Notes under the pieces: generated by a model | Seen by the model: the letters and a program-made list of their open reading frames with translations, nothing else | Told to the model about the DNA's origin: nothing | The model's database searches: none | Made by a program: the position numbers and the translations under genes | Source of the DNA: Clostridia bacterium | GTDB lineage: Bacteria; Bacillota; Clostridia; Christensenellales; CAG-314 | Length of the DNA: 64,000 nucleotides | NCBI GenBank assembly: GCA_028698585.1 | Contig: JAQVWG010000002.1 | Span: 1-64,000 of the forward strand | Direction: 5' to 3' | In this document: positions 1 to 64,000 of the stretch, piece after piece | Numbering within the stretch: position 1 is the first letter of the stretch | How the letters are laid out: every line of letters begins with the position of its first letter

Positions 1-1
1 A

Positions 2-3000
2 GAAGACCTATGTGCAGACTACTCTTCGTTATTAGTAGGTCTACCAGTACTAGATACTCTACTAGGTATAGCACCTTATGATGATATCCTAGCCGTAGTA
101 CTAAGTGACGCTACCGATAAACTAGATGCAATTCTGCACAACGTATTTGAGGATGTAACAATCGGTGATTTGATTGGTTCAACGTACGATTGGGTGGGCG
201 AGCAAGCTATTATTAGGCTGTTCACTGACAAGAATGTATACACTATCATTAGTTACTCAATGAATGGCGAGTGGAAACCTCTAGCAGAGTACATGCTATC
301 AGACATCACTATAGGTTCACTGTTTGAAGGTCTATATGATCTATCTACAGTGCCGGTAGTTGGGGCATTCTATAGCAAGGTGCTCTACACAATGGTAAGC
401 TACGCTCTTGATGCTCAATGGATAGAGTTGGTTCTATATGTACTGGATGGCATTACGTTAGACGACCTGTTCAACGGATTGTTCACCATGAGCACAACAC
501 CGATTGCAAAGGTATTCGCATACCGCGAGCTAGGCGAGATAGCAACACGACTATTTAATTCGCAATACCTCGAGATAGCAGACTACATGGTCGGTGGCGT
601 AGAGTTAGGTGAGCTACTAGACGGATTCGGCACATTCGATGCTACAACGATAATTGGCCTCAACGCATTCTTGGAAGTAATGCCGTATGATGACATTGTC
701 AAGGTAATTATCAATGGTGGCCAGTTCAGTACAATAATGAATAATGTCTTCAAGGAGAAGACAATTAACAGCATTCTTGGCATAGATCTGTCGGCTGTAC
801 CTGTAATTGGTCAGTATGCTAATACACCTGTAGTAAACGTACCTATCCCAATCCTGGTAATCGGTGGAGTTGGTGGTATTGCATTCGTAGTGTTCTACTT
901 CATAATTCCTGATATGTCTATAGGTAAAATGTTGGGCTACACATATGATGAGACTAACGATGTCTACTATGCTGATTCTGCCATGACAACAGTTGCTCCA
1001 TCCTACCTAGAGGCATTCGCGCATATCATAGTTAAGGATGTTCTAGACTATGCAATGGGCGCAGACTTCGACGGTATGTTGTTATACATCTTCGACGATG
1101 CGACAATCGGCAGTGTGCTGAATGATCAGTGGTCACAGACTACTACCCCAGTACTCAAAGCATTCGCAGATAGACAACTATATGAGATTGCATCCAGAAT
1201 CCTTGGCACCGCATGGGGCTCCTTAGTGGAATACATGCTGGGCAGTGTAACTATTCGTGGAGCACTTGACGGCATAGTGGCAGTTGAAACGATACCAGTT
1301 GTTGGTGCATTCAGTGAGAAGTCACTATACACTATCTACACACATATCATAGGCAACAACTTTACAGCACTACTCGAGTACTTACTATCCGAAACGACAT
1401 TCGATGAATTGCTACTGGGCGTAGTTGATATGAATGCTAATGCTATCACCAGAGTAATTGCTTACCGTGACGTATATCAAGCACTAAGCAAGTTGATGGC
1501 TGGAGATATGCAAGGACTAGTGAGCTACTTGATTGGTGATGCTCACCTAGGTGATTTATTAGGCAAGTACACTGATGGAACATACTGGTACACAGACTCT
1601 ACAATGACCACATTGGTCGGACCGAGAGATGCTGTGCTATCCAGAGTAGTAGTATCCCAGTTGCTAGACCCACTATTTGCAAGTGACATTATGGGTGCGC
1701 TAGAAATTATTTGCGGGACTCAAGAAGATAACGTGAGAGTTGGCGACATACTAGACTATACATACGATGACGCAACAGACACTTGGAGTAAAGCTGACGG
1801 AACAGCTGCAGACTCGCTGTTAAGTGCTATCGCTCCGTTCCAACTCTACAGAATATTCGCAGAGGGATTCAAGGCAACAGACATCGTAGCAGATGCATAC
1901 CTTGGCTCAATTATGGGCTTCACTAAGGGTACACAGACAGGAGGATGTGAGCCAGATTGTAGTATAGAACACGAGCACGAGAAGGCAGAATATGAATGGA
2001 CTAACAGCAATGGTGATACAGTAAGTGGCATTGAGCTAAGGCTAGCCAACACCAAGATGGATCAACTAGTCGGTGGCACATTCGACATTGAAGGTATCTT
2101 AGGCGATATGTACTTGGGCGAGATTATGAACTATACTAAGGGCGACTTAGACCTAGATTATTGCACAGATACTGATGTCGACGGTGTATGTGATAATACG
2201 GATTCTGCACACACTCACAAGTATGTATGGCTAAATGGAAGCGAGCCAGTAACAGGCATAACCAAATATCTAGCTAATGTCCAGATGAGTTCACTGCTAG
2301 GTGGTACATTCGATATCGAAGGTATTCTTGGCGATATGTACCTTGGCGAGGCAATGAATTACGCTAAGGGCGACCTAGACCTAGACCACTGCACAGATGC
2401 TGACAGTGACGGCGCTTGTGACAACACAGACCCGACACACTCACATAGATACATTTGGTGGAACGGCGCAACTCAAGTATCTGGTATAACCAAGTACCTA
2501 GCCAACGCGCAAATGAGCTCTATCCTCGGTGGTAGTTTCGATGTAGTAGACATCATCGGCGATATGTACTTAGGCGAGGCAATGAATTACACTTATAATG
2601 AAGTTGAGGATGCATGGTATCAAGGCTCAACACCAGTAACAGCTATTAACAATGCTATTGCGGGTGTACTAATGAGCGATATCCTGTCTGGTACATTCGA
2701 TGTCAACAGCACTATCGGCGGACTGTACCTCGGCGAAATTATGAACTATACTAAGGGCGACTTAGACCTAGACCACTGCACAGACGCTGATATTGACGGC
2801 GTATGTGATAACACAGATCCTGAACATGCACACAGATACACTTGGTGGAATGGCGCAAGTGAAGTAACAGGTATCACCAAGTATCTGGCCAACGCACAGA
2901 TGAGTTCTATCCTCGGTGGCAGTTTCGACGTAATTGACATCATCGGCGATATGCAACTAGGCGAGGCTATGGGTTACACATATAATGATGTTGAGAGTAA

Positions 3001-5218
3001 GTGGTACAGTGGCGCAACACCGGTAACTGCAATTAATAACGCTATTGCTGGCGTCTTAATGAGCGAGATATTGTCAGGCGCATTTAATATTAACGGTACA
3101 ATCGGTGACCTATACCTAGGTGAAGTTATGGATTACACCAAGGGCGACCTAGACTTAGACCACTGCACAGATGCCGATGCTGACAATGTATGTGATAACA
3201 CAGACCTAACACATGCACACAGATACATTTGGTGGAATGGTGCGAGCGAAGTAACAGGTATCACCAAGTATCTAGCCAACGCCAAGATGAGCTCTCTGCT
3301 AGGTGGAGATTTCAACATAAATAGCATCATCGGCGATATGCAACTAGGCGAAGTAATGGGTTACACCTACGACACAGTTGAGGGCGTATGGATGAGTGGC
3401 ACACCACTAGCACCAGTATCTGCAATCAATAATGCATTAGCAGATGTACTAATGAGTGACATCCTATCCGGTACATTCGATATCAACGGAACGATTGGAC
3501 ACCTCAAACTAGGCGAAGTAATGGGTTACACCTACGACACTGTTGAGGGCGTATGGATGAGTGGCACACCGCTAGCACCAGTATCTGCAATCAATAATGC
3601 ATTAGCAGATGTACTAATGAGTGACATCCTATCCGGCACATTCGATATCAACGGAACAATTGGCCACCTCAAACTAGGCGAAGTAATGGGTTACACCTAC
3701 GACACAGTTGAGGACGCATGGATGAGTGGCACACCGCTAGCACCAGTATCTGCAATCAATAATGCATTAGCAGATGTACTAATGAGTGACATTCTGTCTG
3801 GTTCGTTCGACGTCAACACAGTAATCGGTGACTTACAACTAGGTGATGTTATGAACTACGTAAAGGGCGACCTAGACTTAGACCACTGCACGGACGTTGA
3901 TGCTGACGATGTTTGTGATAATACCAATCCTGCACACACCCACTGGTACACATGGTACGAAGGTACAACACCAGTAACCTCAATCAATAATGCTCTCGCA
4001 AATGTTATGATGAGCTCACTGCTAAGTGGTAACTTCAACATCAATGATGTCATAGGTGATATGTATATCGGCGAGGTAATGGGTTACGAGATTAGACCGT
4101 TAACTATCGATTTAACAGACCTAGATAAGTGCGCAGCAGATTGTGCCGGAGTACACACTCACGATTATGAGTGGTTAAGTGGTGGAGTCGCTGTCGACGA
4201 AGTAAGTAACATGATATCTAATGAGACAATGAATAACTTGCTCAATGGTAATATCAACTTCCAAGACAAGATACAGAACTTGACTCTGGGTGACGTAATA
4301 GATTGTTCTGGCAATACAATGCTCGAACTACTAGCAGACACCAAGGTTGGTGAACTGGGTACTAAGGCTGATACACTGATGATTGGTGAACTAATGGGTA
4401 TGAATAAGTACTATGTCGGAATGACAAGCAAGCCAGTAGCATATAGCATATGGATTACCGATGACATATTCCAGAATGCTTCTGGTGAGTATGTAGTCAG
4501 CATTGACGGTCTGTGGTACTATGCAACAATTAGCGCAGGCGCAGATAACACAGTTGTAGGTAATTACACTCTAACCAATGATAATGAGATTATTTGGAGA
4601 GAAGAGATAACAGATACTGCTGGATACGCTCAATTTGGTGCAGGCGCAGACATAATGATTGACACCTTGATTATCAACCACACCGACGGCAAGTGGTATG
4701 AAGCATCCTACTCAGGTGGTCAGTACATCAAGTCTGGCACAGTCGAAATAGACAGCATAACCGGCTATGGTAATGTTGATGTAACGGGCACAAGCAATGT
4801 GTATGGCACAGTCAGGGCATTGATGATTATGCGTGATACCGCGGACAATACCTGGTACAAGGCTATGTATGACAATAATACAAGCGAATATGTATACCTC
4901 AACTTAGACTCGCTCACACGCATAATGGCTGATACGAGTGTAGGTAACATGGATACAATCAACACCAAGTTGACCAACTGGATTAGCAACGAGGCAACAG
5001 TAAAGACATTAATGGATATGGGCATACTCAACTTTAACCAGTCCACGATGGAAAAACTGGATGCACTATTCTGTCAGGACGGTGATGGTTCTGCTCACTT
5101 AGGTGCCTATGTAGCACACATGCCATATACCTGTCCTACTGCAACTGCAGATAGAGCAGCTTGGAGCGATATGACATTGCCAGACTTCATTAATGCAGTT
5201 ATTAGTAGCATAGGCTAA
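2..5218 (+). CDS. Giant repeat protein, 3' part (start outside window)
   Basis: The frame is open from base 2, so at least 1,738 residues are in the window and the N-terminus is missing. I recognise no known family. The first third holds repeats of about 70 residues with cores such as STTPIAKVFAYR and a hydrophobic stretch around bases 836-915 that looks like one membrane segment. The middle holds units built on LGEVMNYTKGDLDLD followed by a cysteine/aspartate/histidine motif (CTDxDxDxxCDNT...HxH), five clear copies starting near bases 2141, 2369, 2759, 3146 and 3864; variants with C..C..HxH occur near 1950 and 4120. Three further units are nearly identical 55-residue tandem repeats. The aspartate spacing recalls calcium-binding repeats and the Cys/His pairs could bind metal; both are inferences. 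No LPxTG sorting signal or other anchor is seen at the C-terminus, which ends in INAVISSIG. A surface or secreted role is likely but unproven. Confidence 0.85.
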   Translation, partial: EDLCADYSSLLVGLPVLDTLLGIAPYDDILAVVLSDATDKLDAILHNVFEDVTIGDLIGSTYDWVGEQAIIRLFTDKNVYTIISYSMNGEWKPLAEYMLSDITIGSLFEGLYDLSTVPVVGAFYSKVLYTMVSYALDAQWIELVLYVLDGITLDDLFNGLFTMSTTPIAKVFAYRELGEIATRLFNSQYLEIADYMVGGVELGELLDGFGTFDATTIIGLNAFLEVMPYDDIVKVIINGGQFSTIMNNVFKEKTINSILGIDLSAVPVIGQYANTPVVNVPIPILVIGGVGGIAFVVFYFIIPDMSIGKMLGYTYDETNDVYYADSAMTTVAPSYLEAFAHIIVKDVLDYAMGADFDGMLLYIFDDATIGSVLNDQWSQTTTPVLKAFADRQLYEIASRILGTAWGSLVEYMLGSVTIRGALDGIVAVETIPVVGAFSEKSLYTIYTHIIGNNFTALLEYLLSETTFDELLLGVVDMNANAITRVIAYRDVYQALSKLMAGDMQGLVSYLIGDAHLGDLLGKYTDGTYWYTDSTMTTLVGPRDAVLSRVVVSQLLDPLFASDIMGALEIICGTQEDNVRVGDILDYTYDDATDTWSKADGTAADSLLSAIAPFQLYRIFAEGFKATDIVADAYLGSIMGFTKGTQTGGCEPDCSIEHEHEKAEYEWTNSNGDTVSGIELRLANTKMDQLVGGTFDIEGILGDMYLGEIMNYTKGDLDLDYCTDTDVDGVCDNTDSAHTHKYVWLNGSEPVTGITKYLANVQMSSLLGGTFDIEGILGDMYLGEAMNYAKGDLDLDHCTDADSDGACDNTDPTHSHRYIWWNGATQVSGITKYLANAQMSSILGGSFDVVDIIGDMYLGEAMNYTYNEVEDAWYQGSTPVTAINNAIAGVLMSDILSGTFDVNSTIGGLYLGEIMNYTKGDLDLDHCTDADIDGVCDNTDPEHAHRYTWWNGASEVTGITKYLANAQMSSILGGSFDVIDIIGDMQLGEAMGYTYNDVESKWYSGATPVTAINNAIAGVLMSEILSGAFNINGTIGDLYLGEVMDYTKGDLDLDHCTDADADNVCDNTDLTHAHRYIWWNGASEVTGITKYLANAKMSSLLGGDFNINSIIGDMQLGEVMGYTYDTVEGVWMSGTPLAPVSAINNALADVLMSDILSGTFDINGTIGHLKLGEVMGYTYDTVEGVWMSGTPLAPVSAINNALADVLMSDILSGTFDINGTIGHLKLGEVMGYTYDTVEDAWMSGTPLAPVSAINNALADVLMSDILSGSFDVNTVIGDLQLGDVMNYVKGDLDLDHCTDVDADDVCDNTNPAHTHWYTWYEGTTPVTSINNALANVMMSSLLSGNFNINDVIGDMYIGEVMGYEIRPLTIDLTDLDKCAADCAGVHTHDYEWLSGGVAVDEVSNMISNETMNNLLNGNINFQDKIQNLTLGDVIDCSGNTMLELLADTKVGELGTKADTLMIGELMGMNKYYVGMTSKPVAYSIWITDDIFQNASGEYVVSIDGLWYYATISAGADNTVVGNYTLTNDNEIIWREEITDTAGYAQFGAGADIMIDTLIINHTDGKWYEASYSGGQYIKSGTVEIDSITGYGNVDVTGTSNVYGTVRALMIMRDTADNTWYKAMYDNNTSEYVYLNLDSLTRIMADTSVGNMDTINTKLTNWISNEATVKTLMDMGILNFNQSTMEKLDALFCQDGDGSAHLGAYVAHMPYTCPTATADRAAWSDMTLPDFINAVISSIG
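3344..3838 (+). repeat. Three tandem 165-bp (55-codon) coding repeats
   Basis: The start of each unit (ctaggcgaagtaatggg) lies at 3344, 3509 and 3674, an exact 165-base period; the next diverged unit begins at 3839. The copies differ at only a few bases, so they are recent duplications or are kept alike by gene conversion. They encode LGEVMGYTYDTVE...SGTFDINGTIGHLK-type units of the giant repeat protein. Confidence 0.95.
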
Positions 5219-5252
5219 TCAATTAACTGATATCAGTCAATATCCTATTAGC

Positions 5253-5280
5253 AAGAGCACCGTATCTATACGGTGCTCTT
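5253..5280 (+). terminator. Rho-independent terminator of the repeat-protein gene
   Basis: A perfect 13-bp inverted repeat (aagagcaccgtat / atacggtgctctt) with a two-base centre lies 34 bases after the stop and is followed by a short T-rich run. Confidence 0.85.
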
Positions 5281-5758
5281 TGTCTATTAGTGTCTAGATA
5301 CCAACATCGAAATTACAAGCATATTAATCAAGCATTAAATGGCGCAGTAGAGATATATTTTGCTTAGATACTTATTATGTTGAGCAAAATGCTGCTATTA
5401 CGGCAAGTCGTATTAAGTTATCGTCATATACTTCAATAATTGTTGATGCACTTGTTTATGCTTACATTTATCCTGTTGTTACCTAGAGTCACTTAAGATA
5501 TATTACCTTTACTAGCTAACCCAGTATTCTTGCCACTTGGACGACCAGTATTAATTCGCGAGGCAATACACAGTGTACTCAATGCCTGTATTAACATTAT
5601 TCAATTGGTTAAAGAGTCTATATATGCACTCTGGATAAGGAATGTTATCAATTATATTTTTACCTCGTTGCTGATAGATACAGTGCTTAGTAAATGCAGA
5701 CTAGAATTGAATGTCGAGTATTTTTGTTCATATAGAGGATATTAAATTGTAAAAAGCA
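5281..5758. other. Spacer without a recognised gene
   Basis: About 480 bases between the repeat-protein terminator and the promoter of the oligopeptidase gene. A 71-codon open frame (5530-5745) has no ribosome binding site and no familiar sequence. I see nothing else that can be named. Confidence 0.6.
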
Positions 5759-5787
5759 TTGATAATTGTGTTACTTTTTGATATAAT
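5759..5787 (+). promoter_or_regulatory. Promoter of the M3 peptidase gene
   Basis: TTGATA (5759-5764) and TATAAT (5782-5787) are separated by 17 bases, about 40 bases upstream of the start codon. Confidence 0.75.
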
Positions 5788-5827
5788 TGCAGTGTAGAAG
5801 CATTCTACGCATTATAAGGAGAATAAT

Positions 5828-7525
5828 ATGAGTACACAGTTTGGCAAGTTTAGCGAGATAACATATACTCGCCCAAATATCCATCAACTCAAGAAAGATA
5901 TGGTTAAACTGCTTACGCAGTTCATAAATGCCAAGGATTTCGCAAGTGCAGATAAACTGTTCTTTGAGAGAAATGAATTATATGCCAAGTTAATGACTAC
6001 ATACACAGTTGCCCACATAAGACACGATATCAACACTGCTGATAAGTACTACGAGCAAGAGGTAACATACTTATTAAATCATTTGGCATTGCTTTTGCCA
6101 CTACAGCGTAAGGCTAATAAAGCCATGCTTAAGACGCCTTATAAACGCCAATTTATAGAGAAATACGGCGATATGATGTTCAAGGATGCAGAGACATTCG
6201 AGAAGACATCCAGTTGGAAGAATATTCCGCTATCCATTAGAATGAATAAACTGACCATGCAATATAGTAAACTCGTGGCTATGGCCAAGGTTGACTTCAA
6301 TGGAGAGCAGTGTAATTTCTATGGTCTTCTCAAGCATATGCAGGATACCGACAGACAGATTCGCAAGAGCGCTTATGAGGCTTTTGCTGGCCTTTATGCT
6401 AAACTCGCTCCAGAACTGGACGAAATATACACTAAACTTATTAAACTTAGAATACGAAGCGCAAAGAACGCCAAGTTTTCCAATTACATAGATTTTATGT
6501 ACCTTACTCGTGGCAGATATGACTATACGCAGAGCGATGTCGCCAAGTTCCGCAACCAAATACTGGATACTGTTACACCACTGTGTTGCGAGTTAATTGA
6601 ACAGCAAAGGCAAAGAATCGGCGTAGACAAGATGCATATATATGACGAGAGTATACTGTTCGCCGATGGTAATGCAGATCCCATAGGGGATAAGGACTAT
6701 TTATTGCAGAAGACATTGGAGATGTACCAACAGCTATCTCAAGAGACCAAAGAGTTTTTTGAGTTCATGACCGACCATCAACTGTTCGACCTCGAAACTA
6801 AACCTAATAAACATATGGGTGGATATTGCATAACGATGCTAGAGTATCAAGCACCCTTTATTTTTAGCAATTTTAACGGCACAGCTGCTGATGTGCAGGT
6901 GCTGACACACGAAGCAGGGCACTGTTTTAATATGTACTTATCTATGCGCCAGAACGTGTTACCTAACATATCAAGTACAGCCGAAGTTAATGAGATTCAC
7001 TCTAAGAGCATGGAGATGTTTACTTATCCCTATTGGCAAGTATTTTTTGGTGGAAAGACTGACAAGGCAAGATATGCTCATCTTGTAGACACGCTGTGCA
7101 CTCTACCCTATATGTGCACGGTAGATGAGTTCCAGCACGAAATATACTCACACCCCAGAATGAATGCCGACCAAAGGCGAGCCACTTGGCGTGCGCTGGA
7201 AAAGAAATATATGCCTTGGCGTGATTGGGACGGTAATGCCTATATGGAGAGTGGCGGATTCTGGATGCAAAAACAACATATTTTCCTCTATCCATTCTAC
7301 TATATAGATTACGCACTTGCTCAAATGGGCGCATACGAATTCTATGGTCGCAGTAAAATTGAACCTACAAAAGCATGGGACGATTATGTTAACCTATGCC
7401 GTGCAGGTGGGAGTAAATCCTATCTTGAACTGCTAGAACTAGCTAATATATCCAGTCCATTCGCTGATTGTACTGTTGAGAGAGCCATTAACTATATTAA
7501 ACCCGAGTTAGATAAGGCACCGTAA
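5828..7525 (+). CDS. M3-family oligoendopeptidase
   Basis: A cytoplasmic zinc metallopeptidase of 565 residues that is expected to trim short peptides. The zinc motif HEAGH is at residues 361-365 (H361, E362, H365), with the third ligand expected in the EIHSKSME stretch about 25 residues later, as in the M3 family (PepF and relatives). The length agrees with the clostridial M3 oligoendopeptidases of roughly 560-600 residues. There is no signal peptide. The start ATG follows AAGGAG at a good distance and a strong promoter lies just upstream, so the gene is probably transcribed alone. The neighbours give no hint of a special substrate. The family assignment is firm; the exact peptide specificity cannot be read from sequence. 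Confidence 0.93.
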   Translation: MSTQFGKFSEITYTRPNIHQLKKDMVKLLTQFINAKDFASADKLFFERNELYAKLMTTYTVAHIRHDINTADKYYEQEVTYLLNHLALLLPLQRKANKAMLKTPYKRQFIEKYGDMMFKDAETFEKTSSWKNIPLSIRMNKLTMQYSKLVAMAKVDFNGEQCNFYGLLKHMQDTDRQIRKSAYEAFAGLYAKLAPELDEIYTKLIKLRIRSAKNAKFSNYIDFMYLTRGRYDYTQSDVAKFRNQILDTVTPLCCELIEQQRQRIGVDKMHIYDESILFADGNADPIGDKDYLLQKTLEMYQQLSQETKEFFEFMTDHQLFDLETKPNKHMGGYCITMLEYQAPFIFSNFNGTAADVQVLTHEAGHCFNMYLSMRQNVLPNISSTAEVNEIHSKSMEMFTYPYWQVFFGGKTDKARYAHLVDTLCTLPYMCTVDEFQHEIYSHPRMNADQRRATWRALEKKYMPWRDWDGNAYMESGGFWMQKQHIFLYPFYYIDYALAQMGAYEFYGRSKIEPTKAWDDYVNLCRAGGSKSYLELLELANISSPFADCTVERAINYIKPELDKAP

Positions 7526-7920
7526 TTATCAATTAACCATGCAGTAAGGACCTAATGAGCATATAAGACTGCTAAATCAGAGTGTGCCAGTATATACATG
7601 ACTTCATAGAGCCGTAGTTGATAAAGGTGCACATACTATAGGATATTAATATATAATATCGAGTGTGAGATATAAGTATATTGTATGCGATAGCATTAGA
7701 CGTATTGTTAGCTTACTAATTAAAGCACATACAACTGCAACTGACGATTGAACTGAGTAATTCGGCATATCGCATACCTACGGCAATTAAGTCAAGCACG
7801 ATTATACAACGAACCAATGCAACAGTTGTAGCAGTATTCATATCACGCAGAGATATTGATTAACGAATTACAGCCACCCGTACTTAAGATAATTTCCACA
7901 GTATATAGGAGTAACCAATC
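7526..7920. other. Spacer without a recognised gene
   Basis: A 395-base AT-rich spacer between two same-strand genes. No convincing terminator, riboswitch or coding frame was found; the only clear element is the TATAGGAG ribosome binding site just before the next start. Confidence 0.5.
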
Positions 7921-9183
7921 ATGCAGGAAGAATTAGATTACAATCAGCAACCTAACGAGCAACAGACGTGCACGAAGGCAGATGAATCCGCCCAAACACA
8001 GCAGACGAGTCAGACAATTGAACATTGTAACAACAGTCAACCCACTCAAGAATGTAACAATCAATCTGCGCCCCACACCAGAACAACACTAGGTGCAACC
8101 GTCAAAAAACTAGCAAAGCGCTGGTTCATTGACGCATTCTCCGGTATGGCGCTAGGACTGTTCGCTACCTTGATTGCCGGAACGATACTCGAGCAGATAG
8201 GTAAACTAATTGGTGCGTCCACCCAAGTCGGTGCTCTGATTATACTTGTTGCCAAAGTTGCCAAGTCTGCAATGGGCGCAGGAATAGGAGCGGGTATTGC
8301 ATATGCGCTCAAGTGTGATAAACTAACTATCTTTTCCTGCATTGTAGCAGGCATGGTAGGGGCGCTCTCGTCAGGTTGGCTCAATAATTATTCCATACCA
8401 TATACGTTAGGCTCTCCAGGTAATCCAATAGGAGCATATGTGACAGCTATTTTTTCGGCTGAGATATGTAAACTCATTCAAGGTAAAACTCGTCTTGATA
8501 TAGTGTTGATTCCATTGACCGCACTGGCTGTTAGTAGTATTGTCGCCATAACGATATGTCCGCCGGTAAGCTGGCTGATATCAATGCTGAGCAAGGGTAT
8601 CGAAGTGGCAACTACATGGAGTCCTTTCCTAATGGGCATAGTAATTGCAGCAGTAATGGGAAACATACTCACACTACCCACGTCATCTGCCGCAATATGG
8701 GTGGCAATCTTATCTCAATATATCAATGAAAACTTACCCATACCCCACTCTCTATTAATAGCAGGCGGAGCGGCAGTTGTCGGTTGCTGTTGTCATATGG
8801 TTGGCTTTGCCGTGATGTCATTTAAGGAAAACCGTTGGCAAGGACTGATTGCTCAAGGACTGGGCACCAGTATGTTACAGATACCTAACCTAATGCGTAA
8901 TGTTAGAATACTCATTCCGCCAACCATAGCCTCGGCAATACTGGGCCCTGTAGCAACCTGTGTGTTCAAACTAAAGTGTGGCGTAGGCGCAGGCATGGGC
9001 ACAAGTGGACTAGTCGGCATTATTGATGTTATCACTTCTAATAACGATATGAATATTGCAGTGCTTATACTTGCCATTGTGTTACTGTGCATAGCGTTGC
9101 CAGCGCTATTATCTTATGTTTTTTGTATGCTACTACGTAATATTAACTGGATTAAACCTGATGACCTTAGACTGGATATTTAA
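7921..9183 (+). CDS. PTS_EIIC_2-type polytopic membrane protein
   Basis: A membrane protein of 420 residues. Residues 1-60 are hydrophilic and rich in Gln, Asn and Thr; the rest is a chain of about nine or ten hydrophobic helices. The sequence after the tail (RWFIDAFSGMALGLF) and the glycine-rich GVGAGMGTSGLVG segment near residue 360 match what I know of the PF13303 family, annotated as PTS sugar transporter IIC. Members usually stand alone without IIA/IIB partners, as here, so sugar phosphorylation through the PTS is doubtful. Family members normally start at the RWFIDA-type segment, so the polar N-terminal tail is an extra. The start is supported by TAGGAG nine bases upstream. The gene ends at a strong terminator and is likely monocistronic. 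Confidence 0.8.
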   Translation: MQEELDYNQQPNEQQTCTKADESAQTQQTSQTIEHCNNSQPTQECNNQSAPHTRTTLGATVKKLAKRWFIDAFSGMALGLFATLIAGTILEQIGKLIGASTQVGALIILVAKVAKSAMGAGIGAGIAYALKCDKLTIFSCIVAGMVGALSSGWLNNYSIPYTLGSPGNPIGAYVTAIFSAEICKLIQGKTRLDIVLIPLTALAVSSIVAITICPPVSWLISMLSKGIEVATTWSPFLMGIVIAAVMGNILTLPTSSAAIWVAILSQYINENLPIPHSLLIAGGAAVVGCCCHMVGFAVMSFKENRWQGLIAQGLGTSMLQIPNLMRNVRILIPPTIASAILGPVATCVFKLKCGVGAGMGTSGLVGIIDVITSNNDMNIAVLILAIVLLCIALPALLSYVFCMLLRNINWIKPDDLRLDI

Positions 9184-9264
9184 CTACTTCACGCACAGTA
9201 AGGATGACAATAATTGCCTTTGAGAGAATAGATTTATCGTCACCTTAGCCGTATTAGTTATATT

Positions 9265-9298
9265 AATAGCACGACCAATTATTATAGGTCGTGCTATT
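9265..9298 (+). terminator. Rho-independent terminator
   Basis: A perfect 12-bp inverted repeat (aatagcacgacc / ggtcgtgctatt) with a 10-base loop, 80 bases after the PTS_EIIC_2-type gene. Confidence 0.8.
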
Positions 9299-9722
9299 AC
9301 ATATATAATCATTCAATCATAGCCGTTTATCTTTATTACCGTAACTTACCACTCAATGACGTATATGCAAGTTATAGCTATCAATGGTTCGCTAGTACTA
9401 TTCTAGACTCAATCAGTGAGATAGCATAGTCTGCTGATTTATTAAGGATTATCTATCAATAGCTTATATGCCAAGGCTATATATAACATCAATTATTATA
9501 ATGAATTATTAGTATCCCATTGTTATAATAGACGAATTACCCAAAAACCGATGATTCATATAAACCCATTATTCCAACACCAGTGTTGTGTAGAATGTAA
9601 ATTGCGGTAAAATGTACTAATGCACGCAATATCCTAACGCTAATTTTGGACAGAATAGTATGTTAAATCTCAATCTTTTATGTCAATGAATCATAAAAAC
9701 ACCATTGATCCATCTGAATGCG
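9299..9722. other. Spacer between convergent genes
   Basis: About 420 AT-rich bases between the upstream terminator and the end of the minus-strand DUF2087 gene. No gene or conserved element was recognised. Confidence 0.5.
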
Positions 9723-10022
9723 TTATTCAAACCCTAACGATTGCATTGTCGGTTGTGTTGGGGACTTATGATATTCGCTACCACTAGGTGTGCGCCACAT
9801 CATCTTATAGTCACACATTTCTCTTCTTAATAAGCACCAATCACCGAATGTATGCCACGCATTGAGCAGACTGTCGAACTGCTTCTCGGTGTATGTTACA
9901 GTATCGTCCACTTTAGTGGCTATATACATTAAGCAAATAACCTTTAGTTTCCTCTTGGCTGGATATGCAGTCAAGCGCCCATAGTCATCCATATAGTGTC
10001 TTAGTATCCGTTCATAGTCCAT
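9723..10022 (-). CDS. DUF2087 domain protein
   Basis: A small soluble protein of 99 residues. Residues about 12-80 carry the DUF2087 (PF09860) signature: a Tyr-Pro-x-Lys-Arg-Lys start (AYPAKRKLK), a TYTEKQ segment and the conserved WHTFGDWCLLRREM block. The domain occurs alone, as here, or behind helix-turn-helix regulators, and is thought to be nucleic-acid related, though no function is proven. The start is well set: the minus strand shows GAGGTGA six bases before the ATG. The C-terminal 20 residues are a polar tail. It stands alone and is divergent from the DUF362 gene to its right. Confidence 0.85.
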   Translation of the reverse strand: MDYERILRHYMDDYGRLTAYPAKRKLKVICLMYIATKVDDTVTYTEKQFDSLLNAWHTFGDWCLLRREMCDYKMMWRTPSGSEYHKSPTQPTMQSLGFE

Positions 10023-10258
10023 ATGTTCACCTCATCATCATTATAAGGCATCTGTAATTCTTGTCAATACTATTGTAAGTTTTTGCCGATACCGTCCAAT
10101 CTGCCGTCTATGCCACAGTTCGCACAAGTGATTACGCAGCATTATTGCGTTATAGTTTCATCCATTACCCAGTGAATCAGTAGACAATCATTTTGTTTGA
10201 CAATCAGCAGTGATACAAGTATAATGTGTGTATTAGTAACGCCAAAGGAGCACTTGCT

Positions 10259-11374
10259 ATGCCGTCAACAGTTTATTACACCTCTATGCGCACACGACCG
10301 GGTAATAATTTACCTACTAAGCTTAATAAACTAGTGGATAGGGCAGGATTAGACGATATTGATTTTGGCGGCAGATTTGTCGCAATCAAAATACATTTTG
10401 GCGAGCCGGGCAATCTATCTTTCCTGCGACCCAATTTTGCCAAAGTTATAGTCGATTATGTCAAAAGGCGTGGTGGCAGGCCATTCCTTACTGACTGCAA
10501 CACATTATACGTAGGCAGGCGTGGTGATGCAATCTCTCACATAAGCGCAGCGTATGAGAACGGCTACACCCCCTTTTCTACTAACTGTCATGTTATTATA
10601 GCTGATGGACTACGCGGGACTGATGAACGTAATATACCCGTTAAGAACGGTGAATATGTACAATCTGCCAGGATAGGTTCGGCCATTGCAGAAGCCGACA
10701 TCATAATATCTATGACCCATTTCAAGGGACACGAAATGACAGGATTCGGTGGCGCCATTAAGAATCTAGGTATGGGCTGTGGTTCTCGTGCAGGTAAGAT
10801 GGAACAACACTGTGACGGTAAACCTCAAGTCAACACTACTAGGTGTAAGTCCTGCCACCGCTGTATCACTCAATGCGCACATAACGCCATTGATTATGTT
10901 GACGATAAGGCGCACATTAACATTGATAAGTGCGTAGGGTGTGGCAGATGTATAGGCAGTTGTGGTTTTAATGCCATAGTCAATCGTAACTATAATTCAG
11001 CTAAACTACTTAACTATAAGATGGCTGAGTACGCTCAGGCAGTGGTTCAAGATAAACCGTGTTTTCATATCAATTTCGTTATGGACGTGTCGCCTGAGTG
11101 TGATTGCAGGGCAGAGAATGATGCACCTATTATTCCGGATATAGGCATATTCGCTTCATTCGACCCTGTAGCGCTAGATAGAGCATGTGTAGACGCATGC
11201 AATACTGCTACACCTCTGCCCAACACCCAACTAACAGAGAGCGTTGCTAAACATGGTGACTGCCATGAACACTTTGCCAATGCCAATCCTAATAGCGACT
11301 GGCAGACGTGCCTTGCGCATTGCGAGAAAATAGGTGTCGGGACTAATCAATACACACTAATAGAAGTAGAGTAA
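10259..11374 (+). CDS. DUF362 protein with two 4Fe-4S clusters
   Basis: A soluble iron-sulfur protein of 371 residues. The N-terminal 190 residues are a DUF362 domain (IKIHFGEPGNLSFLRP, MTHFKGHEMTGFGGAIKNLGMG). Two ferredoxin motifs of CxxCxxCxxxC form follow at about residues 196 (CKSCHRCITQC) and 225 (CVGCGRCIGSC). The family is widespread in anaerobes and is often called a Fe-S centre protein; its reaction is unknown. A longer frame begins with GTG at 10226, but AAAGGAG sits nine bases before the ATG at 10259, which gives the family-like start MPSTVYYTS. No signal peptide is seen. It lies 65 bases upstream of a GltS-like transporter and may be co-transcribed with it. Confidence 0.9.
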   Translation: MPSTVYYTSMRTRPGNNLPTKLNKLVDRAGLDDIDFGGRFVAIKIHFGEPGNLSFLRPNFAKVIVDYVKRRGGRPFLTDCNTLYVGRRGDAISHISAAYENGYTPFSTNCHVIIADGLRGTDERNIPVKNGEYVQSARIGSAIAEADIIISMTHFKGHEMTGFGGAIKNLGMGCGSRAGKMEQHCDGKPQVNTTRCKSCHRCITQCAHNAIDYVDDKAHINIDKCVGCGRCIGSCGFNAIVNRNYNSAKLLNYKMAEYAQAVVQDKPCFHINFVMDVSPECDCRAENDAPIIPDIGIFASFDPVALDRACVDACNTATPLPNTQLTESVAKHGDCHEHFANANPNSDWQTCLAHCEKIGVGTNQYTLIEVE

Positions 11375-11439
11375 TCAACATTACTAATATTAGCATTATA
11401 TTGGTGTTGATATATAAATTAATTGACGAGGTAACAATT

Positions 11440-12918
11440 ATGATGAGTTTTTGGGATTACAGCACGTGGTCGTTCGTCGTTACGATATCTATACTGTTAT
11501 TCGGTATTCTTATTGTTGGTGTACTGTATAATGTAATCAAACCACTTAAGAAAATGTTATTGCCGGAGTCTGTTCTGGCCGGATTCCTACTGCTCGGTGC
11601 GTCATTGATATATAATCTTATTGTTCCTACGCACGCAGAGAATCCTATGTTGGACACCTCTGTACTGGAGATGCTGACATACCACGGACTGGGCATAGGA
11701 TTCGTGGCAATAGCCCTTAAGCGCCCTGACAAGCCTAAGGATAAGAACAATAATAAGGATGTCATTAATTCTGGTCTCATTACTGTATCTGGATATTTAA
11801 TTCAAGGCATAATTGGTCTTGCAATTACGTTGGGTCTATCCTATGTTATAACTAACGTATTTCCAGCGTCCGGTGTTATACTGCCTATGGGCTATGGTCA
11901 AGGTCCTGGACAGGCCTACAACTGGGGCAAAATCTATATGGAGCAGTGGGGATTCGAGAACGGCGTATCATTCGGCTTAACTGTTGCATCCTGTGGATTT
12001 ATTGCATCAGCAGTAGGTGGCGCCATTTATTTAACTCGTATGAAGAAGAAACATGGACTGACTTTGGACACCACCGCTGTGCAACCAGATGAGGGCTCCA
12101 TTAGATATAAGGCTAACACCAGCGTAGATAATTTGACCATTCAACTGTCGCTGGTACTGGTTACCTATGCTATAACATATTTAACCATGTTCGGTTTACT
12201 TAAGCTGTTCAACGTGTTGGAACCGTCTGGAGACGGATTCCTGCATAATACTGTTAATCCACTTATCTGGGGATTCAATTTCCTGCTGGGTACCGTATAT
12301 GGCACTCTTATGCGCAAGGTAATAGTGGTAATCGAGAGGAAAAGGAACGTCGAGATATTGGACAACGTAATGCTATCTCGTATATCGGGTTTTGCATTCG
12401 ATATAATGATTGTCGCTAGCATTTGCGCAATTAATCTGTCATCATTCTTAATACCCAGTTTCATACTGCCCTTATCGCTTATATGTCTCGCTGGCAGTGT
12501 GGTTACTTATCTATACGCACAGTTCGCATGTCGCCGTTTATTCATCGGATATGCGGACGAAGCATTCTTGGCTATGTACGGAATGTTGACGGGGACTGCG
12601 AGCACTGGAATGATACTGTTGCGTCAAATAGATAATGAGTATAGAACACCGGCAGCGCCCAACGTAGTATATCAATCGCTATACGCTATCCTGTTCGGTT
12701 TTCCTGTGCTGTTACTTATGACCTATGCACCACAGCCCTTAGGCTCTACTGCCAACGGATGGGCTTGGCTGAGTTTAGGCATTATGACTGTACTGTTCGT
12801 GGTGTACTCGCTCATACTGTTTCGTGGTAAATACAAGACTATGTGGCGTAAAGTGCCAGCTAATCAATCTCAAGTTAATCAACAGCCAACAGACGACAAC
12901 ATAGGCAGAACAGAATAA
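11440..12918 (+). CDS. GltS-like sodium:glutamate symporter
   Basis: An inner-membrane carrier of 492 residues with about ten to twelve hydrophobic helices. The fold and spacing fit the GltS (ESS) family: an early LLPESVLAGFLLL segment and, near residue 150, a glycine-rich PMGYGQGPGQAYNWG loop where the classical GltS proteins have a GHGTAAAW-type loop. The changed loop suggests a substrate that may differ from glutamate. The reading frame is open from 11401, but GAGG lies eight bases before the ATG at 11440. The C-terminus is a polar tail. The next gene (TcdA-like) begins 20 bases later, so the two are probably co-transcribed. Transport by sodium is inferred from the family only. Confidence 0.85.
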   Translation: MMSFWDYSTWSFVVTISILLFGILIVGVLYNVIKPLKKMLLPESVLAGFLLLGASLIYNLIVPTHAENPMLDTSVLEMLTYHGLGIGFVAIALKRPDKPKDKNNNKDVINSGLITVSGYLIQGIIGLAITLGLSYVITNVFPASGVILPMGYGQGPGQAYNWGKIYMEQWGFENGVSFGLTVASCGFIASAVGGAIYLTRMKKKHGLTLDTTAVQPDEGSIRYKANTSVDNLTIQLSLVLVTYAITYLTMFGLLKLFNVLEPSGDGFLHNTVNPLIWGFNFLLGTVYGTLMRKVIVVIERKRNVEILDNVMLSRISGFAFDIMIVASICAINLSSFLIPSFILPLSLICLAGSVVTYLYAQFACRRLFIGYADEAFLAMYGMLTGTASTGMILLRQIDNEYRTPAAPNVVYQSLYAILFGFPVLLLMTYAPQPLGSTANGWAWLSLGIMTVLFVVYSLILFRGKYKTMWRKVPANQSQVNQQPTDDNIGRTE

Positions 12919-12938
12919 CGTCAATACTAGGCGCGACA

Positions 12939-13619
12939 ATGACAGACATAGACAGAACCAAATTGTTACTTCAAGATAAACACGATATACTATCTGCTTC
13001 AACCGTTGCAATTTACGGTATAGGCGGGGTGGGTGGCTATTGTGTTGAGGCACTAGCGCGTGCTGGTGTTGGTAAATTGATACTCGTAGACGGCGACACT
13101 ATTGCCCCCAGCAACCTCAACAGGCAGATTATTGCACTCAATTCTACCATAGGCATGTCTAAGGTGCAGGTGGCAAGAGATAGAGTTGCTGACATCAACC
13201 CCAACTGCATTGTTACTGTGCATAATGTATTCTATGATGAATCTACAATGCAACAGATAGATATGACTAGCGTTAATTACTGTGCAGACTGTATTGACAG
13301 TGTAGACAGTAAAATACTGCTTATCACAACTTGTCAACAGATGGACATACCGATACTTTCCTGTATGGGTACTGCCAATAGACTGCATGCCGACTTCGAA
13401 ATTAAGGATATTTTCGCAACAACTAATTGCCCTCTAGCGAGTAAAATGCGCAGAATGTTAAGAAAAGCGGGGGTAGTCAGTCAACCAGCACTAGTCAGTA
13501 AGTGCTTGCCGGATAATAACTGTATCAATCCATTATCCTCAATAAGTTATGTGCCTGCAGTAGCAGGGTTATTAATGGCTCAACACATTATTCTGTACCT
13601 TATAGGTGAACAATGTTAG
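12939..13619 (+). CDS. tcdA: TcdA-like tRNA threonylcarbamoyladenosine dehydratase
   Basis: An E1-like adenylating enzyme of 226 residues of the HesA/MoeB/ThiF superfamily. The nucleotide-binding GIGGVGG is at residues 27-33, followed by the ALARAGVGKLILVDGD and NLNRQ blocks that bind ATP. The arrangement and short length match TcdA (YgdL/CsdL), which cyclises t6A37 of ANN-decoding tRNAs to ct6A. CxxC-type zinc pairs of ThiF/MoeB are not evident, which favours TcdA. The ribosome binding site is weak. It follows the GltS-like gene by 20 bases. Assignment to the subfamily is likely, not certain. Confidence 0.87.
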   Translation: MTDIDRTKLLLQDKHDILSASTVAIYGIGGVGGYCVEALARAGVGKLILVDGDTIAPSNLNRQIIALNSTIGMSKVQVARDRVADINPNCIVTVHNVFYDESTMQQIDMTSVNYCADCIDSVDSKILLITTCQQMDIPILSCMGTANRLHADFEIKDIFATTNCPLASKMRRMLRKAGVVSQPALVSKCLPDNNCINPLSSISYVPAVAGLLMAQHIILYLIGEQC

Positions 13620-14429
13620 CATTATTCGTTTGTTGTTGGATTGTTCATAATAACGATAAACACTTATATTATGTCTAGATAGGTGTTGTACAAATAGTAT
13701 TAAGTCTAACGTATAGACGACAAGAATTGTGTAAAGAATGACAAGCAATAACATATAGAATATAACCGACATTTTACAATTAGACATAATTGCAGTAGGA
13801 CAGATTATTGCAACAGAATAGTAAGTCTAAGATTATAACAATAATTACCTAATAATAGGTTGACTAATTATCTCATATAGAACAGTTGGTGCGTGGTGTA
13901 TAAGGATTAACCCCTTATGCACCATACGTTACTTGATAACAACTGTCTAGTATTACCAATCGTATTGATTGTTGTACTATGATAAGACTACTTTATCTAG
14001 TTCGACTATACCCTTTACACACCTCTTGTGCTTGACGCTGAGAGGTGTTTACTTAATAGTCTTTGCCCCATCTATATGCTCTTACGTAACGCTAAGCATA
14101 TTATTCCTTATAGAATTATCTTACACATACAAGGATAATATAATCTATTACACTATAACGAACAGCTTAACACAATTTCGCCTGCCTTATATTTAACGCT
14201 GTAAGGTGCTATGCGTAGTTACATTGTATCTATCTACAGGGGCATAATGTAGTGTCTGTTATTCTGTCAAAAATTAGGTTCATCGTACACCAATAAGTAT
14301 CACTAATCTATCACATGCTATATGTACTTATATATAGTCTCATCCTATGTGTTTACCCCAAGATGCAATTACACATAATTTGATTGCATGCCCAGTTATT
14401 AATGGTTTGTTTACATTTTTTTTGATTTA
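13620..14429. other. Long spacer with hairpins, no gene recognised
   Basis: About 800 bases without a supported gene. It holds a large imperfect hairpin (13882-13946, listed separately) and a smaller inverted repeat (acacctct 14019-14026 / agaggtgt 14041-14048) that could be a weak terminator. A 75-codon open frame at 13969-14196 has no ribosome binding site and runs through the smaller hairpin. Confidence 0.55.
13882..13946. other. Large stem-loop, possible structured RNA
   Basis: An inner 12-bp stem (tggtgtataagg 13894-13905 with ccttatgcacca 13913-13924, one G-U pair, 7-base loop) is enclosed by an outer 7-bp stem (acagttg 13882-13888 / caactgt 13940-13946). No T-run follows on either strand, so it is not a classical terminator. 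Confidence 0.5.
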
Positions 14430-14470
14430 AGTTTAGTAAAATCAATCTATTTGTTTGACTTTACTAATCT
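14430..14470. promoter_or_regulatory. Inverted-repeat operator at the XRE-pot promoter
   Basis: agtttagtaaaatc (14430-14443) and gactttactaatct (14457-14470) are inverted copies that agree at 12 of 14 positions; the right arm covers the -35 box. This is a good candidate for the site of the XRE-cupin regulator encoded directly downstream. Confidence 0.65.
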
Positions 14471-14482
14471 TTATGGTATAAT
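14455..14482 (+). promoter_or_regulatory. Promoter of the XRE-potABCD operon
   Basis: TTGACT (14455-14460) and TATAAT (14477-14482) with a 16-base spacer, about 37 bases before the regulator start codon. Confidence 0.8.
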
Positions 14483-14518
14483 TATATCCATTGTGTAATA
14501 TATGGTAGGTGGTCAATA

Positions 14519-15052
14519 ATGGATATAGGGTCCAAAATTAAACAAATCAGGCTTCAACGGAGTTTGACACAAGAGGAGTTAGCATCTCGCTGTGAGTTGA
14601 CCAAGGGTTATATATCTCAACTAGAAAACGACCTATGTTCCCCCTCTATAGCGACCTTAATGGATATACTCAATGTATTGGGTGTGGACTTGCAGTACTT
14701 TTTTTCGGATAAGCAAGATGAACAGATTGTGTTTACCGACAAGGACTTTTTCGTGTCCACCGAAGAAGAGAGTAGCCAAATGTGGCTTGTGCCCAACAGT
14801 CAGAAGAATCAAATGGAGCCTATTATACTACTACTTCAGTCGGGTGCGAGCAGTCAAGAGCGCGAACCATTCGAGGGTGAGGAGTTCGGCTATATACTAG
14901 AGGGCAGAATTACTATCAGTATAGGTGAAAAGCAGTATAAGGCTAAGAAGGGTGACAGTTTCTATATTAATGGCAAATATCCACACTATTTGACTAACAA
15001 GAGTAGTAGCAGTGCCAAGGTTCTGTGGGTTGTAACGCCCAGTAATTTTTAA
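14519..15052 (+). CDS. XRE-family regulator with C-terminal cupin
   Basis: A DNA-binding regulator of 177 residues. Residues 1-65 form a Cro/CI-type helix-turn-helix (SLTQEELASRCELTKGYISQLE), and residues about 100-175 form a cupin (EPFEGEEFGYILEGRITI, KAKKGDSFYINGKYPH) that should sense a small ligand. This architecture is that of PuuR-like regulators. The gene is the first of an operon: potA starts 18 bases after its stop. Polyamine transport control is therefore likely, with autoregulation through the inverted repeat over its own promoter. Whether it represses or activates, and whether the ligand is a polyamine, are inferences from family and position. Confidence 0.9.
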   Translation: MDIGSKIKQIRLQRSLTQEELASRCELTKGYISQLENDLCSPSIATLMDILNVLGVDLQYFFSDKQDEQIVFTDKDFFVSTEEESSQMWLVPNSQKNQMEPIILLLQSGASSQEREPFEGEEFGYILEGRITISIGEKQYKAKKGDSFYINGKYPHYLTNKSSSSAKVLWVVTPSNF

Positions 15053-15070
15053 CAGTTGGAGAATACATTA

Positions 15071-16543
15071 ATGGCAAAAGAAAAGATTATCGAATTACTT
15101 AACATTAGCAAAATATACGATGGGAACCCCGTTGTCAAAAATATAAGCCTATCTATCAAGAGAGGAGAGTTTGTTACACTACTCGGACCGTCTGGCTGTG
15201 GTAAGACTACCACACTGCGTATGATTGCAGGATTCGAACGGCCTGACTCTGGCCAGATATTCTTCAATGGCAAAAACATCTCCAATGTGCCACCGCATAA
15301 AAGGAACATCAATACAGTTTTTCAAAAATACGCCCTTTTCCCACACTTGAACGTGTTTAATAACATAGCATTTGGGCTCAAAATCAAGAAAGTACCTGAC
15401 GGCGAACCATATGAAAAGGACGGCGTCAAGTACCAGAATGTGCGCAGTTTGACTAAGGATGAGATTACGACCAAAGTCAATAAGGCGCTAGAAATGGTAG
15501 ACTTGGCAGACTTTGGCTACCGACACGTTGATAGCCTGTCCGGCGGACAACAGCAGAGAGTGGCTATCGCTAGAGCTCTGGTCAACGAGCCAGAAGTGTT
15601 GCTACTGGACGAGCCATTGGGCGCACTTGACCTCAAAATGCGCAAGGATATGCAACTGGAATTAATGAGCATGCATAAGAAACTGGGCATAACGTTCATT
15701 TACGTTACTCATGATCAAGAGGAAGCATTGACCATGTCGGACACAATAGTAGTAATGGATAGAGGTGTCATTCAACAGATTGGCTCTCCTGTCAAGATAT
15801 ATGATGAACCTGCTAATATATTCGTTGCCGACTTCATAGGAGAGAGCAATATATATACAGGCATTATGAATAAGGATTATGTCGTATCATTTCTAGGCAA
15901 ACAGTTCACATGCGTAGACAAGGGATTCAAGTATGACGAGCCTATAGACGTAATCATAAGGCCAGAGGATATTAAGGTCGTGTCGGCAGATGATAAGAAG
16001 TGTTTAATGTGCGTTGAGGTGTTATCCTCCGTATTCAAGGGTAATTATTATCAAACTACGTGTCTAACATGTGACGAAGATACCTATGGGGATAGGAACG
16101 AGATATTGGTGCATGATAATGTAGAGTGTACGGTAGGGGAAATAATAGGACTGTACATTAAACCATTCGATTTGCACATAATGCGTAAATCTCGTGTAGT
16201 CAATAAACTCATTACACATATGGAGGATAACTTCGTTGTAGACATCTGTGGTGGCAAGTTCGAGTGCATGGCAGACCTCCCTGCCGATACTCCGGTCGAA
16301 GTCGAAGTAGAGTTCGACGACGTGTTGATTATAGATGACGAGAATGACGGTACTATCTGTGCAGAAGTTGTAGAGAGCATATATAAGGGCAGTTACTACT
16401 TGTGCATTTTGCGTACTGACGACTACTATGAGTTCTTCGTGGACACGTTGGACGAATGGAATAAGGGCGACCGTGTAGGTATCAATATTAATGCAGACAA
16501 AATCAAGATTACTCCTATAGAGGTGAACGATGAACAAGAGTAG
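15071..16543 (+). CDS. potA: Spermidine/putrescine ABC transporter ATPase, extended
   Basis: The ATP-binding subunit that powers polyamine import, 490 residues. Walker A GPSGCGKTT is at residues 39-47, the signature LSGGQQQR and Walker B LLLDEP follow, then the TOBE-type domain (VDVIIRPEDIKV). Most PotA proteins are about 350-380 residues; here roughly 110 residues follow the first TOBE domain and look like a second TOBE/MOP-like module (VEVEVEFDDVLIIDDEN, then a VESIYKGSYYLCIL segment echoing the earlier SSVFKGNYYQTTCL). Start ATG 15071 is chosen because GGAG lies nine bases upstream; an in-frame TTG at 15056 overlaps that site. It overlaps potB by 14 bases. Confidence 0.93.
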   Translation: MAKEKIIELLNISKIYDGNPVVKNISLSIKRGEFVTLLGPSGCGKTTTLRMIAGFERPDSGQIFFNGKNISNVPPHKRNINTVFQKYALFPHLNVFNNIAFGLKIKKVPDGEPYEKDGVKYQNVRSLTKDEITTKVNKALEMVDLADFGYRHVDSLSGGQQQRVAIARALVNEPEVLLLDEPLGALDLKMRKDMQLELMSMHKKLGITFIYVTHDQEEALTMSDTIVVMDRGVIQQIGSPVKIYDEPANIFVADFIGESNIYTGIMNKDYVVSFLGKQFTCVDKGFKYDEPIDVIIRPEDIKVVSADDKKCLMCVEVLSSVFKGNYYQTTCLTCDEDTYGDRNEILVHDNVECTVGEIIGLYIKPFDLHIMRKSRVVNKLITHMEDNFVVDICGGKFECMADLPADTPVEVEVEFDDVLIIDDENDGTICAEVVESIYKGSYYLCILRTDDYYEFFVDTLDEWNKGDRVGININADKIKITPIEVNDEQE

Positions 16544-17345
16544 TAGTAATCAACAAAGCAGAAGAGCGCTAATGATATCGAGAAAAGTATTCTCATATCC
16601 CTATCTCATATTCATGCTTATATTCGTGGTAGTTCCGCTAGTTATGATACTGTTTAATGCTTTTATTAAGGACGACAGTTTTACTCTAGCCAACTTCGTT
16701 ACCTTCTTTTCTCAAAGAGAGGGACTGGCAATACTGGGTAATTCTCTGGTTTTGGGCTTTGCTACCACCATTATCTGTCTGTTACTGGGCTATCCCGTGG
16801 CGTACATTCTGGCTAGGTATCATGTTAAGACTCGCACTTTGGCATTGCTATTCATAGTGCCTATGTGGATTAATTTTCTAATTAGGACGCTTGCAATCAA
16901 AGAGATTTTTATGACTCTAGATGTTAAGCTGGGCATGGGGACAGTGCTGTTCGGTATGATATATAACTACCTGCCTTTTATGATATTGCCACTGCACACA
17001 ACACTCACGAGTATAGATAAGAGTTATGGCGAGGCAGCCAACGACTTGGGTTGTGATGAGGTGAGCGTGTTTGCACGAGTAACGTTGCCCCTATCTGTAC
17101 CCGGCATTATTTCTGGGATAACTATGGTGTTCATTCCAACTATATCAACATTCGCCATATCGCAGTATCTATCCGAAAGAACGGTAATGCTGTTCGGCGA
17201 TAGTATCGATATGATGTTCAAATTAACGGAGACTTGGGGTGTGGGCAGTGTTATGAGTCTTGTTATGTTGGTGCTTGTAATAATCGCTAACGTATTACTC
17301 AATAGGTTTAATAAGGACACCACTAAAGGAGGTGGGCTTGTATGA
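16530..17345 (+). CDS. potB: Spermidine/putrescine ABC transporter permease PotB
   Basis: A membrane permease of 271 residues with about six helices. The first helix (YLIFMLIFVVVPLVMILFNAF) opens the protein, and the EAA loop that contacts the ATPase is seen as YGEAANDLGCDEVSVFARV near residue 170, followed by LPLSVPGIISG. The start lies inside the 3' end of potA (14-base overlap), and GAGGTG precedes it; the 3' end overlaps potC by four bases. This tight overlap indicates translational coupling of the transporter subunits. With PotC it should form the channel of the polyamine importer. Confidence 0.93.
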   Translation: MNKSSSNQQSRRALMISRKVFSYPYLIFMLIFVVVPLVMILFNAFIKDDSFTLANFVTFFSQREGLAILGNSLVLGFATTIICLLLGYPVAYILARYHVKTRTLALLFIVPMWINFLIRTLAIKEIFMTLDVKLGMGTVLFGMIYNYLPFMILPLHTTLTSIDKSYGEAANDLGCDEVSVFARVTLPLSVPGIISGITMVFIPTISTFAISQYLSERTVMLFGDSIDMMFKLTETWGVGSVMSLVMLVLVIIANVLLNRFNKDTTKGGGLV

Positions 17346-18142
17346 AGTCAGGAAGAGTGACTAAAGCATTATCCAACACTTATCTAGCGTTAATACTGGC
17401 ACTCCTATATATGCCGATTATCCTAGTGGTAATTTTTTCCTTCTCGGGTAACTCTGTGTTCAGTTTTTCTAAAGGATTGACACTTCAATCATATATAATG
17501 ATGTTCAGGAGTGTAAAACTGGTCAATGCACTCAAAAATACATTGATTATAGGTGGTATTACATCGGTAGTATCTACCATATTGGGCTCAATATCTGCAA
17601 TCGGCATATATTATCTTAAACCTCGCTGGCAGAAAATCACTCTGTCAATCAATCAGCTACCCATGATTAACAGTGAGATTGTAATGGCTGTGGCACTGAT
17701 GATATTCTTCATAACCCTTAGAATACCCCAAGGTTATCCACGCCTTTTGTTGGGACACATCAGTTTTTGTACGCCATATGTGGTGCTGTCTATATTGCCA
17801 CGACTATCTCGAATGGACCCCAATCTATATGAGGCAGCATTAGACCTCGGCGCAAGTCCATTTACAGCACTGTTCAAGATAATTATACCCTACATTATGC
17901 CCGCTGTGTTAAGTGGATTCGTAATGGCATTCACTATATCTATAGACGACTTCATCATAACGCAGCTCAACAAGGGAGAGACGGGAATAGAAACGCTTGC
18001 CACATGTATATGGGAAGATATGCGTGTCGGTGGACTGGAGCCTTATTGGTTCGCCGTCAGCAGTATTATATTCGTTCTAGTATTATTAGCAGTATTACTA
18101 GGCAACTACACCAAGAATACAAGAGAGGTAAATCAGGAATGA
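17342..18142 (+). CDS. potC: Spermidine/putrescine ABC transporter permease PotC
   Basis: The second permease, 266 residues, about six helices. The EAA loop reads YEAALDLGASPFTALFKI near residue 165, then IPYIMPAVLSGFVMAFTISIDDF, all standard for PotC. AAAGGAGGTGGG sits ahead of the ATG, a very strong ribosome binding site. It starts within the potB stop (ATGA overlap) and ends in an ATGA overlap with potD, so the four genes form one unit. The substrate is assigned from family and operon. Confidence 0.93.
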   Translation: MKSGRVTKALSNTYLALILALLYMPIILVVIFSFSGNSVFSFSKGLTLQSYIMMFRSVKLVNALKNTLIIGGITSVVSTILGSISAIGIYYLKPRWQKITLSINQLPMINSEIVMAVALMIFFITLRIPQGYPRLLLGHISFCTPYVVLSILPRLSRMDPNLYEAALDLGASPFTALFKIIIPYIMPAVLSGFVMAFTISIDDFIITQLNKGETGIETLATCIWEDMRVGGLEPYWFAVSSIIFVLVLLAVLLGNYTKNTREVNQE

Positions 18143-19566
18143 AAAGGATTATTTCATTTATCGTCGCAATACTACTTGTTTGCAGTAATATGGTACTGTT
18201 CGGTTACCGTTACACCGACAGTGCGTACGCAACGCAGACAGATCACCTTGTCATCTATAACTGGGCAGAATATATGTATACTGATGACGAGAATGATGAC
18301 TCGCCCGATTTTGAGAGAGATTTCAAAGAGTATTACATGGGTATAACAGGCAATGACATAGAGATAACATACTCTACCTACGATACTAACGAAACAATGT
18401 TGACCAGAGTTGAGAACAACGACGCCCACGTCGACATCATATGCCCCAGTGAGTATGCCATTCAACGGTTGATAGAGGGTGGCTATCTGTGTAAACTCAA
18501 TTACCATAACGACACAGCCAATCAGTACCTGTTTGAGTCTAATATCAATGCAGATATTATAACCAAGATCAATTCTAATGCAGTGTTCAGTAGCTTAGAA
18601 TTGGCTGATTATCTTGTTCCTTACACTTATGGAACACTAGGTATCCTGTATAATAAGGATGCACTGGATGAGATGGGAGTAGATGTTGAGCAATACGGGT
18701 GGGGGCTACTGTGGAACACCGACAGCCAAGGCAACACCATAGACAGACGGCTAGAAAAGACAATCTACATGAAAGACAGCATGAGAGATGCATATGTGGC
18801 AGGAGTTATGTATCTTAAATATCAACATAGGTTGCCTGCACCATACGACACTATGTCTGCCGAAGTACTAATCAATAACAGCGATCAAGAGTTGATTGCG
18901 TTGGTCAAAGAAGTGCTGATTGAACAAAAATCACACTTCTATGGGTACGAGGTAGATGAGGCCAAAATGGAGATTGCTCAACCTGATTCTAAAGTATTAA
19001 TCAATCTAGCATGGAGTGGAGACGCTATGTATGCTATCGAACTAGCAGCCGAAGAGGGAATTAATTTAGCATACTTTACGCCAGACATTGGAGCCAATAT
19101 ATGGTTCGACGGCTGGGTTATGCTCAAAAACGCTGTCAATGTCCAACCTGCCAAGATATTCATAGACTGGCTCAACAGTCCTCAAGTTGCCATGAAGAAC
19201 ATGATGTATATAGGATATACGAGCGCCGTAGATAAAGACATTTTGAGTGTGAATGAACCAGCTCTTAATATCTATTTTGATACGTACGAGATTAGTGAGG
19301 AGGATGAGGTGACTGCTACTGCCGATTTCTTTGGCAACAGCAACCGTTATCCCGACATACTGAATATTAACTATGGTATGATGAGTAATTTCTCAAAAGA
19401 GGGCAATAATGCACTTACCACTATGTGGATGGAGGTCAAGGCAAGTGGATTGTCTACGTGGGTAATTATTGTAATAATAGTAGGCGCAGTAGTTGTATTA
19501 TGCGCAGTAGTACTGATTGTCTACAAGCTTAAGAATGGTAAGAAAGCTGTCATTGTAGAAGAGTAA
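18139..19566 (+). CDS. potD: Polyamine-binding protein PotD with C-terminal membrane anchor
   Basis: The extracellular solute-binding protein of the importer, 475 residues against about 350 in typical PotD. Residues 1-31 are a signal sequence ending near DSAYA; there is a Cys in it but no proper lipobox. The binding domain begins with LVIYNWAEYM, the hallmark of the family. The last 38 residues are different from usual PotD: a hydrophobic helix (VIIVIIVGAVVVLCAVVLIVY) followed by a basic tail. The protein is thus probably anchored at its C-terminus rather than by lipid. A longer frame from 18004 is open, but the ATG at 18139 overlaps the potC stop as ATGA and gives the signal peptide. Confidence 0.92.
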   Translation: MKRIISFIVAILLVCSNMVLFGYRYTDSAYATQTDHLVIYNWAEYMYTDDENDDSPDFERDFKEYYMGITGNDIEITYSTYDTNETMLTRVENNDAHVDIICPSEYAIQRLIEGGYLCKLNYHNDTANQYLFESNINADIITKINSNAVFSSLELADYLVPYTYGTLGILYNKDALDEMGVDVEQYGWGLLWNTDSQGNTIDRRLEKTIYMKDSMRDAYVAGVMYLKYQHRLPAPYDTMSAEVLINNSDQELIALVKEVLIEQKSHFYGYEVDEAKMEIAQPDSKVLINLAWSGDAMYAIELAAEEGINLAYFTPDIGANIWFDGWVMLKNAVNVQPAKIFIDWLNSPQVAMKNMMYIGYTSAVDKDILSVNEPALNIYFDTYEISEEDEVTATADFFGNSNRYPDILNINYGMMSNFSKEGNNALTTMWMEVKASGLSTWVIIVIIVGAVVVLCAVVLIVYKLKNGKKAVIVEE

Positions 19567-20256
19567 CTGAATACCGTTATTCGAAAGGACAGAATTACGA
19601 TAGTATACTTTACGGTGATTACGTAGAACACAAGGACAATAGTTACGCACCTGTGCCAGTTTGCCTGTATATGAGCCAGATGCTATTGCTATCTTGAACG
19701 GCAACATATAATGGGTTACACATGCAATTACCAATAATATTCATCATGTAGTATTGACTAATAATTAACTGGCAGACAGCTAAGTAATTACACTATCAAA
19801 GTGAATAAACAATAATAATACTCTATCTCTTTATTTGGGGATAGAGTATTTTTGATGGAATATAATTAATTGTTTAGCGCCTAATCTGAGCGTTGATTAC
19901 GGCATAGAGTAAGCGAGGGGCTAACGCCGTTTAATGAGTATGCGCCTATTCTATAGCCATTCACTCTATAACAGTCAAGACATCAAACGATTGTAGCGCG
20001 ATAATAAATGATTTCCACACCGTACGCCTATCTACTATAGCGAGGGGTAATGGCTTAAGCAAGGGAGCAAGTCTATCCTACGTATCGATTATACGTATAT
20101 AGTGTGGTGTAATGCTACGTGAGCGTATAAGCCTGTTTTTGCACCGTTTATCACTGTAAATAGCAGTCAAGACATCAACGCTAGTAGTGCGAGTTGAGCT
20201 ATGCGTGCTAATAATCTGATAATAGGGCTCAGTCTACACGTGATTAAGTTAATACG
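19567..20256. other. Spacer with terminator and weak repeats, no gene
   Basis: About 690 bases between the convergent potD and ABC-FtsX genes. After the potD terminator it holds imperfect direct repeats: a cagtcaagacatcaa element at 19972 and 20164 (192 bases apart) and an agcgagggg element at about 19912 and 20039. No open frame with a ribosome binding site was found. Confidence 0.55.
19818..19853 (+). terminator. Rho-independent terminator of the pot operon
   Basis: atactctatc (19818-19827) pairs with gatagagtat (19840-19849), 12-base loop, followed by a run of five T. Confidence 0.85.
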
Positions 20257-22875
20257 CTACTCAGTCCTGAGAGCAACAACAGGATCCTTCTTGGCTGCGA
20301 TTCTGCTAGGAATAATTCCTGCTATTATTGTCAGCGTGAAACTGATTACGACTAGGCACAATGCATGCCACGGGTTAAGTACGGCAATATTAGATATACC
20401 TTTAACAAGAGCTTTGAGTATCAGATTAATCGGTATTGTGAATAGATAAGCAACTAGCACGCCCAACAGTCCCGACGTAGCACCAACCATAAACGATTCA
20501 GCCAAAAACAGTGTAGATATATCCTTCTTTCTTGCGCCTAGACTTCGTAATACACCTATCTCCCTTGTCCTCTCCACGACGGACACATAAGTTATGATAC
20601 CTATCATCAGCGAAGAAACGACAAGCGAAATAGATGCGAACGCTATTAATACGTAACTTATACCATCTATCATTATCCCCAATGACGCCATGAACACACT
20701 CATCAAGTCAGTAAACAGCACTTGGTCTCTTTCGCTGACAGACTTGTTATATGCATCCAACATATTAAGTATCTCTGTTTTGCTATTGAAATCCTTAGGA
20801 TAGATATATATACTAGATGGATTTACTGATATACCCATTAAGCGCTCGAACTCTTGCCATTTCTCTATGCGCTCGATTGCCTTGTTATAATCACCCAACC
20901 AGACATTCTGTTCTTCTGTCGACAGTCCGTCAGGCATTGTCGAATCCGACAGAGTTATCTCCTCAGCGGTTGGTTTTCGATAGTTGGTGGGGGACAGTGC
21001 ATAATCATTGGTAATATCGTTCCATACTAGTTTATTATATGTTACTTTGGTTACAGTTGAATCAGCAATCTTAGTCATCAAGTCGCTCTGTTGATTGAGC
21101 TTAATCAATTCATCTATCAGCATCGGAGTGTAGACCAGACCAGTTGAGAACCTCGGTTGGACTGCATCTACATCGTTACGTATAATGGCAGTAATAGTAA
21201 CCGAGATTGTGCCGAGCGCGTTATTGTCATACAGAGTTTGATAGTCGGCTGGCATAGAAGGGCTGATGGTCAAGGTGTTACCGCTCTGAGTTGCAGAATA
21301 GAATGCATCTGGGTGCGCAATTCTCATTTCTTTGCCCAAAAAATCGTTAACGGTTAACCCTTGCTCAATCTGTTCTTCGGTAAATCCGAATGATTCCAGT
21401 ACCGAATCACTTACCTCGTTGTTTTTATCTACCACCAATGCTATCTCGTCATACTGACTGGGAAACACACCTGCCAATACGTCATAGTTGTCATTAATGA
21501 ATTGTTGATTCTTGAATAATTGTTGCCAGTTGAGTACTCTGTCCCAGCCTGTATAGAACTCGGCTTGATACTCAAGTAGTTTTTCGAAGTCGAGTGATGT
21601 CAATAATTCTGTTACAGAGTTCTTAAATACGTACAGTAATCGTACATTGTCCGTTGTGTCATCTAGACCGTCGTAGTATAATAGGTTGAAATCCATAGAG
21701 TAGTTATAAACAATCGTGTTGTATAACTCAGGTGATATTTGACTCAAATAATCTAGGTATTGCTGAGAAAAAATATTGGTGTGTGTACCTTGACTGACGG
21801 TACTGCCCACGTCCTCTAGCGCACTACTCTGCGATTTAATGCCTGTTTGATAGATGTCCTGATAACTTTCCTTATCCTCATTCTCTTTCATTATCTGGTT
21901 GTTGACCTCTCGCATATCAGTTGCGCTGGTCTTATTGATAGATGTGTATAGCGTTATGGGGAAACTGCCCATACTTTCGTCCTGTAGTCGAATGATATAT
22001 AGGTTGAACCCGTTAGATACGGCCAACACAAGCGCAATGCCTATGATACCTATACTGCCCGCTAAACTAATCATAAAAGTTCGAGTTCTCTTGCTTAATA
22101 GGTTACGTAGACTCAACTTAAAACAGGTAGAGGTCTTCATTTTGACCTTGGACTTGGGCAATTCGTTAGGTAAATCCTCCGGCGGTTGATAGGGGGCAGA
22201 ATCGCCAGTAATCTTGCCGTCTAATAACGTAATGATTCGTGTACTGTATTGTTGTGCAAGCTCGGCATTGTGAGTAACCATAATAACGAGTTTTTCCTTA
22301 GATATCTCTTTGAGCGTGTCTAGTACTTGTGCACTGGTAACAGAGTCCAGTGCACCCGTAGGCTCGTCTGCCAGTATAATATCTGGCTCGTTCACCAGTG
22401 CCCTCGCGATTGCAACTCTCTGCATCTGACCACCTGACAGTTGATTAGGGTGCTTACGCATTTGGTCTGCCAAACCAACCTTAGCAAGTGCGTTCTTTGC
22501 TCTATCTACTCTCTCTCTGTGTCCAAGCCCTGCTAATGTCAACGATAATTCAACATTTTCCAGCACTGTCTGGTGTGGAATCAAGTTATAGTTCTGGAAA
22601 ACGAATCCAACGGAGTTATTGCGATATCCGTCCCAGTCCTTATCCGTAAAGTTAACTGTGGAAATGCCGTTGATTGATAGGTCGCCTTCGCTGTATTTAT
22701 CCAGTCCGCCTATGATATTGAGCAGTGTAGTCTTGCCACATCCAGAAGGACCCAGTATGGACACGAACTCGCTCTTGCGAAAGCTAGTATTGATACCATT
22801 AAGCGCGACAATCTGCTGTGGATTTTTTTTGTCGCCTATCTCGTACTTCTTAGTTATGTTAGATAGTTGAAGCAT
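20257..22875 (-). CDS. ABC transporter ATPase fused to FtsX-type permease
   Basis: An 872-residue fusion. Residues 1-225 are an ATPase of the LolD/MacB type (GPSGCGKTT near residue 42, signature LSGGQMQR, Walker B IILADEPTGALD). After a linker a first transmembrane helix (ISLAGSIGIIGIALVLAVSNG, near residue 270) leads into an external domain of about 400 residues, then the FtsX core with three helices and the YVSVVERTREIGVLRSLGARKKDI motif. Such fusions act in export or in sensing and removal of antimicrobial peptides or lipids rather than import. The external domain has no family I recognise. The start is preceded by GAGGTG on the minus strand. The gene stands alone and has its own promoter; no two-component system is adjacent. 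Confidence 0.92.
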   Translation of the reverse strand: MLQLSNITKKYEIGDKKNPQQIVALNGINTSFRKSEFVSILGPSGCGKTTLLNIIGGLDKYSEGDLSINGISTVNFTDKDWDGYRNNSVGFVFQNYNLIPHQTVLENVELSLTLAGLGHRERVDRAKNALAKVGLADQMRKHPNQLSGGQMQRVAIARALVNEPDIILADEPTGALDSVTSAQVLDTLKEISKEKLVIMVTHNAELAQQYSTRIITLLDGKITGDSAPYQPPEDLPNELPKSKVKMKTSTCFKLSLRNLLSKRTRTFMISLAGSIGIIGIALVLAVSNGFNLYIIRLQDESMGSFPITLYTSINKTSATDMREVNNQIMKENEDKESYQDIYQTGIKSQSSALEDVGSTVSQGTHTNIFSQQYLDYLSQISPELYNTIVYNYSMDFNLLYYDGLDDTTDNVRLLYVFKNSVTELLTSLDFEKLLEYQAEFYTGWDRVLNWQQLFKNQQFINDNYDVLAGVFPSQYDEIALVVDKNNEVSDSVLESFGFTEEQIEQGLTVNDFLGKEMRIAHPDAFYSATQSGNTLTISPSMPADYQTLYDNNALGTISVTITAIIRNDVDAVQPRFSTGLVYTPMLIDELIKLNQQSDLMTKIADSTVTKVTYNKLVWNDITNDYALSPTNYRKPTAEEITLSDSTMPDGLSTEEQNVWLGDYNKAIERIEKWQEFERLMGISVNPSSIYIYPKDFNSKTEILNMLDAYNKSVSERDQVLFTDLMSVFMASLGIMIDGISYVLIAFASISLVVSSLMIGIITYVSVVERTREIGVLRSLGARKKDISTLFLAESFMVGATSGLLGVLVAYLFTIPINLILKALVKGISNIAVLNPWHALCLVVISFTLTIIAGIIPSRIAAKKDPVVALRTE

Positions 22876-22922
22876 GTGACACCTCGTATTTTGTCAATTA
22901 TCTATGTAGATTAATATAATAT

Positions 22923-22951
22923 ATTATAACACAAGCATAGTTATAATGCAA
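22923..22951 (-). promoter_or_regulatory. Promoter of the ABC-FtsX gene
   Basis: On the minus strand TTGCAT (22951-22946) and TATAAT (22928-22923) are separated by 17 bases, about 50 bases before the start codon. Confidence 0.65.
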
Positions 22952-23070
22952 TATACTTGATAGTTCTCATTCTTGCGTAGTGGTTAATAGGTAGTTTTTT
23001 TCAAAAAACAGTAGTATTAATGCCCAAAGTATGCTAAAATATTGCCATTAAATAACGTTTAGAGGTGTGC

Positions 23071-24111
23071 ATGGAAACTATTATGTCCAAGGAGATTTAT
23101 TCTCAAAGTGTACTGCTGAATCGTACCTATGCCACCAACTTAGCACTGGCACAGGAACTAGCCCAAATAATCAAAGACAGGAACATTCGGCATATAGTTA
23201 TGGTCGCAAGGGGCAGTAGTAATAATGCCTGTATTTACTTCAAATACTTGTGCGAGATATTCGTAGGTATTACTGTTACTTTTGTACATCCGTCAGTTGT
23301 AACTGTCTATAATGGTAAACTCAACATGCAAGACTCAATGGTTGTAGGCGTTTCGCAGAGTGGTAGGGCAGTTGATGTCGGTATTGTACTAAACGTCGCT
23401 CGTAGTCAGGGTGCCATTACTGTAGGTATTACCAACGACCTAACTAGTCCTATTGCACTTAATACTATGTATAGCTTCTACCTAGATGTCGAGCAGGAGC
23501 AAGCACTGCCAGCAACCAAGTCTTATACTGCAGAGATGTTAGTATTATATATGATTGTAAGAGCCTTAATGGATGACAACTGCACCATACCTACTAATCT
23601 GCCTGAACTTAAGCCGATGTTAGATAAGGTGTACAACCTGCGAGAGGATATGCGCGCAATTGCGCAACAATTCGCTACCGTACAAGATATGATTGTATTG
23701 TCGAGAGGGATATGTTTAGGTGTGGGCAGAGAGATAGCACTCAAACTTCAAGAGACGTGTTTCATTCCTGCTCAATCATTCGCCATATCTGACTTCTATC
23801 ACGGTCCCATTGCTATGCTCAACGAGAAGATACCAGTCCTAATTGTTGCAAGTAATGATATTACCATTGCCGATGTATCCAGTTTGATAGATATGCTTAA
23901 ACCGACAGGGTGTAATATAACAATATTTACGCCCAACACCCTAATAGCCAATAAATGTGATAACTCCATAATTGTGCCTTGTGTAGACGATATGTTGACG
24001 CCCATTGCCCTTGCAGTAGCAGGACAAATGTTCGCACTATATGTATCGAATAGTAAGGGACTTAATCCTGACAGCGTGCGTAGGTTATCCAAGGTAGTAA
24101 TTACTAAATAA
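23071..24111 (+). CDS. SIS-domain sugar isomerase/deaminase (GlmS-isomerase-like)
   Basis: A soluble protein of 346 residues with two SIS sugar-phosphate folds, like the isomerase half of GlmS. The first fold shows ARGSSNNACIYFKYL and GVSQSGRAVD, the second SRGICLGVGREIALKLQETC and SDFYHGPIAML. It lacks the glutaminase domain, so it more likely works as a glucosamine-6-phosphate deaminase (NagB-II type) or a related amino-sugar isomerase. AGAGG lies just before the ATG at 23071; a second ATG at 23083 is also possible. Downstream lie a hexosaminidase and phosphofructokinase, which supports a role in feeding amino-sugar phosphates to glycolysis. The substrate is inferred. Confidence 0.87.
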   Translation: METIMSKEIYSQSVLLNRTYATNLALAQELAQIIKDRNIRHIVMVARGSSNNACIYFKYLCEIFVGITVTFVHPSVVTVYNGKLNMQDSMVVGVSQSGRAVDVGIVLNVARSQGAITVGITNDLTSPIALNTMYSFYLDVEQEQALPATKSYTAEMLVLYMIVRALMDDNCTIPTNLPELKPMLDKVYNLREDMRAIAQQFATVQDMIVLSRGICLGVGREIALKLQETCFIPAQSFAISDFYHGPIAMLNEKIPVLIVASNDITIADVSSLIDMLKPTGCNITIFTPNTLIANKCDNSIIVPCVDDMLTPIALAVAGQMFALYVSNSKGLNPDSVRRLSKVVITK

Positions 24112-24245
24112 CACATCGCTAACAACGTGATAACTCGCACAGCAGATTACGATGTCGAGTGCACAACCGTGTTTGATACCGAAGTGAATAAGTACTACTG
24201 CGCAACTGTTTTGTGGATAACAATGGTTGATAACCGAGAACACAC

Positions 24246-25874
24246 ATGAATAATAACAATATAATAGAGAGGTCGAATGTGTTGAACATCATACCAAAAC
24301 CTACTAAATGTATCCAGAGAGACGGATACTTTATCCTAGACAGACAGACCTGTCTGTTCGGCGACAGACAGTTGGAGCCTGCTGTTAAGCAGTTTAACTG
24401 GTTGATAAATAAGTGTCTTAACTACCGACTAGAATTGCATAAAGGTGATATTTACTTCGCTTTTGAGTCCACCATGTCGCCCTCTCAGTACGAGATATCG
24501 GTGGGTAACATTTCTATCCAGGTTAAGGCAGGCGGCGTCCTGGGGGCATTCTACGCCGTCGAAACGCTACGCCAGCTATTCGAGATGGATTTTGCATCTA
24601 ATGGAGCGCTTGTCTGCCCCTGCTGTTTAATTCAGGATAAACCGAGGTTTACACACCGTGGGTTATCACTAGACATAGCTCGCCACTTTTATAATAAAGA
24701 AGATATTAGTTTCATTATCGATCAACTGGCAAGACTTAAAATGAATGTGTTGCACCTGCACCTATGTGACGATCAGGGATTCAGAGTACAGATTGATAAG
24801 TACCCTCAACTCAATCAGATAGGTTCTTATCGCGAGGGCACGTCTAAACGCAATGGTACAGTCAAGTTTGACACCACTAAATATGGCGGATATTTGACCA
24901 AAATTGATGTGGCATACATCGTGGATTATGCACGCCGTAGAAATGTCGACATTATTCCAGAGATAGATATACCCGGGCACACAGTTGCTATGATAGCATC
25001 CTGTCCACAACTGTCATGTAAGGGTGAGCAGGTGCCTGTTAGCACACGCTGGGGTATCAGCAAGACTATATTGTGCGCCGGAAAACAATCTACGTATCAA
25101 TTCCTATATGACGTATTGGATGAGGTGTGTCAAATGTTCCCAAGCAGGTTGATACATCTAGGTGGTGACGAAGCGCCCAAAGATAGTTGGAAAACTTGTC
25201 CCGATTGTATGGCTAAACTCCAAGAGTTAGGACTACAGGATTATAAGCAACTACAAGCGTATATGTTCAATCAAATTGCGTCTTATTTATCCAAGAAGGG
25301 CAAGACCGTGATATGCTGGAATGACTGTCTGTCACCCATGCTTGACCAGAGAGTTATCGTACAGCACTGGACGAACAGGCTGATGAAATCGCCAATGCCT
25401 ACAATAGAGAATATCAACGGAGGACGCAAGGCTATCATCTCCCACTTTGACTATACATACTTCGATTATCCCTACTGCCGTACCCCACTGAGAAAAGTTT
25501 ACACCTATAATCCCATACTTAAGGGTATCAGTAAGGAGGGCGAGAAGAACGTAATTGGTATGGAATGCTGTCTGTGGACGGAGTTTATTGACAGTCGAGC
25601 CAAACTAGAGTTCAATCTGTTTCCCAGATTGCTTGCATTTGCAGAGAAATGCTGGTCAAGTAATGCAGATGACTATGATGACTATTTATCTAGGTCAAGA
25701 CAATATTACAGAGTGTTGGATAGACAGGGTATCAACTATGCTAGGAATATGGAGTATCGCAATGTAGACTTGATTAAGACAGCAAGATTCTTCCTAAGAG
25801 ACGCTAATGCAGAGTTTAATGCGCAACCAACGCCAGTAGTCGACATTAAAGAGTCGACGAGTGATAATCAATAA
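24246..25874 (+). CDS. GH20 beta-N-acetylhexosaminidase, cytoplasmic
   Basis: A glycoside hydrolase of 542 residues. Residues about 15-125 form the small GH20b domain (NIIPKPTKC start), and the catalytic barrel follows with HRGLSLDIARHF, HLHLCDDQGFRV and the catalytic pair in HLGGDEAPK (D308, E309). GH20 enzymes use substrate-assisted catalysis with the N-acetyl group and release GlcNAc or GalNAc from glycan ends. There is no signal peptide, so it should act on imported oligosaccharides inside the cell. The start has a poor ribosome binding site. Its stop lies 11 bases before the start of pfkA, which suggests co-transcription; the SIS protein lies upstream. Confidence 0.93.
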   Translation: MNNNNIIERSNVLNIIPKPTKCIQRDGYFILDRQTCLFGDRQLEPAVKQFNWLINKCLNYRLELHKGDIYFAFESTMSPSQYEISVGNISIQVKAGGVLGAFYAVETLRQLFEMDFASNGALVCPCCLIQDKPRFTHRGLSLDIARHFYNKEDISFIIDQLARLKMNVLHLHLCDDQGFRVQIDKYPQLNQIGSYREGTSKRNGTVKFDTTKYGGYLTKIDVAYIVDYARRRNVDIIPEIDIPGHTVAMIASCPQLSCKGEQVPVSTRWGISKTILCAGKQSTYQFLYDVLDEVCQMFPSRLIHLGGDEAPKDSWKTCPDCMAKLQELGLQDYKQLQAYMFNQIASYLSKKGKTVICWNDCLSPMLDQRVIVQHWTNRLMKSPMPTIENINGGRKAIISHFDYTYFDYPYCRTPLRKVYTYNPILKGISKEGEKNVIGMECCLWTEFIDSRAKLEFNLFPRLLAFAEKCWSSNADDYDDYLSRSRQYYRVLDRQGINYARNMEYRNVDLIKTARFFLRDANAEFNAQPTPVVDIKESTSDNQ

Positions 25875-25885
25875 TGGAGAGTTTA

Positions 25886-26845
25886 ATGAAAAAAGTAGCA
25901 ATATTAACCAGTGGTGGGGACGCACCCGGAATGAACGCCACATTGAGAGCTTTTACACGGTATGCCATAAGTAATAAACTGGAGGTAGTGGGAATAGAGC
26001 GTGGATATGAGGGACTCATTAACGGTAACCTTATACCACTGGCTCGCAGATCCGTATCGGACATATTGCAACGAGGTGGAACTATACTCAAGACTGCACG
26101 CAGTGTCGAGTTTACCACGTTTACTGGTAGACAGAAGGCATATAAGGTGCTTAAGGATAACGATATAGACGGCTTGTGTGTAATAGGTGGGGATGGCACT
26201 TTTCTAGGCGCCCAACTGCTTTCTCAGGAGTTTGGTTTCCCAGTTGTGGGTATCCCTGGCACGATAGATAATGACTTGGCTTATACTGACTTCTCCATAG
26301 GATTCGATACTGCTGTCAATACAGCGCTAGATGCAATTAATAAGATACGAGATACAATGACATCTCACGACAGGACATGTATTGTACAGACTATGGGGCG
26401 CAACTGCGGTGATATTGCACTATATGCTGGTATAGGCGGTGGTGCAGAGGCTATACTTGTACCCGAGATAGAGTACGATATTAACAGAATAGCCGATAAC
26501 GTTATAGCCAACCACAGGAAGGGTAAATCAAGCGATATTATAGTGGTAGCAGAGGGCGCAGGTAAAGCCGAAGAATTAGCTATCGTTCTCAAAGCGTTAA
26601 CTAAGGTGTCTATGCGCACAGTGGTGCTAGGATATATCCAGAGGGGAGGTTCTCCCACATTACAGGATAGACTACTGGGAGCCCAGTTCGGCGTGACAGC
26701 AGTCAAGGTGTTGCTTGACGGCGAGAGTAAGGTTGTAGGCATTAAGAATAACAGAATTATCACATTAGATATAACTACGGCACTAAGAAAAACCAAGAAG
26801 TTTGAAAAGAAGTTATACAATATCGCTAACACGTTGGCAGAGTAA
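25886..26845 (+). CDS. pfkA: 6-phosphofructokinase
   Basis: Cytoplasmic glycolytic enzyme of 319 residues, which is the usual bacterial length. It phosphorylates fructose 6-phosphate with ATP. Seen are LTSGGDAPGMN at the N-terminus, the ATP-site CVIGGDGTFLGA, and PGTIDNDL with the catalytic aspartates. The glycine after GGDG (GGDGT) fits ATP-dependent rather than pyrophosphate-dependent enzymes. The frame is open from an ATG at 25874, but that ATG is part of the GGAG ribosome binding site that serves the ATG at 25886. It follows the hexosaminidase gene closely and is likely expressed with it. Confidence 0.95.
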   Translation: MKKVAILTSGGDAPGMNATLRAFTRYAISNKLEVVGIERGYEGLINGNLIPLARRSVSDILQRGGTILKTARSVEFTTFTGRQKAYKVLKDNDIDGLCVIGGDGTFLGAQLLSQEFGFPVVGIPGTIDNDLAYTDFSIGFDTAVNTALDAINKIRDTMTSHDRTCIVQTMGRNCGDIALYAGIGGGAEAILVPEIEYDINRIADNVIANHRKGKSSDIIVVAEGAGKAEELAIVLKALTKVSMRTVVLGYIQRGGSPTLQDRLLGAQFGVTAVKVLLDGESKVVGIKNNRIITLDITTALRKTKKFEKKLYNIANTLAE

Positions 26846-26925
26846 TTGGCATAATTGTCAACGATTATGTATCAGCCTACAGTTGTCGAATTATGTCGCA
26901 CGGACACAGTTTTTTTGCAAATGTA

Positions 26926-26954
26926 TTGACATTCGAATGTGTATAACATATAAT
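26926..26954 (+). promoter_or_regulatory. Strong promoter of the HU gene
   Basis: Perfect TTGACA (26926-26931) and TATAAT (26949-26954) with a 17-base spacer, about 46 bases before the HU start; an AAAGGAG ribosome binding site follows. Confidence 0.9.
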
Positions 26955-27000
26955 CAAATTGTTATTGAGATAATAATTATCAAAGAAAGGAGAACAATCT

Positions 27001-27276
27001 ATGAACAAACAAGATTTTTTGAAGCTGTGGGCTGACAAGACAGGTATGACCAACAAGGCTGCCGGAGAGACATTCGAGGCTTTTGTTGATACTGTTGCAG
27101 AAGCACTAAAAAAAGACAAGAAAATCCAATTCATCGGTTTCGGCAATTTTGAGCTGAAGACAAAGCCTGCCAGAAAAGGCGTTCTCAATCCTCTGACCAA
27201 AAAAACTTATGATGTGCCTGCAAGTAATGCCCCTGCATTTAGAGTTGCTACCAAGTTCAAGGAGAGATTCAACTAA
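27001..27276 (+). CDS. hup: DNA-binding protein HU
   Basis: The small histone-like protein of 91 residues, a typical length. It binds and bends DNA as a dimer. Recognised parts are the N-terminal MNKQDFLKLWADKTGMTNKAA helix pair, the FIGFGNFELK core, and the arm segment ARKGVLNPLTKKTYDVPAS with the usual NP turn. A near-consensus promoter and an AAAGGAG site point to high expression, and codons are more even than in its neighbours. A terminator-like hairpin follows, so it is a single-gene unit. Confidence 0.97.
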   Translation: MNKQDFLKLWADKTGMTNKAAGETFEAFVDTVAEALKKDKKIQFIGFGNFELKTKPARKGVLNPLTKKTYDVPASNAPAFRVATKFKERFN

Positions 27277-27326
27277 ACAACTATTTCGCGCGTGCGATAT
27301 AATCCCCCGATTATTAACGAAGATGG

Positions 27327-27361
27327 GACTTGCTATATAATGGCGAGTCTCAAACTTTTTT
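27327..27361 (+). terminator. Terminator of the HU gene
   Basis: gacttgc (27327-27333) pairs with gcgagtc (27343-27349) with one G-U pair, followed by caaac and a run of T up to 27361. Confidence 0.65.
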
Positions 27362-27398
27362 CGCTATACTGTCCCAACAATGCCACTGACCAAAGTAA

Positions 27399-27427
27399 TT
27401 GACAATTAGTACAATAAGATGTACTAT
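27399..27427 (+). promoter_or_regulatory. Promoter and operator of the CsoR-type gene
   Basis: TTGACA (27399-27404) and TACTAT (27422-27427) with a 17-base spacer. A perfect 7-bp inverted repeat, tagtaca (27407-27413) / tgtacta (27420-27426), fills the spacer and touches the -10 box, as expected for an autoregulatory operator. Confidence 0.65.
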
Positions 27428-27472
27428 AAGGCAGAAGTAGTTTATCATTTTGTGATAGGGGAGGTAAGAACA

Positions 27473-27745
27473 ATGAGTCATATAACTGATAATATAACTG
27501 ATATAGACACTAGACTGGCAACACTTGAGGGACACATCAAGGCAATCAGACAGATGGTTGACAGCGACAAGAGTTGTGATGACATACTGCTTCAACTAAC
27601 AGCCGTCAAGGGTGGCATAGATCAACTGTCCAAGTTAATACTCATTTCGCACGCATCTACGTGTGTTAAGAGCGCTATACAGAATAACGATTTAGTTGAG
27701 TATGAACATTTCGTAGAAGTGCTCAAAAAATACATTAATAAGTAA
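27473..27745 (+). CDS. CsoR/FrmR-family metal-sensing repressor
   Basis: A helical repressor of 90 residues of the DUF156 family. The Cu(I)-site residues of CsoR are present with the exact spacing: C35, H60 and C64. The sequence around them (LEGHIKAIRQMV, SCDDILLQL, ISHASTC) is standard. Members respond to copper, nickel, sulfane sulfur or formaldehyde; the Cys-His-Cys set allows copper but does not prove it. GGGGAGG lies before the ATG at 27473; an upstream in-frame TTG at 27419 falls inside the promoter and is rejected. No copper ATPase or chaperone lies next to it. It is probably autoregulated. Confidence 0.9.
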   Translation: MSHITDNITDIDTRLATLEGHIKAIRQMVDSDKSCDDILLQLTAVKGGIDQLSKLILISHASTCVKSAIQNNDLVEYEHFVEVLKKYINK

Positions 27746-27797
27746 CATTTTATTATATAATAATATTCAGTTGATTTCAACTGACGAGGTATAGCAT

Positions 27798-28346
27798 ATG
27801 GATAGAGTATTACAAGTGAACATTGCTGGGGTCACTGCAGAATTACCAATAATACCTTTGCCGTCAGGCATTAGCATCGCATTCTTTAACTTACACGGCG
27901 CGCAAAAATTGACAGAGCATTGTGCACAAGCGCTAGCACCGCTGGTTGCTGACTGCGACTGCTTGTTTACACCAGAGAGCAAGGCATTACAACTGACGCA
28001 CTGTATAGCGCGCATACTGGGACATGATTATTATGCAGTAGCCAGAAAGACCAAAAAACTATATATGCAGGACGGCATTGAACAGATAATTAATTCTAGT
28101 ATCACCACCGGTCAAGTGCAAAAATTGTATGTGTCTAGGCACGATGTTGAATTAATGAAGGGCAAGAGAGTGGCCATTATAGATGACGTTGTTAGTACCG
28201 GCAACAGTTTGGCGGGCTGTGAAGAACTGGTCAGGAAGGCAGGTGGCATAATTGTTAAGAAGGTATTCGTACTGGCTGAAGGTGACGCAGTCAACAGGGA
28301 TGATATAGAGTTTTTGGCAAGTATACCCATTCTTAAGAGTGAGTAA
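27798..28346 (+). CDS. Phosphoribosyltransferase (adenine/xanthine type)
   Basis: A soluble enzyme of 182 residues of the purine phosphoribosyltransferase family, which joins a base to PRPP in salvage. The PRPP loop reads AIIDDVVSTGNSL near residues 126-138, and the hood region is consistent with the Apt/Xpt group (FTPESKALQLTHCIARILG, as in Apt's acidic-rich N-terminal lobe). The DGIEQIINSSITTGQ segment is the flexible loop. GACGAGG precedes the ATG. It lies 52 bases after the CsoR-type gene and ends at a terminator. Which purine is used cannot be told. Confidence 0.85.
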   Translation: MDRVLQVNIAGVTAELPIIPLPSGISIAFFNLHGAQKLTEHCAQALAPLVADCDCLFTPESKALQLTHCIARILGHDYYAVARKTKKLYMQDGIEQIINSSITTGQVQKLYVSRHDVELMKGKRVAIIDDVVSTGNSLAGCEELVRKAGGIIVKKVFVLAEGDAVNRDDIEFLASIPILKSE

Positions 28347-28366
28347 CTATACAACACACTAATAAT

Positions 28367-28398
28367 AATGCAATGACTATGCCATTGCATTTTTTTTA
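28367..28398 (+). terminator. Rho-independent terminator
   Basis: aatgcaatg (28367-28375) and cattgcatt (28383-28391) with a 7-base loop and a run of eight or nine T. Confidence 0.9.
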
Positions 28399-28533
28399 AT
28401 TAAGGAACATAGATGATTATGTCAGTACTCGACGTTAATTAAGTGCTATTGACAGGTTGATATGCTTGACAGACACATGTACAAGAACAACCATATCTCT
28501 ATATACACAACTGATAAGGAATAATTAAGGACA

Positions 28534-29244
28534 ATGAGTAAATACAGTTCACGAAAAGAGCAACTTTTTGCCAAAGCGACTATGTATAGGACAACCGACC
28601 TTACTGATGAAGAAATGTTGGAGCTGTTATTATATCAAACTGCGCCGGATACTGCGCCCACTGTGGCTAAAACTTTGCTTAATACGTTCGGTAACATTGG
28701 CAGAGTTATGTCTGCAACAGAATCTCAACTTATGAGGATTGATGGTGTCAGTATAGCAACATCGAAGAGTATCCTAGCAACGTCATTAATGTGTCAGTAT
28801 CTGCTTAAAGGACAGATGAATAGAATAACACTGCACAATACTGAGGATATCTACGACTACTGCATACGTCTCCTTATCCCTAACGAGATTGAAGAGCTTT
28901 ACGTAGTGTGTCTGGGGCAGAATGGCAAAATACTGGGTAAGGCAGTTTTTACCGAACAACGTGATGATAGGGTTACTGTCAGCATTAAGCAACTAACGGA
29001 AACTGCACTATTCTATAATGCGAGCAGAGTATTTATTGCGCACTCTCATCCCGGTGGTGATACGACTCCTTCCGTTGCAGACAATGAGTTGTCGCAGAAT
29101 CTATATAATGTCTTGCGCTCCCTCAACATCTATCTAACCGAGCATATCATTGTCAGCAAAAAAGGCACTTACTCATATTTTCTCGAAGGCGAATTGAAAA
29201 ATTACTCTAGCCAGTATGAGCAACTGCATACCGTACAAAAGTAA
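28534..29244 (+). CDS. radC: RadC/JAB-domain DNA repair protein
   Basis: A protein of 236 residues of the UPF0758/RadC family. The N-terminal helix-hairpin-helix region (residues about 15-85) contains IGRVMSATESQLMRIDGVS, and the JAMM metalloprotease-like domain shows FIAHSHPGG with H170, H172 and D176 as the metal ligands; family members usually read HNHPSGD. A terminal HIIVSKKGTYSYF block is typical. It is called a repair protein, but its biochemical role is unproven. AAGGA lies ahead of the ATG. It is a single gene between two terminators. Confidence 0.93.
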   Translation: MSKYSSRKEQLFAKATMYRTTDLTDEEMLELLLYQTAPDTAPTVAKTLLNTFGNIGRVMSATESQLMRIDGVSIATSKSILATSLMCQYLLKGQMNRITLHNTEDIYDYCIRLLIPNEIEELYVVCLGQNGKILGKAVFTEQRDDRVTVSIKQLTETALFYNASRVFIAHSHPGGDTTPSVADNELSQNLYNVLRSLNIYLTEHIIVSKKGTYSYFLEGELKNYSSQYEQLHTVQK

Positions 29245-29245
29245 C

Positions 29246-29275
29246 AATAAATGCCCTATTATAAGGGCATTTATT
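29246..29275. terminator. Terminator after radC
   Basis: A perfect 12-bp inverted repeat, aataaatgccct / agggcatttatt, two bases after the radC stop; the AT-rich flanks let it work in both directions. Confidence 0.85.
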
Positions 29276-29462
29276 TAACTGTTAATTAATGATATATTGG
29301 TATTATCATTTACTAAATGTGTTGAGAGTATTCGTCAATGAGGGTTCACTCCAATTGGGTTGACATGCAATTTGTCTGCTATCTAATGACACTCTGCTGT
29401 TAATCTATGTGTGATGTGAGCGGAAATGGCGCACGTTGTTGGTCGGTGTGTCTCTACTTGGT

Positions 29463-29870
29463 CTATTTCGTATGCACTTTGCCACATTTTGAGCAAACAC
29501 CGTTATATACGCAGAATACTCCACCGCACTCACAACTCCACTGTTTGCGCTGATTGTCCATAAACTGAGTAATGCCAATCTTTCTCATCTGCACCAAATT
29601 GTCTATGGGGTTTTCCACCAACGGATACTGAGTTGTATAGCGATTCTGCTTTTCCATTATATCGGCGCATGGGTATTGAGGACATTTATCGCAAAAGTCG
29701 TCAGGCAATAACGGACGCAATTTACACAATGCAATACCACAAGTGCTACAATACTTAGACTTATATTCGTCTTCGCCATGACAGCCCGGACAAGGTTTTT
29801 CGGCTCTGTACGCCTTTGAGCACAGCGAACAATCTAGTCCGCAGGGTGCCAACATTTTATCTTCGAACAT
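29463..29870 (-). CDS. DUF3795 cysteine-rich protein
   Basis: A small protein of 135 residues with many Cys pairs. The N-terminal APCGLDCSLCSKAY and PCPGCHG, then the YCSTCGIALC and KCPQYPC motifs, are the mark of DUF3795 (PF12675), a family of clostridia and other anaerobes with unknown function. The C-terminal WSCECGGVFCVYNGVCSKCG adds two more CxC/CxxC pairs, so one or more metal or iron-sulfur sites are likely. The minus-strand ATG has only a poor ribosome binding site. It is convergent with radC. Confidence 0.85.
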   Translation of the reverse strand: MFEDKMLAPCGLDCSLCSKAYRAEKPCPGCHGEDEYKSKYCSTCGIALCKLRPLLPDDFCDKCPQYPCADIMEKQNRYTTQYPLVENPIDNLVQMRKIGITQFMDNQRKQWSCECGGVFCVYNGVCSKCGKVHTK

Positions 29871-30048
29871 AACAATTACCAGCCCTTTATATAACTATTG
29901 CATCATTATATAGCACTATTCTGCTATTTGTCAACGGACAGGACGCTCTTAACTGTTGCTGAATTGCCGTTACCATGTAACCGTATCAAAATTGCTCTCT
30001 AGCAATCACAGTTGATATCGTTACAGATAATATAACTATTATTTGATG

Positions 30049-30077
30049 TTGTCAAAGCGAGTGTAATTTGCTATAAT
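30049..30077 (+). promoter_or_regulatory. Promoter of the VOC gene
   Basis: TTGTCA (30049-30054) and TATAAT (30072-30077) with a 17-base spacer, 35 bases before the start codon. Confidence 0.75.
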
Positions 30078-30112
30078 ATGGCTGCTGAAAATGAACAATG
30101 GGAGATTGAGAT

Positions 30113-30502
30113 ATGAAATTGGACGGATTTGGTTTGTTTGTAGACGATATGCCAACAATGGTGAGATTCTACCGTGATGTATTGGGATTCGAGATAGAAG
30201 AGAATGAAGATACCTCTAATGTATATCTTGTTAAGGACAGCACGCTATTCTTACTGTATCGCAAAAGCAGTTTCGAGGAGATGACTAGCCGAAAGTATGA
30301 GTATGTCAAGGGTTTGAACGGACATTTTGAAATTGCGCTAGGTGTAGACTGCTACGCCCAAGTCGACCAAGAATACCAGCGTGTTATAAGTATGGGAGCA
30401 ACATCTGTCCTGCCACCTACAACGGAGCCTTGGGGACAACGCACCTGTTTTGTTGCAGACCCAGAGGGCAATTTAATCGAAATTGGCTCTTTCAATAAAT
30501 AG
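30113..30502 (+). CDS. VOC-family (glyoxalase/bleomycin-resistance fold) protein
   Basis: A soluble protein of 129 residues with the paired beta-alpha-beta-beta-beta modules of the VOC superfamily. The first module shows FVDDMPTMVRFYRDVLGFEIEE, the second PPTTEPWGQRTCFVADPEGNLIEIGS, the usual end of the family. A glutamate in the last motif (LIEIGS) and a His (GHFEIAL) are candidate metal ligands. Members include lactoylglutathione lyases, dioxygenases and drug-binding proteins; the function here is open. It has its own promoter and GGAG site. Confidence 0.87.
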   Translation: MKLDGFGLFVDDMPTMVRFYRDVLGFEIEENEDTSNVYLVKDSTLFLLYRKSSFEEMTSRKYEYVKGLNGHFEIALGVDCYAQVDQEYQRVISMGATSVLPPTTEPWGQRTCFVADPEGNLIEIGSFNK

Positions 30503-30644
30503 TCGTATCTCCTCAATAACGAACAGTGCAATGTATGAGTCCCGACGGCACATATATTCACACAACAATAAAGTGAAACTTACCCAACCACATAACTGTC
30601 GCACGGTTGAGTTACAATGGCGCCCGTACCCTAGCAGAATAAGA

Positions 30645-30681
30645 AAGACACGAGCAGGTGCATAGCACAGTGTCGTGTCTT
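30645..30681 (-). repeat. Second copy of the tRNA-Gln terminator hairpin
   Basis: These 37 bases are identical to 30841-30877, 196 bases away. They form a hairpin of aagacacga with tcgtgtctt and a smaller inner hairpin. The flank attagtg is shared too, after which similarity fades into sequence that loosely resembles the tRNA 3' end. Confidence 0.85.
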
Positions 30682-30832
30682 GATTAGTGTATAATAGTAG
30701 CAAGATATGTAAGGACGAAGTGAAGCGAGGACGGGATCTCTTCAACTTCGCTTAGGTTGATAATTGCACCCAAAGTAAGTTAAATTGGATTCGCAGGCTC
30801 AACCGAGTCATTGTATAATTATATCTTATTCT

Positions 30833-30877
30833 GCAAACAAAAGACACGAGCAGGTGCATAGCACAGTGTCGTGTCTT
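30833..30877 (-). terminator. Terminator of tRNA-Gln
   Basis: Seven bases past the tRNA CCA end on the minus strand: aagacacga and tcgtgtctt pair, and the minus strand then reads ttttgtttg. It is the first copy of the 37-base direct repeat. Confidence 0.85.
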
Positions 30878-30883
30878 AATTAG

Positions 30884-30958
30884 TGGCTAGGGTAGCAGGA
30901 TTTGAACCTGCGAATGACGGAGTCAGAATCCGTTGCCTTACCGCTTGGCTATACCCCA
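30884..30958 (-). tRNA. tRNA-Gln (anticodon CTG)
   Basis: The minus strand folds as a cloverleaf: acceptor TGGGGTA/TACCCTA (one G-U), T-arm GCAGG TTCAAAT CCTGC, anticodon stem ACGGA/TCCGT with loop TTCTGAC, hence anticodon CTG for the CAG codon. The 5' TGGGG start is characteristic of tRNA-Gln, and CCA is encoded. It is a single-gene unit with its own promoter and terminator. Confidence 0.95.
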
Positions 30959-30986
30959 ATATGGCTAAATGGATTTTTGCCTTACT

Positions 30987-31015
30987 ATATTAATACTTTT
31001 TGGGCGGACAGTCAA
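30987..31015 (-). promoter_or_regulatory. Promoter of tRNA-Gln
   Basis: On the minus strand TTGACT (31015-31010) and TAATAT (30992-30987) with a 17-base spacer, about 28 bases before the tRNA 5' end. Confidence 0.7.
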
Positions 31016-31123
31016 CCAAAATATCATTACTTTTCGTTCTTTGTTGTTATTGAGACAGACCACCCATGTCTATCTGCCTGATAAAATAATTAAAAAAACA
31101 AAGCAAGTTTTGTTACATTACCC

Positions 31124-31152
31124 TTGTTTATTCAGTCTAACTTTGGTATAAT
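31124..31152 (+). promoter_or_regulatory. Promoter of the MGMT-DUF1846 pair
   Basis: TTGTTT (31124-31129) and TATAAT (31147-31152) with a 17-base spacer, 33 bases before the TTG start. Confidence 0.65.
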
Positions 31153-31185
31153 CAATAGTAATATTATGGTAATAATGGTGAGTGA

Positions 31186-31512
31186 TTGAACTTATTTGAC
31201 AGAGTCTATGCAATTGTAAGGACAGTTCCCTATGGCAAGGTGGTAACCTATGGCCAGATTGCATTGTGTCTAGGTAACCCTAAACTGAGCAGGCAAGTAG
31301 GCTGGGCTCTACACGCCAACAAGACGATGATTGTTGTCCCCTGTCACAGGGTAGTCGACAGGAATGGGCATCTTGCAGGTGCCTTTGCATTTGGCGATGG
31401 TGTACAAGCACAACTACTGACTAATGAGGGGATAAGAGTAGTGAACAACCACGTAGATTTAAGTATATATCAACATCACTTTACAAGCGATACACGTATA
31501 CAGAGGATATAA
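31186..31512 (+). CDS. Short MGMT-family DNA methyltransferase-like protein
   Basis: A protein of 108 residues that covers only the DNA-binding and active-site domain of O6-alkylguanine-DNA alkyltransferase. It shows YGKVVTYGQIA, the LSRQVGWALHAN helix-turn-helix with the arginine finger region, and the active-site PCHRVVD, so the acceptor cysteine is kept, unlike alkyltransferase-like proteins with Trp there. The start is TTG: an in-frame TGA stands directly upstream, and GGTGAG gives a ribosome binding site. It is 8 bases ahead of the DUF1846 gene. Whether it repairs alkyl damage or flags it for excision repair is open. Confidence 0.88.
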   Translation: MNLFDRVYAIVRTVPYGKVVTYGQIALCLGNPKLSRQVGWALHANKTMIVVPCHRVVDRNGHLAGAFAFGDGVQAQLLTNEGIRVVNNHVDLSIYQHHFTSDTRIQRI

Positions 31513-31520
31513 ACGGTACT

Positions 31521-33020
31521 ATGGCACAACGAGATAACATCAACAGAATAGGATTCGACAATACACTTTACCTAGCTAAACAGCAGGAGAATATAATCAA
31601 GCGCATTGATACGTTCGGCAATAAACTCTACTTGGAGTTTGGTGGTAAACTATTCGACGACTTGCATGCCAGCCGAGTACTACCTGGTTATGATGCCAAT
31701 TCCAAGGTTAAACTGCTTGGTAAGTTTACAGACAAGGCAGAGGTTATCTTCTGTATAAGCAGTAGAGATATTGTGCGTAATAAAATGCGTGCCGATTTCG
31801 GCATAACCTACTCGCAGGAGGCATTGAGAGTAATAGACAACCTGCGTGCAGAGGGAATACTCGTATCCTCAATAGTGATAACGCTGTACGAGAATGACGT
31901 TAACGTTAATCAGTATATTAATAATCTTCGCAATAGAGGGGAGAACGTTTATCTTCATCGCACCACTAGGGGCTACCCGCTAGATGTAGATACCATAGTG
32001 TCTGATGAAGGATATGGACAGAACTGTTATATACCTACAACTAGGCCACTGGTTGTGGTGACTGCCCCCGGACCAGGCAGTGGTAAACTCGCCACCTGTC
32101 TCAACCAGTTATATCACGAATATAAGCGTGGCAACAGAGCTGGTTATGCCAAGTTCGAGACTTTCCCAATATGGAATCTATCTCTATCTCATCCAGTTAA
32201 TGTAGCATACGAGGCGGCAACAGCAGACCTTAATGATATCAATGTCATTGACTACTATCATCAGCAATCCTACGGTATAAGTGCAACCAACTATAACCGT
32301 GATATGGAGACATTTCCAATTGTCAATAACATTCTATATCGTATTACAGGTAAAGAAGTATACTGTTCTCCTACGGATATGGGCGTCAATATGACTGGAT
32401 TCGCAATTACAGATGACGAAACTTGCCGTGAGGCTGCTAGACAAGAGGTAATACTGAGATATTACCGAGCCAGAGTAGATAGCAAGATGGGTGCAGAGTC
32501 TAGTGCGCTTGCCAGATTAGAACAACTAATGGCGCAACTGGGGATAAATCCACACGATAGACACTGTGTACTCCCTGCGTTAGAGTATAACCGTGTAAGC
32601 CATATGCCCATAACTGCTATACAGTTATCTAGTGGCAAGATTATTACAGGCAAGCAGTCTGCTCTACTGACTTCGACATCGGCGGCACTACTCAATGCGC
32701 TTAAGGAGTTGGCAGGAATAGATGATGATGTTAAACTTCTTCCGGAGCAGGTTATTGCGCCCATATTGACACTCAATCAATCAGTATATAAATTAACCAA
32801 TACCATGATGACTCTGTCGCAAGTGTTGATTGCTCTGTCTATGTCACAAGCGTACGATGATAACGCCACGCTTGCCATGAGTAAACTACCCTTGCTTAAA
32901 GGGTGTCAAGCGCACTCAACCTGCATAGTAACTGCAGATACTAGTGCTATACTGGCCAAACTGGGTATAGAACACACTAGCGAAGACGTGTTCGCATCTA
33001 CTGCGTTGTTCACACAGTAA
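31521..33020 (+). CDS. DUF1846 (UPF0371) protein
   Basis: A soluble protein of 499 residues, the normal size for the UPF0371 family of Firmicutes. Markers are the N-terminal RIGFDNTLYLAKQQENI and LYLEFGGKLFDDLHASRVLPGYD, the central TAPGPGSGKLATCLNQLYHE with a P-loop-like GPGSGK, and the later CSPTDMGVNMTGF. The function is unproven; the GSGK loop suggests nucleotide binding. It lies 8 bases after the MGMT-like gene, so both share a promoter. A DNA-repair link is only a guess from position. Confidence 0.92.
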   Translation: MAQRDNINRIGFDNTLYLAKQQENIIKRIDTFGNKLYLEFGGKLFDDLHASRVLPGYDANSKVKLLGKFTDKAEVIFCISSRDIVRNKMRADFGITYSQEALRVIDNLRAEGILVSSIVITLYENDVNVNQYINNLRNRGENVYLHRTTRGYPLDVDTIVSDEGYGQNCYIPTTRPLVVVTAPGPGSGKLATCLNQLYHEYKRGNRAGYAKFETFPIWNLSLSHPVNVAYEAATADLNDINVIDYYHQQSYGISATNYNRDMETFPIVNNILYRITGKEVYCSPTDMGVNMTGFAITDDETCREAARQEVILRYYRARVDSKMGAESSALARLEQLMAQLGINPHDRHCVLPALEYNRVSHMPITAIQLSSGKIITGKQSALLTSTSAALLNALKELAGIDDDVKLLPEQVIAPILTLNQSVYKLTNTMMTLSQVLIALSMSQAYDDNATLAMSKLPLLKGCQAHSTCIVTADTSAILAKLGIEHTSEDVFASTALFTQ

Positions 33021-33079
33021 TTTACACATCTGTTATTAGATGTTATAAGCAACTACTATTATATTATGGAGGCTCACGA

Positions 33080-34633
33080 ATGAATACTAATAATCCTCTG
33101 GTTCTAACATTTGATTGTGGAACGCAAAGCATGAGGGCAGTGCTTGTTGATAAACAAGGCAATGTCATTGACAAAGCACAGGTCAAGTATAATAAACCGT
33201 ATATTTCTCCTCAACCGGGCTGGGCGGAACAGCCTGCATCTACATACTGGGATAGCCTGTGCACAGTGTCCAAACAGATACTGTCTGCACATGCCGACTT
33301 GATTACGGATATAATCTGTGTAACAGTTACTACGATTAGAGATACTTTTCTATGTCTGGATAAGGATGGAAAACCTCTTAATAACTTCATAGTTTGGCTG
33401 GATCAACGCCGAGCAGAGTGTAAACAGCCGTTATCCACGCTATCTAACATAGTTTTCTCAGCAATTGGTATGAGAGAAGCACTTAATGTCCAGCGCAAGA
33501 TAACTAAGTCTAACTGGATTAAGGAGTATCTACCTGATGTATGGGATAAGACATATAAATACGTTGGTGTGTCAGGTTGGCTTATATATAATCTGGTGGG
33601 GGACTTTGTGGATTGTTCTGCATCACAGGTAGGACATATACCATTCGACTATAAGCCCAAGAAGTGGAAGAGCGAAAAAGACATTCAATTCGCCCTGTTC
33701 GGCGTTGAGAGCGAAAAACTCATTAGATTAGTTGATCCGACGCAGATACTGGGTACGATAGACCACAAGGCCAGCCAGTTGACTGGTATACCCGAGGGTT
33801 TACCTGTTATTGCATCCGGCTCAGATAAAGAGTGCGAGACGCTAGGCAGTGGCGTGCTAGATGAGAGTGGCGCTGCGTTGTCCTTCGGGACTGCGGCATC
33901 AGTGCAGATTAGCACCAAGAAGTACGTTGGACCGACCTCACTTCTGCCTGCATATCCAGCAATATGCCCTGACTTGTATAACCCCGAAGTGCAGATTTAC
34001 CGTGGTTATTGGATGGTCAGTTGGTTCCTTAAGGAGTTTGCTGAGAAGGAAGTATTGAATGCCAAAGAATTAGGTATATCGCCTGAGGAATTACTTAACC
34101 GAGAATTGGATAAAATTAAGCCAGGCTGTGATGGACTTATGCTCCAACCTTACTGGTCACCCTTGCTTAAACAACCTGAGGGCAGAGGCAGTATGATTGG
34201 ATTCAATTCCGAGCATACTCGCATACATATCTATCGTGCTATAATTGAGGGAATAGGATTTGCTCTGTACGACGGATTGTTGGCACTAGAAAAGCGTTCT
34301 GGTAACAATACTACTTGGCTGGCAGTGGCTGGTGGTGGCAGTCAATCGGATACTATATGTCAAATAACTGCAGATATGTTCAATCTACCAGTGCGCCGTG
34401 TACAGACTTATGAGTCAACAGGACTAGGCTCGTCTATTGCAGGTTTCGTAGGTATGGGGTGCTATGACAGTTTTCAACATGCTGTAGATAATATGGTGCA
34501 CTTTGTTGATGAGTTCAGGCCCAATCCTGAAACACATGCAATCTATCAAGAGTTATATCAAGAGATATATCGTAAGACTTACGCTAGACTACAACCACTC
34601 TATCGCAAGTTGTACAGCATAATCAAGTATTAA
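33080..34633 (+). CDS. FGGY-family carbohydrate kinase
   Basis: A kinase of 517 residues with the two ASKHA domains of glycerol/xylulose kinases. The N-terminal phosphate loop is TFDCGTQSMRAVLVD, and WAEQPASTYW follows; the C-terminal domain has AVAGGGSQSDTICQITADMFNLPV and ESTGLGSS, standard for FGGY. It phosphorylates a sugar or polyol with ATP. Its substrate cannot be read, but the neighbour is a flavoprotein related to alkyl-DHAP synthase, so a triose-like or glycerol-like substrate is possible. TGGAGG precedes the ATG. Part of its 3' end is duplicated 130 bases downstream. Confidence 0.88.
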   Translation: MNTNNPLVLTFDCGTQSMRAVLVDKQGNVIDKAQVKYNKPYISPQPGWAEQPASTYWDSLCTVSKQILSAHADLITDIICVTVTTIRDTFLCLDKDGKPLNNFIVWLDQRRAECKQPLSTLSNIVFSAIGMREALNVQRKITKSNWIKEYLPDVWDKTYKYVGVSGWLIYNLVGDFVDCSASQVGHIPFDYKPKKWKSEKDIQFALFGVESEKLIRLVDPTQILGTIDHKASQLTGIPEGLPVIASGSDKECETLGSGVLDESGAALSFGTAASVQISTKKYVGPTSLLPAYPAICPDLYNPEVQIYRGYWMVSWFLKEFAEKEVLNAKELGISPEELLNRELDKIKPGCDGLMLQPYWSPLLKQPEGRGSMIGFNSEHTRIHIYRAIIEGIGFALYDGLLALEKRSGNNTTWLAVAGGGSQSDTICQITADMFNLPVRRVQTYESTGLGSSIAGFVGMGCYDSFQHAVDNMVHFVDEFRPNPETHAIYQELYQEIYRKTYARLQPLYRKLYSIIKY

Positions 34634-34752
34634 CATCTCTTATTCTATCGATTTACAGAGGGCGTTATGATAGGTAGATATGAGCGCAATCAAGATTATA
34701 CTGCATGACAATTAGCAGATTACAACCCTCTATCGCAAGTTGAACATTATAG
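34583..34752 (+). repeat. Copy of the FGGY-kinase 3' end in the spacer
   Basis: Within the last codons of the kinase gene, acaaccactctatcgcaagt (34591-34610) recurs as acaaccctctatcgcaagt (34722-34740) in the spacer, 130 bases later, with some flanking likeness. The second copy is not in a usable frame. Confidence 0.75.
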
Positions 34753-34831
34753 ATAAATAATGATAATTATCACCTAAACAGTCCTCATGGTTCAGTTGAG
34801 GATAGTAATTAAGACAGTAACGAGGCGAATT

Positions 34832-36574
34832 ATGTCAATCAAACCATATAGAAAAGAATATCAACCGCAGTGGGTGCAGACACCACCACCTAAGGGCAGT
34901 TACCGTTCGATTTTTCGCTGGGGTAACCCCGATTACGTCAAGTATCCCAAGGAAACGATGTATAAACTGCTTAAGAAGGCATTCAATCTCGACGATAAAC
35001 ATTTCGAGCAATATAGTTGCGATATAGGTATGGATAAGGTTGAGTATGACATTCCGTGTGGGCTGTCTAATCAACACATTGAGGCATTAGGAGCAATTGT
35101 CGGCGAAGAATACTGCAAGACTGACGATTATTCTAGATTATCCGTAGCATATGGCAAGACAATGTACGACCTGTTGCGTCTGCGCAAGAAGGTAGTGGAG
35201 AATGTCCCAGATGTCGTGCTATATCCCGATAATAAGCAACAGATTGAGAATATAGTGTCCTATTGCACCCAACACAATATACCGTTATATGTATATGGTG
35301 GTGGCAGTAGTGTTACTAGAGGAGTAGAGTGCGTTAAAGGTGGCGTGTCCCTTGATATGCGCGCAAGGTTCAATAAGATAATAGATTTTAACGAAATTGA
35401 CCAAACAATCACTGTTCAAGCAGGTATGAGTGGGCCAACTCTCGAAACAACGTTAAATGATGCCGTGCAGTTGTTCAATGCCAAACGTGCATATACATGT
35501 GGGCATTTTCCGCAGAGTTTCGAGTACAGTAGCGTGGGTGGATGGGTAGTAACGAGAGGTGCAGGACAGAATAGCACTTACTACGGCGTCATAACCGACC
35601 TAGTATTATCTCAAGAGTACGCAACTCCCATAGGCAACATTAAGACAAGCAACTACCCACGAGAGGCAACAGGCCCCAACCTTAACCAGATTCTAATGGG
35701 TAGCGAGGGCACATTCGGCGTACTCACTCATGTTACACTTAGAATATTCAGGTATATGCCTAGCAACAGGAAGCGTTTTGCATATATGTTCCCCGACTGG
35801 CAGACAGCACAGCGAGCAGCACGAGAAATGATGCAATGCGAGAGTGGATATTCCTCCGTTTTTCGCCTATCCGATCCTCAAGAAACCAGTGTTATGTTGC
35901 ACTTATATGGTGTTGATGAGACTCCATTGATGAGAGTCCTATCTACACTAGGTTATAAGGATATGCAAGCATGCATGTTCTTGGGATTTACCGATGGCGA
36001 GAAAGGATACGCAAGCAATGTAGCCAAAAACATAAGAAGAATTGCCCGCCAATATAAGGCATTATCTATGGGTGGCTGGGTGTGTAAGAGTTGGGAAAAA
36101 GGCAGATTCACCGACCCATATCTAAGAGACAGCATGCAGGACTTTGGCATAATGACAGACACACTTGAGTGTTCGGTCAACTGGAGCAATATGCAATCTG
36201 TGTATGACTCCGTAAGACAAGTATGTCTTAAGCTGCCCAATGCTATAGTAACTACTCATATGTCTCACTGTTATCCGCAGGGTGCCAATCTGTACTTCAT
36301 TTTCATTGCACCCATTGACGACCTTGACGTATTCTTAAATTATCACTCCAGCATACTTACTGCCATTCTCAACAGTGGTGCATCTATGAGTCATCATCAC
36401 GGTATAGGCAAAATGTTCGGTGGGTGGCTTGAAGCCAGTCTGGGCAAGACAGAGTACGGTGTCATACGCACTCTCAAGAACTATTTTGACCCCAACTACT
36501 TGATGAATCCTGGTGGGACGCTGGGACTAGATATGCCCGATAATGCTAAACACACCAAGGACAATCAGCAGTAG
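34832..36574 (+). CDS. FAD-binding oxidase, alkyl-DHAP-synthase-like
   Basis: A flavoprotein of 580 residues. The FAD domain (PDVVLYPDNKQQIENIV, VYGGGSSVTRGVE, GSEGTFGVLTHV) is followed by the substrate domain with MSHHHGIGK near residue 530, the histidine-rich loop of alkyl-DHAP synthase (AGPS). The TCGHFPQSFEYSSVGGWVVTRGAGQ block also matches AGPS. In that family the enzyme swaps an acyl chain of DHAP for a fatty alcohol to make ether lipids; bacterial relatives have been little studied. Start 34832 is chosen because ACGAGG lies about eight bases upstream; an earlier in-frame ATG at 34787 lacks a site. It follows the FGGY kinase and may act in the same path. Confidence 0.85.
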   Translation: MSIKPYRKEYQPQWVQTPPPKGSYRSIFRWGNPDYVKYPKETMYKLLKKAFNLDDKHFEQYSCDIGMDKVEYDIPCGLSNQHIEALGAIVGEEYCKTDDYSRLSVAYGKTMYDLLRLRKKVVENVPDVVLYPDNKQQIENIVSYCTQHNIPLYVYGGGSSVTRGVECVKGGVSLDMRARFNKIIDFNEIDQTITVQAGMSGPTLETTLNDAVQLFNAKRAYTCGHFPQSFEYSSVGGWVVTRGAGQNSTYYGVITDLVLSQEYATPIGNIKTSNYPREATGPNLNQILMGSEGTFGVLTHVTLRIFRYMPSNRKRFAYMFPDWQTAQRAAREMMQCESGYSSVFRLSDPQETSVMLHLYGVDETPLMRVLSTLGYKDMQACMFLGFTDGEKGYASNVAKNIRRIARQYKALSMGGWVCKSWEKGRFTDPYLRDSMQDFGIMTDTLECSVNWSNMQSVYDSVRQVCLKLPNAIVTTHMSHCYPQGANLYFIFIAPIDDLDVFLNYHSSILTAILNSGASMSHHHGIGKMFGGWLEASLGKTEYGVIRTLKNYFDPNYLMNPGGTLGLDMPDNAKHTKDNQQ

Positions 36575-36621
36575 GTTGTATAGACACTTGCTTGTACTAA
36601 TTTATATTACTATATATTGTA

Positions 36622-36643
36622 ACCCCTCTTATGTAAGAGGGGT
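36622..36643. terminator. Terminator between convergent genes
   Basis: A perfect 10-bp inverted repeat, acccctctta / taagaggggt, with a 2-base centre, 48 bases after the oxidase and 55 bases before the DUF421 stop; the flanks are AT-rich. Confidence 0.65.
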
Positions 36644-36698
36644 AATTATATTATTAGTCACCGATAGGTCTATAAATGCAGTGTATGGATATTATCTG

Positions 36699-37379
36699 CT
36701 ACTTGAACTGGACAGTCATTGTGTCATTGTTCTCGTCGTATTGTGCTAGCAGAATATTGCTTATTTGGTTTTCCTTGCTAAGATGGAGTTTATTAAGCAC
36801 CTCTTCTTTTGTTAGATTTTGCGATGTTAATATGTCCTTGTTGAATCTACCGTCAACTATCACATATTCTGTTAATTCGGCAGGTGGCAACTGCACATCA
36901 ATATCTTCTGCAACCACAGGAGTCTTATTAGACTTAGGAAGTATGCTCAATGTCCCCTGCGTTTCCAGTATGGCATATGCAATGTCCTCTAAATCGAAGT
37001 AGTACTTATCTCGTGCAAGCCCAATCACTTCATCAACAGTCAGCTGGCATTTTTTCAATTCCTGATAATCTAACTTACCTTCGCTAATTATTATCTTAGG
37101 TTTACCCGATATAAGTCTCTTAAGAACAGGGCTCTTCCTGCCGATAAGTGTTACAATTAAGTCCATTAAGAAGAACAAAGCCATAGCAATTAAATAATGG
37201 TAGAAGGGCTTGTCAGTTTCGGTAGCCATCTCTGCACCGATAGAACCTATAGATATGCCCACTACATAATCTACGAATGTCAACTGCGCTATCTGTTTTT
37301 TACCTAGCAACTTGGACAGTATGAACAGTGTTGCATATGCCGAAAGCGCAAAAATTATTACTTTTACTAAATCACTCAT
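36699..37379 (-). CDS. DUF421 (YetF-type) membrane protein
   Basis: A membrane protein of 226 residues. Two or three helices lie in the first 80 residues (VIIFALSAYATLFILSKLLG, ISIGSIGAEMA, LIAMALFFLMDLIVTLIG), followed by the conserved GKKQIAQLTFVDYVVGI motif and two cytoplasmic or external alpha/beta repeats (LISGKPKIIISEGKL, LPPAELTEYVIVDGRF). This is the DUF421 layout of YetF/YrbG, found in Firmicutes and related to sporulation in bacilli in some cases; no reaction is known. The ATG at 37379 is used; a TTG 12 codons upstream is also open and neither has a clear ribosome binding site. Confidence 0.88.
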   Translation of the reverse strand: MSDLVKVIIFALSAYATLFILSKLLGKKQIAQLTFVDYVVGISIGSIGAEMATETDKPFYHYLIAMALFFLMDLIVTLIGRKSPVLKRLISGKPKIIISEGKLDYQELKKCQLTVDEVIGLARDKYYFDLEDIAYAILETQGTLSILPKSNKTPVVAEDIDVQLPPAELTEYVIVDGRFNKDILTSQNLTKEEVLNKLHLSKENQISNILLAQYDENNDTMTVQFK

Positions 37380-37758
37380 AGCATTATTATGTCTAATGCT
37401 GTTAGAATAATGCAAGAATGTATATGTGACAACGTGTATTGATAATAGCAGGCTCCAATGAAGTAAACTATGATTAACAATTATTGCGACTAGTACAACG
37501 TGATATAGCGTAAACGATGGTGTCCGTTTGATTGCATAATGGTGTAGATGAATATATCTAGATGTATCGTTAAATTAAGCGTTTGTCAACGGCAACAAGA
37601 CAATACAATATATAATGGTGAACATTATATGCCTTATGGGGTAGACTAGTATCTATATCGTTCAATCAAATTAAGCAACTCTCAATTTAACATTATTATC
37701 CTAATCGTTTCATTCTATATATTAGGACATCACTTACTTCAACAGACCAATCACTTAC
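37380..37758. other. Spacer without a recognised gene
   Basis: About 380 AT-rich bases between two minus-strand genes. No promoter, terminator or coding frame stands out. Confidence 0.5.
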
Positions 37759-38409
37759 TTATCTATCATTTCTACACAAGCAATGCAGAATAGTACCATC
37801 CTCCGGTCGGTATACCTCACCACTTCCACAGTAGAGTATGCTATAGCCTGTAGCAGTGGCGTATTGCATGAGTTGTTCTGGTAAGAATGTTTCCCAGTAC
37901 AATTCCGTGTTGGCATAAGGGTAGAATCTATTACCTATTTCATATCTGCCATAATTTTTGGATACGTAAGCGTGGTCGTGTGTAGAAAAACTGAGTAAGC
38001 CGTTCCGTACCGTTACTTTCCTACACTGGTTAAGATAATCATATTTTTTCTGTTCGCCGTACAGTAGCCCGAAAGTCTGCGACCAGAATATTACCACATC
38101 GAATTGTGCATAATCGAATGGCAGATTATATCCGTCATAGTGCACGAAAGGTATGTCGTACGAGTTATCATGCGCTAGTTGCGTTACTCGGTCAATGATT
38201 GCCTGTGATGTGTCAATGCCGACAACATAATACCCCATGTCATTGAGTGCGAACGCCTCTCTTCCCATTCCACACCCAACATCTAGCACACGAGCATTAA
38301 GTGGAAAATGCTTAACTACCTCTTCTTCCCATAATTTTAGCCTTCCCAAAGAGGGCATTTGGTCAATATTTGTTGGATTTTCATACCATTCTTTAACAAT
38401 ATCGTTCAT
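37759..38409 (-). CDS. Class I SAM-dependent methyltransferase
   Basis: A soluble methyltransferase of 216 residues. The SAM-binding glycine motif is VLDVGCGMGREAF near residue 40, motif II ends with VGIDTS, and a FDVVIFWSQTFG motif follows. It belongs to the broad Methyltransf_11/25 group, whose targets vary from small molecules to quinones, so no substrate is suggested. On the minus strand TTGAGGA lies nine bases before the ATG. No operon partner is visible. The spacer upstream of it leads into the tRNA-Val repeat region. Confidence 0.85.
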   Translation of the reverse strand: MNDIVKEWYENPTNIDQMPSLGRLKLWEEEVVKHFPLNARVLDVGCGMGREAFALNDMGYYVVGIDTSQAIIDRVTQLAHDNSYDIPFVHYDGYNLPFDYAQFDVVIFWSQTFGLLYGEQKKYDYLNQCRKVTVRNGLLSFSTHDHAYVSKNYGRYEIGNRFYPYANTELYWETFLPEQLMQYATATGYSILYCGSGEVYRPEDGTILHCLCRNDR

Positions 38410-38589
38410 GCTTTTTCCTCAACTGCATTAGTAACATCTAGCTTCTTAATTATACTGCTAACGACACGTTTAATCAAGATATTAATAAGTCAATTTATAA
38501 TCAGCTACTTCAGTTATCAGCATTAACTCAATAGACATAAGGTTGTGTTGAGTATACACGAAAACACACTATTTGCGTTGACTTACTAT

Positions 38590-39085
38590 AATAATTATGG
38601 CAGGGGTTATATGCGATAACGTCCTTAGATATTTGCCGACAAAAGAGATAGAAGAACGATTCTGCGTTCTCCTTCTTTCTCATTGGTGGGCGATACAGGA
38701 CAATGTGTTGCCCACAGTTACACTGTGTTCAACTTATTTGCTTTCGCAGTGTAACTATCTAGGCACATTTGCTACCCACTGTCCCCCGGACAGTGTGCTT
38801 AACGCAATGTGCCTTCTCAAGGTTCGAGTCCTGCGCCAACAGTTGCTGCAAGTAATAAAAAAGAACACATTCTATATGAATGTGCTTCTCATTGGTGGGC
38901 GATACGGGACAATGTGTTGCCCACAGTTACACTGTGTTCAACTTATTTGCTTTCACAGTGTAACTATCTAGCCACAATGCTACCAACTGTCCAACCAACA
39001 CTTGGTTACACGTACTGTGTCTTCTCAAGGTTCTCGTCCTTCCTCACATGTTCACTTCGTTCACTCCGTTAGCTCAAAAAAAACT
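38590..39085. repeat. tRNA-Val-derived repeat region
   Basis: Two imperfect units of about 210 bases. Each opens with the last bases of tRNA-Val in minus-strand sense (ttggtgggcgatac, at 38684 and 38893) and runs into gggcaacac/agttacactg...cagtgtaact stems with a near-identical stretch of about 60 bases. Each ends with an opposite-strand T-arm-like stretch (cttctcaaggttcgagtcct at 38813-38832; cttctcaaggttctcgtcct at 39021-39040). An exact 49-base repeat (38653-38701 and 39088-39136) joins the first unit to the real tRNA and its terminator. Confidence 0.85.
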
Positions 39086-39107
39086 GGAGAACGATTCTGC
39101 GTTCTCC
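39076..39107 (-). terminator. Terminator of tRNA-Val
   Basis: On the minus strand ggagaacg and cgttctcc (39107-39086) form an 8-bp stem with a 6-base loop, then ag and a run of eight T. Confidence 0.9.
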
Positions 39108-39118
39108 TTCTTTCTCAT

Positions 39119-39194
39119 TGGTGGGCGATACAGGACTCGAACCTGTGACTTTCTCCACGTCAAGAAGACACTCTCCCAGCTGAGTTAATCGCCC
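39119..39194 (-). tRNA. tRNA-Val (anticodon GAC)
   Basis: Full cloverleaf on the minus strand: acceptor GGGCGAT/ATCGCCC, D-stem ACTC/GAGT, anticodon stem TCTTC/GGAGA (one G-U) with loop TTGACGT, T-arm ACAGG TTCGAGT CCTGT, discriminator A and encoded CCA. The anticodon GAC reads GTC/GTT valine codons. Confidence 0.95.
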
Positions 39195-39225
39195 GTATTG
39201 TGTTAATCCACTTATATGTACTAGC

Positions 39226-39254
39226 ATTATATATTACATGTTTGATTTTGTAAA
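39226..39254 (-). promoter_or_regulatory. Promoter of tRNA-Val
   Basis: On the minus strand TTTACA (39254-39249) and TATAAT (39231-39226) with a 17-base spacer, about 31 bases before the tRNA. Confidence 0.75.
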
Positions 39255-39351
39255 CTATCTATATGCAAAAACTGTTTAAGATACCAATTATCTCATGCTG
39301 TGTTATATGATAATTTATTGTCGAGATGAACGCTAGTGGGGGACTGGGCAA

Positions 39352-39960
39352 CTATAGCTTGTTCGTTTTGAACACGCCATTCTCAAGTAGAACTTGAATT
39401 GTGTTGCACATGGTATTCAACTTATCCTCTGTGAGTTTCTTGCCGGATATTGCTTGTAGTCCCACGAAGTTAGATATACCCATCAGTACATATGCGAGAG
39501 TTTCTAGGTCTATATCCTCTCTTATCTCTTTCCCCGCCCTGATTAATCCGTACACGTAACTGGATGCAAAAACTCTATAATAGTTATAGAAAAGTTCCTT
39601 GTTGATATATAGAGATTCCCATATCAAATTGTAACATGTAGGATTGGCATAAGCATGTTTAATGAATGCACGCACACCAGTTACTTCTATCTCCAGTCTG
39701 GTCTTGCAACCCTTGATGCTCTCCCTCAAAGTGGTCTTCAACTCCCTCTCATACTTGGTCATTATGTATTCGTACATGGGATACTTATTGTCAAAATAAA
39801 TATAGAATGTGCCAGTGCCGACCTCTGCCCGAGTGACTATGTCGCCTATAGTTGTGTTGAAGTAACCCTTAGTGTAGAACATCACCTCAGCAGCACTAAC
39901 CAGCTTATTAAAACTCTTGATAGCAGTTCTACTGACCGGTTTTCTCACTCCGTCTATCAT
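39352..39960 (-). CDS. TetR-family regulator
   Basis: A DNA-binding repressor of 202 residues. The N-terminal helix-turn-helix is seen as residues about 18-65 (KLVSAAEVMFYTKGYFNTTIGDIVTRAEVGTGTFYIYFDNK read in parts), and the C-terminal half is helical, with no recognised ligand site. The frame is open for 23 more codons upstream, but AGAGGAG lies seven bases before the ATG at 39960 and gives a normal TetR length. The gene is divergent from the thiolase operon, the classic layout for local control. The likely ligand would be an acyl-CoA or other product of that operon (inference). Confidence 0.9.
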   Translation of the reverse strand: MIDGVRKPVSRTAIKSFNKLVSAAEVMFYTKGYFNTTIGDIVTRAEVGTGTFYIYFDNKYPMYEYIMTKYERELKTTLRESIKGCKTRLEIEVTGVRAFIKHAYANPTCYNLIWESLYINKELFYNYYRVFASSYVYGLIRAGKEIREDIDLETLAYVLMGISNFVGLQAISGKKLTEDKLNTMCNTIQVLLENGVFKTNKL

Positions 39961-40115
39961 ACACCGCTCCTCTGTGGAAAATTGAATAACAACCTTATTA
40001 TTAGGGATGTAGGGCAAAATGTCAAGCAATCGACCAAAAAAAACAAGTGTTTAACACATTATTTCCCCAATGTGAAAAAAATGAGTATTCTTTCAAGTTT
40101 TTTTTCAAAACCCTA

Positions 40116-40145
40116 TTGACATTACATATTCAACTTTGGTATAAT
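40116..40145 (+). promoter_or_regulatory. Promoter of the thiolase-Liv operon
   Basis: Perfect TTGACA (40116-40121) and TATAAT (40140-40145) with an 18-base spacer, about 88 bases before the thiolase start, in the gap to the divergent TetR gene. Confidence 0.88.
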
Positions 40146-40170
40146 AGTTTTGTGAATATGTGTTCATATT
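40124..40170. promoter_or_regulatory. Candidate TetR operators
   Basis: Inverted repeats surround the -10 box: acatattca (40124-40132) with tgaatatgt (40153-40161), and a compact palindrome aatatg-tgtt-catatt (40155-40170). Both could be bound by the adjacent TetR-family protein. Confidence 0.55.
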
Positions 40171-40232
40171 TTGCATATATATATTTTTTTCGTTAGAACA
40201 CAATTATTATTACAGACTTAATAGGAGGATTT

Positions 40233-41435
40233 ATGAGAGTATTCGTAGTAGCAGCTAAAAGGACGGCGATTGGCAGTATGCTAGGCAGTCTTAAGGATGT
40301 GTCACCCGTAGAGTTCGGTGCAGAGGTAGTCAAACAGATACTGTCCGACACTAAAATGAACCCAGCAGACATCGATGAGGTGATAGTGGGTAACGTATTA
40401 CCAGCTAGCATAGGACAAGGAGTAGGCAGACAAGTTGCAATTAAGGCTGGCATTCCGGATTCCGTACCAGCTTACAGCCTCAACATGGTATGTGGCAGTG
40501 GCATGAAAAGTGTCATTAATGCTTACCTTGCGATAAAGGCAGGCGTATCCAACGTGGTAATAGCCGGTGGCGCAGAGTCTATGACGCGTGCCCCCATGCT
40601 TATCCCCAGCGCAGTTAGAAGCGGACACAAGATGGGCAATATGAATGTTGTCGACCACATGATATTCGACTCCTTAACTGATGCATACAGTGGAGACCAT
40701 ATGGGAATCACGGCAGAGAACATAGCAGAAAAATACGGTATTACTAGAGAGATGCAGGATGATTTTTCCATACTGTCCCAACAGAAGGCTATCAAATCAG
40801 TAGATGAAGGTCGTTTTGCTGATGAGATTGTGCCCATTGTCATCAAGAATAAGAAGGGCGATATAGTATTCGATAAGGACGAATATCCCAATCGTACAAC
40901 CAGCAGAGAAAAACTGGGCACATTGCGTCCAGCATTTAAGCCTAATGGCACAGTTACAGCAGGTAACGCATCAGGTATTAATGACGGCGCCAGTTTTGTT
41001 ATGCTCGCAAGCGAATGTGCAGTTAAGAAATATAATTTATCTCCACTGGTAGAATTAATTGGTATTGGTCAAGGTGGCGTTAATCCACAGTTCATGGGAC
41101 TAGGTCCAGTGCCAGCTATACGTGCAGCACTTAAGAGTGCTAATATGAAACTAGGTGACATTGATGTGCTAGAACTCAATGAGGCATTCGCAGCGCAGTC
41201 TTTAGGAGTAGTTAAACTACTCTGTGAGGAGCATAACGTAGACAGAGAAGAACTACTTGCCAAAACCAATGTTAATGGTGGCGCTATTGCACTAGGGCAC
41301 CCAGTGGGTGCATCTGGCAACAGAATACTAGTTAGTTTGATTTATGAGATGATACATAATAATAAGGAGATAGGACTAGCAAGTCTATGTATCGGTGGTG
41401 GCATGGGCACCGCAGTTATAGTAAAAAAGGTTTAG
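40233..41435 (+). CDS. Thiolase (acetyl-CoA C-acetyltransferase)
   Basis: A cytoplasmic enzyme of 400 residues that cleaves acetoacetyl-CoA (or longer 3-ketoacyl-CoA) with CoA, or condenses acetyl-CoA. The nucleophile is C87 in NMVCGSGMK, and the second site is GHPVGASG with the catalytic His near residue 356, with the final Cys in SLCIGGGMG near 386. Length and motifs are standard for biosynthetic-type thiolases. It is the first gene of the operon, 49 bases before the SDR gene, with an AGGAGG site. The nearby CoA-transferase and SDR make degradation of a short 3-hydroxyacyl compound plausible. Confidence 0.95.
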   Translation: MRVFVVAAKRTAIGSMLGSLKDVSPVEFGAEVVKQILSDTKMNPADIDEVIVGNVLPASIGQGVGRQVAIKAGIPDSVPAYSLNMVCGSGMKSVINAYLAIKAGVSNVVIAGGAESMTRAPMLIPSAVRSGHKMGNMNVVDHMIFDSLTDAYSGDHMGITAENIAEKYGITREMQDDFSILSQQKAIKSVDEGRFADEIVPIVIKNKKGDIVFDKDEYPNRTTSREKLGTLRPAFKPNGTVTAGNASGINDGASFVMLASECAVKKYNLSPLVELIGIGQGGVNPQFMGLGPVPAIRAALKSANMKLGDIDVLELNEAFAAQSLGVVKLLCEEHNVDREELLAKTNVNGGAIALGHPVGASGNRILVSLIYEMIHNNKEIGLASLCIGGGMGTAVIVKKV

Positions 41436-41484
41436 TTGCGTAAAATACGCACAATTAATACACAATAATTAAGGAGATATATTT

Positions 41485-42204
41485 ATGAGATTACAAGGTA
41501 AAGTAGCAGTTATTACTGGTGGTGCTAAAGGACTAGGCGGAGAGATGGCACAACTATTTGCCAACAATGGCGCTAAAGTTATCGCCATTGACATGATACC
41601 GTTGACGTATGAGAATGCTAATGTAGAGTATGCTCAACTCAATGTTACGGACAGTGCACAATGCAAGCAGTTCTTTGATGATGTGATAGCCAAGTATGGT
41701 AAGATTGATATACTAGTCAACAACGCAGGTATTACCCGTGATTCAATGACCAGAAAAATGACTGATGAACAATGGAATGCCGTTATCGCAGTCAATTTGA
41801 CAGGTGTGTTCAATCTGACTAGATACATTGGGCCACAGATGGAAGAGATAGGTGGGGGCTCAATTATCAATATCTCTTCTGTTGTAGGTATATTTGGTAA
41901 TATTGGACAAGCCAACTATGCTGCAACCAAGGCAGGAGTTATTGGTTTAACCAAGACATGGGCTAAAGAGTTTGCCAGAAAAGGCGTACCGGTAAGAGTT
42001 AACGCTATTGCTCCCGGCTACATAATGACAGATATGATGAAGACTGTACCGGCAGATTTGCTCGAGAAGTTTGCTAAACAGACAATGCTTGGCAGACTGG
42101 GACAACCAGAGGAGATTGCCAAGGCAGCATTGTTCCTAGCCAGCGACGAAGCAAGCTATGTTACAGGACAATGTATCTCTGTCAATGGTGGTATGAGACT
42201 ATAA
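41485..42204 (+). CDS. SDR-family 3-oxoacyl reductase (FabG/PhaB type)
   Basis: A short-chain dehydrogenase of 239 residues that reduces 3-oxoacyl-ACP or oxidises 3-hydroxyacyl-CoA with NADP(H). The cofactor motif TGGAKGLGGEMA is at residues about 11-22, NNAGIT follows, and the catalytic YAATKAG holds the Tyr and Lys near residue 150. Its length and ending (VTGQCISVNGGM) match FabG. Because it lies between thiolase and a KAS III-like gene rather than in a fab operon, a CoA substrate as in PhaB is more likely. AAGGAG precedes the ATG. Confidence 0.92.
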   Translation: MRLQGKVAVITGGAKGLGGEMAQLFANNGAKVIAIDMIPLTYENANVEYAQLNVTDSAQCKQFFDDVIAKYGKIDILVNNAGITRDSMTRKMTDEQWNAVIAVNLTGVFNLTRYIGPQMEEIGGGSIINISSVVGIFGNIGQANYAATKAGVIGLTKTWAKEFARKGVPVRVNAIAPGYIMTDMMKTVPADLLEKFAKQTMLGRLGQPEEIAKAALFLASDEASYVTGQCISVNGGMRL

Positions 42205-42227
42205 TCACAAGGAGCATATAAGTTAAA

Positions 42228-43250
42228 ATGAAAGGTATTAATGTTGGTATCGTAGGCATGGGGACATATTTACCCAATAACGTAATGACGGCAAAACAAA
42301 TAAGTGACGCTACTAACGGCGTATGGTCGGAAGAAGCAGTTATCACTAAACTGGGCATTAAACAGAAGCGCTTAGCCGGCCCAGAAGACGGCACGCAGGA
42401 AATGGGTGCCAGAGCAGCCAAGAAATGTTTAGAGAACACAGGTGTTGACCCATTAGATATAGACGTAATACTCTGTATCGGTGAAGAATGGAAAGAATAT
42501 CCCTTGACTACTTCGGCTTGCTATATTCAAGACGCTATTGGTGCTACTAATGCGTGGGGAATTGATGTCCAGAATCGTTGCTGTACATGTGTGTCGGCTA
42601 TGAAGATAGCAAGAGATATGTTAATGGCAGACGATGAGATAAATACCATTATGGTATGTGGTGGATATCGCAATGGTGACTTTGTCGACTATACTGATAA
42701 GAATATGTCAATGATGTACAATCTATCAGCTGGTGGTGGAGCTATAATTCTCAAGAAGAATTATGGTAAGAATCTACTTCTTGGCAGTAAGATAATGAGC
42801 GATGGCTCTCTATCTCGCACGGCTGGTGTTGAGATTGGTGGTATTGCACATCCATTTAATAAGGACAACATCGAGGAAGGGTACAAGTCATTAAGACTGC
42901 TCGAACCTCAAAAAATGAAAGACAGGCTCAACGAAGTAAGTATGCCCAACTGGTATCATTGCATAGATGAGAGTTTGCGTCAAGCTGACTTGACTCGCGC
43001 TGACATTGATTATCTAGATGTGTTGCACATGAAGAGGAGTGGACATAATGGTATGCTGGCTGACCTCGGGCTGACTCCCGAACAATCTATTTATTTAGAA
43101 GACTATGGTCATGTAGGACAAATAGACCAAATACTATCACTTGAACTCGCACTCAAAGAGGGCAAAGTTAAAAACGGCAGTGTCGTCTGTATGATAGCAG
43201 CGGGTATTGGCTATGTTTGGTCTGCTAATATCATTAAATGGGGAAAATAA
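42228..43250 (+). CDS. Beta-ketoacyl synthase III-like enzyme
   Basis: A thiolase-fold condensing enzyme of 340 residues. The nucleophile is probably C118 in NRCCTC, lined up with the DVxxxC of FabH, and the histidine region is HMKRSGHNG. Where FabH has an Asn in its NTSAAS motif this protein reads YGHVGQIDQILSLE, so the usual Asn seems replaced. That points to a different acyl condensation than FabH, for example an acyl-CoA or HMG-CoA-synthase-like reaction. AAGGAG precedes the ATG. It ends at base 43250 and the permease starts at 43251, so expression is coupled. Confidence 0.85.
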   Translation: MKGINVGIVGMGTYLPNNVMTAKQISDATNGVWSEEAVITKLGIKQKRLAGPEDGTQEMGARAAKKCLENTGVDPLDIDVILCIGEEWKEYPLTTSACYIQDAIGATNAWGIDVQNRCCTCVSAMKIARDMLMADDEINTIMVCGGYRNGDFVDYTDKNMSMMYNLSAGGGAIILKKNYGKNLLLGSKIMSDGSLSRTAGVEIGGIAHPFNKDNIEEGYKSLRLLEPQKMKDRLNEVSMPNWYHCIDESLRQADLTRADIDYLDVLHMKRSGHNGMLADLGLTPEQSIYLEDYGHVGQIDQILSLELALKEGKVKNGSVVCMIAAGIGYVWSANIIKWGK

Positions 43251-44168
43251 ATGACTGTATTTGATAACCTTGCCAGTACGTTACTAGGCTCACTACCATC
43301 AATCAGTGTGCTTGTACTCGCAACGCTAGCAGTAACACTCATATTCAAGACATCATATACGACTAACTTTGCACAGGGAGTTATCTCAGCAGTTGGTTCG
43401 TATCTTGTCATGGAGTTGATGCTATTCTACCGTGTGCCAATGTATATTGGTATATTGGCTGGAATAACTGCGGGTATACTAATAGGATTATTCATTGATA
43501 TAGTGATATTTAGGAATGGTAGATATGTTAATGCCATTGGTAAGCAGATAATAACTATGGGTATGGTGTCTCTGCTTGTAGGCGTTATACCATTTGTATT
43601 CAAGACTGCCGGTCTAGAAGCCGTCTACCTAATGCCAATGGTTGCGCTTAACAAGTACGTTGTGTTGAGTAAAAACATAGCAATTCAAATCAATTCACTG
43701 GTCTACTTCGGCATATCTGCTGTGATTGTTACAGTAGTATTCCTGTTGCTTAATCTCTCCAAATGGGGACTAGGCGTAAGGTCTACTGCTAGCAACGAGC
43801 AAGTGGCAGGCATGCTAGGTATCAATACTTATGTTATAACTGCGGCGTCGTGGGCAATAGCGGGTGCGCTAGGTGCAGTATCTGCCACTATGTATGCAGG
43901 TTTTAATATGATGAGCAATAGCCTGTTCATGACCACAATTCAAGTCAATGCGTTTTTGGCATGTATTCTGGGTGGTTTTGCTACCTTCTACGGGCCGGTA
44001 CTGGGGGCAGTCATTATCCCGCTCATATCTGCGTTGATAGGGTTTACGGCCATCTACATACCCACTCTATCCACTTGGCGTGAAGTACTGGTCTATGTAG
44101 TATTACTACTCTTAATTCTGTGGAAACCACAAGGTCTATTCGGGCCTCGTGCAGTAAGGAAGGTGTAA
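43251..44168 (+). CDS. livH: Branched-chain-type ABC permease LivH
   Basis: A permease of 305 residues with eight to nine helices of the LivH family. The N-terminal SISVLVLATLAVTLIFKTSYTTNFAQG segment, GILIGLFIDIVIFRNGRY, and a C-terminal YVVLLLLILWKPQGLFG ending are characteristic. With LivM it makes the channel for an amino acid or other small carboxylate. Start ATG follows the KAS III-like stop directly and livM starts one base after its stop. It lies inside a CoA operon, so the cargo may be a short acyl acid rather than leucine (inference). Confidence 0.9.
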   Translation: MTVFDNLASTLLGSLPSISVLVLATLAVTLIFKTSYTTNFAQGVISAVGSYLVMELMLFYRVPMYIGILAGITAGILIGLFIDIVIFRNGRYVNAIGKQIITMGMVSLLVGVIPFVFKTAGLEAVYLMPMVALNKYVVLSKNIAIQINSLVYFGISAVIVTVVFLLLNLSKWGLGVRSTASNEQVAGMLGINTYVITAASWAIAGALGAVSATMYAGFNMMSNSLFMTTIQVNAFLACILGGFATFYGPVLGAVIIPLISALIGFTAIYIPTLSTWREVLVYVVLLLLILWKPQGLFGPRAVRKV

Positions 44169-44169
44169 T

Positions 44170-45279
44170 ATGACAAGTACGCAATTTAAGAGCAGATTAC
44201 TGTGCGACAAGACACCGTTAGAAAAAGAGACAGAGAGTATAGATAGTATCAAGAGAGCCCTTAAGAATCCTCTCAGTCAGTATATTATATTCGGTATAAT
44301 ATTGATTGCATTGCAGGCATTGTCATCACTGGGGGACGAACTTCGCATTACTATTATCAAAGTAAGTTTTATGTCTGCGCTGGGTAGCACATTGATATAT
44401 AGTATGGTTTCCATCGGATTCTGTCTACTACTGGGTTACTCAGGACTAGCATCTCTCGGCACGGCAGGATTTATTGGAATTGGTGCATACTGTGCCTTCT
44501 TCTGCCTTCAAGAGTGGAATGTGCCATATATAGTGGCAATACTGTTCGCACTGGCTGTGTCCATAGTAATAGGTGTGCTGGTCGGATTCATTTCATTGAG
44601 AATCGAAGGTATCTACCTCGCAATTATTACCCTTGGACTTGCAGAGATATTGCGATATGCACTTCAAGCCATAAGGGCAACAATCAATATTAATTTGAAG
44701 AACATAGTACTGTTCGGTACAAAAATCGATAAAACAACGGTTTACTATCTGATAGTTATAGTGCTACTTATCCTGATGTGGATAACAAGCAATATGATTA
44801 ACAGTCCAACAGGGCGTGCAATGCTTGCAATGAAAAATAGTACTTCGGCAGCACAGGCTTATGGTATATCGTTAATGAAGTACCGTTTGCTGGCATTCGT
44901 GCTATCCACTTGTTATGCGGCACTTGCAGGCGTTATGTATATGATGTATCTGCGCTCTGTATCAACATCAATGTCTACGTTATTCAAGCTGGCAACCTCC
45001 CTTAATATACTCGGTGCAGTAATCATTGGTGGCGCTAAGTCAATCTGGGGTGTGCTGGCCGGAACATTCATAATGTACGGCTTGAGTCCTATGTTCCTAT
45101 CCGACGTCAAGTTCTTAACAGAGAACCCGACATTCATAACCCTATTCACAGGATTCTTGATTATCCTAGTGGTTATGTTCTATCCGGGTGGACTGGCTCA
45201 ACTGGTACAACTGGGCAAGATTAAGATAAGTGCATTTATTAAGAAAGCAAAGGAGAAAAAATATGGCAAAAGTATTTAA
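44170..45279 (+). CDS. livM: Branched-chain-type ABC permease LivM
   Basis: A permease of 369 residues of the LivM family. About 38 polar residues at the start precede the first helix (SQYIIFGIILIALQALSSL); eight to nine helices follow. Marks are YSGLASLGTAGFIGIGAY, GIYLAIITLGLAEILR and the AMKNSTSAAQAYGISLMKYRL coupling region, followed by GAVIIGGAKSIWGVLAG. The 3' end overlaps livG by 17 bases. Together with LivH it should pair with the two ATPases encoded next. Confidence 0.9.
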   Translation: MTSTQFKSRLLCDKTPLEKETESIDSIKRALKNPLSQYIIFGIILIALQALSSLGDELRITIIKVSFMSALGSTLIYSMVSIGFCLLLGYSGLASLGTAGFIGIGAYCAFFCLQEWNVPYIVAILFALAVSIVIGVLVGFISLRIEGIYLAIITLGLAEILRYALQAIRATININLKNIVLFGTKIDKTTVYYLIVIVLLILMWITSNMINSPTGRAMLAMKNSTSAAQAYGISLMKYRLLAFVLSTCYAALAGVMYMMYLRSVSTSMSTLFKLATSLNILGAVIIGGAKSIWGVLAGTFIMYGLSPMFLSDVKFLTENPTFITLFTGFLIILVVMFYPGGLAQLVQLGKIKISAFIKKAKEKKYGKSI

Positions 45280-46678
45280 GTCCTTGCTTCTGGGTATCTG
45301 CGACAAAACAATTATGCGCCTTAAGAACTCGTCTCGTAAGTACGAGATACTACAGAACCATAGAGTAGAGAGTAGCCTATCAAGACAAGTCAAGAAGAAC
45401 AATGCACAGTTGTATAAACTTCTGGTTGCCACTAACACAGCAGAACAGATATTCGACATTAAGATGTATAAGGCTATCAAACAATATGACTTATCGGCGC
45501 ATTGGACTCAGCGTGCAGTTAACACTAAGTACGCTAATGTTTGTTTCTCTAGTAGTGATAACATAGATGTATTAAACACAGCCAAACGGTTACACGCTGA
45601 ACAGATAAATGAGATTGCCAAAAAGAGGGCTATTTATGTCGAGAAATGGAATCAACGCAAACAGGCATATCTAGCAACTCATATAGATAATCAAACCGTT
45701 ATTGATAAGAGTAAACAAGACTTCGAACAACTGTTACAGAATGCTTGTGGAGAGATTGACGCGCAGTTCGAGACTAAGTATGCTGTTGCTCAAGACAAGA
45801 TTAAGGTTCATCAGTCAATAACCGACCGTAAGTTAGCAAGTGCATTAGAGCGCAAGAACAAGCTGCTTCGAAATGAGTTCCAGCCACTATCTGAGGATAC
45901 CGTTTTGTCCGTTAAGGACTTATGCATGTATTTCGGTGGTCTGCACGCAGTAGAGAAACTGTCTTTTGATGTTAAGAAGGGAGAGATATTCGGTCTAATT
46001 GGCCCTAATGGTGCAGGCAAGACGACGGTGTTCAACTGTATTACACAGTTCTATAAGCCGACTAGTGGACAACTGTTGTTTAATGATAAGCAGAATCAAA
46101 CAATCAAACTAACCGACTATGCAGTGCACGACATTGTCCTACAAGGTATATCTAGAACGTTCCAGAATGTTGAGGTTATTAAGGAGATATCCGTTCTGGA
46201 GAATCTATTGATTGCAGCAACTAGATTCTATACATCTAGCATATTAGAACATGCGTTACATTTACCCATATTGAGAATTGAGGAAAAACTTATTAAGGAT
46301 AGGGCACTCAATCTACTAGAACTTATGGGTTTATCCACATATAAGGATTGGTATGCATATGGTTTGCCGTATGGCATACTCAAGAAGATAGAGATTGCAA
46401 GAGCACTTATGGTACAGCCTAAACTGATTATATTAGATGAGCCAGCAGCTGGACTGAATGACACTGAGACTGCCGAACTTGCCAAGTTAATTAAACGAAT
46501 AAGGGACGAGTTCAACTGTACGATACTACTTGTTGAACACGATATGTCGCTAGTTATGTCAGTGTGTGATAGAATATGCGCAATATCATTCGGCAAAGAG
46601 TTGGCAACAGGTACGCCTAAACAAATCCAAGCTGACAAGAGCGTTCAGGAAGCCTACCTAGGCGTTGTGGAGGAATAG
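45263..46678 (+). CDS. livG: LivG-type ABC ATPase with long N-terminal extension
   Basis: An ATPase of 471 residues. The last 250 residues are a regular LivG domain: VKDLCMYFGGLHAVEKLSF, Walker A GPNGAGKTT near residue 250, FQNVEVI, Walker B LIILDEPAAGLN. The signature reads LPYGILKKIEIARAL, similar to other LivG. The first 205 or so residues are extra: basic, with helical, coiled-coil-like stretches (AEQINEIAKKRAIYVEKWNQ, LASALERKNKLL) and no relative I know. AGGAGA precedes the ATG at 45263, so the extension is translated from the start; an upstream in-frame ATG at 45230 has no site. It overlaps livM. Its role may be in coupling or localisation. Confidence 0.9.
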   Translation: MAKVFKSLLLGICDKTIMRLKNSSRKYEILQNHRVESSLSRQVKKNNAQLYKLLVATNTAEQIFDIKMYKAIKQYDLSAHWTQRAVNTKYANVCFSSSDNIDVLNTAKRLHAEQINEIAKKRAIYVEKWNQRKQAYLATHIDNQTVIDKSKQDFEQLLQNACGEIDAQFETKYAVAQDKIKVHQSITDRKLASALERKNKLLRNEFQPLSEDTVLSVKDLCMYFGGLHAVEKLSFDVKKGEIFGLIGPNGAGKTTVFNCITQFYKPTSGQLLFNDKQNQTIKLTDYAVHDIVLQGISRTFQNVEVIKEISVLENLLIAATRFYTSSILEHALHLPILRIEEKLIKDRALNLLELMGLSTYKDWYAYGLPYGILKKIEIARALMVQPKLIILDEPAAGLNDTETAELAKLIKRIRDEFNCTILLVEHDMSLVMSVCDRICAISFGKELATGTPKQIQADKSVQEAYLGVVEE

Positions 46679-46680
46679 AT

Positions 46681-47433
46681 ATGCAACCTATTTTGCAGTT
46701 AAAAAAATTAAGAGTGGCATACGGTCCGATACAGGCAGTCAAGGGTATCGATATAGATATCAATAAGGGACAGATTGTGGCACTACTCGGTGCTAATGGC
46801 GCAGGTAAGACATCTACTCTGCGTTCGATATCTGGCTTAACTAAAGTTTCCGGTGGCGATATACTGGTCAACGGCGAAAGCATAACCAACCATAAGCCCT
46901 ATAATATAGTCAAGAAGGGTATAATGCAATCGCCTGAAGGTAGACTGATACTGGTTGGTTTAACCGTAGAAGAGAATCTTAAGGCAGGCGCGTATTCGTT
47001 GTGCACTAAGGTTGTTAACGGACAGCGTGTTACTGCTCGTGCACAGATGGAGAGTAATTTCAAGAGAGTGTACTCGTTATTCCCACGACTGGCAGAGCGC
47101 GCTAAACAACAGGCCAACACATTGTCTGGTGGCGAGCAACAAATGCTGGCAATAGGTCGTGCACTTATGGCAAGTCCGAGTATTCTATTACTAGATGAAC
47201 CATCGCTTGGACTAGCACCACTGGTTATTAAGGATATATTCAACACTTTGCTACAGATTAAACAAGAGGGTACAACAATACTAATTGTAGAGCAGAATGC
47301 TCTTGCAGCATTAAGAATAGCCGATTATGCTTATGTACTAGAACTAGGTCGCATAAGTATGCAGGGGAGTGCTCAAGACCTGCAGAAGGAAGACAGACTA
47401 ATTGAGGCATATCTCGGCGGTAATAAAGATTAA
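46681..47433 (+). CDS. livF: LivF-type ABC ATPase
   Basis: The second ATPase of the importer, 250 residues, standard LivF length. Walker A GANGAGKTS is near residue 40, the signature is LSGGEQQML, Walker B LLLDEPSLGLAP, and the switch region IVEQNALAAL follows, all typical for LivF. The ATG is two bases after the livG stop and has a GTGGAGG site; the substrate-binding protein follows after 65 bases. Confidence 0.94.
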   Translation: MQPILQLKKLRVAYGPIQAVKGIDIDINKGQIVALLGANGAGKTSTLRSISGLTKVSGGDILVNGESITNHKPYNIVKKGIMQSPEGRLILVGLTVEENLKAGAYSLCTKVVNGQRVTARAQMESNFKRVYSLFPRLAERAKQQANTLSGGEQQMLAIGRALMASPSILLLDEPSLGLAPLVIKDIFNTLLQIKQEGTTILIVEQNALAALRIADYAYVLELGRISMQGSAQDLQKEDRLIEAYLGGNKD

Positions 47434-47498
47434 TCAATTTGGTTGATAACCAAAATATATTTAAAATGACGGAGGGAAAGACCTCAAAGGAGTAAACT

Positions 47499-48896
47499 AT
47501 GAAAAAAAGACTTATTGCACTATTGCTTGCAGTAACATTAATTGCTACAATGTTTGTTATGACTGCTTGTGGTAATAATCCCGAAACAGTTGCTCAAGGC
47601 GTAGATGAGACCAATCACGTAATCAAAGTTGGTAATACTGCTGCAACAACAGGCATATTTGCAGGTGTAGGCATACCATTCAACTATGCAATGGAAGCAT
47701 ACTTCTGGTATTTTAGCGAGCACACTGATGGCTATAGCGACGCAGCTGGTAACAAGTACACAATCGATTTTGTTCACTATGATGACGAGTTCGATGCAAC
47801 CAAGGGAACAACATTTACTGAGAAACTGGTAGAGGACGATAAAGTTTTCGCACTAGTTGGACACTTTGGTTCTAACACTGTTGCAGCTACCGTTGACTAT
47901 ATTGAGGAGCAGAATATTCCTATGGTCTATGGTGTATGTGGTGTTAACCAACTGTACGGCACAGAAGGAAACGTTATGACCATTCAACCTATCTACAAGA
48001 CAGAAGGTCGTTCAATGCTAGCTACCGCTTTTGCAACAACTGAGGGTGGTTTAGGACTAGGTGCAACCAAAGTTGGTGTTATCGCTACAACTGACGAGGC
48101 AGGCGCAAGCATTAAGGCCGGTATTGTTATTGAGCAAGAAGAACTGGGTAAAGTAACTGACACTGACATTTTCTATCAAGATGTTGATGCAAGCGCTAGT
48201 GACTACACAGCTGCCGTTACCGCTATTAAGAATGCTGGTTGCGAAGTAGTAATTATTGCTTCTAACCAAGGACCATTTGTAAACATTGCTAATGCATTCA
48301 CAACTGTTGCTTATGACAATGTTGACATTTTAACATCCTATGTTTCTGCTAACTATGCTACAATGAGTGGTCTACTTGTATCTGGCGCATTAACTGCTAC
48401 AAGAGAGATATATGCAGGTGCATGGCTAGTTACCGGTACAGCTCCATCAGCAACTAAGGGTTGGGCTGACTTCGAGAAATATGTAGAAGTTATGACACTA
48501 TATGCTAAGCACAACAATGAGACACTATTAACTTCTTCTGACGCTACCTATGGTGCATATGTTACATTATGGTTTGGTGACAAGGACTGGGCTGCTGATG
48601 GTATCTCTGCATACTTCCTCAATTCATATGCTATGGCAGGTTATGTCGCGGCCAATGCATTCTGTCAAGGTCTTGCTAGAATGAGTGGCGAACTACTAAC
48701 ATGGACTGCATTTATCGATGCAATGGAAGAGGCTCCAATTGATGTACCAATGGGCACAAGCGTTAACTTTGCAGATGGTCAAAGAATAGGTATTGACTCT
48801 CTAGCAGTAAACAAGTATACTGTAGCTAACTATGCTGTTGGTGAAGTATATCGTACAATTACCGGTCTTGCTACAATCGAGGCTGGCTGTAACTAA
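47499..48896 (+). CDS. Liv-type substrate-binding lipoprotein
   Basis: A periplasmic-type binding protein of 465 residues, longer than the usual LivJ/LivK (about 370-400). The N-terminus MKKRLIALLLAVTLIATMFVMTAC is a lipoprotein signal with Cys at about residue 24. The fold is type I binding protein (VIKVGNTAATTGIFAGVG, DDEFDATKG, VEDDKVFALVGHFGS). The ligand cannot be told; the operon of CoA enzymes suggests an acyl acid or its ester as much as branched amino acids. AAAGGAG precedes the start. A stable hairpin follows 50 bases after the stop and may protect its message, in keeping with high demand for binding proteins. Confidence 0.9.
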   Translation: MKKRLIALLLAVTLIATMFVMTACGNNPETVAQGVDETNHVIKVGNTAATTGIFAGVGIPFNYAMEAYFWYFSEHTDGYSDAAGNKYTIDFVHYDDEFDATKGTTFTEKLVEDDKVFALVGHFGSNTVAATVDYIEEQNIPMVYGVCGVNQLYGTEGNVMTIQPIYKTEGRSMLATAFATTEGGLGLGATKVGVIATTDEAGASIKAGIVIEQEELGKVTDTDIFYQDVDASASDYTAAVTAIKNAGCEVVIIASNQGPFVNIANAFTTVAYDNVDILTSYVSANYATMSGLLVSGALTATREIYAGAWLVTGTAPSATKGWADFEKYVEVMTLYAKHNNETLLTSSDATYGAYVTLWFGDKDWAADGISAYFLNSYAMAGYVAANAFCQGLARMSGELLTWTAFIDAMEEAPIDVPMGTSVNFADGQRIGIDSLAVNKYTVANYAVGEVYRTITGLATIEAGCN

Positions 48897-48947
48897 ACAT
48901 TTATAACAAACAACGACAATTACAATAAGCATCTTATCAATGGGATG

Positions 48948-48967
48948 GGGAGGGTTATCCCTCCCCT
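48948..48967 (+). other. Intercistronic GC-rich hairpin
   Basis: Perfect 8-bp stem ggggaggg / ccctcccc with a ttat loop, between the binding-protein gene and the next gene. No T-run follows, so it looks like an mRNA-stabilising hairpin or partial attenuator, not a full terminator. Confidence 0.65.
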
Positions 48968-48995
48968 GAACAAATACTATTAAAAAGGGTACATT

Positions 48996-49886
48996 ATGTT
49001 TCAATTTGAGAAAAAGAATATTAAACTGGAAAAAGAAGAATACGCATACTTAGATATCGGCAACGGCCAACCAATTATTATGGTTCACGGCAATATGAGT
49101 AGTGGCGTACATTACTTGCCACTGATTGATGTTCTCAAACATAATTATAGGTGTATTGCGCCAGACTTACGAGGATTTGGTGATAGCAGTTACAACTGTG
49201 AGTTATCATCAATGGACGAACTGGCAGATGATTTGGCACAATTTATGGATGCGCTCAGTATCAATCAAGCCTACTTTATCTGTTGGTCGGCAGGCTGTCC
49301 AGTTACTCTCCTCTTTGCAGCGAAGCACCCTGAGAGAGTTAAATCCATATTCGCAATAGAGGGTGGTAGTCATAAGGGCTATCCTATCTATAAGAAGAAT
49401 AAGGAGTTCAAGAGTCTATTCGGTAAGGCATACGAGAGTAAAGCCGAACTGGCCAAGGACCCTGTACAGGTCGCTCCTGTGCAGAATATGTTAGTCTCTA
49501 ATAACGTAGCGGGTATGTCATCTCTGTGGGATGCAGTTATATACACTGTCAACAAGCCCCCTAAGGAAGACGCCGAAATCTACATTAAAGAGACAATGAA
49601 ACAACGCTGTATTGTTGACCTGGACTGGGCACTGTCTAACGTCAATATGTCGCACGAGTACACTGCAGCCAGAATGGGGGATGGTAGGATAGATAATATT
49701 CAATGCCCATGCGCTTTTACAATGGCAGACAGAGATTATACTGTGCCACCGTGGATGGTAATGGAAAATGTCAATGCCATTAAGGGTGCTAAACTGTTAT
49801 CCTACGTTAACTGTGGACACTCACCACTCGTGGATTGCATAGATAGGCTGGCGCAGGACGTAATGCAGTTTATATATCAACAATAA
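48996..49886 (+). CDS. Alpha/beta hydrolase (first of two)
   Basis: A soluble hydrolase of 296 residues. The oxyanion HGNMSSG follows the first strand, and the nucleophile elbow is CWSAGC with S98. DRDYTV and the late GHSPLVD supply Asp and His of the triad. It should cut an ester, thioester or lactone. Its neighbour is the CoA-transferase, so it may free a short acid from an imported ester before CoA is added. The N-terminus is polar with no signal peptide. AAAGGG precedes the ATG. Confidence 0.88.
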   Translation: MFQFEKKNIKLEKEEYAYLDIGNGQPIIMVHGNMSSGVHYLPLIDVLKHNYRCIAPDLRGFGDSSYNCELSSMDELADDLAQFMDALSINQAYFICWSAGCPVTLLFAAKHPERVKSIFAIEGGSHKGYPIYKKNKEFKSLFGKAYESKAELAKDPVQVAPVQNMLVSNNVAGMSSLWDAVIYTVNKPPKEDAEIYIKETMKQRCIVDLDWALSNVNMSHEYTAARMGDGRIDNIQCPCAFTMADRDYTVPPWMVMENVNAIKGAKLLSYVNCGHSPLVDCIDRLAQDVMQFIYQQ

Positions 49887-49933
49887 TATTACTACGCAAA
49901 TAATTCTTGTATTAAGAAAGGAGATAAATAAGA

Positions 49934-51235
49934 ATGGCTAAGAAAATGACACTGAGTCAAGCATTGGCACTGGTTAAGTCAGGAGATGTTATCGTCACCG
50001 GACTGGGCTGTGCCGAGGGAAGAGAGTTTCTAACTCATCTACATGAGATTGCCGATAGAGTAAAGAACGTTACAGTTACCAACTGTTTACCCATGGGGGA
50101 TTATCAGTTTTTTACCAATCCTGCATATAAGGATAGTTTTCAACTTGATGGTTGGTTCTATTCCCCTGCCTTGCGTAAAGCACATGCCAACGGCAACATA
50201 TCCTTCATCCCCAACCACTTGCACTTAGCCGCTATTAAGAGACTAGACAATAAACGCACCACTATATATCTTGGTAACTGTACGCCACCGGACAAGCATG
50301 GATATGTATCGCTATCCCTGTCCAACACTTATGAGAAGCGTATGATGGCAGATTGCGACTATATTATACTCGAAGTTAACCCTAAATTGCCTCGCACATT
50401 CGGTGATGTTCAGATGCACGAGAGTGAAGTGGATATATTCATTGATGTGGACTATGATATACCAGAGATACCCGATGTTCCACCGACTGATAAGGACTTA
50501 ATAATTGGTAAACTGATTGCCGATTACATCAATGATGGCGATTGTTTACAACTAGGAATAGGTGGTATCCCCAACGCCGTAACTAAATCATTGTATGGCA
50601 AGAAGAATCTAGGCATCCACACAGAGATGCTCACTACCGGTATGGCTCAACTGGCCAAGGCAGGTGTCATCAACGGTCGCTGTAAGCAACAACAGAAGGG
50701 TAAGATGGTGGCTGCATTCGCAATGGGTACCAAGGAATTATATGATTATATGGACGATAACCCCGCATGTTGCATAATGGATGGCGGATACGTTAACGAC
50801 CCAATGGTAATAGCTAAGAATGATAACCAAATATCGATTAACACCACCATAGAGGTAGACATAACTGGACAGTGTTGCAGTGAGAGTATAGGCTCTATGC
50901 AGTTCTCCGGTAGTGGTGGCCAGAGTGATACAGCATGTGGCGCACAGAAGAGCAAGAACGGTAAATCATTCATTGCACTGTACAGCACGGCAATGGTACG
51001 CAATAAGGTAACAGGGGAAAAAGAGGAGGTAAGCAAGATTGTCGCCCAACTCAAGCAGGGCGCAGCAGTAACGCTATCTCGCAACGACTTGCATTACCTA
51101 GTAACGGAATACGGTGTGGTCAATTTAAGAGGCACATCGATTAAAGAACGAGTGGAGAGAATAATCAGTATTGCACATCCACAATTTAGAGAACAGTTAA
51201 CTAAGGAAGCTTACGATCTTGGCATAATAAGATAG
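49934..51235 (+). CDS. Acetyl-CoA hydrolase/transferase family (Cat-type CoA-transferase)
   Basis: A CoA-transferase of 433 residues. The active-site Glu is E231 in GIHTEM, the acyl-CoA loop is QLGIGGIPNAV, and EVDITGQ and GSGGQSD are found near the end, all standard for the 4-hydroxybutyrate/butyrate acetyl-CoA transferase family. It moves CoA from acetyl-CoA (or another acyl-CoA) to a short acid. GAAAGGAG precedes the ATG. It follows the first hydrolase by 47 bases and is 7 bases ahead of the second, so it is well placed to activate a hydrolysis product. Confidence 0.93.
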   Translation: MAKKMTLSQALALVKSGDVIVTGLGCAEGREFLTHLHEIADRVKNVTVTNCLPMGDYQFFTNPAYKDSFQLDGWFYSPALRKAHANGNISFIPNHLHLAAIKRLDNKRTTIYLGNCTPPDKHGYVSLSLSNTYEKRMMADCDYIILEVNPKLPRTFGDVQMHESEVDIFIDVDYDIPEIPDVPPTDKDLIIGKLIADYINDGDCLQLGIGGIPNAVTKSLYGKKNLGIHTEMLTTGMAQLAKAGVINGRCKQQQKGKMVAAFAMGTKELYDYMDDNPACCIMDGGYVNDPMVIAKNDNQISINTTIEVDITGQCCSESIGSMQFSGSGGQSDTACGAQKSKNGKSFIALYSTAMVRNKVTGEKEEVSKIVAQLKQGAAVTLSRNDLHYLVTEYGVVNLRGTSIKERVERIISIAHPQFREQLTKEAYDLGIIR

Positions 51236-51242
51236 AATCAGC

Positions 51243-52058
51243 ATGTATTTTAATTTTAATGATAAACAGATATATTATGAAACACACGGCGAGGGAAAAC
51301 CCATAATTCTGCTCAACGGTGTGATGATGAGTACGATTAGTTGGGTACCCTTCATACCTTCGATGTCTCAAGACAACCAACTTATACTAGTAGATTTTCT
51401 TGATCAAGGCAAGAGCGACAGAATGAGTCAACCATATACACAGGACTTGCAGGTTGAGGTATTAAGGGCATTGCTTGACCACCTCAATCTAGACAAGGCA
51501 TCAATAATGGGCATCTCATACGGTGGCGAAGTTCTACTTAAGTTCGCTATCAAGTATGGTGACAGAGTGGACAGGCTACTGCTATTCAACACCACAGCCA
51601 AGACGTCTAATTGGCTGAGAGATATAGGCAGAGGCTGGAATAACATAGGACAGACACTAGACGGACAGACCTACTATAATATCACAATACCGGTAATATA
51701 CAGTAGCGGGTTCTATCAGCGTGAAAGTGCTTGGATGAATAAGAGGGAAAAGGTGCTAGTACCACTTTTTTCTAGTAAGGAGTTTCAGGCTAGAATGAAA
51801 AGGTTAGTGGACAGCGCAGAACAGCACGATTGTCAAGCAGACTTGCAGAAGATTAACAATCCAACACTTATTGTTACATGTATGCAAGACACCCTTGTGC
51901 CTAAGGTCGAACAGGACTATTTGGCTCTACACATAGCTAACGCCCAGTATGTGGCAATCATGGACTCGGGACATGCGAGCATGTACGAGAAACCGCTGTT
52001 ATTTACCTCACTTGTACTGGGTTTTGTCAACGCAAAACAAGCAATATTTAATATTTAG
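51243..52058 (+). CDS. Alpha/beta hydrolase (second of two)
   Basis: A soluble hydrolase of 271 residues. The nucleophile elbow is GISYGG (S92), and the oxyanion region after strand 3 reads LNGVMMSTISW, without the usual HG pair. The acid is likely in CMQDTLVPK and the histidine in DSGHASMYEKP. It lies 7 bases after the CoA-transferase and 15 bases before the pyrophosphatase gene. Two non-identical hydrolases in one operon suggest successive bond cleavages of an oligomer or a mixed ester. Confidence 0.88.
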   Translation: MYFNFNDKQIYYETHGEGKPIILLNGVMMSTISWVPFIPSMSQDNQLILVDFLDQGKSDRMSQPYTQDLQVEVLRALLDHLNLDKASIMGISYGGEVLLKFAIKYGDRVDRLLLFNTTAKTSNWLRDIGRGWNNIGQTLDGQTYYNITIPVIYSSGFYQRESAWMNKREKVLVPLFSSKEFQARMKRLVDSAEQHDCQADLQKINNPTLIVTCMQDTLVPKVEQDYLALHIANAQYVAIMDSGHASMYEKPLLFTSLVLGFVNAKQAIFNI

Positions 52059-52073
52059 GAGAGGGCAGAAGAA

Positions 52074-52622
52074 ATGAATATTTGGCACGATATTTCACGC
52101 AACAGAATTAAGGCTGATGACTTCATCGCTGTAATCGAGATTGTAAAAGGTAGCAAGAAGAAGTACGAATTAGACAAAGAGACAGGTTTAATTAGATTGG
52201 ACCGTGTGCTATATACTTCGACACACTATCCTGCCAACTATGGTCTTATACCACGCACCTATGCAGATGACGATGACCCACTGGACGTACTTGTGATATG
52301 CAGTGAACCACTTGATCCTCTGATTCTGGTAAGGTGTTATCCAATCGGTGTAACTACCATGGTTGACAACAACGAAAAGGACGAGAAGATTATAGCAGTA
52401 CCCTACTCTGACCCAATGTATAATTGTTATAAGGATATCACTGATTTGCCGACGCATGTTTTTGATGAAATTAAACACTTTTTCCTCACATATAAACAGT
52501 TAGAGGGTAAGGCAACTGTTGTTGATGAGGTGCAGAATGCCGAAGTGGCAAGACAAGTTATTCAACGAGCAATGGACAGGTATGATGAAGCGTTTAGAGA
52601 ACATTTCAAGTATAATGCTTAA
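52074..52622 (+). CDS. ppa: Family I inorganic pyrophosphatase
   Basis: A soluble pyrophosphatase of 182 residues with the DDDDPLDVLV metal site (near residue 62) and the KYELDKETGLIRLDR segment with the Lys-Glu-Arg set. It splits PPi and drives PPi-forming reactions. Most family I enzymes stand alone, so its place at the end of this operon is unusual and might point to a PPi-releasing CoA ligation elsewhere in the path. GGAGAGGG precedes the ATG. A strong terminator follows. Confidence 0.94.
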   Translation: MNIWHDISRNRIKADDFIAVIEIVKGSKKKYELDKETGLIRLDRVLYTSTHYPANYGLIPRTYADDDDPLDVLVICSEPLDPLILVRCYPIGVTTMVDNNEKDEKIIAVPYSDPMYNCYKDITDLPTHVFDEIKHFFLTYKQLEGKATVVDEVQNAEVARQVIQRAMDRYDEAFREHFKYNA

Positions 52623-52647
52623 TGCTCATATAACTATTTTGATAGAT

Positions 52648-52684
52648 AGAACAACCCTCTCGTTAGCTATGAGAGGGTTGTTCT
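52648..52684 (+). terminator. Terminator of the thiolase-Liv operon
   Basis: Perfect 14-bp inverted repeat agaacaaccctctc / gagagggttgttct with a 9-base loop, 26 bases after the pyrophosphatase stop. Confidence 0.9.
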
Positions 52685-52760
52685 ATATTGCTTGATAATT
52701 GCCGTTACATGTGCTATATTGAAATTGAAGTATCATAGTTAGATAGTTGAGAGGTAATAG

Positions 52761-53273
52761 ATGAATCTATACATAATAGGTGGCACAATGGGAGTGGGCA
52801 AGTCAACGGTATGTAGCATACTTAAGGAGCAGTTAATGCAATGTGTGCTGTTAGAGGGCGACTGGTGTTGGGACGCCAATCCATTCATAGTTAATGAGGA
52901 CACCAAGTCAATGGTTGTGGACAATATCTGTTATGTTCTTAATAACTTCCTGCATTGCGTGCATTATAACAATATTGTGTTCAGTTGGGTATTACATCAA
53001 CAGTTTATCATAGATGACATACTGTGTAGACTGGACTTGACCGACTGTTCAGTTAAATGTTTTTCGCTTATGTGCAACGAACAAGCATTACGCACCAGAT
53101 TAGACGGAGATATAGCGCGAGGCCTACGCAAGGCAGACATAGTGGAAAGGAGTATCAGTAGATTGCCATATTATGACAGTCTTAACACTATTAAGATTGA
53201 CACGGTTGACAAGACTCCGGCACAGATTGCGCAAGCAATAATTCAATCACCGTTCAACAAGGAGAGAATATGA
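52761..53273 (+). CDS. P-loop nucleotide kinase-like protein
   Basis: A protein of 170 residues with Walker A GTMGVGKST at about residues 8-16. It resembles the AAA_33/shikimate-kinase-like group of small kinases that act on small molecules or antibiotics; RGLRKADIVERSISRL near residue 125 is the likely lid region. Its substrate is unknown. GAGAGG precedes the ATG. It overlaps the GNAT gene by four bases (ATGA), so both are co-translated. Confidence 0.78.
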   Translation: MNLYIIGGTMGVGKSTVCSILKEQLMQCVLLEGDWCWDANPFIVNEDTKSMVVDNICYVLNNFLHCVHYNNIVFSWVLHQQFIIDDILCRLDLTDCSVKCFSLMCNEQALRTRLDGDIARGLRKADIVERSISRLPYYDSLNTIKIDTVDKTPAQIAQAIIQSPFNKERI

Positions 53274-53887
53274 TTACTATTAGACAGGAATTAGAGAAGG
53301 ATTATAGAGAGAACGAAACGCTCATAAGGGAGGCATTCTGGAATGTATACAGGCCAGGCTGTGTGGAACACTTTATACTGCATAACTTACGTTCTACACC
53401 CAATTTTGTTCCGGACTTATGCTACGTAATGGAACAGGACGGTCAACTTATAGCCAGCATAGTGTATTCTATGGGCAGTCTCCAGTTGAATAACGGCAAG
53501 AGCATGCCCATGCTGAGTTTTGGCCCATTGGCAGTATTGCCTCAATACCAAAGGTGCGGTTGGGGTAGTGCTATGGTAAAGTACACTCTAGATTTCGCAC
53601 GCAAGAGGGGATATCCCGCAGTGGTAATATGTGGTTCACCCGACTATTATTCGAGATTTGGTTTCCTTCCTGCATCTACATATGGCATACACCATGAGTG
53701 TGTGGAGCGCAGTGATTCTGCGCCGTTCTTTATGATTAAGGTGTTCAATGAGGAAATGATAGGAGCTCTTCAAGGTGTGTATTATGAACCGAAGTGCTTC
53801 ACGGAGATTAATCAAGAACAATTAGAGCGATACGACAGCGCATTTACGCCCAAAGTCAAGATGAAAAAAGAAGGTCAGTTGGTATAG
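53270..53887 (+). CDS. GNAT-family N-acetyltransferase
   Basis: An acetyltransferase of 205 residues. The acetyl-CoA motif A reads LAVLPQYQRCGWGSAMVKY (the Q-x-x-G-x-G/A pattern as QRCGWG) and the N-terminal TIRQELEKDYRENETLIREAFW is that of the YhbS-like group. PDYYSRFGFLPA is the typical late segment. The acceptor is unknown. It overlaps the P-loop kinase gene. A copy of its 3' end lies about 300 bases downstream. Confidence 0.9.
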   Translation: MITIRQELEKDYRENETLIREAFWNVYRPGCVEHFILHNLRSTPNFVPDLCYVMEQDGQLIASIVYSMGSLQLNNGKSMPMLSFGPLAVLPQYQRCGWGSAMVKYTLDFARKRGYPAVVICGSPDYYSRFGFLPASTYGIHHECVERSDSAPFFMIKVFNEEMIGALQGVYYEPKCFTEINQEQLERYDSAFTPKVKMKKEGQLV

Positions 53888-54199
53888 ATTGAACACTGTG
53901 CACAAGAACGGTTGAAGTTACACACACTACTTGCATGTACAGCTAGAATTATTCAGTTATTGTTAGTTAATGTATCGCCTACGACAGCATAACCCACACT
54001 TTTTGACAACTCGCCTAGATTAAATTATCAGCAAGTGATAAGCAATAAGAGTAGTACAGCTGGTAAGTAATTAACAGCGCATTAGCACCCGACTAATAGT
54101 GATTGGGTTAGAGTCAACAGCAATAATGCTGATACGTATAGCACATTTATCCTTAAGTTAAGATGAATAAAGAAGGTCAGTTGGTATAGATTGAACACA
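53859..54199 (+). repeat. Duplicated 3' end of the GNAT gene
   Basis: The last codons of the GNAT gene plus its first downstream bases (53859-53898, including agaaggtcagttggtataga and ttgaacac) recur at 54160-54199, 301 bases later, with one or two changes in about 40 bases. Likeness extends weakly upstream of the second copy, to about 54140. Confidence 0.88.
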
Positions 54200-54521
54200 G
54201 TATACTCATGGTTGCCAGTGCTCGAATAATAGTTCAGCAATACCTCTACGCATATACTACCCAAGCATATAGTATATTGTAAGTGCGACTATATAAGAAT
54301 TATCTATGAATGAGAACATGTAGATTAACGCTATTATCATACTTAATGCGTAGTTATGGTTAGATGACAGATTATAATTAATCAGTGACCAAGAATATAG
54401 AATGAATGTTACAGTAGAACTAATGGATAATGAAGTGATTGAAGTTTGGACCTAATGGACAATGATGTAATTGAAGACTTGCATCTAGACAGAATTATGA
54501 TGACTCTATAGAGGATACAGA
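53888..54521. other. Spacer built of decayed gene-end copies
   Basis: About 630 bases between GNAT and trmN6. It contains the copied GNAT end and two partial copies of the trmN6 5' end; the remainder (53900-54140 and 54200-54390) shows nothing recognisable. Confidence 0.7.
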
Positions 54522-54575
54522 ATGAATGATACAGTAGAACTATTGGACAACGAAGTAATTGAAGATTTGCAACTG
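54394..54575 (+). repeat. Three partial copies of the trmN6 5' end
   Basis: The true start (ATG 54522, then acagtagaactattggaca) is preceded by copy A at 54402 (acagtagaactaatggata), exactly 120 bases upstream, and copy B from 54452 (ctaatggacaatgatgtaat, like ctattggacaacgaagtaat at 54540). Copy A keeps the ATG but reaches a stop after 17 codons. Confidence 0.88.
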
Positions 54576-55265
54576 GATGGATTGAGAATTATTCAGCAGA
54601 AAAACGGCTACAGATTCACCACAGACGCTGTACTCCTAGCTAATAGCGTACAGGGCGCCAAAGGCAAAACAGTTGTCGAACTAGGCAGCGGAAGCGCTGT
54701 TATCTCTATCCTCGTAGCCCATAAGCAACAGCCTAGATTAATACATGCCGTGGAGTTACAACCTGACCTAGCCCAAATGAGCGCCCGTAGTGTGGAACTG
54801 TGCAAGTTACAAGATATAATCAGCATAATCAACGCCAATATTCAGGGCATTCACAACACAATCGGCAACAATATTGATATAGTTATATGTAACCCACCGT
54901 ACAGAGCAATAGGTAGTGGACTGATGCAGGAGAATGACAGTCTTGCCATATGTCGGCATGAGGTGGCTATAACGCTTGAACAGGTGATAGATAATGCAAG
55001 TAAACTATTACACGATAAAGGCGTTTTCTACCTAGTACACCAGACCCAGAGGCTTGCAGAGATAATAATGCTGTGTAGTAAGTATAACATGGCCGTTAAA
55101 CAGTTGACACCCATTATTGCACGAGAGGGTGAGGAAAGTAAAACCATATTAATAAGAGCAGTCAAAGGTGGCAGAGAGGGTTTAGTTATGAATAGCCCAA
55201 TAGTTGTATTCGACCAGCAAGGCAATTACACGCAAACAATCAATCGCTTATACAGCATAGAGTAA
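54522..55265 (+). CDS. trmN6: TrmN6-like tRNA1(Val) m6A37 methyltransferase
   Basis: A methyltransferase of 247 residues. The first SAM motif is VVELGSGSAVISI near residue 50, and the N6-adenine motif NPPY is at 124-127. The N-terminal DGLRIIQQKNGYRFTTDAVLLANSV block is the mark of the YfiC/TrmN6 family, which methylates A37 of tRNA1(Val). In many Firmicutes this gene is followed directly by rsmI; here rsmI lies about 3.5 kb away, behind two SPFH-like genes. The ribosome binding site is weak (GAGGATACAG). Confidence 0.9.
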   Translation: MNDTVELLDNEVIEDLQLDGLRIIQQKNGYRFTTDAVLLANSVQGAKGKTVVELGSGSAVISILVAHKQQPRLIHAVELQPDLAQMSARSVELCKLQDIISIINANIQGIHNTIGNNIDIVICNPPYRAIGSGLMQENDSLAICRHEVAITLEQVIDNASKLLHDKGVFYLVHQTQRLAEIIMLCSKYNMAVKQLTPIIAREGEESKTILIRAVKGGREGLVMNSPIVVFDQQGNYTQTINRLYSIE

Positions 55266-55510
55266 TCTCGTATATGATACCCTGCGGATAGATAATCGGC
55301 GCTTAATCGCTCTGCATATTATCTCGTACATGCCGTAATAGCAGTTGATTATTGTCACTTATTTTCATAGAAGCGAATCGACCTTGTGTTATATTTCGCA
55401 CAAATAACACAGATTTTCACATAATCAACACACTAGTCTACATATATGGGCTGATAAGAGCTACGAACTTAAGTTTTTATGCTTTTTTGTGTTAGTTTTA
55501 CAAAAGACTA
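55266..55510. other. AT-rich spacer before the SPFH-like cassette
   Basis: About 245 bases with no coding frame and no terminator that I can support; the cassette promoter follows. Confidence 0.5.
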
Positions 55511-55539
55511 TTGACTAAAAAACGGATGTGTGATAACAT
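55511..55539 (+). promoter_or_regulatory. Promoter of the SPFH-like cassette
   Basis: TTGACT (55511-55516) and TAACAT (55534-55539) with a 17-base spacer; a leader of about 145 bases precedes the first start codon. Confidence 0.6.
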
Positions 55540-55688
55540 ATAAAAAAATAATGTACTACTGGTAATGGGGCAATTAGTAATCTTATTATACGTAGTAACC
55601 GACACCACGCCAGATAGCATACCAAAAGGTATTGCTGTTGTTGGTGTTCTAATTGATAAATAAACTTTTATATAAACAGGAGGTTTTT

Positions 55689-56693
55689 ATGTTTAAGAAA
55701 CAGATTATTGAGCCAAAGGGAGCAATGCTTGTGGGGGTACGTACGCTCGATGGCATCAAGAAGAACAGTAGACTAGTCGTTCCTTTCGGCTACGAGGCAT
55801 TATTTATTGCCGGCAACATAAGGGAAATATATCAGCCAGGCGTCTATAATCTAGCACAGAGTGATGACTACGCGTGGGTATACTTTGTTAACAAGGCCAT
55901 CGCAACCACGGAGACGTTCAAGGAAGATAATCTAGGTCTATATCTATTCGACTCCTATCTCAATATGCCCATCGAGGTATGCGTAGAAGGCATGATTTCC
56001 TTCGCAGTCAAGGATACTGAGAAAGTCATAGAGAGTTTTGCCAACGCATCAGAACTCACAGGCAGTGATTTGCTCGCAGCATACAAGCCTGTTGTGTATA
56101 TGGAGATTAAGACGGAGTTGGCTAACCTAATGAAGCCCGAAGAGATTAATATCTTCAATACAGCCCTGTTTATTAAAGATGCATCTCTCAACCTACAGAG
56201 AACGCTTAATGCCATATATGATGCAGTAGGCATCGAAGTGCGTTCCTTCTATATCACAAGCGTTTCCACCACAGAGGCGCTCAAGGATATACTAGATAAG
56301 GAGTATGCAGATATTCAGAGACTCAACATAAGAGATACATATAATAACAACAGGGATATGCTCGCACTATCCTCATATGAGCAGAAGGCAAGGATATATA
56401 AGGAATACGGATTCGCAGGATTGACCGAGGCAGAGAAGGACAGGGAACAAGAGAGAGTAGAGGACCGTGCTAAACTGTATGCAGAGACCAAGTACGAGGA
56501 GGAGCCCAGACCTATCCCAATCAGTCCTATCGCACCTACCAACATCAATAATACCACAGTATATCGCGCACCAGAGGTATGTGTTGAAGAGGATGAGGAT
56601 GGACATTCCTGTGCTTGCCACAGTAATATAGAGGAAGGAGTAGAGAGTTGCCCATTTAGTCTTGACTATGGCGCTAAAAAGGGGGATAAGTAA
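55689..56693 (+). CDS. SPFH/band-7-like protein with Cys/His-rich tail
   Basis: A protein of 334 residues. Residues about 1-210 look like an SPFH (stomatin/prohibitin) domain of the COG4260 type: SRLVVPFGYEALFIAGNIREIYQPGVYNL, then ILNMPIEVCVEGMISFAVKD and a VEVRSFYITSVS end, followed by a coiled, charged region (KARIYKEYGFAGLTEAEKD). The tail near residues 295-321 has clustered Cys and His (GHSCACH, then SCPF), fitting the zinc-ribbon seen in COG4260. No membrane helix is evident. AGGAGG precedes the ATG at 55689; the frame is open from 55653. The stop is two bases ahead of its partner gene. Function is unknown; the fold assignment is by eye. Confidence 0.72.
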   Translation: MFKKQIIEPKGAMLVGVRTLDGIKKNSRLVVPFGYEALFIAGNIREIYQPGVYNLAQSDDYAWVYFVNKAIATTETFKEDNLGLYLFDSYLNMPIEVCVEGMISFAVKDTEKVIESFANASELTGSDLLAAYKPVVYMEIKTELANLMKPEEINIFNTALFIKDASLNLQRTLNAIYDAVGIEVRSFYITSVSTTEALKDILDKEYADIQRLNIRDTYNNNRDMLALSSYEQKARIYKEYGFAGLTEAEKDREQERVEDRAKLYAETKYEEEPRPIPISPIAPTNINNTTVYRAPEVCVEEDEDGHSCACHSNIEEGVESCPFSLDYGAKKGDK

Positions 56694-56695
56694 CA

Positions 56696-58450
56696 ATGTA
56701 TTTAAAGAAGACTAACATACTTGCTCTTCCATACAGGCAGTTCAATGCAGAATTGACCAGAGATAATCAACTGTTCGCCCAACTGGACGAGAATAATTCT
56801 GTACATACTGACAAGTTGGCTGGTGCAGTTGCTTTTCAGACTTCATTTATTGATATCGTACCCTACAGATTACTGACCAACAGAGTGCTAGAGGCATATC
56901 TTGTTGCTAAACTTCAGGAGAGCGAAGCACAAGAGAAGACTATGTGGGAGCAAGAGGTCAGTAAAGAGCAAGAGAAGGCTGTCCAAGTAGACGAGCTAGA
57001 CAATTGTGAGAGTAAGTGCATTAGATACGAGCAGAAGCCCGAACCCAAAAAAGAATGGATACCCATATTCAGTCAATCGTTTAATGGCAGTATCTGTTTG
57101 AGATTCGTGTGCGAGTCTGTATTTGACGGATTTGATGCCGATTTGGGCGCACCTGCAGAATATTATAGTAATTTTGAGGTTAAACTCAAGATAGAGGACT
57201 ATGTCGCATTCCTAGACAACATGGATATTGCGCTGGGCGATATTGATATACGCCACGTTAAAGAAGCCTTTGACAGAATAATCAAGGCTAGAATTGACAA
57301 TATCATCGCAGAATATGTACTATCCAAAAAAGTAAGTTATTTTAAACTGCCGTTGCACTATAAGGTTATCACCGAGCACATCAAGAAGGAAATTGATTTT
57401 GTATCTATGGGCATGAGTTTAACGTACGTTACTATCAATAACATTTCTATACCTGCCAATGTAAGGCGTGCCTTGTTCGAGGAGTACACCAATGTTCGTG
57501 TCAACAAGATAAGAGATGACTATCAGAACAAGTTGGACCAAACAGCGCTCAAATTACATAAACAGAAGGCACTTATCTATAAGGAGACTCAATTCCCAGA
57601 TACATTGACTGAGACTGATAAGGATAGAGCCAACCAGAGATTCATCGATAGAATCAAGAATATGCCCAAGACTATCGAGAGAGAGAAGATAATCAATAAC
57701 GAGATTAGGTATCAACCATACCCAGTCCAATCACAACCAACTGCAATAGGTGTTGAGGACAACAAGGTCGAGTCAGCACAAGAGGAGCATGTTGACGAGT
57801 CTAATAATGTTAAAGAAGCACAAGCAGTCGATAACAAGCCAGAAGACAGGGAAGAGAATGGCGAAGTCTACTATGATGATCGTATAATGCGTAAACAGAG
57901 TGGAGTCTTGGCATTCCTGTGTACGGTGGCTACAGGCGCACTGTTAGGATTTATACTATCCCTCGTATTTACTGAACCCGGTGGCATTCTACTGGCTGTG
58001 TTTATTGCGTTCTGTCTAACAGCAATAGCTTTGATTATTACCATGCCACTCATTAGCAGACATAATGATAAGGTTGAGTTATTAAGTGCAGATTATATAT
58101 CGGTTAAGGATGACCATTTGCCACCCAAGGAGCAGGAGACTGTTAAAATAGGCAAAATGGTTGTTACCAGATATGCAGATGGTCAGGTGCTTAATGTTGA
58201 GCAAAAAAGCAAACAAACAGTTGTTAGAGTCAAGAAAGAGAAGGTTAAGAAATCTAAGGCTTCCAAGAAGAGCAAGAGTAAACCCATTGACGGAGTAGCA
58301 CTGGTACCTGTTACTGAGCAACCTGCTGAATCCGCAGTGCAACCCGAGCCGCAACCTAGTCAACAAGTGCAGTTGCCACAGGATATTCAGCCCGTGCATG
58401 AAGTACAGCCGGTAGAGGTCGAGGCTACAGATAAGAGTCAAGCGGAATAA
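56696..58450 (+). CDS. Membrane-bound SPFH-like partner protein
   Basis: A protein of 584 residues. Residues about 1-300 resemble the preceding protein, with a matching pattern ending in MSLTYVTINNIS and then KALIYKETQFPDTLTETDKD, which mirrors KARIYKEYGFAGLTEAEKD of its neighbour; the two are therefore paralogues. A long acidic linker leads to two membrane helices at about 403-425 and 429-450 (GALLGFILSLVF, ILLAVFIAFCLTAIALIITM). The C-terminal 130 residues are a lysine-rich block followed by a Gln/Pro/Glu-rich tail. It should anchor the pair in the membrane. GGGGGA precedes the ATG. A terminator follows, so the pair forms a two-gene unit. Confidence 0.72.
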   Translation: MYLKKTNILALPYRQFNAELTRDNQLFAQLDENNSVHTDKLAGAVAFQTSFIDIVPYRLLTNRVLEAYLVAKLQESEAQEKTMWEQEVSKEQEKAVQVDELDNCESKCIRYEQKPEPKKEWIPIFSQSFNGSICLRFVCESVFDGFDADLGAPAEYYSNFEVKLKIEDYVAFLDNMDIALGDIDIRHVKEAFDRIIKARIDNIIAEYVLSKKVSYFKLPLHYKVITEHIKKEIDFVSMGMSLTYVTINNISIPANVRRALFEEYTNVRVNKIRDDYQNKLDQTALKLHKQKALIYKETQFPDTLTETDKDRANQRFIDRIKNMPKTIEREKIINNEIRYQPYPVQSQPTAIGVEDNKVESAQEEHVDESNNVKEAQAVDNKPEDREENGEVYYDDRIMRKQSGVLAFLCTVATGALLGFILSLVFTEPGGILLAVFIAFCLTAIALIITMPLISRHNDKVELLSADYISVKDDHLPPKEQETVKIGKMVVTRYADGQVLNVEQKSKQTVVRVKKEKVKKSKASKKSKSKPIDGVALVPVTEQPAESAVQPEPQPSQQVQLPQDIQPVHEVQPVEVEATDKSQAE

Positions 58451-58479
58451 GCTTACATATACCCTAATAATAGTTACAC

Positions 58480-58511
58480 ATTTGCCCTTGTAGCCTATTG
58501 CAAGGGCAAAT
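58480..58511 (+). terminator. Terminator of the SPFH-like cassette
   Basis: Perfect 11-bp inverted repeat atttgcccttg / caagggcaaat with a 10-base loop, 29 bases after the stop. Confidence 0.85.
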
Positions 58512-58848
58512 ATTAAGTATAGGTACTTAACTAGCAGTAAAGCAACTAGCATTCTCAATAATGCTTACTGTGTATGTTCTTTACTTAATGTTAATCCAAT
58601 TTATTAGTCAATATATAACTATATCACTCGTAATATCAGTCTACCGTTATAGCAATACTATTGAGTGGTTAAGTTAATATTATCACTAGATAGTCAGTAA
58701 CAAGAATGTGATATTAGTTGTTGCGCATATTATTCTTGTTGGCATAGCAAGCGTCAATATTAATTAATCGGGGCATATGACATAACGACTACTATATATG
58801 CGCCATAATGTCAGCATATACGCGCATATAGTGAGGCACGGTTCAATA
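58512..58848. other. AT-rich spacer before rsmI
   Basis: About 335 bases with no supported gene. The frame of rsmI is open from 58798, but the family start is the ATG at 58849. Confidence 0.5.
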
Positions 58849-59676
58849 ATGATTCAAGTATATATCGTAGCAACACCCATAGGCAACAGTGCCGAGATAA
58901 CGTACAGGGCAGTACAAGTGCTCAATAGCGTAGATGTCATTTATTGTGAGGACACACGACACTCTGCACCCTTGCTTGCAAGATACGACATTCATAAACC
59001 ACTCAAAGGCTATCATAAGTTTAACGAGAAGAATGCTTGTTCTGGCATATTCGACGAGTTGTCCGACAATAAGACTATAGCAGTAATTACAGACGCTGGT
59101 ATGCCCGCCATTAGTGATCCGGGCAATATACTTGTCAATGCACTCATTGACGCTCAAATTGAGTATACCGTCGTGTCTGGTGCGTCCGCATTTGTCAACG
59201 CATTCGTAATGTCGGGATTTAGCACTCCATTTACATTCATTGGTTTCCTTCCTGATAAGAATATTGACAGGCAACGGTTGTTAGATGGCGTTAATATTAA
59301 TAATACCTTGATTTTTTATTCTGCCGTACACGACGTTATAGAGGACTTGCGCTATCTACATCAAGCGCTGGGTAACAGGAAATGTATGGTAGCAAGGGAA
59401 ATCAGTAAATTATATGAGCAGAGGATATTCGGCACACTGGGAGATATAGATATAGATACCTGTAAAGGTGAGTTTGTAATCGTCGTTGGTAGTTGCGTTG
59501 CAGACAATCAACTATGTTCTCTCTCTGTCGAGCAACATTACAATCACTATATTAATTGTGGATACGATAGGAATCAGGCAATTAAACAGGTTGCAAAGGA
59601 TAGAGGCGTACCCAAGAATACTATTTATAGTTTACTGATTAAGAGCAACACGCAGACTGAAGGAGAGGATATATGA
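58849..59676 (+). CDS. rsmI: 16S rRNA (cytidine1402-2'-O)-methyltransferase RsmI
   Basis: A methyltransferase of 275 residues of the tetrapyrrole-methylase fold. TPIGN is at about residues 9-13, then YCEDTRHSAPLLARYDI and the cofactor segment DAGMPAISDPG near residue 83, and a SGASAFVNAFVMSGF block, all diagnostic for RsmI. It methylates C1402 in the ribosomal P site. The ATG at 58849 gives the normal N-terminus; the earlier ATG at 58798 adds 17 residues. Ribosome binding site is weak (GTGAGG, 13 bases off). It overlaps the next gene by four bases. Confidence 0.92.
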   Translation: MIQVYIVATPIGNSAEITYRAVQVLNSVDVIYCEDTRHSAPLLARYDIHKPLKGYHKFNEKNACSGIFDELSDNKTIAVITDAGMPAISDPGNILVNALIDAQIEYTVVSGASAFVNAFVMSGFSTPFTFIGFLPDKNIDRQRLLDGVNINNTLIFYSAVHDVIEDLRYLHQALGNRKCMVAREISKLYEQRIFGTLGDIDIDTCKGEFVIVVGSCVADNQLCSLSVEQHYNHYINCGYDRNQAIKQVAKDRGVPKNTIYSLLIKSNTQTEGEDI

Positions 59677-60005
59677 AACGAGTGATATTCTTTATTATAC
59701 TAATACTACTGGTGCTATTCAACCTATACTGCATATTACTGGCACCATATATACCGTCAATTAGTGTGTTCGGCAAGACAGACGCAGTAACCATGCAGTT
59801 AACTGGATGTATATCTGCTTTTCTCGCCAGTTTTTTGGCATTCTTTGGTGGATATACCAAAATACTGTCTACTCGCACAGCTAACCGCGTATTGACCGTG
59901 TCGGCAACCATTTATCTATTCATACAACTGCTGTATTTAGTGGTTGTGTTAGTTGCCATTAAATATATTGATGTACTGACGGATTGGTTCACATGGGTAC
60001 GGTAG
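59673..60005 (+). CDS. Small three-helix membrane protein
   Basis: A membrane protein of 110 residues that I do not recognise. Three hydrophobic helices are seen: VIFFIILILLVLFNLYCILL, the ISAFLASFLAFFGGY segment near residue 50, and TIYLFIQLLYLVVVLVAI. A short polar loop joins the first two. The ATG overlaps the rsmI stop as ATGA with GGAGAGG ahead, so it is translationally coupled to rsmI and is a real gene. No conserved motif allows a function. Confidence 0.8.
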   Translation: MKRVIFFIILILLVLFNLYCILLAPYIPSISVFGKTDAVTMQLTGCISAFLASFLAFFGGYTKILSTRTANRVLTVSATIYLFIQLLYLVVVLVAIKYIDVLTDWFTWVR

Positions 60006-60268
60006 TATCATATTGGCCTGTATATTATAAGGTACATTTATGAATGTTTCCTTTGGTAATGGCTACTCATGATTCGCAACATTGTCTAGTACATAGATTC
60101 GATATAATACCGATGCGATACATTGTGTGTATTAAGAATTAGCGAATAGTAGTTTTTTTTCTTGAGTATTAATTAGTTATCAACAGTTGTCTAGTAATTA
60201 AGATTTGCTTTAGACCCTTTTATACTAATGACGAGATATCGAATTGTTACAATAATAATGAGTTAATC
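60006..60268. other. AT-rich spacer, no gene
   Basis: About 260 bases between the small membrane protein and a terminator hairpin; nothing else was found. Confidence 0.5.
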
Positions 60269-60300
60269 GCCTAGCGCACCTATGTACGCTAGGCTCTTTT
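60269..60300 (+). terminator. Rho-independent terminator
   Basis: gcctagcg (60269-60276) pairs with cgctaggc (60287-60294), 10-base loop, then tctttt. It lies between convergent genes and probably ends the rsmI unit. Confidence 0.8.
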
Positions 60301-60376
60301 CTTGATGTTGACCACTGTAGTAAACGTATTAAGTATCACATATTATCTATGCACGGTCTTAATTTATGTACAAGTG

Positions 60377-61000
60377 TCATTTACTGCCATTATTAGTGCT
60401 AGTAAGCAGTTTATCCAGTGTAATATACAGAGTCGGCATCACTTGCTCTATATCATCTTCATCGAATATTCCGTTCATTAACATTCTAAGCGCCTGTATG
60501 CGCTCCTCTCGGTCTTGATTGTTAGCAAAAATGCCCTTACAGTTGACTACCAGAGTTTGAACTTGTCCAACCAACGTATCGAGTGTCAACTGATTGTTGA
60601 GCAGTTTCTCCTTAATGTCTGTTAAATCTAACAGACAGTCGTAAAAAACCTTGAACAAATCATCCTTGAGTAACTGTTTAAGGCTCTTGCCATCAATACT
60701 GCTCCAGAACTTGTACATTGCAGTGGATAGTGCGCCAGAATACATTCCTCTTTGCACGTACTCAATCAATGCACCACCCTTGTTATACAGTTCGCCGTAC
60801 ACTATACTGAGTATTACTGCCACAACGAAAGGGATAAATACGCATGGGTCCAATCTGTGCGACAAGTCAATCACTGTCTTGTTAACAAACAATTTTTTGA
60901 TAATGGCCGTCAGCAGACAACATATTGTTGCTATACATGCGATGTCCCAGTTGCCTGCACTCATATGGTCAAAAATGGTCGGGATTAAGGTGTCAGTCAT
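60377..61000 (-). CDS. Two-helix membrane protein of unknown function
   Basis: A protein of 207 residues that I do not recognise. Two hydrophobic helices lie at about residues 20-35 (IACIATICCLLTAII) and 55-75 (CVFIPFVVAVILSIVYGELY); the remaining two thirds are a soluble, leucine-rich helical domain ending in a polar tail. The layout resembles some phage-derived or mobile-element membrane proteins, but no phage gene is near. AGGAGAT lies eight bases before the minus-strand ATG at 61000; the frame runs eight codons further. Confidence 0.78.
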   Translation of the reverse strand: MTDTLIPTIFDHMSAGNWDIACIATICCLLTAIIKKLFVNKTVIDLSHRLDPCVFIPFVVAVILSIVYGELYNKGGALIEYVQRGMYSGALSTAMYKFWSSIDGKSLKQLLKDDLFKVFYDCLLDLTDIKEKLLNNQLTLDTLVGQVQTLVVNCKGIFANNQDREERIQALRMLMNGIFDEDDIEQVMPTLYITLDKLLTSTNNGSK

Positions 61001-61231
61001 CTTTTTATCTCCTATTTTGTTCAAAAAGGGTGGACAACCCTGAATATTCTAACCACTTTTGCATTATTTTTTTTGCTATGTATCACGCTAGCCATACCAT
61101 TATACCACCATAATCTGTCAAATAACCTATTGACTGCCAAATATTAATACCTACTGCGACATACTCTTATCTCATCTCTGCATGCACTTAATAATATACA
61201 TAATCAGTAGATTAATTCTGTCCAAAAACCG

Positions 61232-61260
61232 TTGACATTTGGTATCGCATTTGCTAACAT
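61232..61260 (+). promoter_or_regulatory. Promoter of the YitT pair
   Basis: TTGACA (61232-61237) and TAACAT (61255-61260) with a 17-base spacer. Transcription would begin only a few bases before the ATG at 61271. Confidence 0.65.
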
Positions 61261-61270
61261 AAGTTGTCCT

Positions 61271-62155
61271 ATGAAAAGAATCAATGTAAAACTGTTAATA
61301 CGTAATTATTTAATGCTCATTATTGGTGCATTCTTGGGTGCGCTGGCAATGTATATTTTTGTGTTACCCAACTATATAGTGCCCGGTGGCGCAAGTGGTA
61401 TAGCGTCCATTCTACAGTACTCCATTGGTTTGCATGCTCAATATGGTCTAATACTGCTTAATATCCCATTACTGGTGCTATCCTGCATTTTTTTGTCACG
61501 GGACTTTGCCATAAAAACTATTGTTGTAACTGTGCTGACATCAGTATTCTTGTCTTTAATAGAACTGGTAAAACTGCCGGTATTCCAAGGGGAAATGCTG
61601 GTATCTGTCGTGTTCGGAGGTGTTATTGGTGGTATTTCGTTAGTGTTCTGCTATGTCGGTGGGGGCAGTTCCGGCGGAACGGAGATAGTAGCACGCTTAA
61701 TTATGAAAAAGAATCCCGAAGTGCAAGAGGGTAAAGTGTTAATCATCTGCAACTTGTTCATTATGACTGCCGGTGGATTCTTTACACAGGCTGAGGGGTA
61801 TGACTTATGGATTGTGGTCTATTCGTTGATATATAGTTATGTGTGCTCCTTCGCTCTTGACAGACTGATGAGTGGATTCGATCCCATTGTCAAGTTTAGC
61901 ATAATTACACGTAAGCCCATCGAAGTATCTCAACAGTTGATGCAGTATCTTAACCGAGGAGTGTCCTCCATAGAGACATATGGTGGCAACGGACAACAGA
62001 CAGATTACTATATGCTGGTAGCGGTAGTGCAGTTTAGACAGGCGCCCATGATTAAGAAATTACTCCAAGACACCGATGCAGATTGTTTCGCATTCACCAC
62101 AGACATAGACTACGTAGTATCCAGACCTGACTTTAATATGAGGTATACCAAATGA
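61271..62155 (+). CDS. YitT-family membrane protein (first of pair)
   Basis: A membrane protein of 294 residues of the YitT/DUF161-DUF2179 family. Five or six helices carry the marks YIVPGGASGIASIL and VGGGSSGGTEIVARLI, and the C-terminal 80 residues form the cytoplasmic DUF2179 domain (PIEVSQQLMQYLNRGVSSIETYGG). The transport substrate of the family is unknown. The frame is open from a TTG at 61232, but that triplet is part of the -35 box, so the ATG at 61271 is used; it lacks a ribosome binding site. It overlaps the second copy by four bases. Confidence 0.92.
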   Translation: MKRINVKLLIRNYLMLIIGAFLGALAMYIFVLPNYIVPGGASGIASILQYSIGLHAQYGLILLNIPLLVLSCIFLSRDFAIKTIVVTVLTSVFLSLIELVKLPVFQGEMLVSVVFGGVIGGISLVFCYVGGGSSGGTEIVARLIMKKNPEVQEGKVLIICNLFIMTAGGFFTQAEGYDLWIVVYSLIYSYVCSFALDRLMSGFDPIVKFSIITRKPIEVSQQLMQYLNRGVSSIETYGGNGQQTDYYMLVAVVQFRQAPMIKKLLQDTDADCFAFTTDIDYVVSRPDFNMRYTK

Positions 62156-63063
62156 ACACGGAAAGAACATTTAGACCAAAATCTTTAATATATACACTGC
62201 TCTCTGCACTATTGCGTGGGGTGGGCGTCCAGTTGTTCCTTATACCTAATGCCTATATACTGGGCGGAGCACTGGGTATTGCCAGTATTATCGAAGTATA
62301 TTTTAGCGACAAAATACCTTTCTTATGGGCATGTTATTTCCTTATCGTTATTAATATACCCTTACTTATTATAGCGAGGTTGAAGATAGGTAAAAAATGG
62401 ACGGTAAGAACAATGGTCAACGTACTGGCAACAGCGCTAGTAATGTGGCTTATTAAGTTTTTTGACGTTGCACAACTACTAGGAACTAATAACAATGAGA
62501 ATGGAGTTCTATTCGCTATTGTGGGTGGCGTGATGAGCGGAATGGCGCTACCTATGATGTTGAGCGTACACGGCTCAACTGGTGGATCAGATGTGTTGGC
62601 TGTCTTGTTCAGGAGGAAGAACAGTAGCGCAGTGGTTATGCGCACCATATTATATATGGATATAGTTATTTCCGCTCTAGGTGCCATAATTCTACTCTCA
62701 TTTGATGTAATGGTATACTCCGTAGTTGCCCTTGTTGCAAGCGAAATTATCGCAGAGATAATGTATAAGGGTTATTCTTCGGCAATTCTGTTGGAGATAG
62801 TGACAGATAAACCGGACCAAATATGTAATGCGTTGATGACTGAGTTGAAACACGGAGTAACTAATGTTAAGGTGAAGGGTATGTACAGTAATACCGATAA
62901 ATCAATGGTGGTCTGTGTTGTATTCAAACGCCAACTTGTTGCTAGTCGTAAACTGATTCGCACTATCGACCCTAACGCATTCGCATATGTACTCAATGTT
63001 AAGGAAGTGGTTGGACTGGGATTCAGGAATAAGGAGGAAGAACTGGAAAAACCAGAAAAATAA
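62152..63063 (+). CDS. YitT-family membrane protein (second of pair)
   Basis: A paralogue of the preceding protein, 303 residues. It has the same helix pattern with PNAYILGGALGIASII and a HGSTGGSDVLAVLF motif in place of the GSSGGTEIV of its partner, and the DUF2179 end (DQICNALMTELKHGVTNVKVKGMY). The start overlaps the stop of the first (ATGA), so the two are made together and may form a heteromer (inference). A C-terminal charged tail ends the protein. Confidence 0.92.
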   Translation: MNTERTFRPKSLIYTLLSALLRGVGVQLFLIPNAYILGGALGIASIIEVYFSDKIPFLWACYFLIVINIPLLIIARLKIGKKWTVRTMVNVLATALVMWLIKFFDVAQLLGTNNNENGVLFAIVGGVMSGMALPMMLSVHGSTGGSDVLAVLFRRKNSSAVVMRTILYMDIVISALGAIILLSFDVMVYSVVALVASEIIAEIMYKGYSSAILLEIVTDKPDQICNALMTELKHGVTNVKVKGMYSNTDKSMVVCVVFKRQLVASRKLIRTIDPNAFAYVLNVKEVVGLGFRNKEEELEKPEK

Positions 63064-63646
63064 GACACATACATAATATAGGTTATACTAGGTATGTACT
63101 TGTGTGTTCAACATAATTAGAAGGTCTGTTAATTATTAATAACTACACTGCTTAATAATGGGTGCATAACTGATAGGGTAGACCTATAATTAGATATATC
63201 AATACTAATGGTAGATAATGGACGAGGAGCAGTTATACTGCTCCTCACTTCTTATCTATAATTATGTGCTATTCAATACATGCTCACAGTGATATTAGCT
63301 ACAGATTGACAGGTCTAAGTGGGTGAGTTATTCAGCGGTCCGTTAATTCAAGTGCAAGTGTAACTAACTATGTTAGGATAGCGTGTACCACTTGCATAAT
63401 GGTGACAGGTGGTTGCTTGTTATCAAGAGTTGAATAATGTTTAATGCACACAGGTCAATATGATAATGTATCTAATATAAGTCAAGGCACTACGTATTAA
63501 TCGTAAATGAGCGTACATAGTCGATAATCTATGTTAATTATTATTGCCTTGACCATTGTCTGCCTTAATATTCTGTTGTATTATGTTGTTATTTTGATAT
63601 TGTGCCTTGAGTACTGTTACATCCACAACATGTGCATTGAGCTACG
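63064..63646. other. Spacer between convergent genes
   Basis: About 580 bases. The only named element is the hairpin at 63224-63246. A 64-codon open frame on the plus strand (63531-63725) is opposite the end of the ATP-grasp gene and is not supported. Confidence 0.55.
63224..63246. terminator. Terminator of the YitT pair
   Basis: Perfect 10-bp inverted repeat gaggagcagt / actgctcctc with a 3-base centre, 160 bases after the second YitT stop, followed by acttctt. Confidence 0.7.
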
Positions 63647-64000
63647 TTACTTGTTATCGTTATTGCTAGCACACTTACTATTGTTATCCTTACCATATAT
63701 GGTATCGTATATGTGTCTTGCATAGATTGACGCTACATTGATACCGGTTACCGACTCTATACCCTTGAAGAATGCGTTGCCATTAACTTCGCACAGCACA
63801 GGCCGACCATTCTCTCCACTGAGTATATCTATGCCACAGTAATCCATATTGAGAATAGTGGCACATTTTTCGGCCATAGCTCTATAACTGTCAGGTAACT
63901 CGCATACACTGCCCTGTCCACCCGTCTCAATATTACTGCGAAAATCGTTAGCATTATAGCGTTGCATATATGCAACAACTTTTTTATTAACCAGTATAAC
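63647..64000 (-). CDS. RimK-like ATP-grasp protein, 3' part (start outside window)
   Basis: The C-terminal part of an ATP-grasp ligase; the minus-strand frame stays open to the window edge (base 64000), so the N-terminus is missing. Seen are VNKKVVAYMQRYNANDFRSN, a CGIDILSGENGRPVLCEVNGNAFFKG end (with the metal-binding E and N of the ATP-grasp fold), which match RimK/LysX-type proteins that add amino acids to a peptide or protein end. The partner and substrate are out of view. An ATG at 63967 is internal and is not the start. Confidence 0.82.
   Translation of the reverse strand, partial: VILVNKKVVAYMQRYNANDFRSNIETGGQGSVCELPDSYRAMAEKCATILNMDYCGIDILSGENGRPVLCEVNGNAFFKGIESVTGINVASIYARHIYDTIYGKDNNSKCASNNDNK

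Follow-up and report, generated by a model that had tools for sequence, protein, structure and literature searches.

What do two SPFH genes do between trmN6 and rsmI, and how might the soluble one of the pair reach the membrane? SPFH proteins of the YdjI type are a common sight in Firmicutes. To our knowledge, the route by which soluble SPFH proteins get to the membrane, and their role in the absence of PspA, have been little studied. The locus discussed here lies in a stretch of 64,000 nucleotides, called the window throughout, from an uncultured gut bacterium of the Clostridia, the assembly of which is 95% complete. Its two genes, both on the plus strand, encode the proteins P1 and P2; their coordinates and those of the surrounding features are compiled in the table.

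P1 and P2 are both SPFH proteins and they are paralogues. BLASTP aligns them with an E-value of 1e-13 and 27% identity across 181 amino acids. The curated cut-off of Pfam Band_7_1 (PF13421), 24 bits, is passed by P1 with 41 bits and by P2 with 26.8 bits, the match of P2 beginning only at position 107 of 211 of the profile. Band_7_1 is likewise matched by every one of the 16 proteins in the P2 alignment, and a profile built from the P2 family together with P1 picks up an archaeal stomatin (E=1.8e-4). A search against NCBIfam yielded only matches far below cut-off. AlphaFold models were built from alignments with relatives, and Foldseek matched the models of both proteins to stomatin, HflK/C, prohibitin, erlin and flotillin. 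The initial annotation, made from the sequence alone, had suspected two SPFH paralogues with a shared motif and had suggested profile and structure checks; the SPFH matches and the structural likeness of the two proteins are in line with it.

P1 is built in the classical way. An SPFH1 and SPFH2 core is followed by a long helix, a motif helix and a disordered tail containing cysteine and histidine; a transmembrane stretch or hydrophobic helix is not seen. The core is modelled with confidence (block means of pLDDT 79-96, residues 21-240), and the model shows SPFH1 strands, SPFH2 helices and strands, the long helix and a second helix starting from the LTEAEKD motif. Against stomatin SPFH domains its TMt is 0.65-0.72, with 0.72 for the mouse domain 4fvg, and human stomatin is matched with E=5.5e-10. 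The tail, of which there is one sequence only, has a pLDDT mostly below 50. Its six residues C298, H306, C308, C310, H311 and C321 form no CxxC pairs; a metal-binding module made of them is putative. The ATG at 55689, preceded by AGGAGG, is taken as the start of P1; a TTG listed at 55653 is less likely.

P2 starts with a helical part, after which come the SPFH core (about 130-300), the motif and a linker. Two hydrophobic helices then form a hairpin (residues about 400-424 and 428-455); beyond it the chain turns basic (about 510-530) and ends in a Gln/Pro-rich tail. The mean pLDDT is 59; the core is modelled confidently, the N-terminal helices and the tail are not. The TMt with the stomatin SPFH domains 4fvj/4fvf is 0.67-0.70. 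Basic residues stand on either side of the membrane hairpin, RIMRKQ ahead of it and SRH behind, so that both ends probably lie in the cytoplasm. One soluble and one anchored SPFH protein, the former with a Cys/His tail, the latter with two helices and a basic, then Gln/Pro-rich end, is what had been read from the letters.

The shared C-terminal motif, KARIYKEYGFAGLTEAEKDREQER / KALIYKETQFPDTLTETDKDRANQR, is diagnostic of P1, P2 and a transmembrane SPFH subfamily. Written as a regular expression, it finds P1, P2 and 12 of the 13 relatives that resemble P2; the 14 SPFH proteins of other kinds taken from the order give no match. Within the motif region the letters IYKE and KDR are common to P1 and P2, while few relatives or none have them, which suggests a common history of this region, be it by duplication or by gene conversion.

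Table. Features of the locus (positions in the window)
Feature	Position	Strand	Remark
trmN6-like small-domain methyltransferase, left flank	54522-55265	+	Pfam MTS PF05175, E=1.2e-9
Left spacer, 423 nt	55266-55688		34% G+C, unique in genome
Possible promoter TTGACT-17-TAACAT	55511-55539	+	TG ahead of second hexamer; weak evidence
Gene 1 (P1), soluble SPFH protein	55689-56693	+	334 aa
P1 C-terminal signature motif	56385-56456	+	residues 233-256
P1 Cys/His tail	56580-56651	+	disordered in model
Gene 2 (P2)	56696-58450	+	584 aa
P2 C-terminal signature motif	57566-57640	+	residues 291-315
P2 two transmembrane helices	57893-58060	+	residues about 400-455, tight loop TEPGG
Hairpin ATTTGCCCTTG...CAAGGGCAAAT, likely transcript end	58480-58511 (about)	+	13 bp, z=-2.96, no U-tract
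rsmI, right flank	58849-59676	+	

Gene 2 begins 2 nt past the stop codon of gene 1, and the two genes are presumably co-transcribed. That the unit has its own promoter and its own terminator, as initially proposed, is no more than plausible. The hairpin behind gene 2 is strong; it lacks a U-tract and is therefore missing from the list of the terminator scan. The candidate promoter matches in 9 of 12 positions, and promoter-like sites occur in the region at chance frequency (16 found versus 14.7 expected). An Rfam search across the region gave a sub-threshold match only. Beyond rsmI follow two small open reading frames without a Pfam match (59673-60005, strongly hydrophobic, and 60377-61024) and a tandem of two genes that overlap and belong to the YitT membrane family (PF02588 with DUF2179; 61232-63063).

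P2 is a member of the transmembrane SPFH subfamily. It groups with it at a support of 99/99 and has its features, i.e., the SPFH2 core, the motif helix and two C-terminal membrane helices. The subfamily is small and unnamed, and was found here in uncultured Clostridia of one order only; its proteins, mostly of 424-468 amino acids, have a helical N-terminus, the SPFH core, the motif and the two membrane helices. When 396 genomes of the order were searched with a profile, scores above 150 bits were confined to the two genes of the window and to eight further genomes with a single such gene each. Everything else was an ordinary YdjI-like SPFH protein below 47 bits, which leaves a sharp gap. Scanning the species collection of GTDB gave 14 subfamily loci, all in uncultured Clostridia-type genomes and many, going by their titles, from samples of animal colon, cecum or rectum. 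At the level of the class, 391 genomes were surveyed with a threshold of E<=1e-20, and the subfamily was detected in the window genome only. It is absent from all family relatives searched, and other families of the order have it. A scan of genome contigs with P1 as single query returned no relative at all.

Directly downstream of the SPFH gene, 7 of the 14 GTDB loci have a gene for a small protein that combines a single membrane helix at its N-terminus with an exported domain of the beta type (L102:10819-11292, L104:1510-2082, L105:1603-2130, L115:2521-2955, L116:8292-8690, L118:3051-3449 and L120:9352-9795). No Pfam family recognises these proteins, and none was found in the window genome. 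The subfamily thereby gains a recurring exported partner in addition to a defined signature motif. Other SPFH genes of the order, likewise divergent, show a neighbourhood of another kind: at L051:1-2211, L055:1-2328 and L048:1126-3616 they are followed by a TIR-domain gene (Pfam TIR_2, E 1.5e-9 to 8.1e-11). In two cases there are weak TPR matches as well, with an apparent N-terminal zinc ribbon. These SPFH and TIR genes are possible defence or signalling pairs.

Two motif-bearing genes occur in the window genome only. In every other genome found, the P2-like gene is single and has no P1-like neighbour; P2 may therefore not need P1 and may be able to work without it. Carried further, this would mean that P1 and P2 share an operon but build separate homo-oligomers, P2 acting alone as in its single-gene relatives. 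An identity of just 27% would fit such independence. The spacing of 2 nt and the motif letters IYKE and KDR, lacking in most relatives, speak against it, and we regard two separate homo-oligomers as rather unlikely. Phylogeny is of little help. The best tree places P1 on the YdjI side on a very long branch, but the AU test rejects neither a position on the P2 side (p=0.358) nor P1 and P2 as sister pair (p=0.117). Because of the long branches, the placement of P1 stays ambiguous.

How did the pair get to its place? In all 28 assessable family relatives, i.e., those in which both genes are readable, trmN6 and rsmI are adjacent. The gap between them has a median of 2 nt and a range of -8 to 408 nt, compared with 3583 nt in the window. 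The trmN6 gene is 42-52% identical to the rsmI-adjoining genes of the relatives, and rsmI 50-61% to the rsmI of most of them. The insertion into a conserved gene pair, as the initial annotation had it, is thus lineage-specific and unique among the relatives tested, a clean case of its kind. In same-family relatives the pair does not sit between trmN6 and rsmI. Neither of the outcomes that would have refuted the initial annotation, a lack of SPFH matches and of structural likeness or a pair fixed at this place in all close relatives, thus came about.

Apart from these two genes, the window genome has no Band_7_1 gene. Among 40 family relatives, 31 have at least one Band_7_1 gene, of other kinds; in 22 of these 31 it is a strong YdjI-like one with about 250 bits or more. 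In one relative (G028) a YdjI-like SPFH gene is broken by an in-frame TAA (L010:1093-2238). Eleven genera of the family were searched, and each of them has Band_7_1 genes. This wide occurrence, together with the native G+C of the inserted genes, the typical codon usage of P2 (that of P1 is somewhat less typical of the window) and the very long branches of both proteins, would be compatible with vertical inheritance of the pair and its rapid divergence in a single genus; the insertion would then reflect a rearrangement within the genome and not an uptake of foreign genes. Yet none of the family relatives searched has a gene of the P2 subfamily, although other families of the order do, which makes this history improbable.

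A mobile origin was looked for in several ways. The flanking genes tested are of metabolic, modification or transport type, and among them are no integrase, transposase or recombinase and no defence gene. Boundary repeats amount to weak, chance-like pairs, the best direct repeats being the DNA of the paralogous motif itself. No homologue turned up in viral contigs (searched with the P2-family profile) or in phage records (searched with P1). Of the PADLOC defence models P1 matches none, and P2 matches only RmrT, weakly and partially (E=0.0016, 16 bits), the match being limited to 76 residues in the SPFH core. In favour of a mobile cassette with defence cargo are the absence of the insertion from all 28 assessable relatives, the patchy distribution of the P2 subfamily and the TIR-domain genes beside some other SPFH genes of the order. 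Against it stand the results just given, the host-like G+C and a left spacer unique in the genome. We consider this reading improbable, and the cargo cassette and phage response of the initial annotation are not supported.

PspA (PF04012) was not found in the window genome, while the controls were positive; as the genome is 95% complete, its lack of PspA or YdjG is to be taken with caution. A zinc-ribbon gene that neighbours the SPFH gene of a relative had no match there either, in a search run without positive control.

We are thus left with a reading to which we give even chances: the lineage-specific operon would be a diverged YdjI-like system, in which the soluble P1 owes its place at the membrane to P2, an SPFH paralogue with an anchor of its own. 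Probably, a membrane-stress scaffold known from bacteria is present here in rewired form. P1 would be the soluble YdjI-like subunit, and P2, with its own C-terminal membrane hairpin, would anchor the complex. The contact might be made via SPFH2, the long helix and the shared motif helix, and the two proteins could assemble into a ring or patch of both subunits on the cytoplasmic side of the membrane. The P1-P2 hetero-oligomer and a role in stress are inferred. P2 alone might then merge the jobs of YdjG and YdjH, the recruiters of soluble YdjI. Since no PspA was found, the output probably differs from that of the Bacillus subtilis pathway; it would be membrane organisation or stabilisation of client proteins under envelope stress rather than recruitment of PspA. 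More tentatively, the pair could be a minimal PspA-free SPFH system, in which a P2-type paralogue has replaced YdjG/H and an asymmetric hetero-oligomer is anchored via every second subunit only. In any case, a compact pair with a built-in anchor is a simple system for testing membrane recruitment of SPFH proteins without PspA.

How does the pair compare with known systems? The closest relatives of P2, the transmembrane SPFH proteins (L100-L107, L109-L122), share its domain order, motif and membrane hairpin. They differ in being encoded by single genes, in half of the GTDB loci followed by the gene of the small exported beta-domain protein; the window genome has neither trait.

HflK/HflC, PHB1/2, erlin1/2 and flotillin 1/2 resemble the pair in that two SPFH paralogues combine an SPFH core with a long helix. 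HflK/C are, like P1/P2, encoded in tandem. In the solved complexes of two SPFH paralogues the two subunits alternate (PMC12624060). HflK and HflC, however, both carry an N-terminal anchor, whereas in the window pair P1 lacks an anchor and P2 has it on the C-terminal side; a link to FtsH was not seen.

Finally, the SPFH protein YdjI of Bacillus subtilis is soluble and carries a zinc finger close to the C-terminal end; both YdjI and PspA reach the membrane via YdjG and YdjH (PMC8581546). PspA belongs to the operon of YdjI (pspA-ydjGHI), while none was found in the window genome. The YdjI-type rows of our alignment carry C-terminal CxxC pairs; P1 has no such zinc ribbons, and it has the KARIYKE...LTEAEKD helix. 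The neighbour of P1 is itself an SPFH protein, that of YdjI is YdjG/YdjH. Like P1, however, YdjI is a soluble Band_7_1 protein with a cysteine-containing C-terminal tail, and it is encoded beside its membrane partners, as P1 is beside its putative one, P2.
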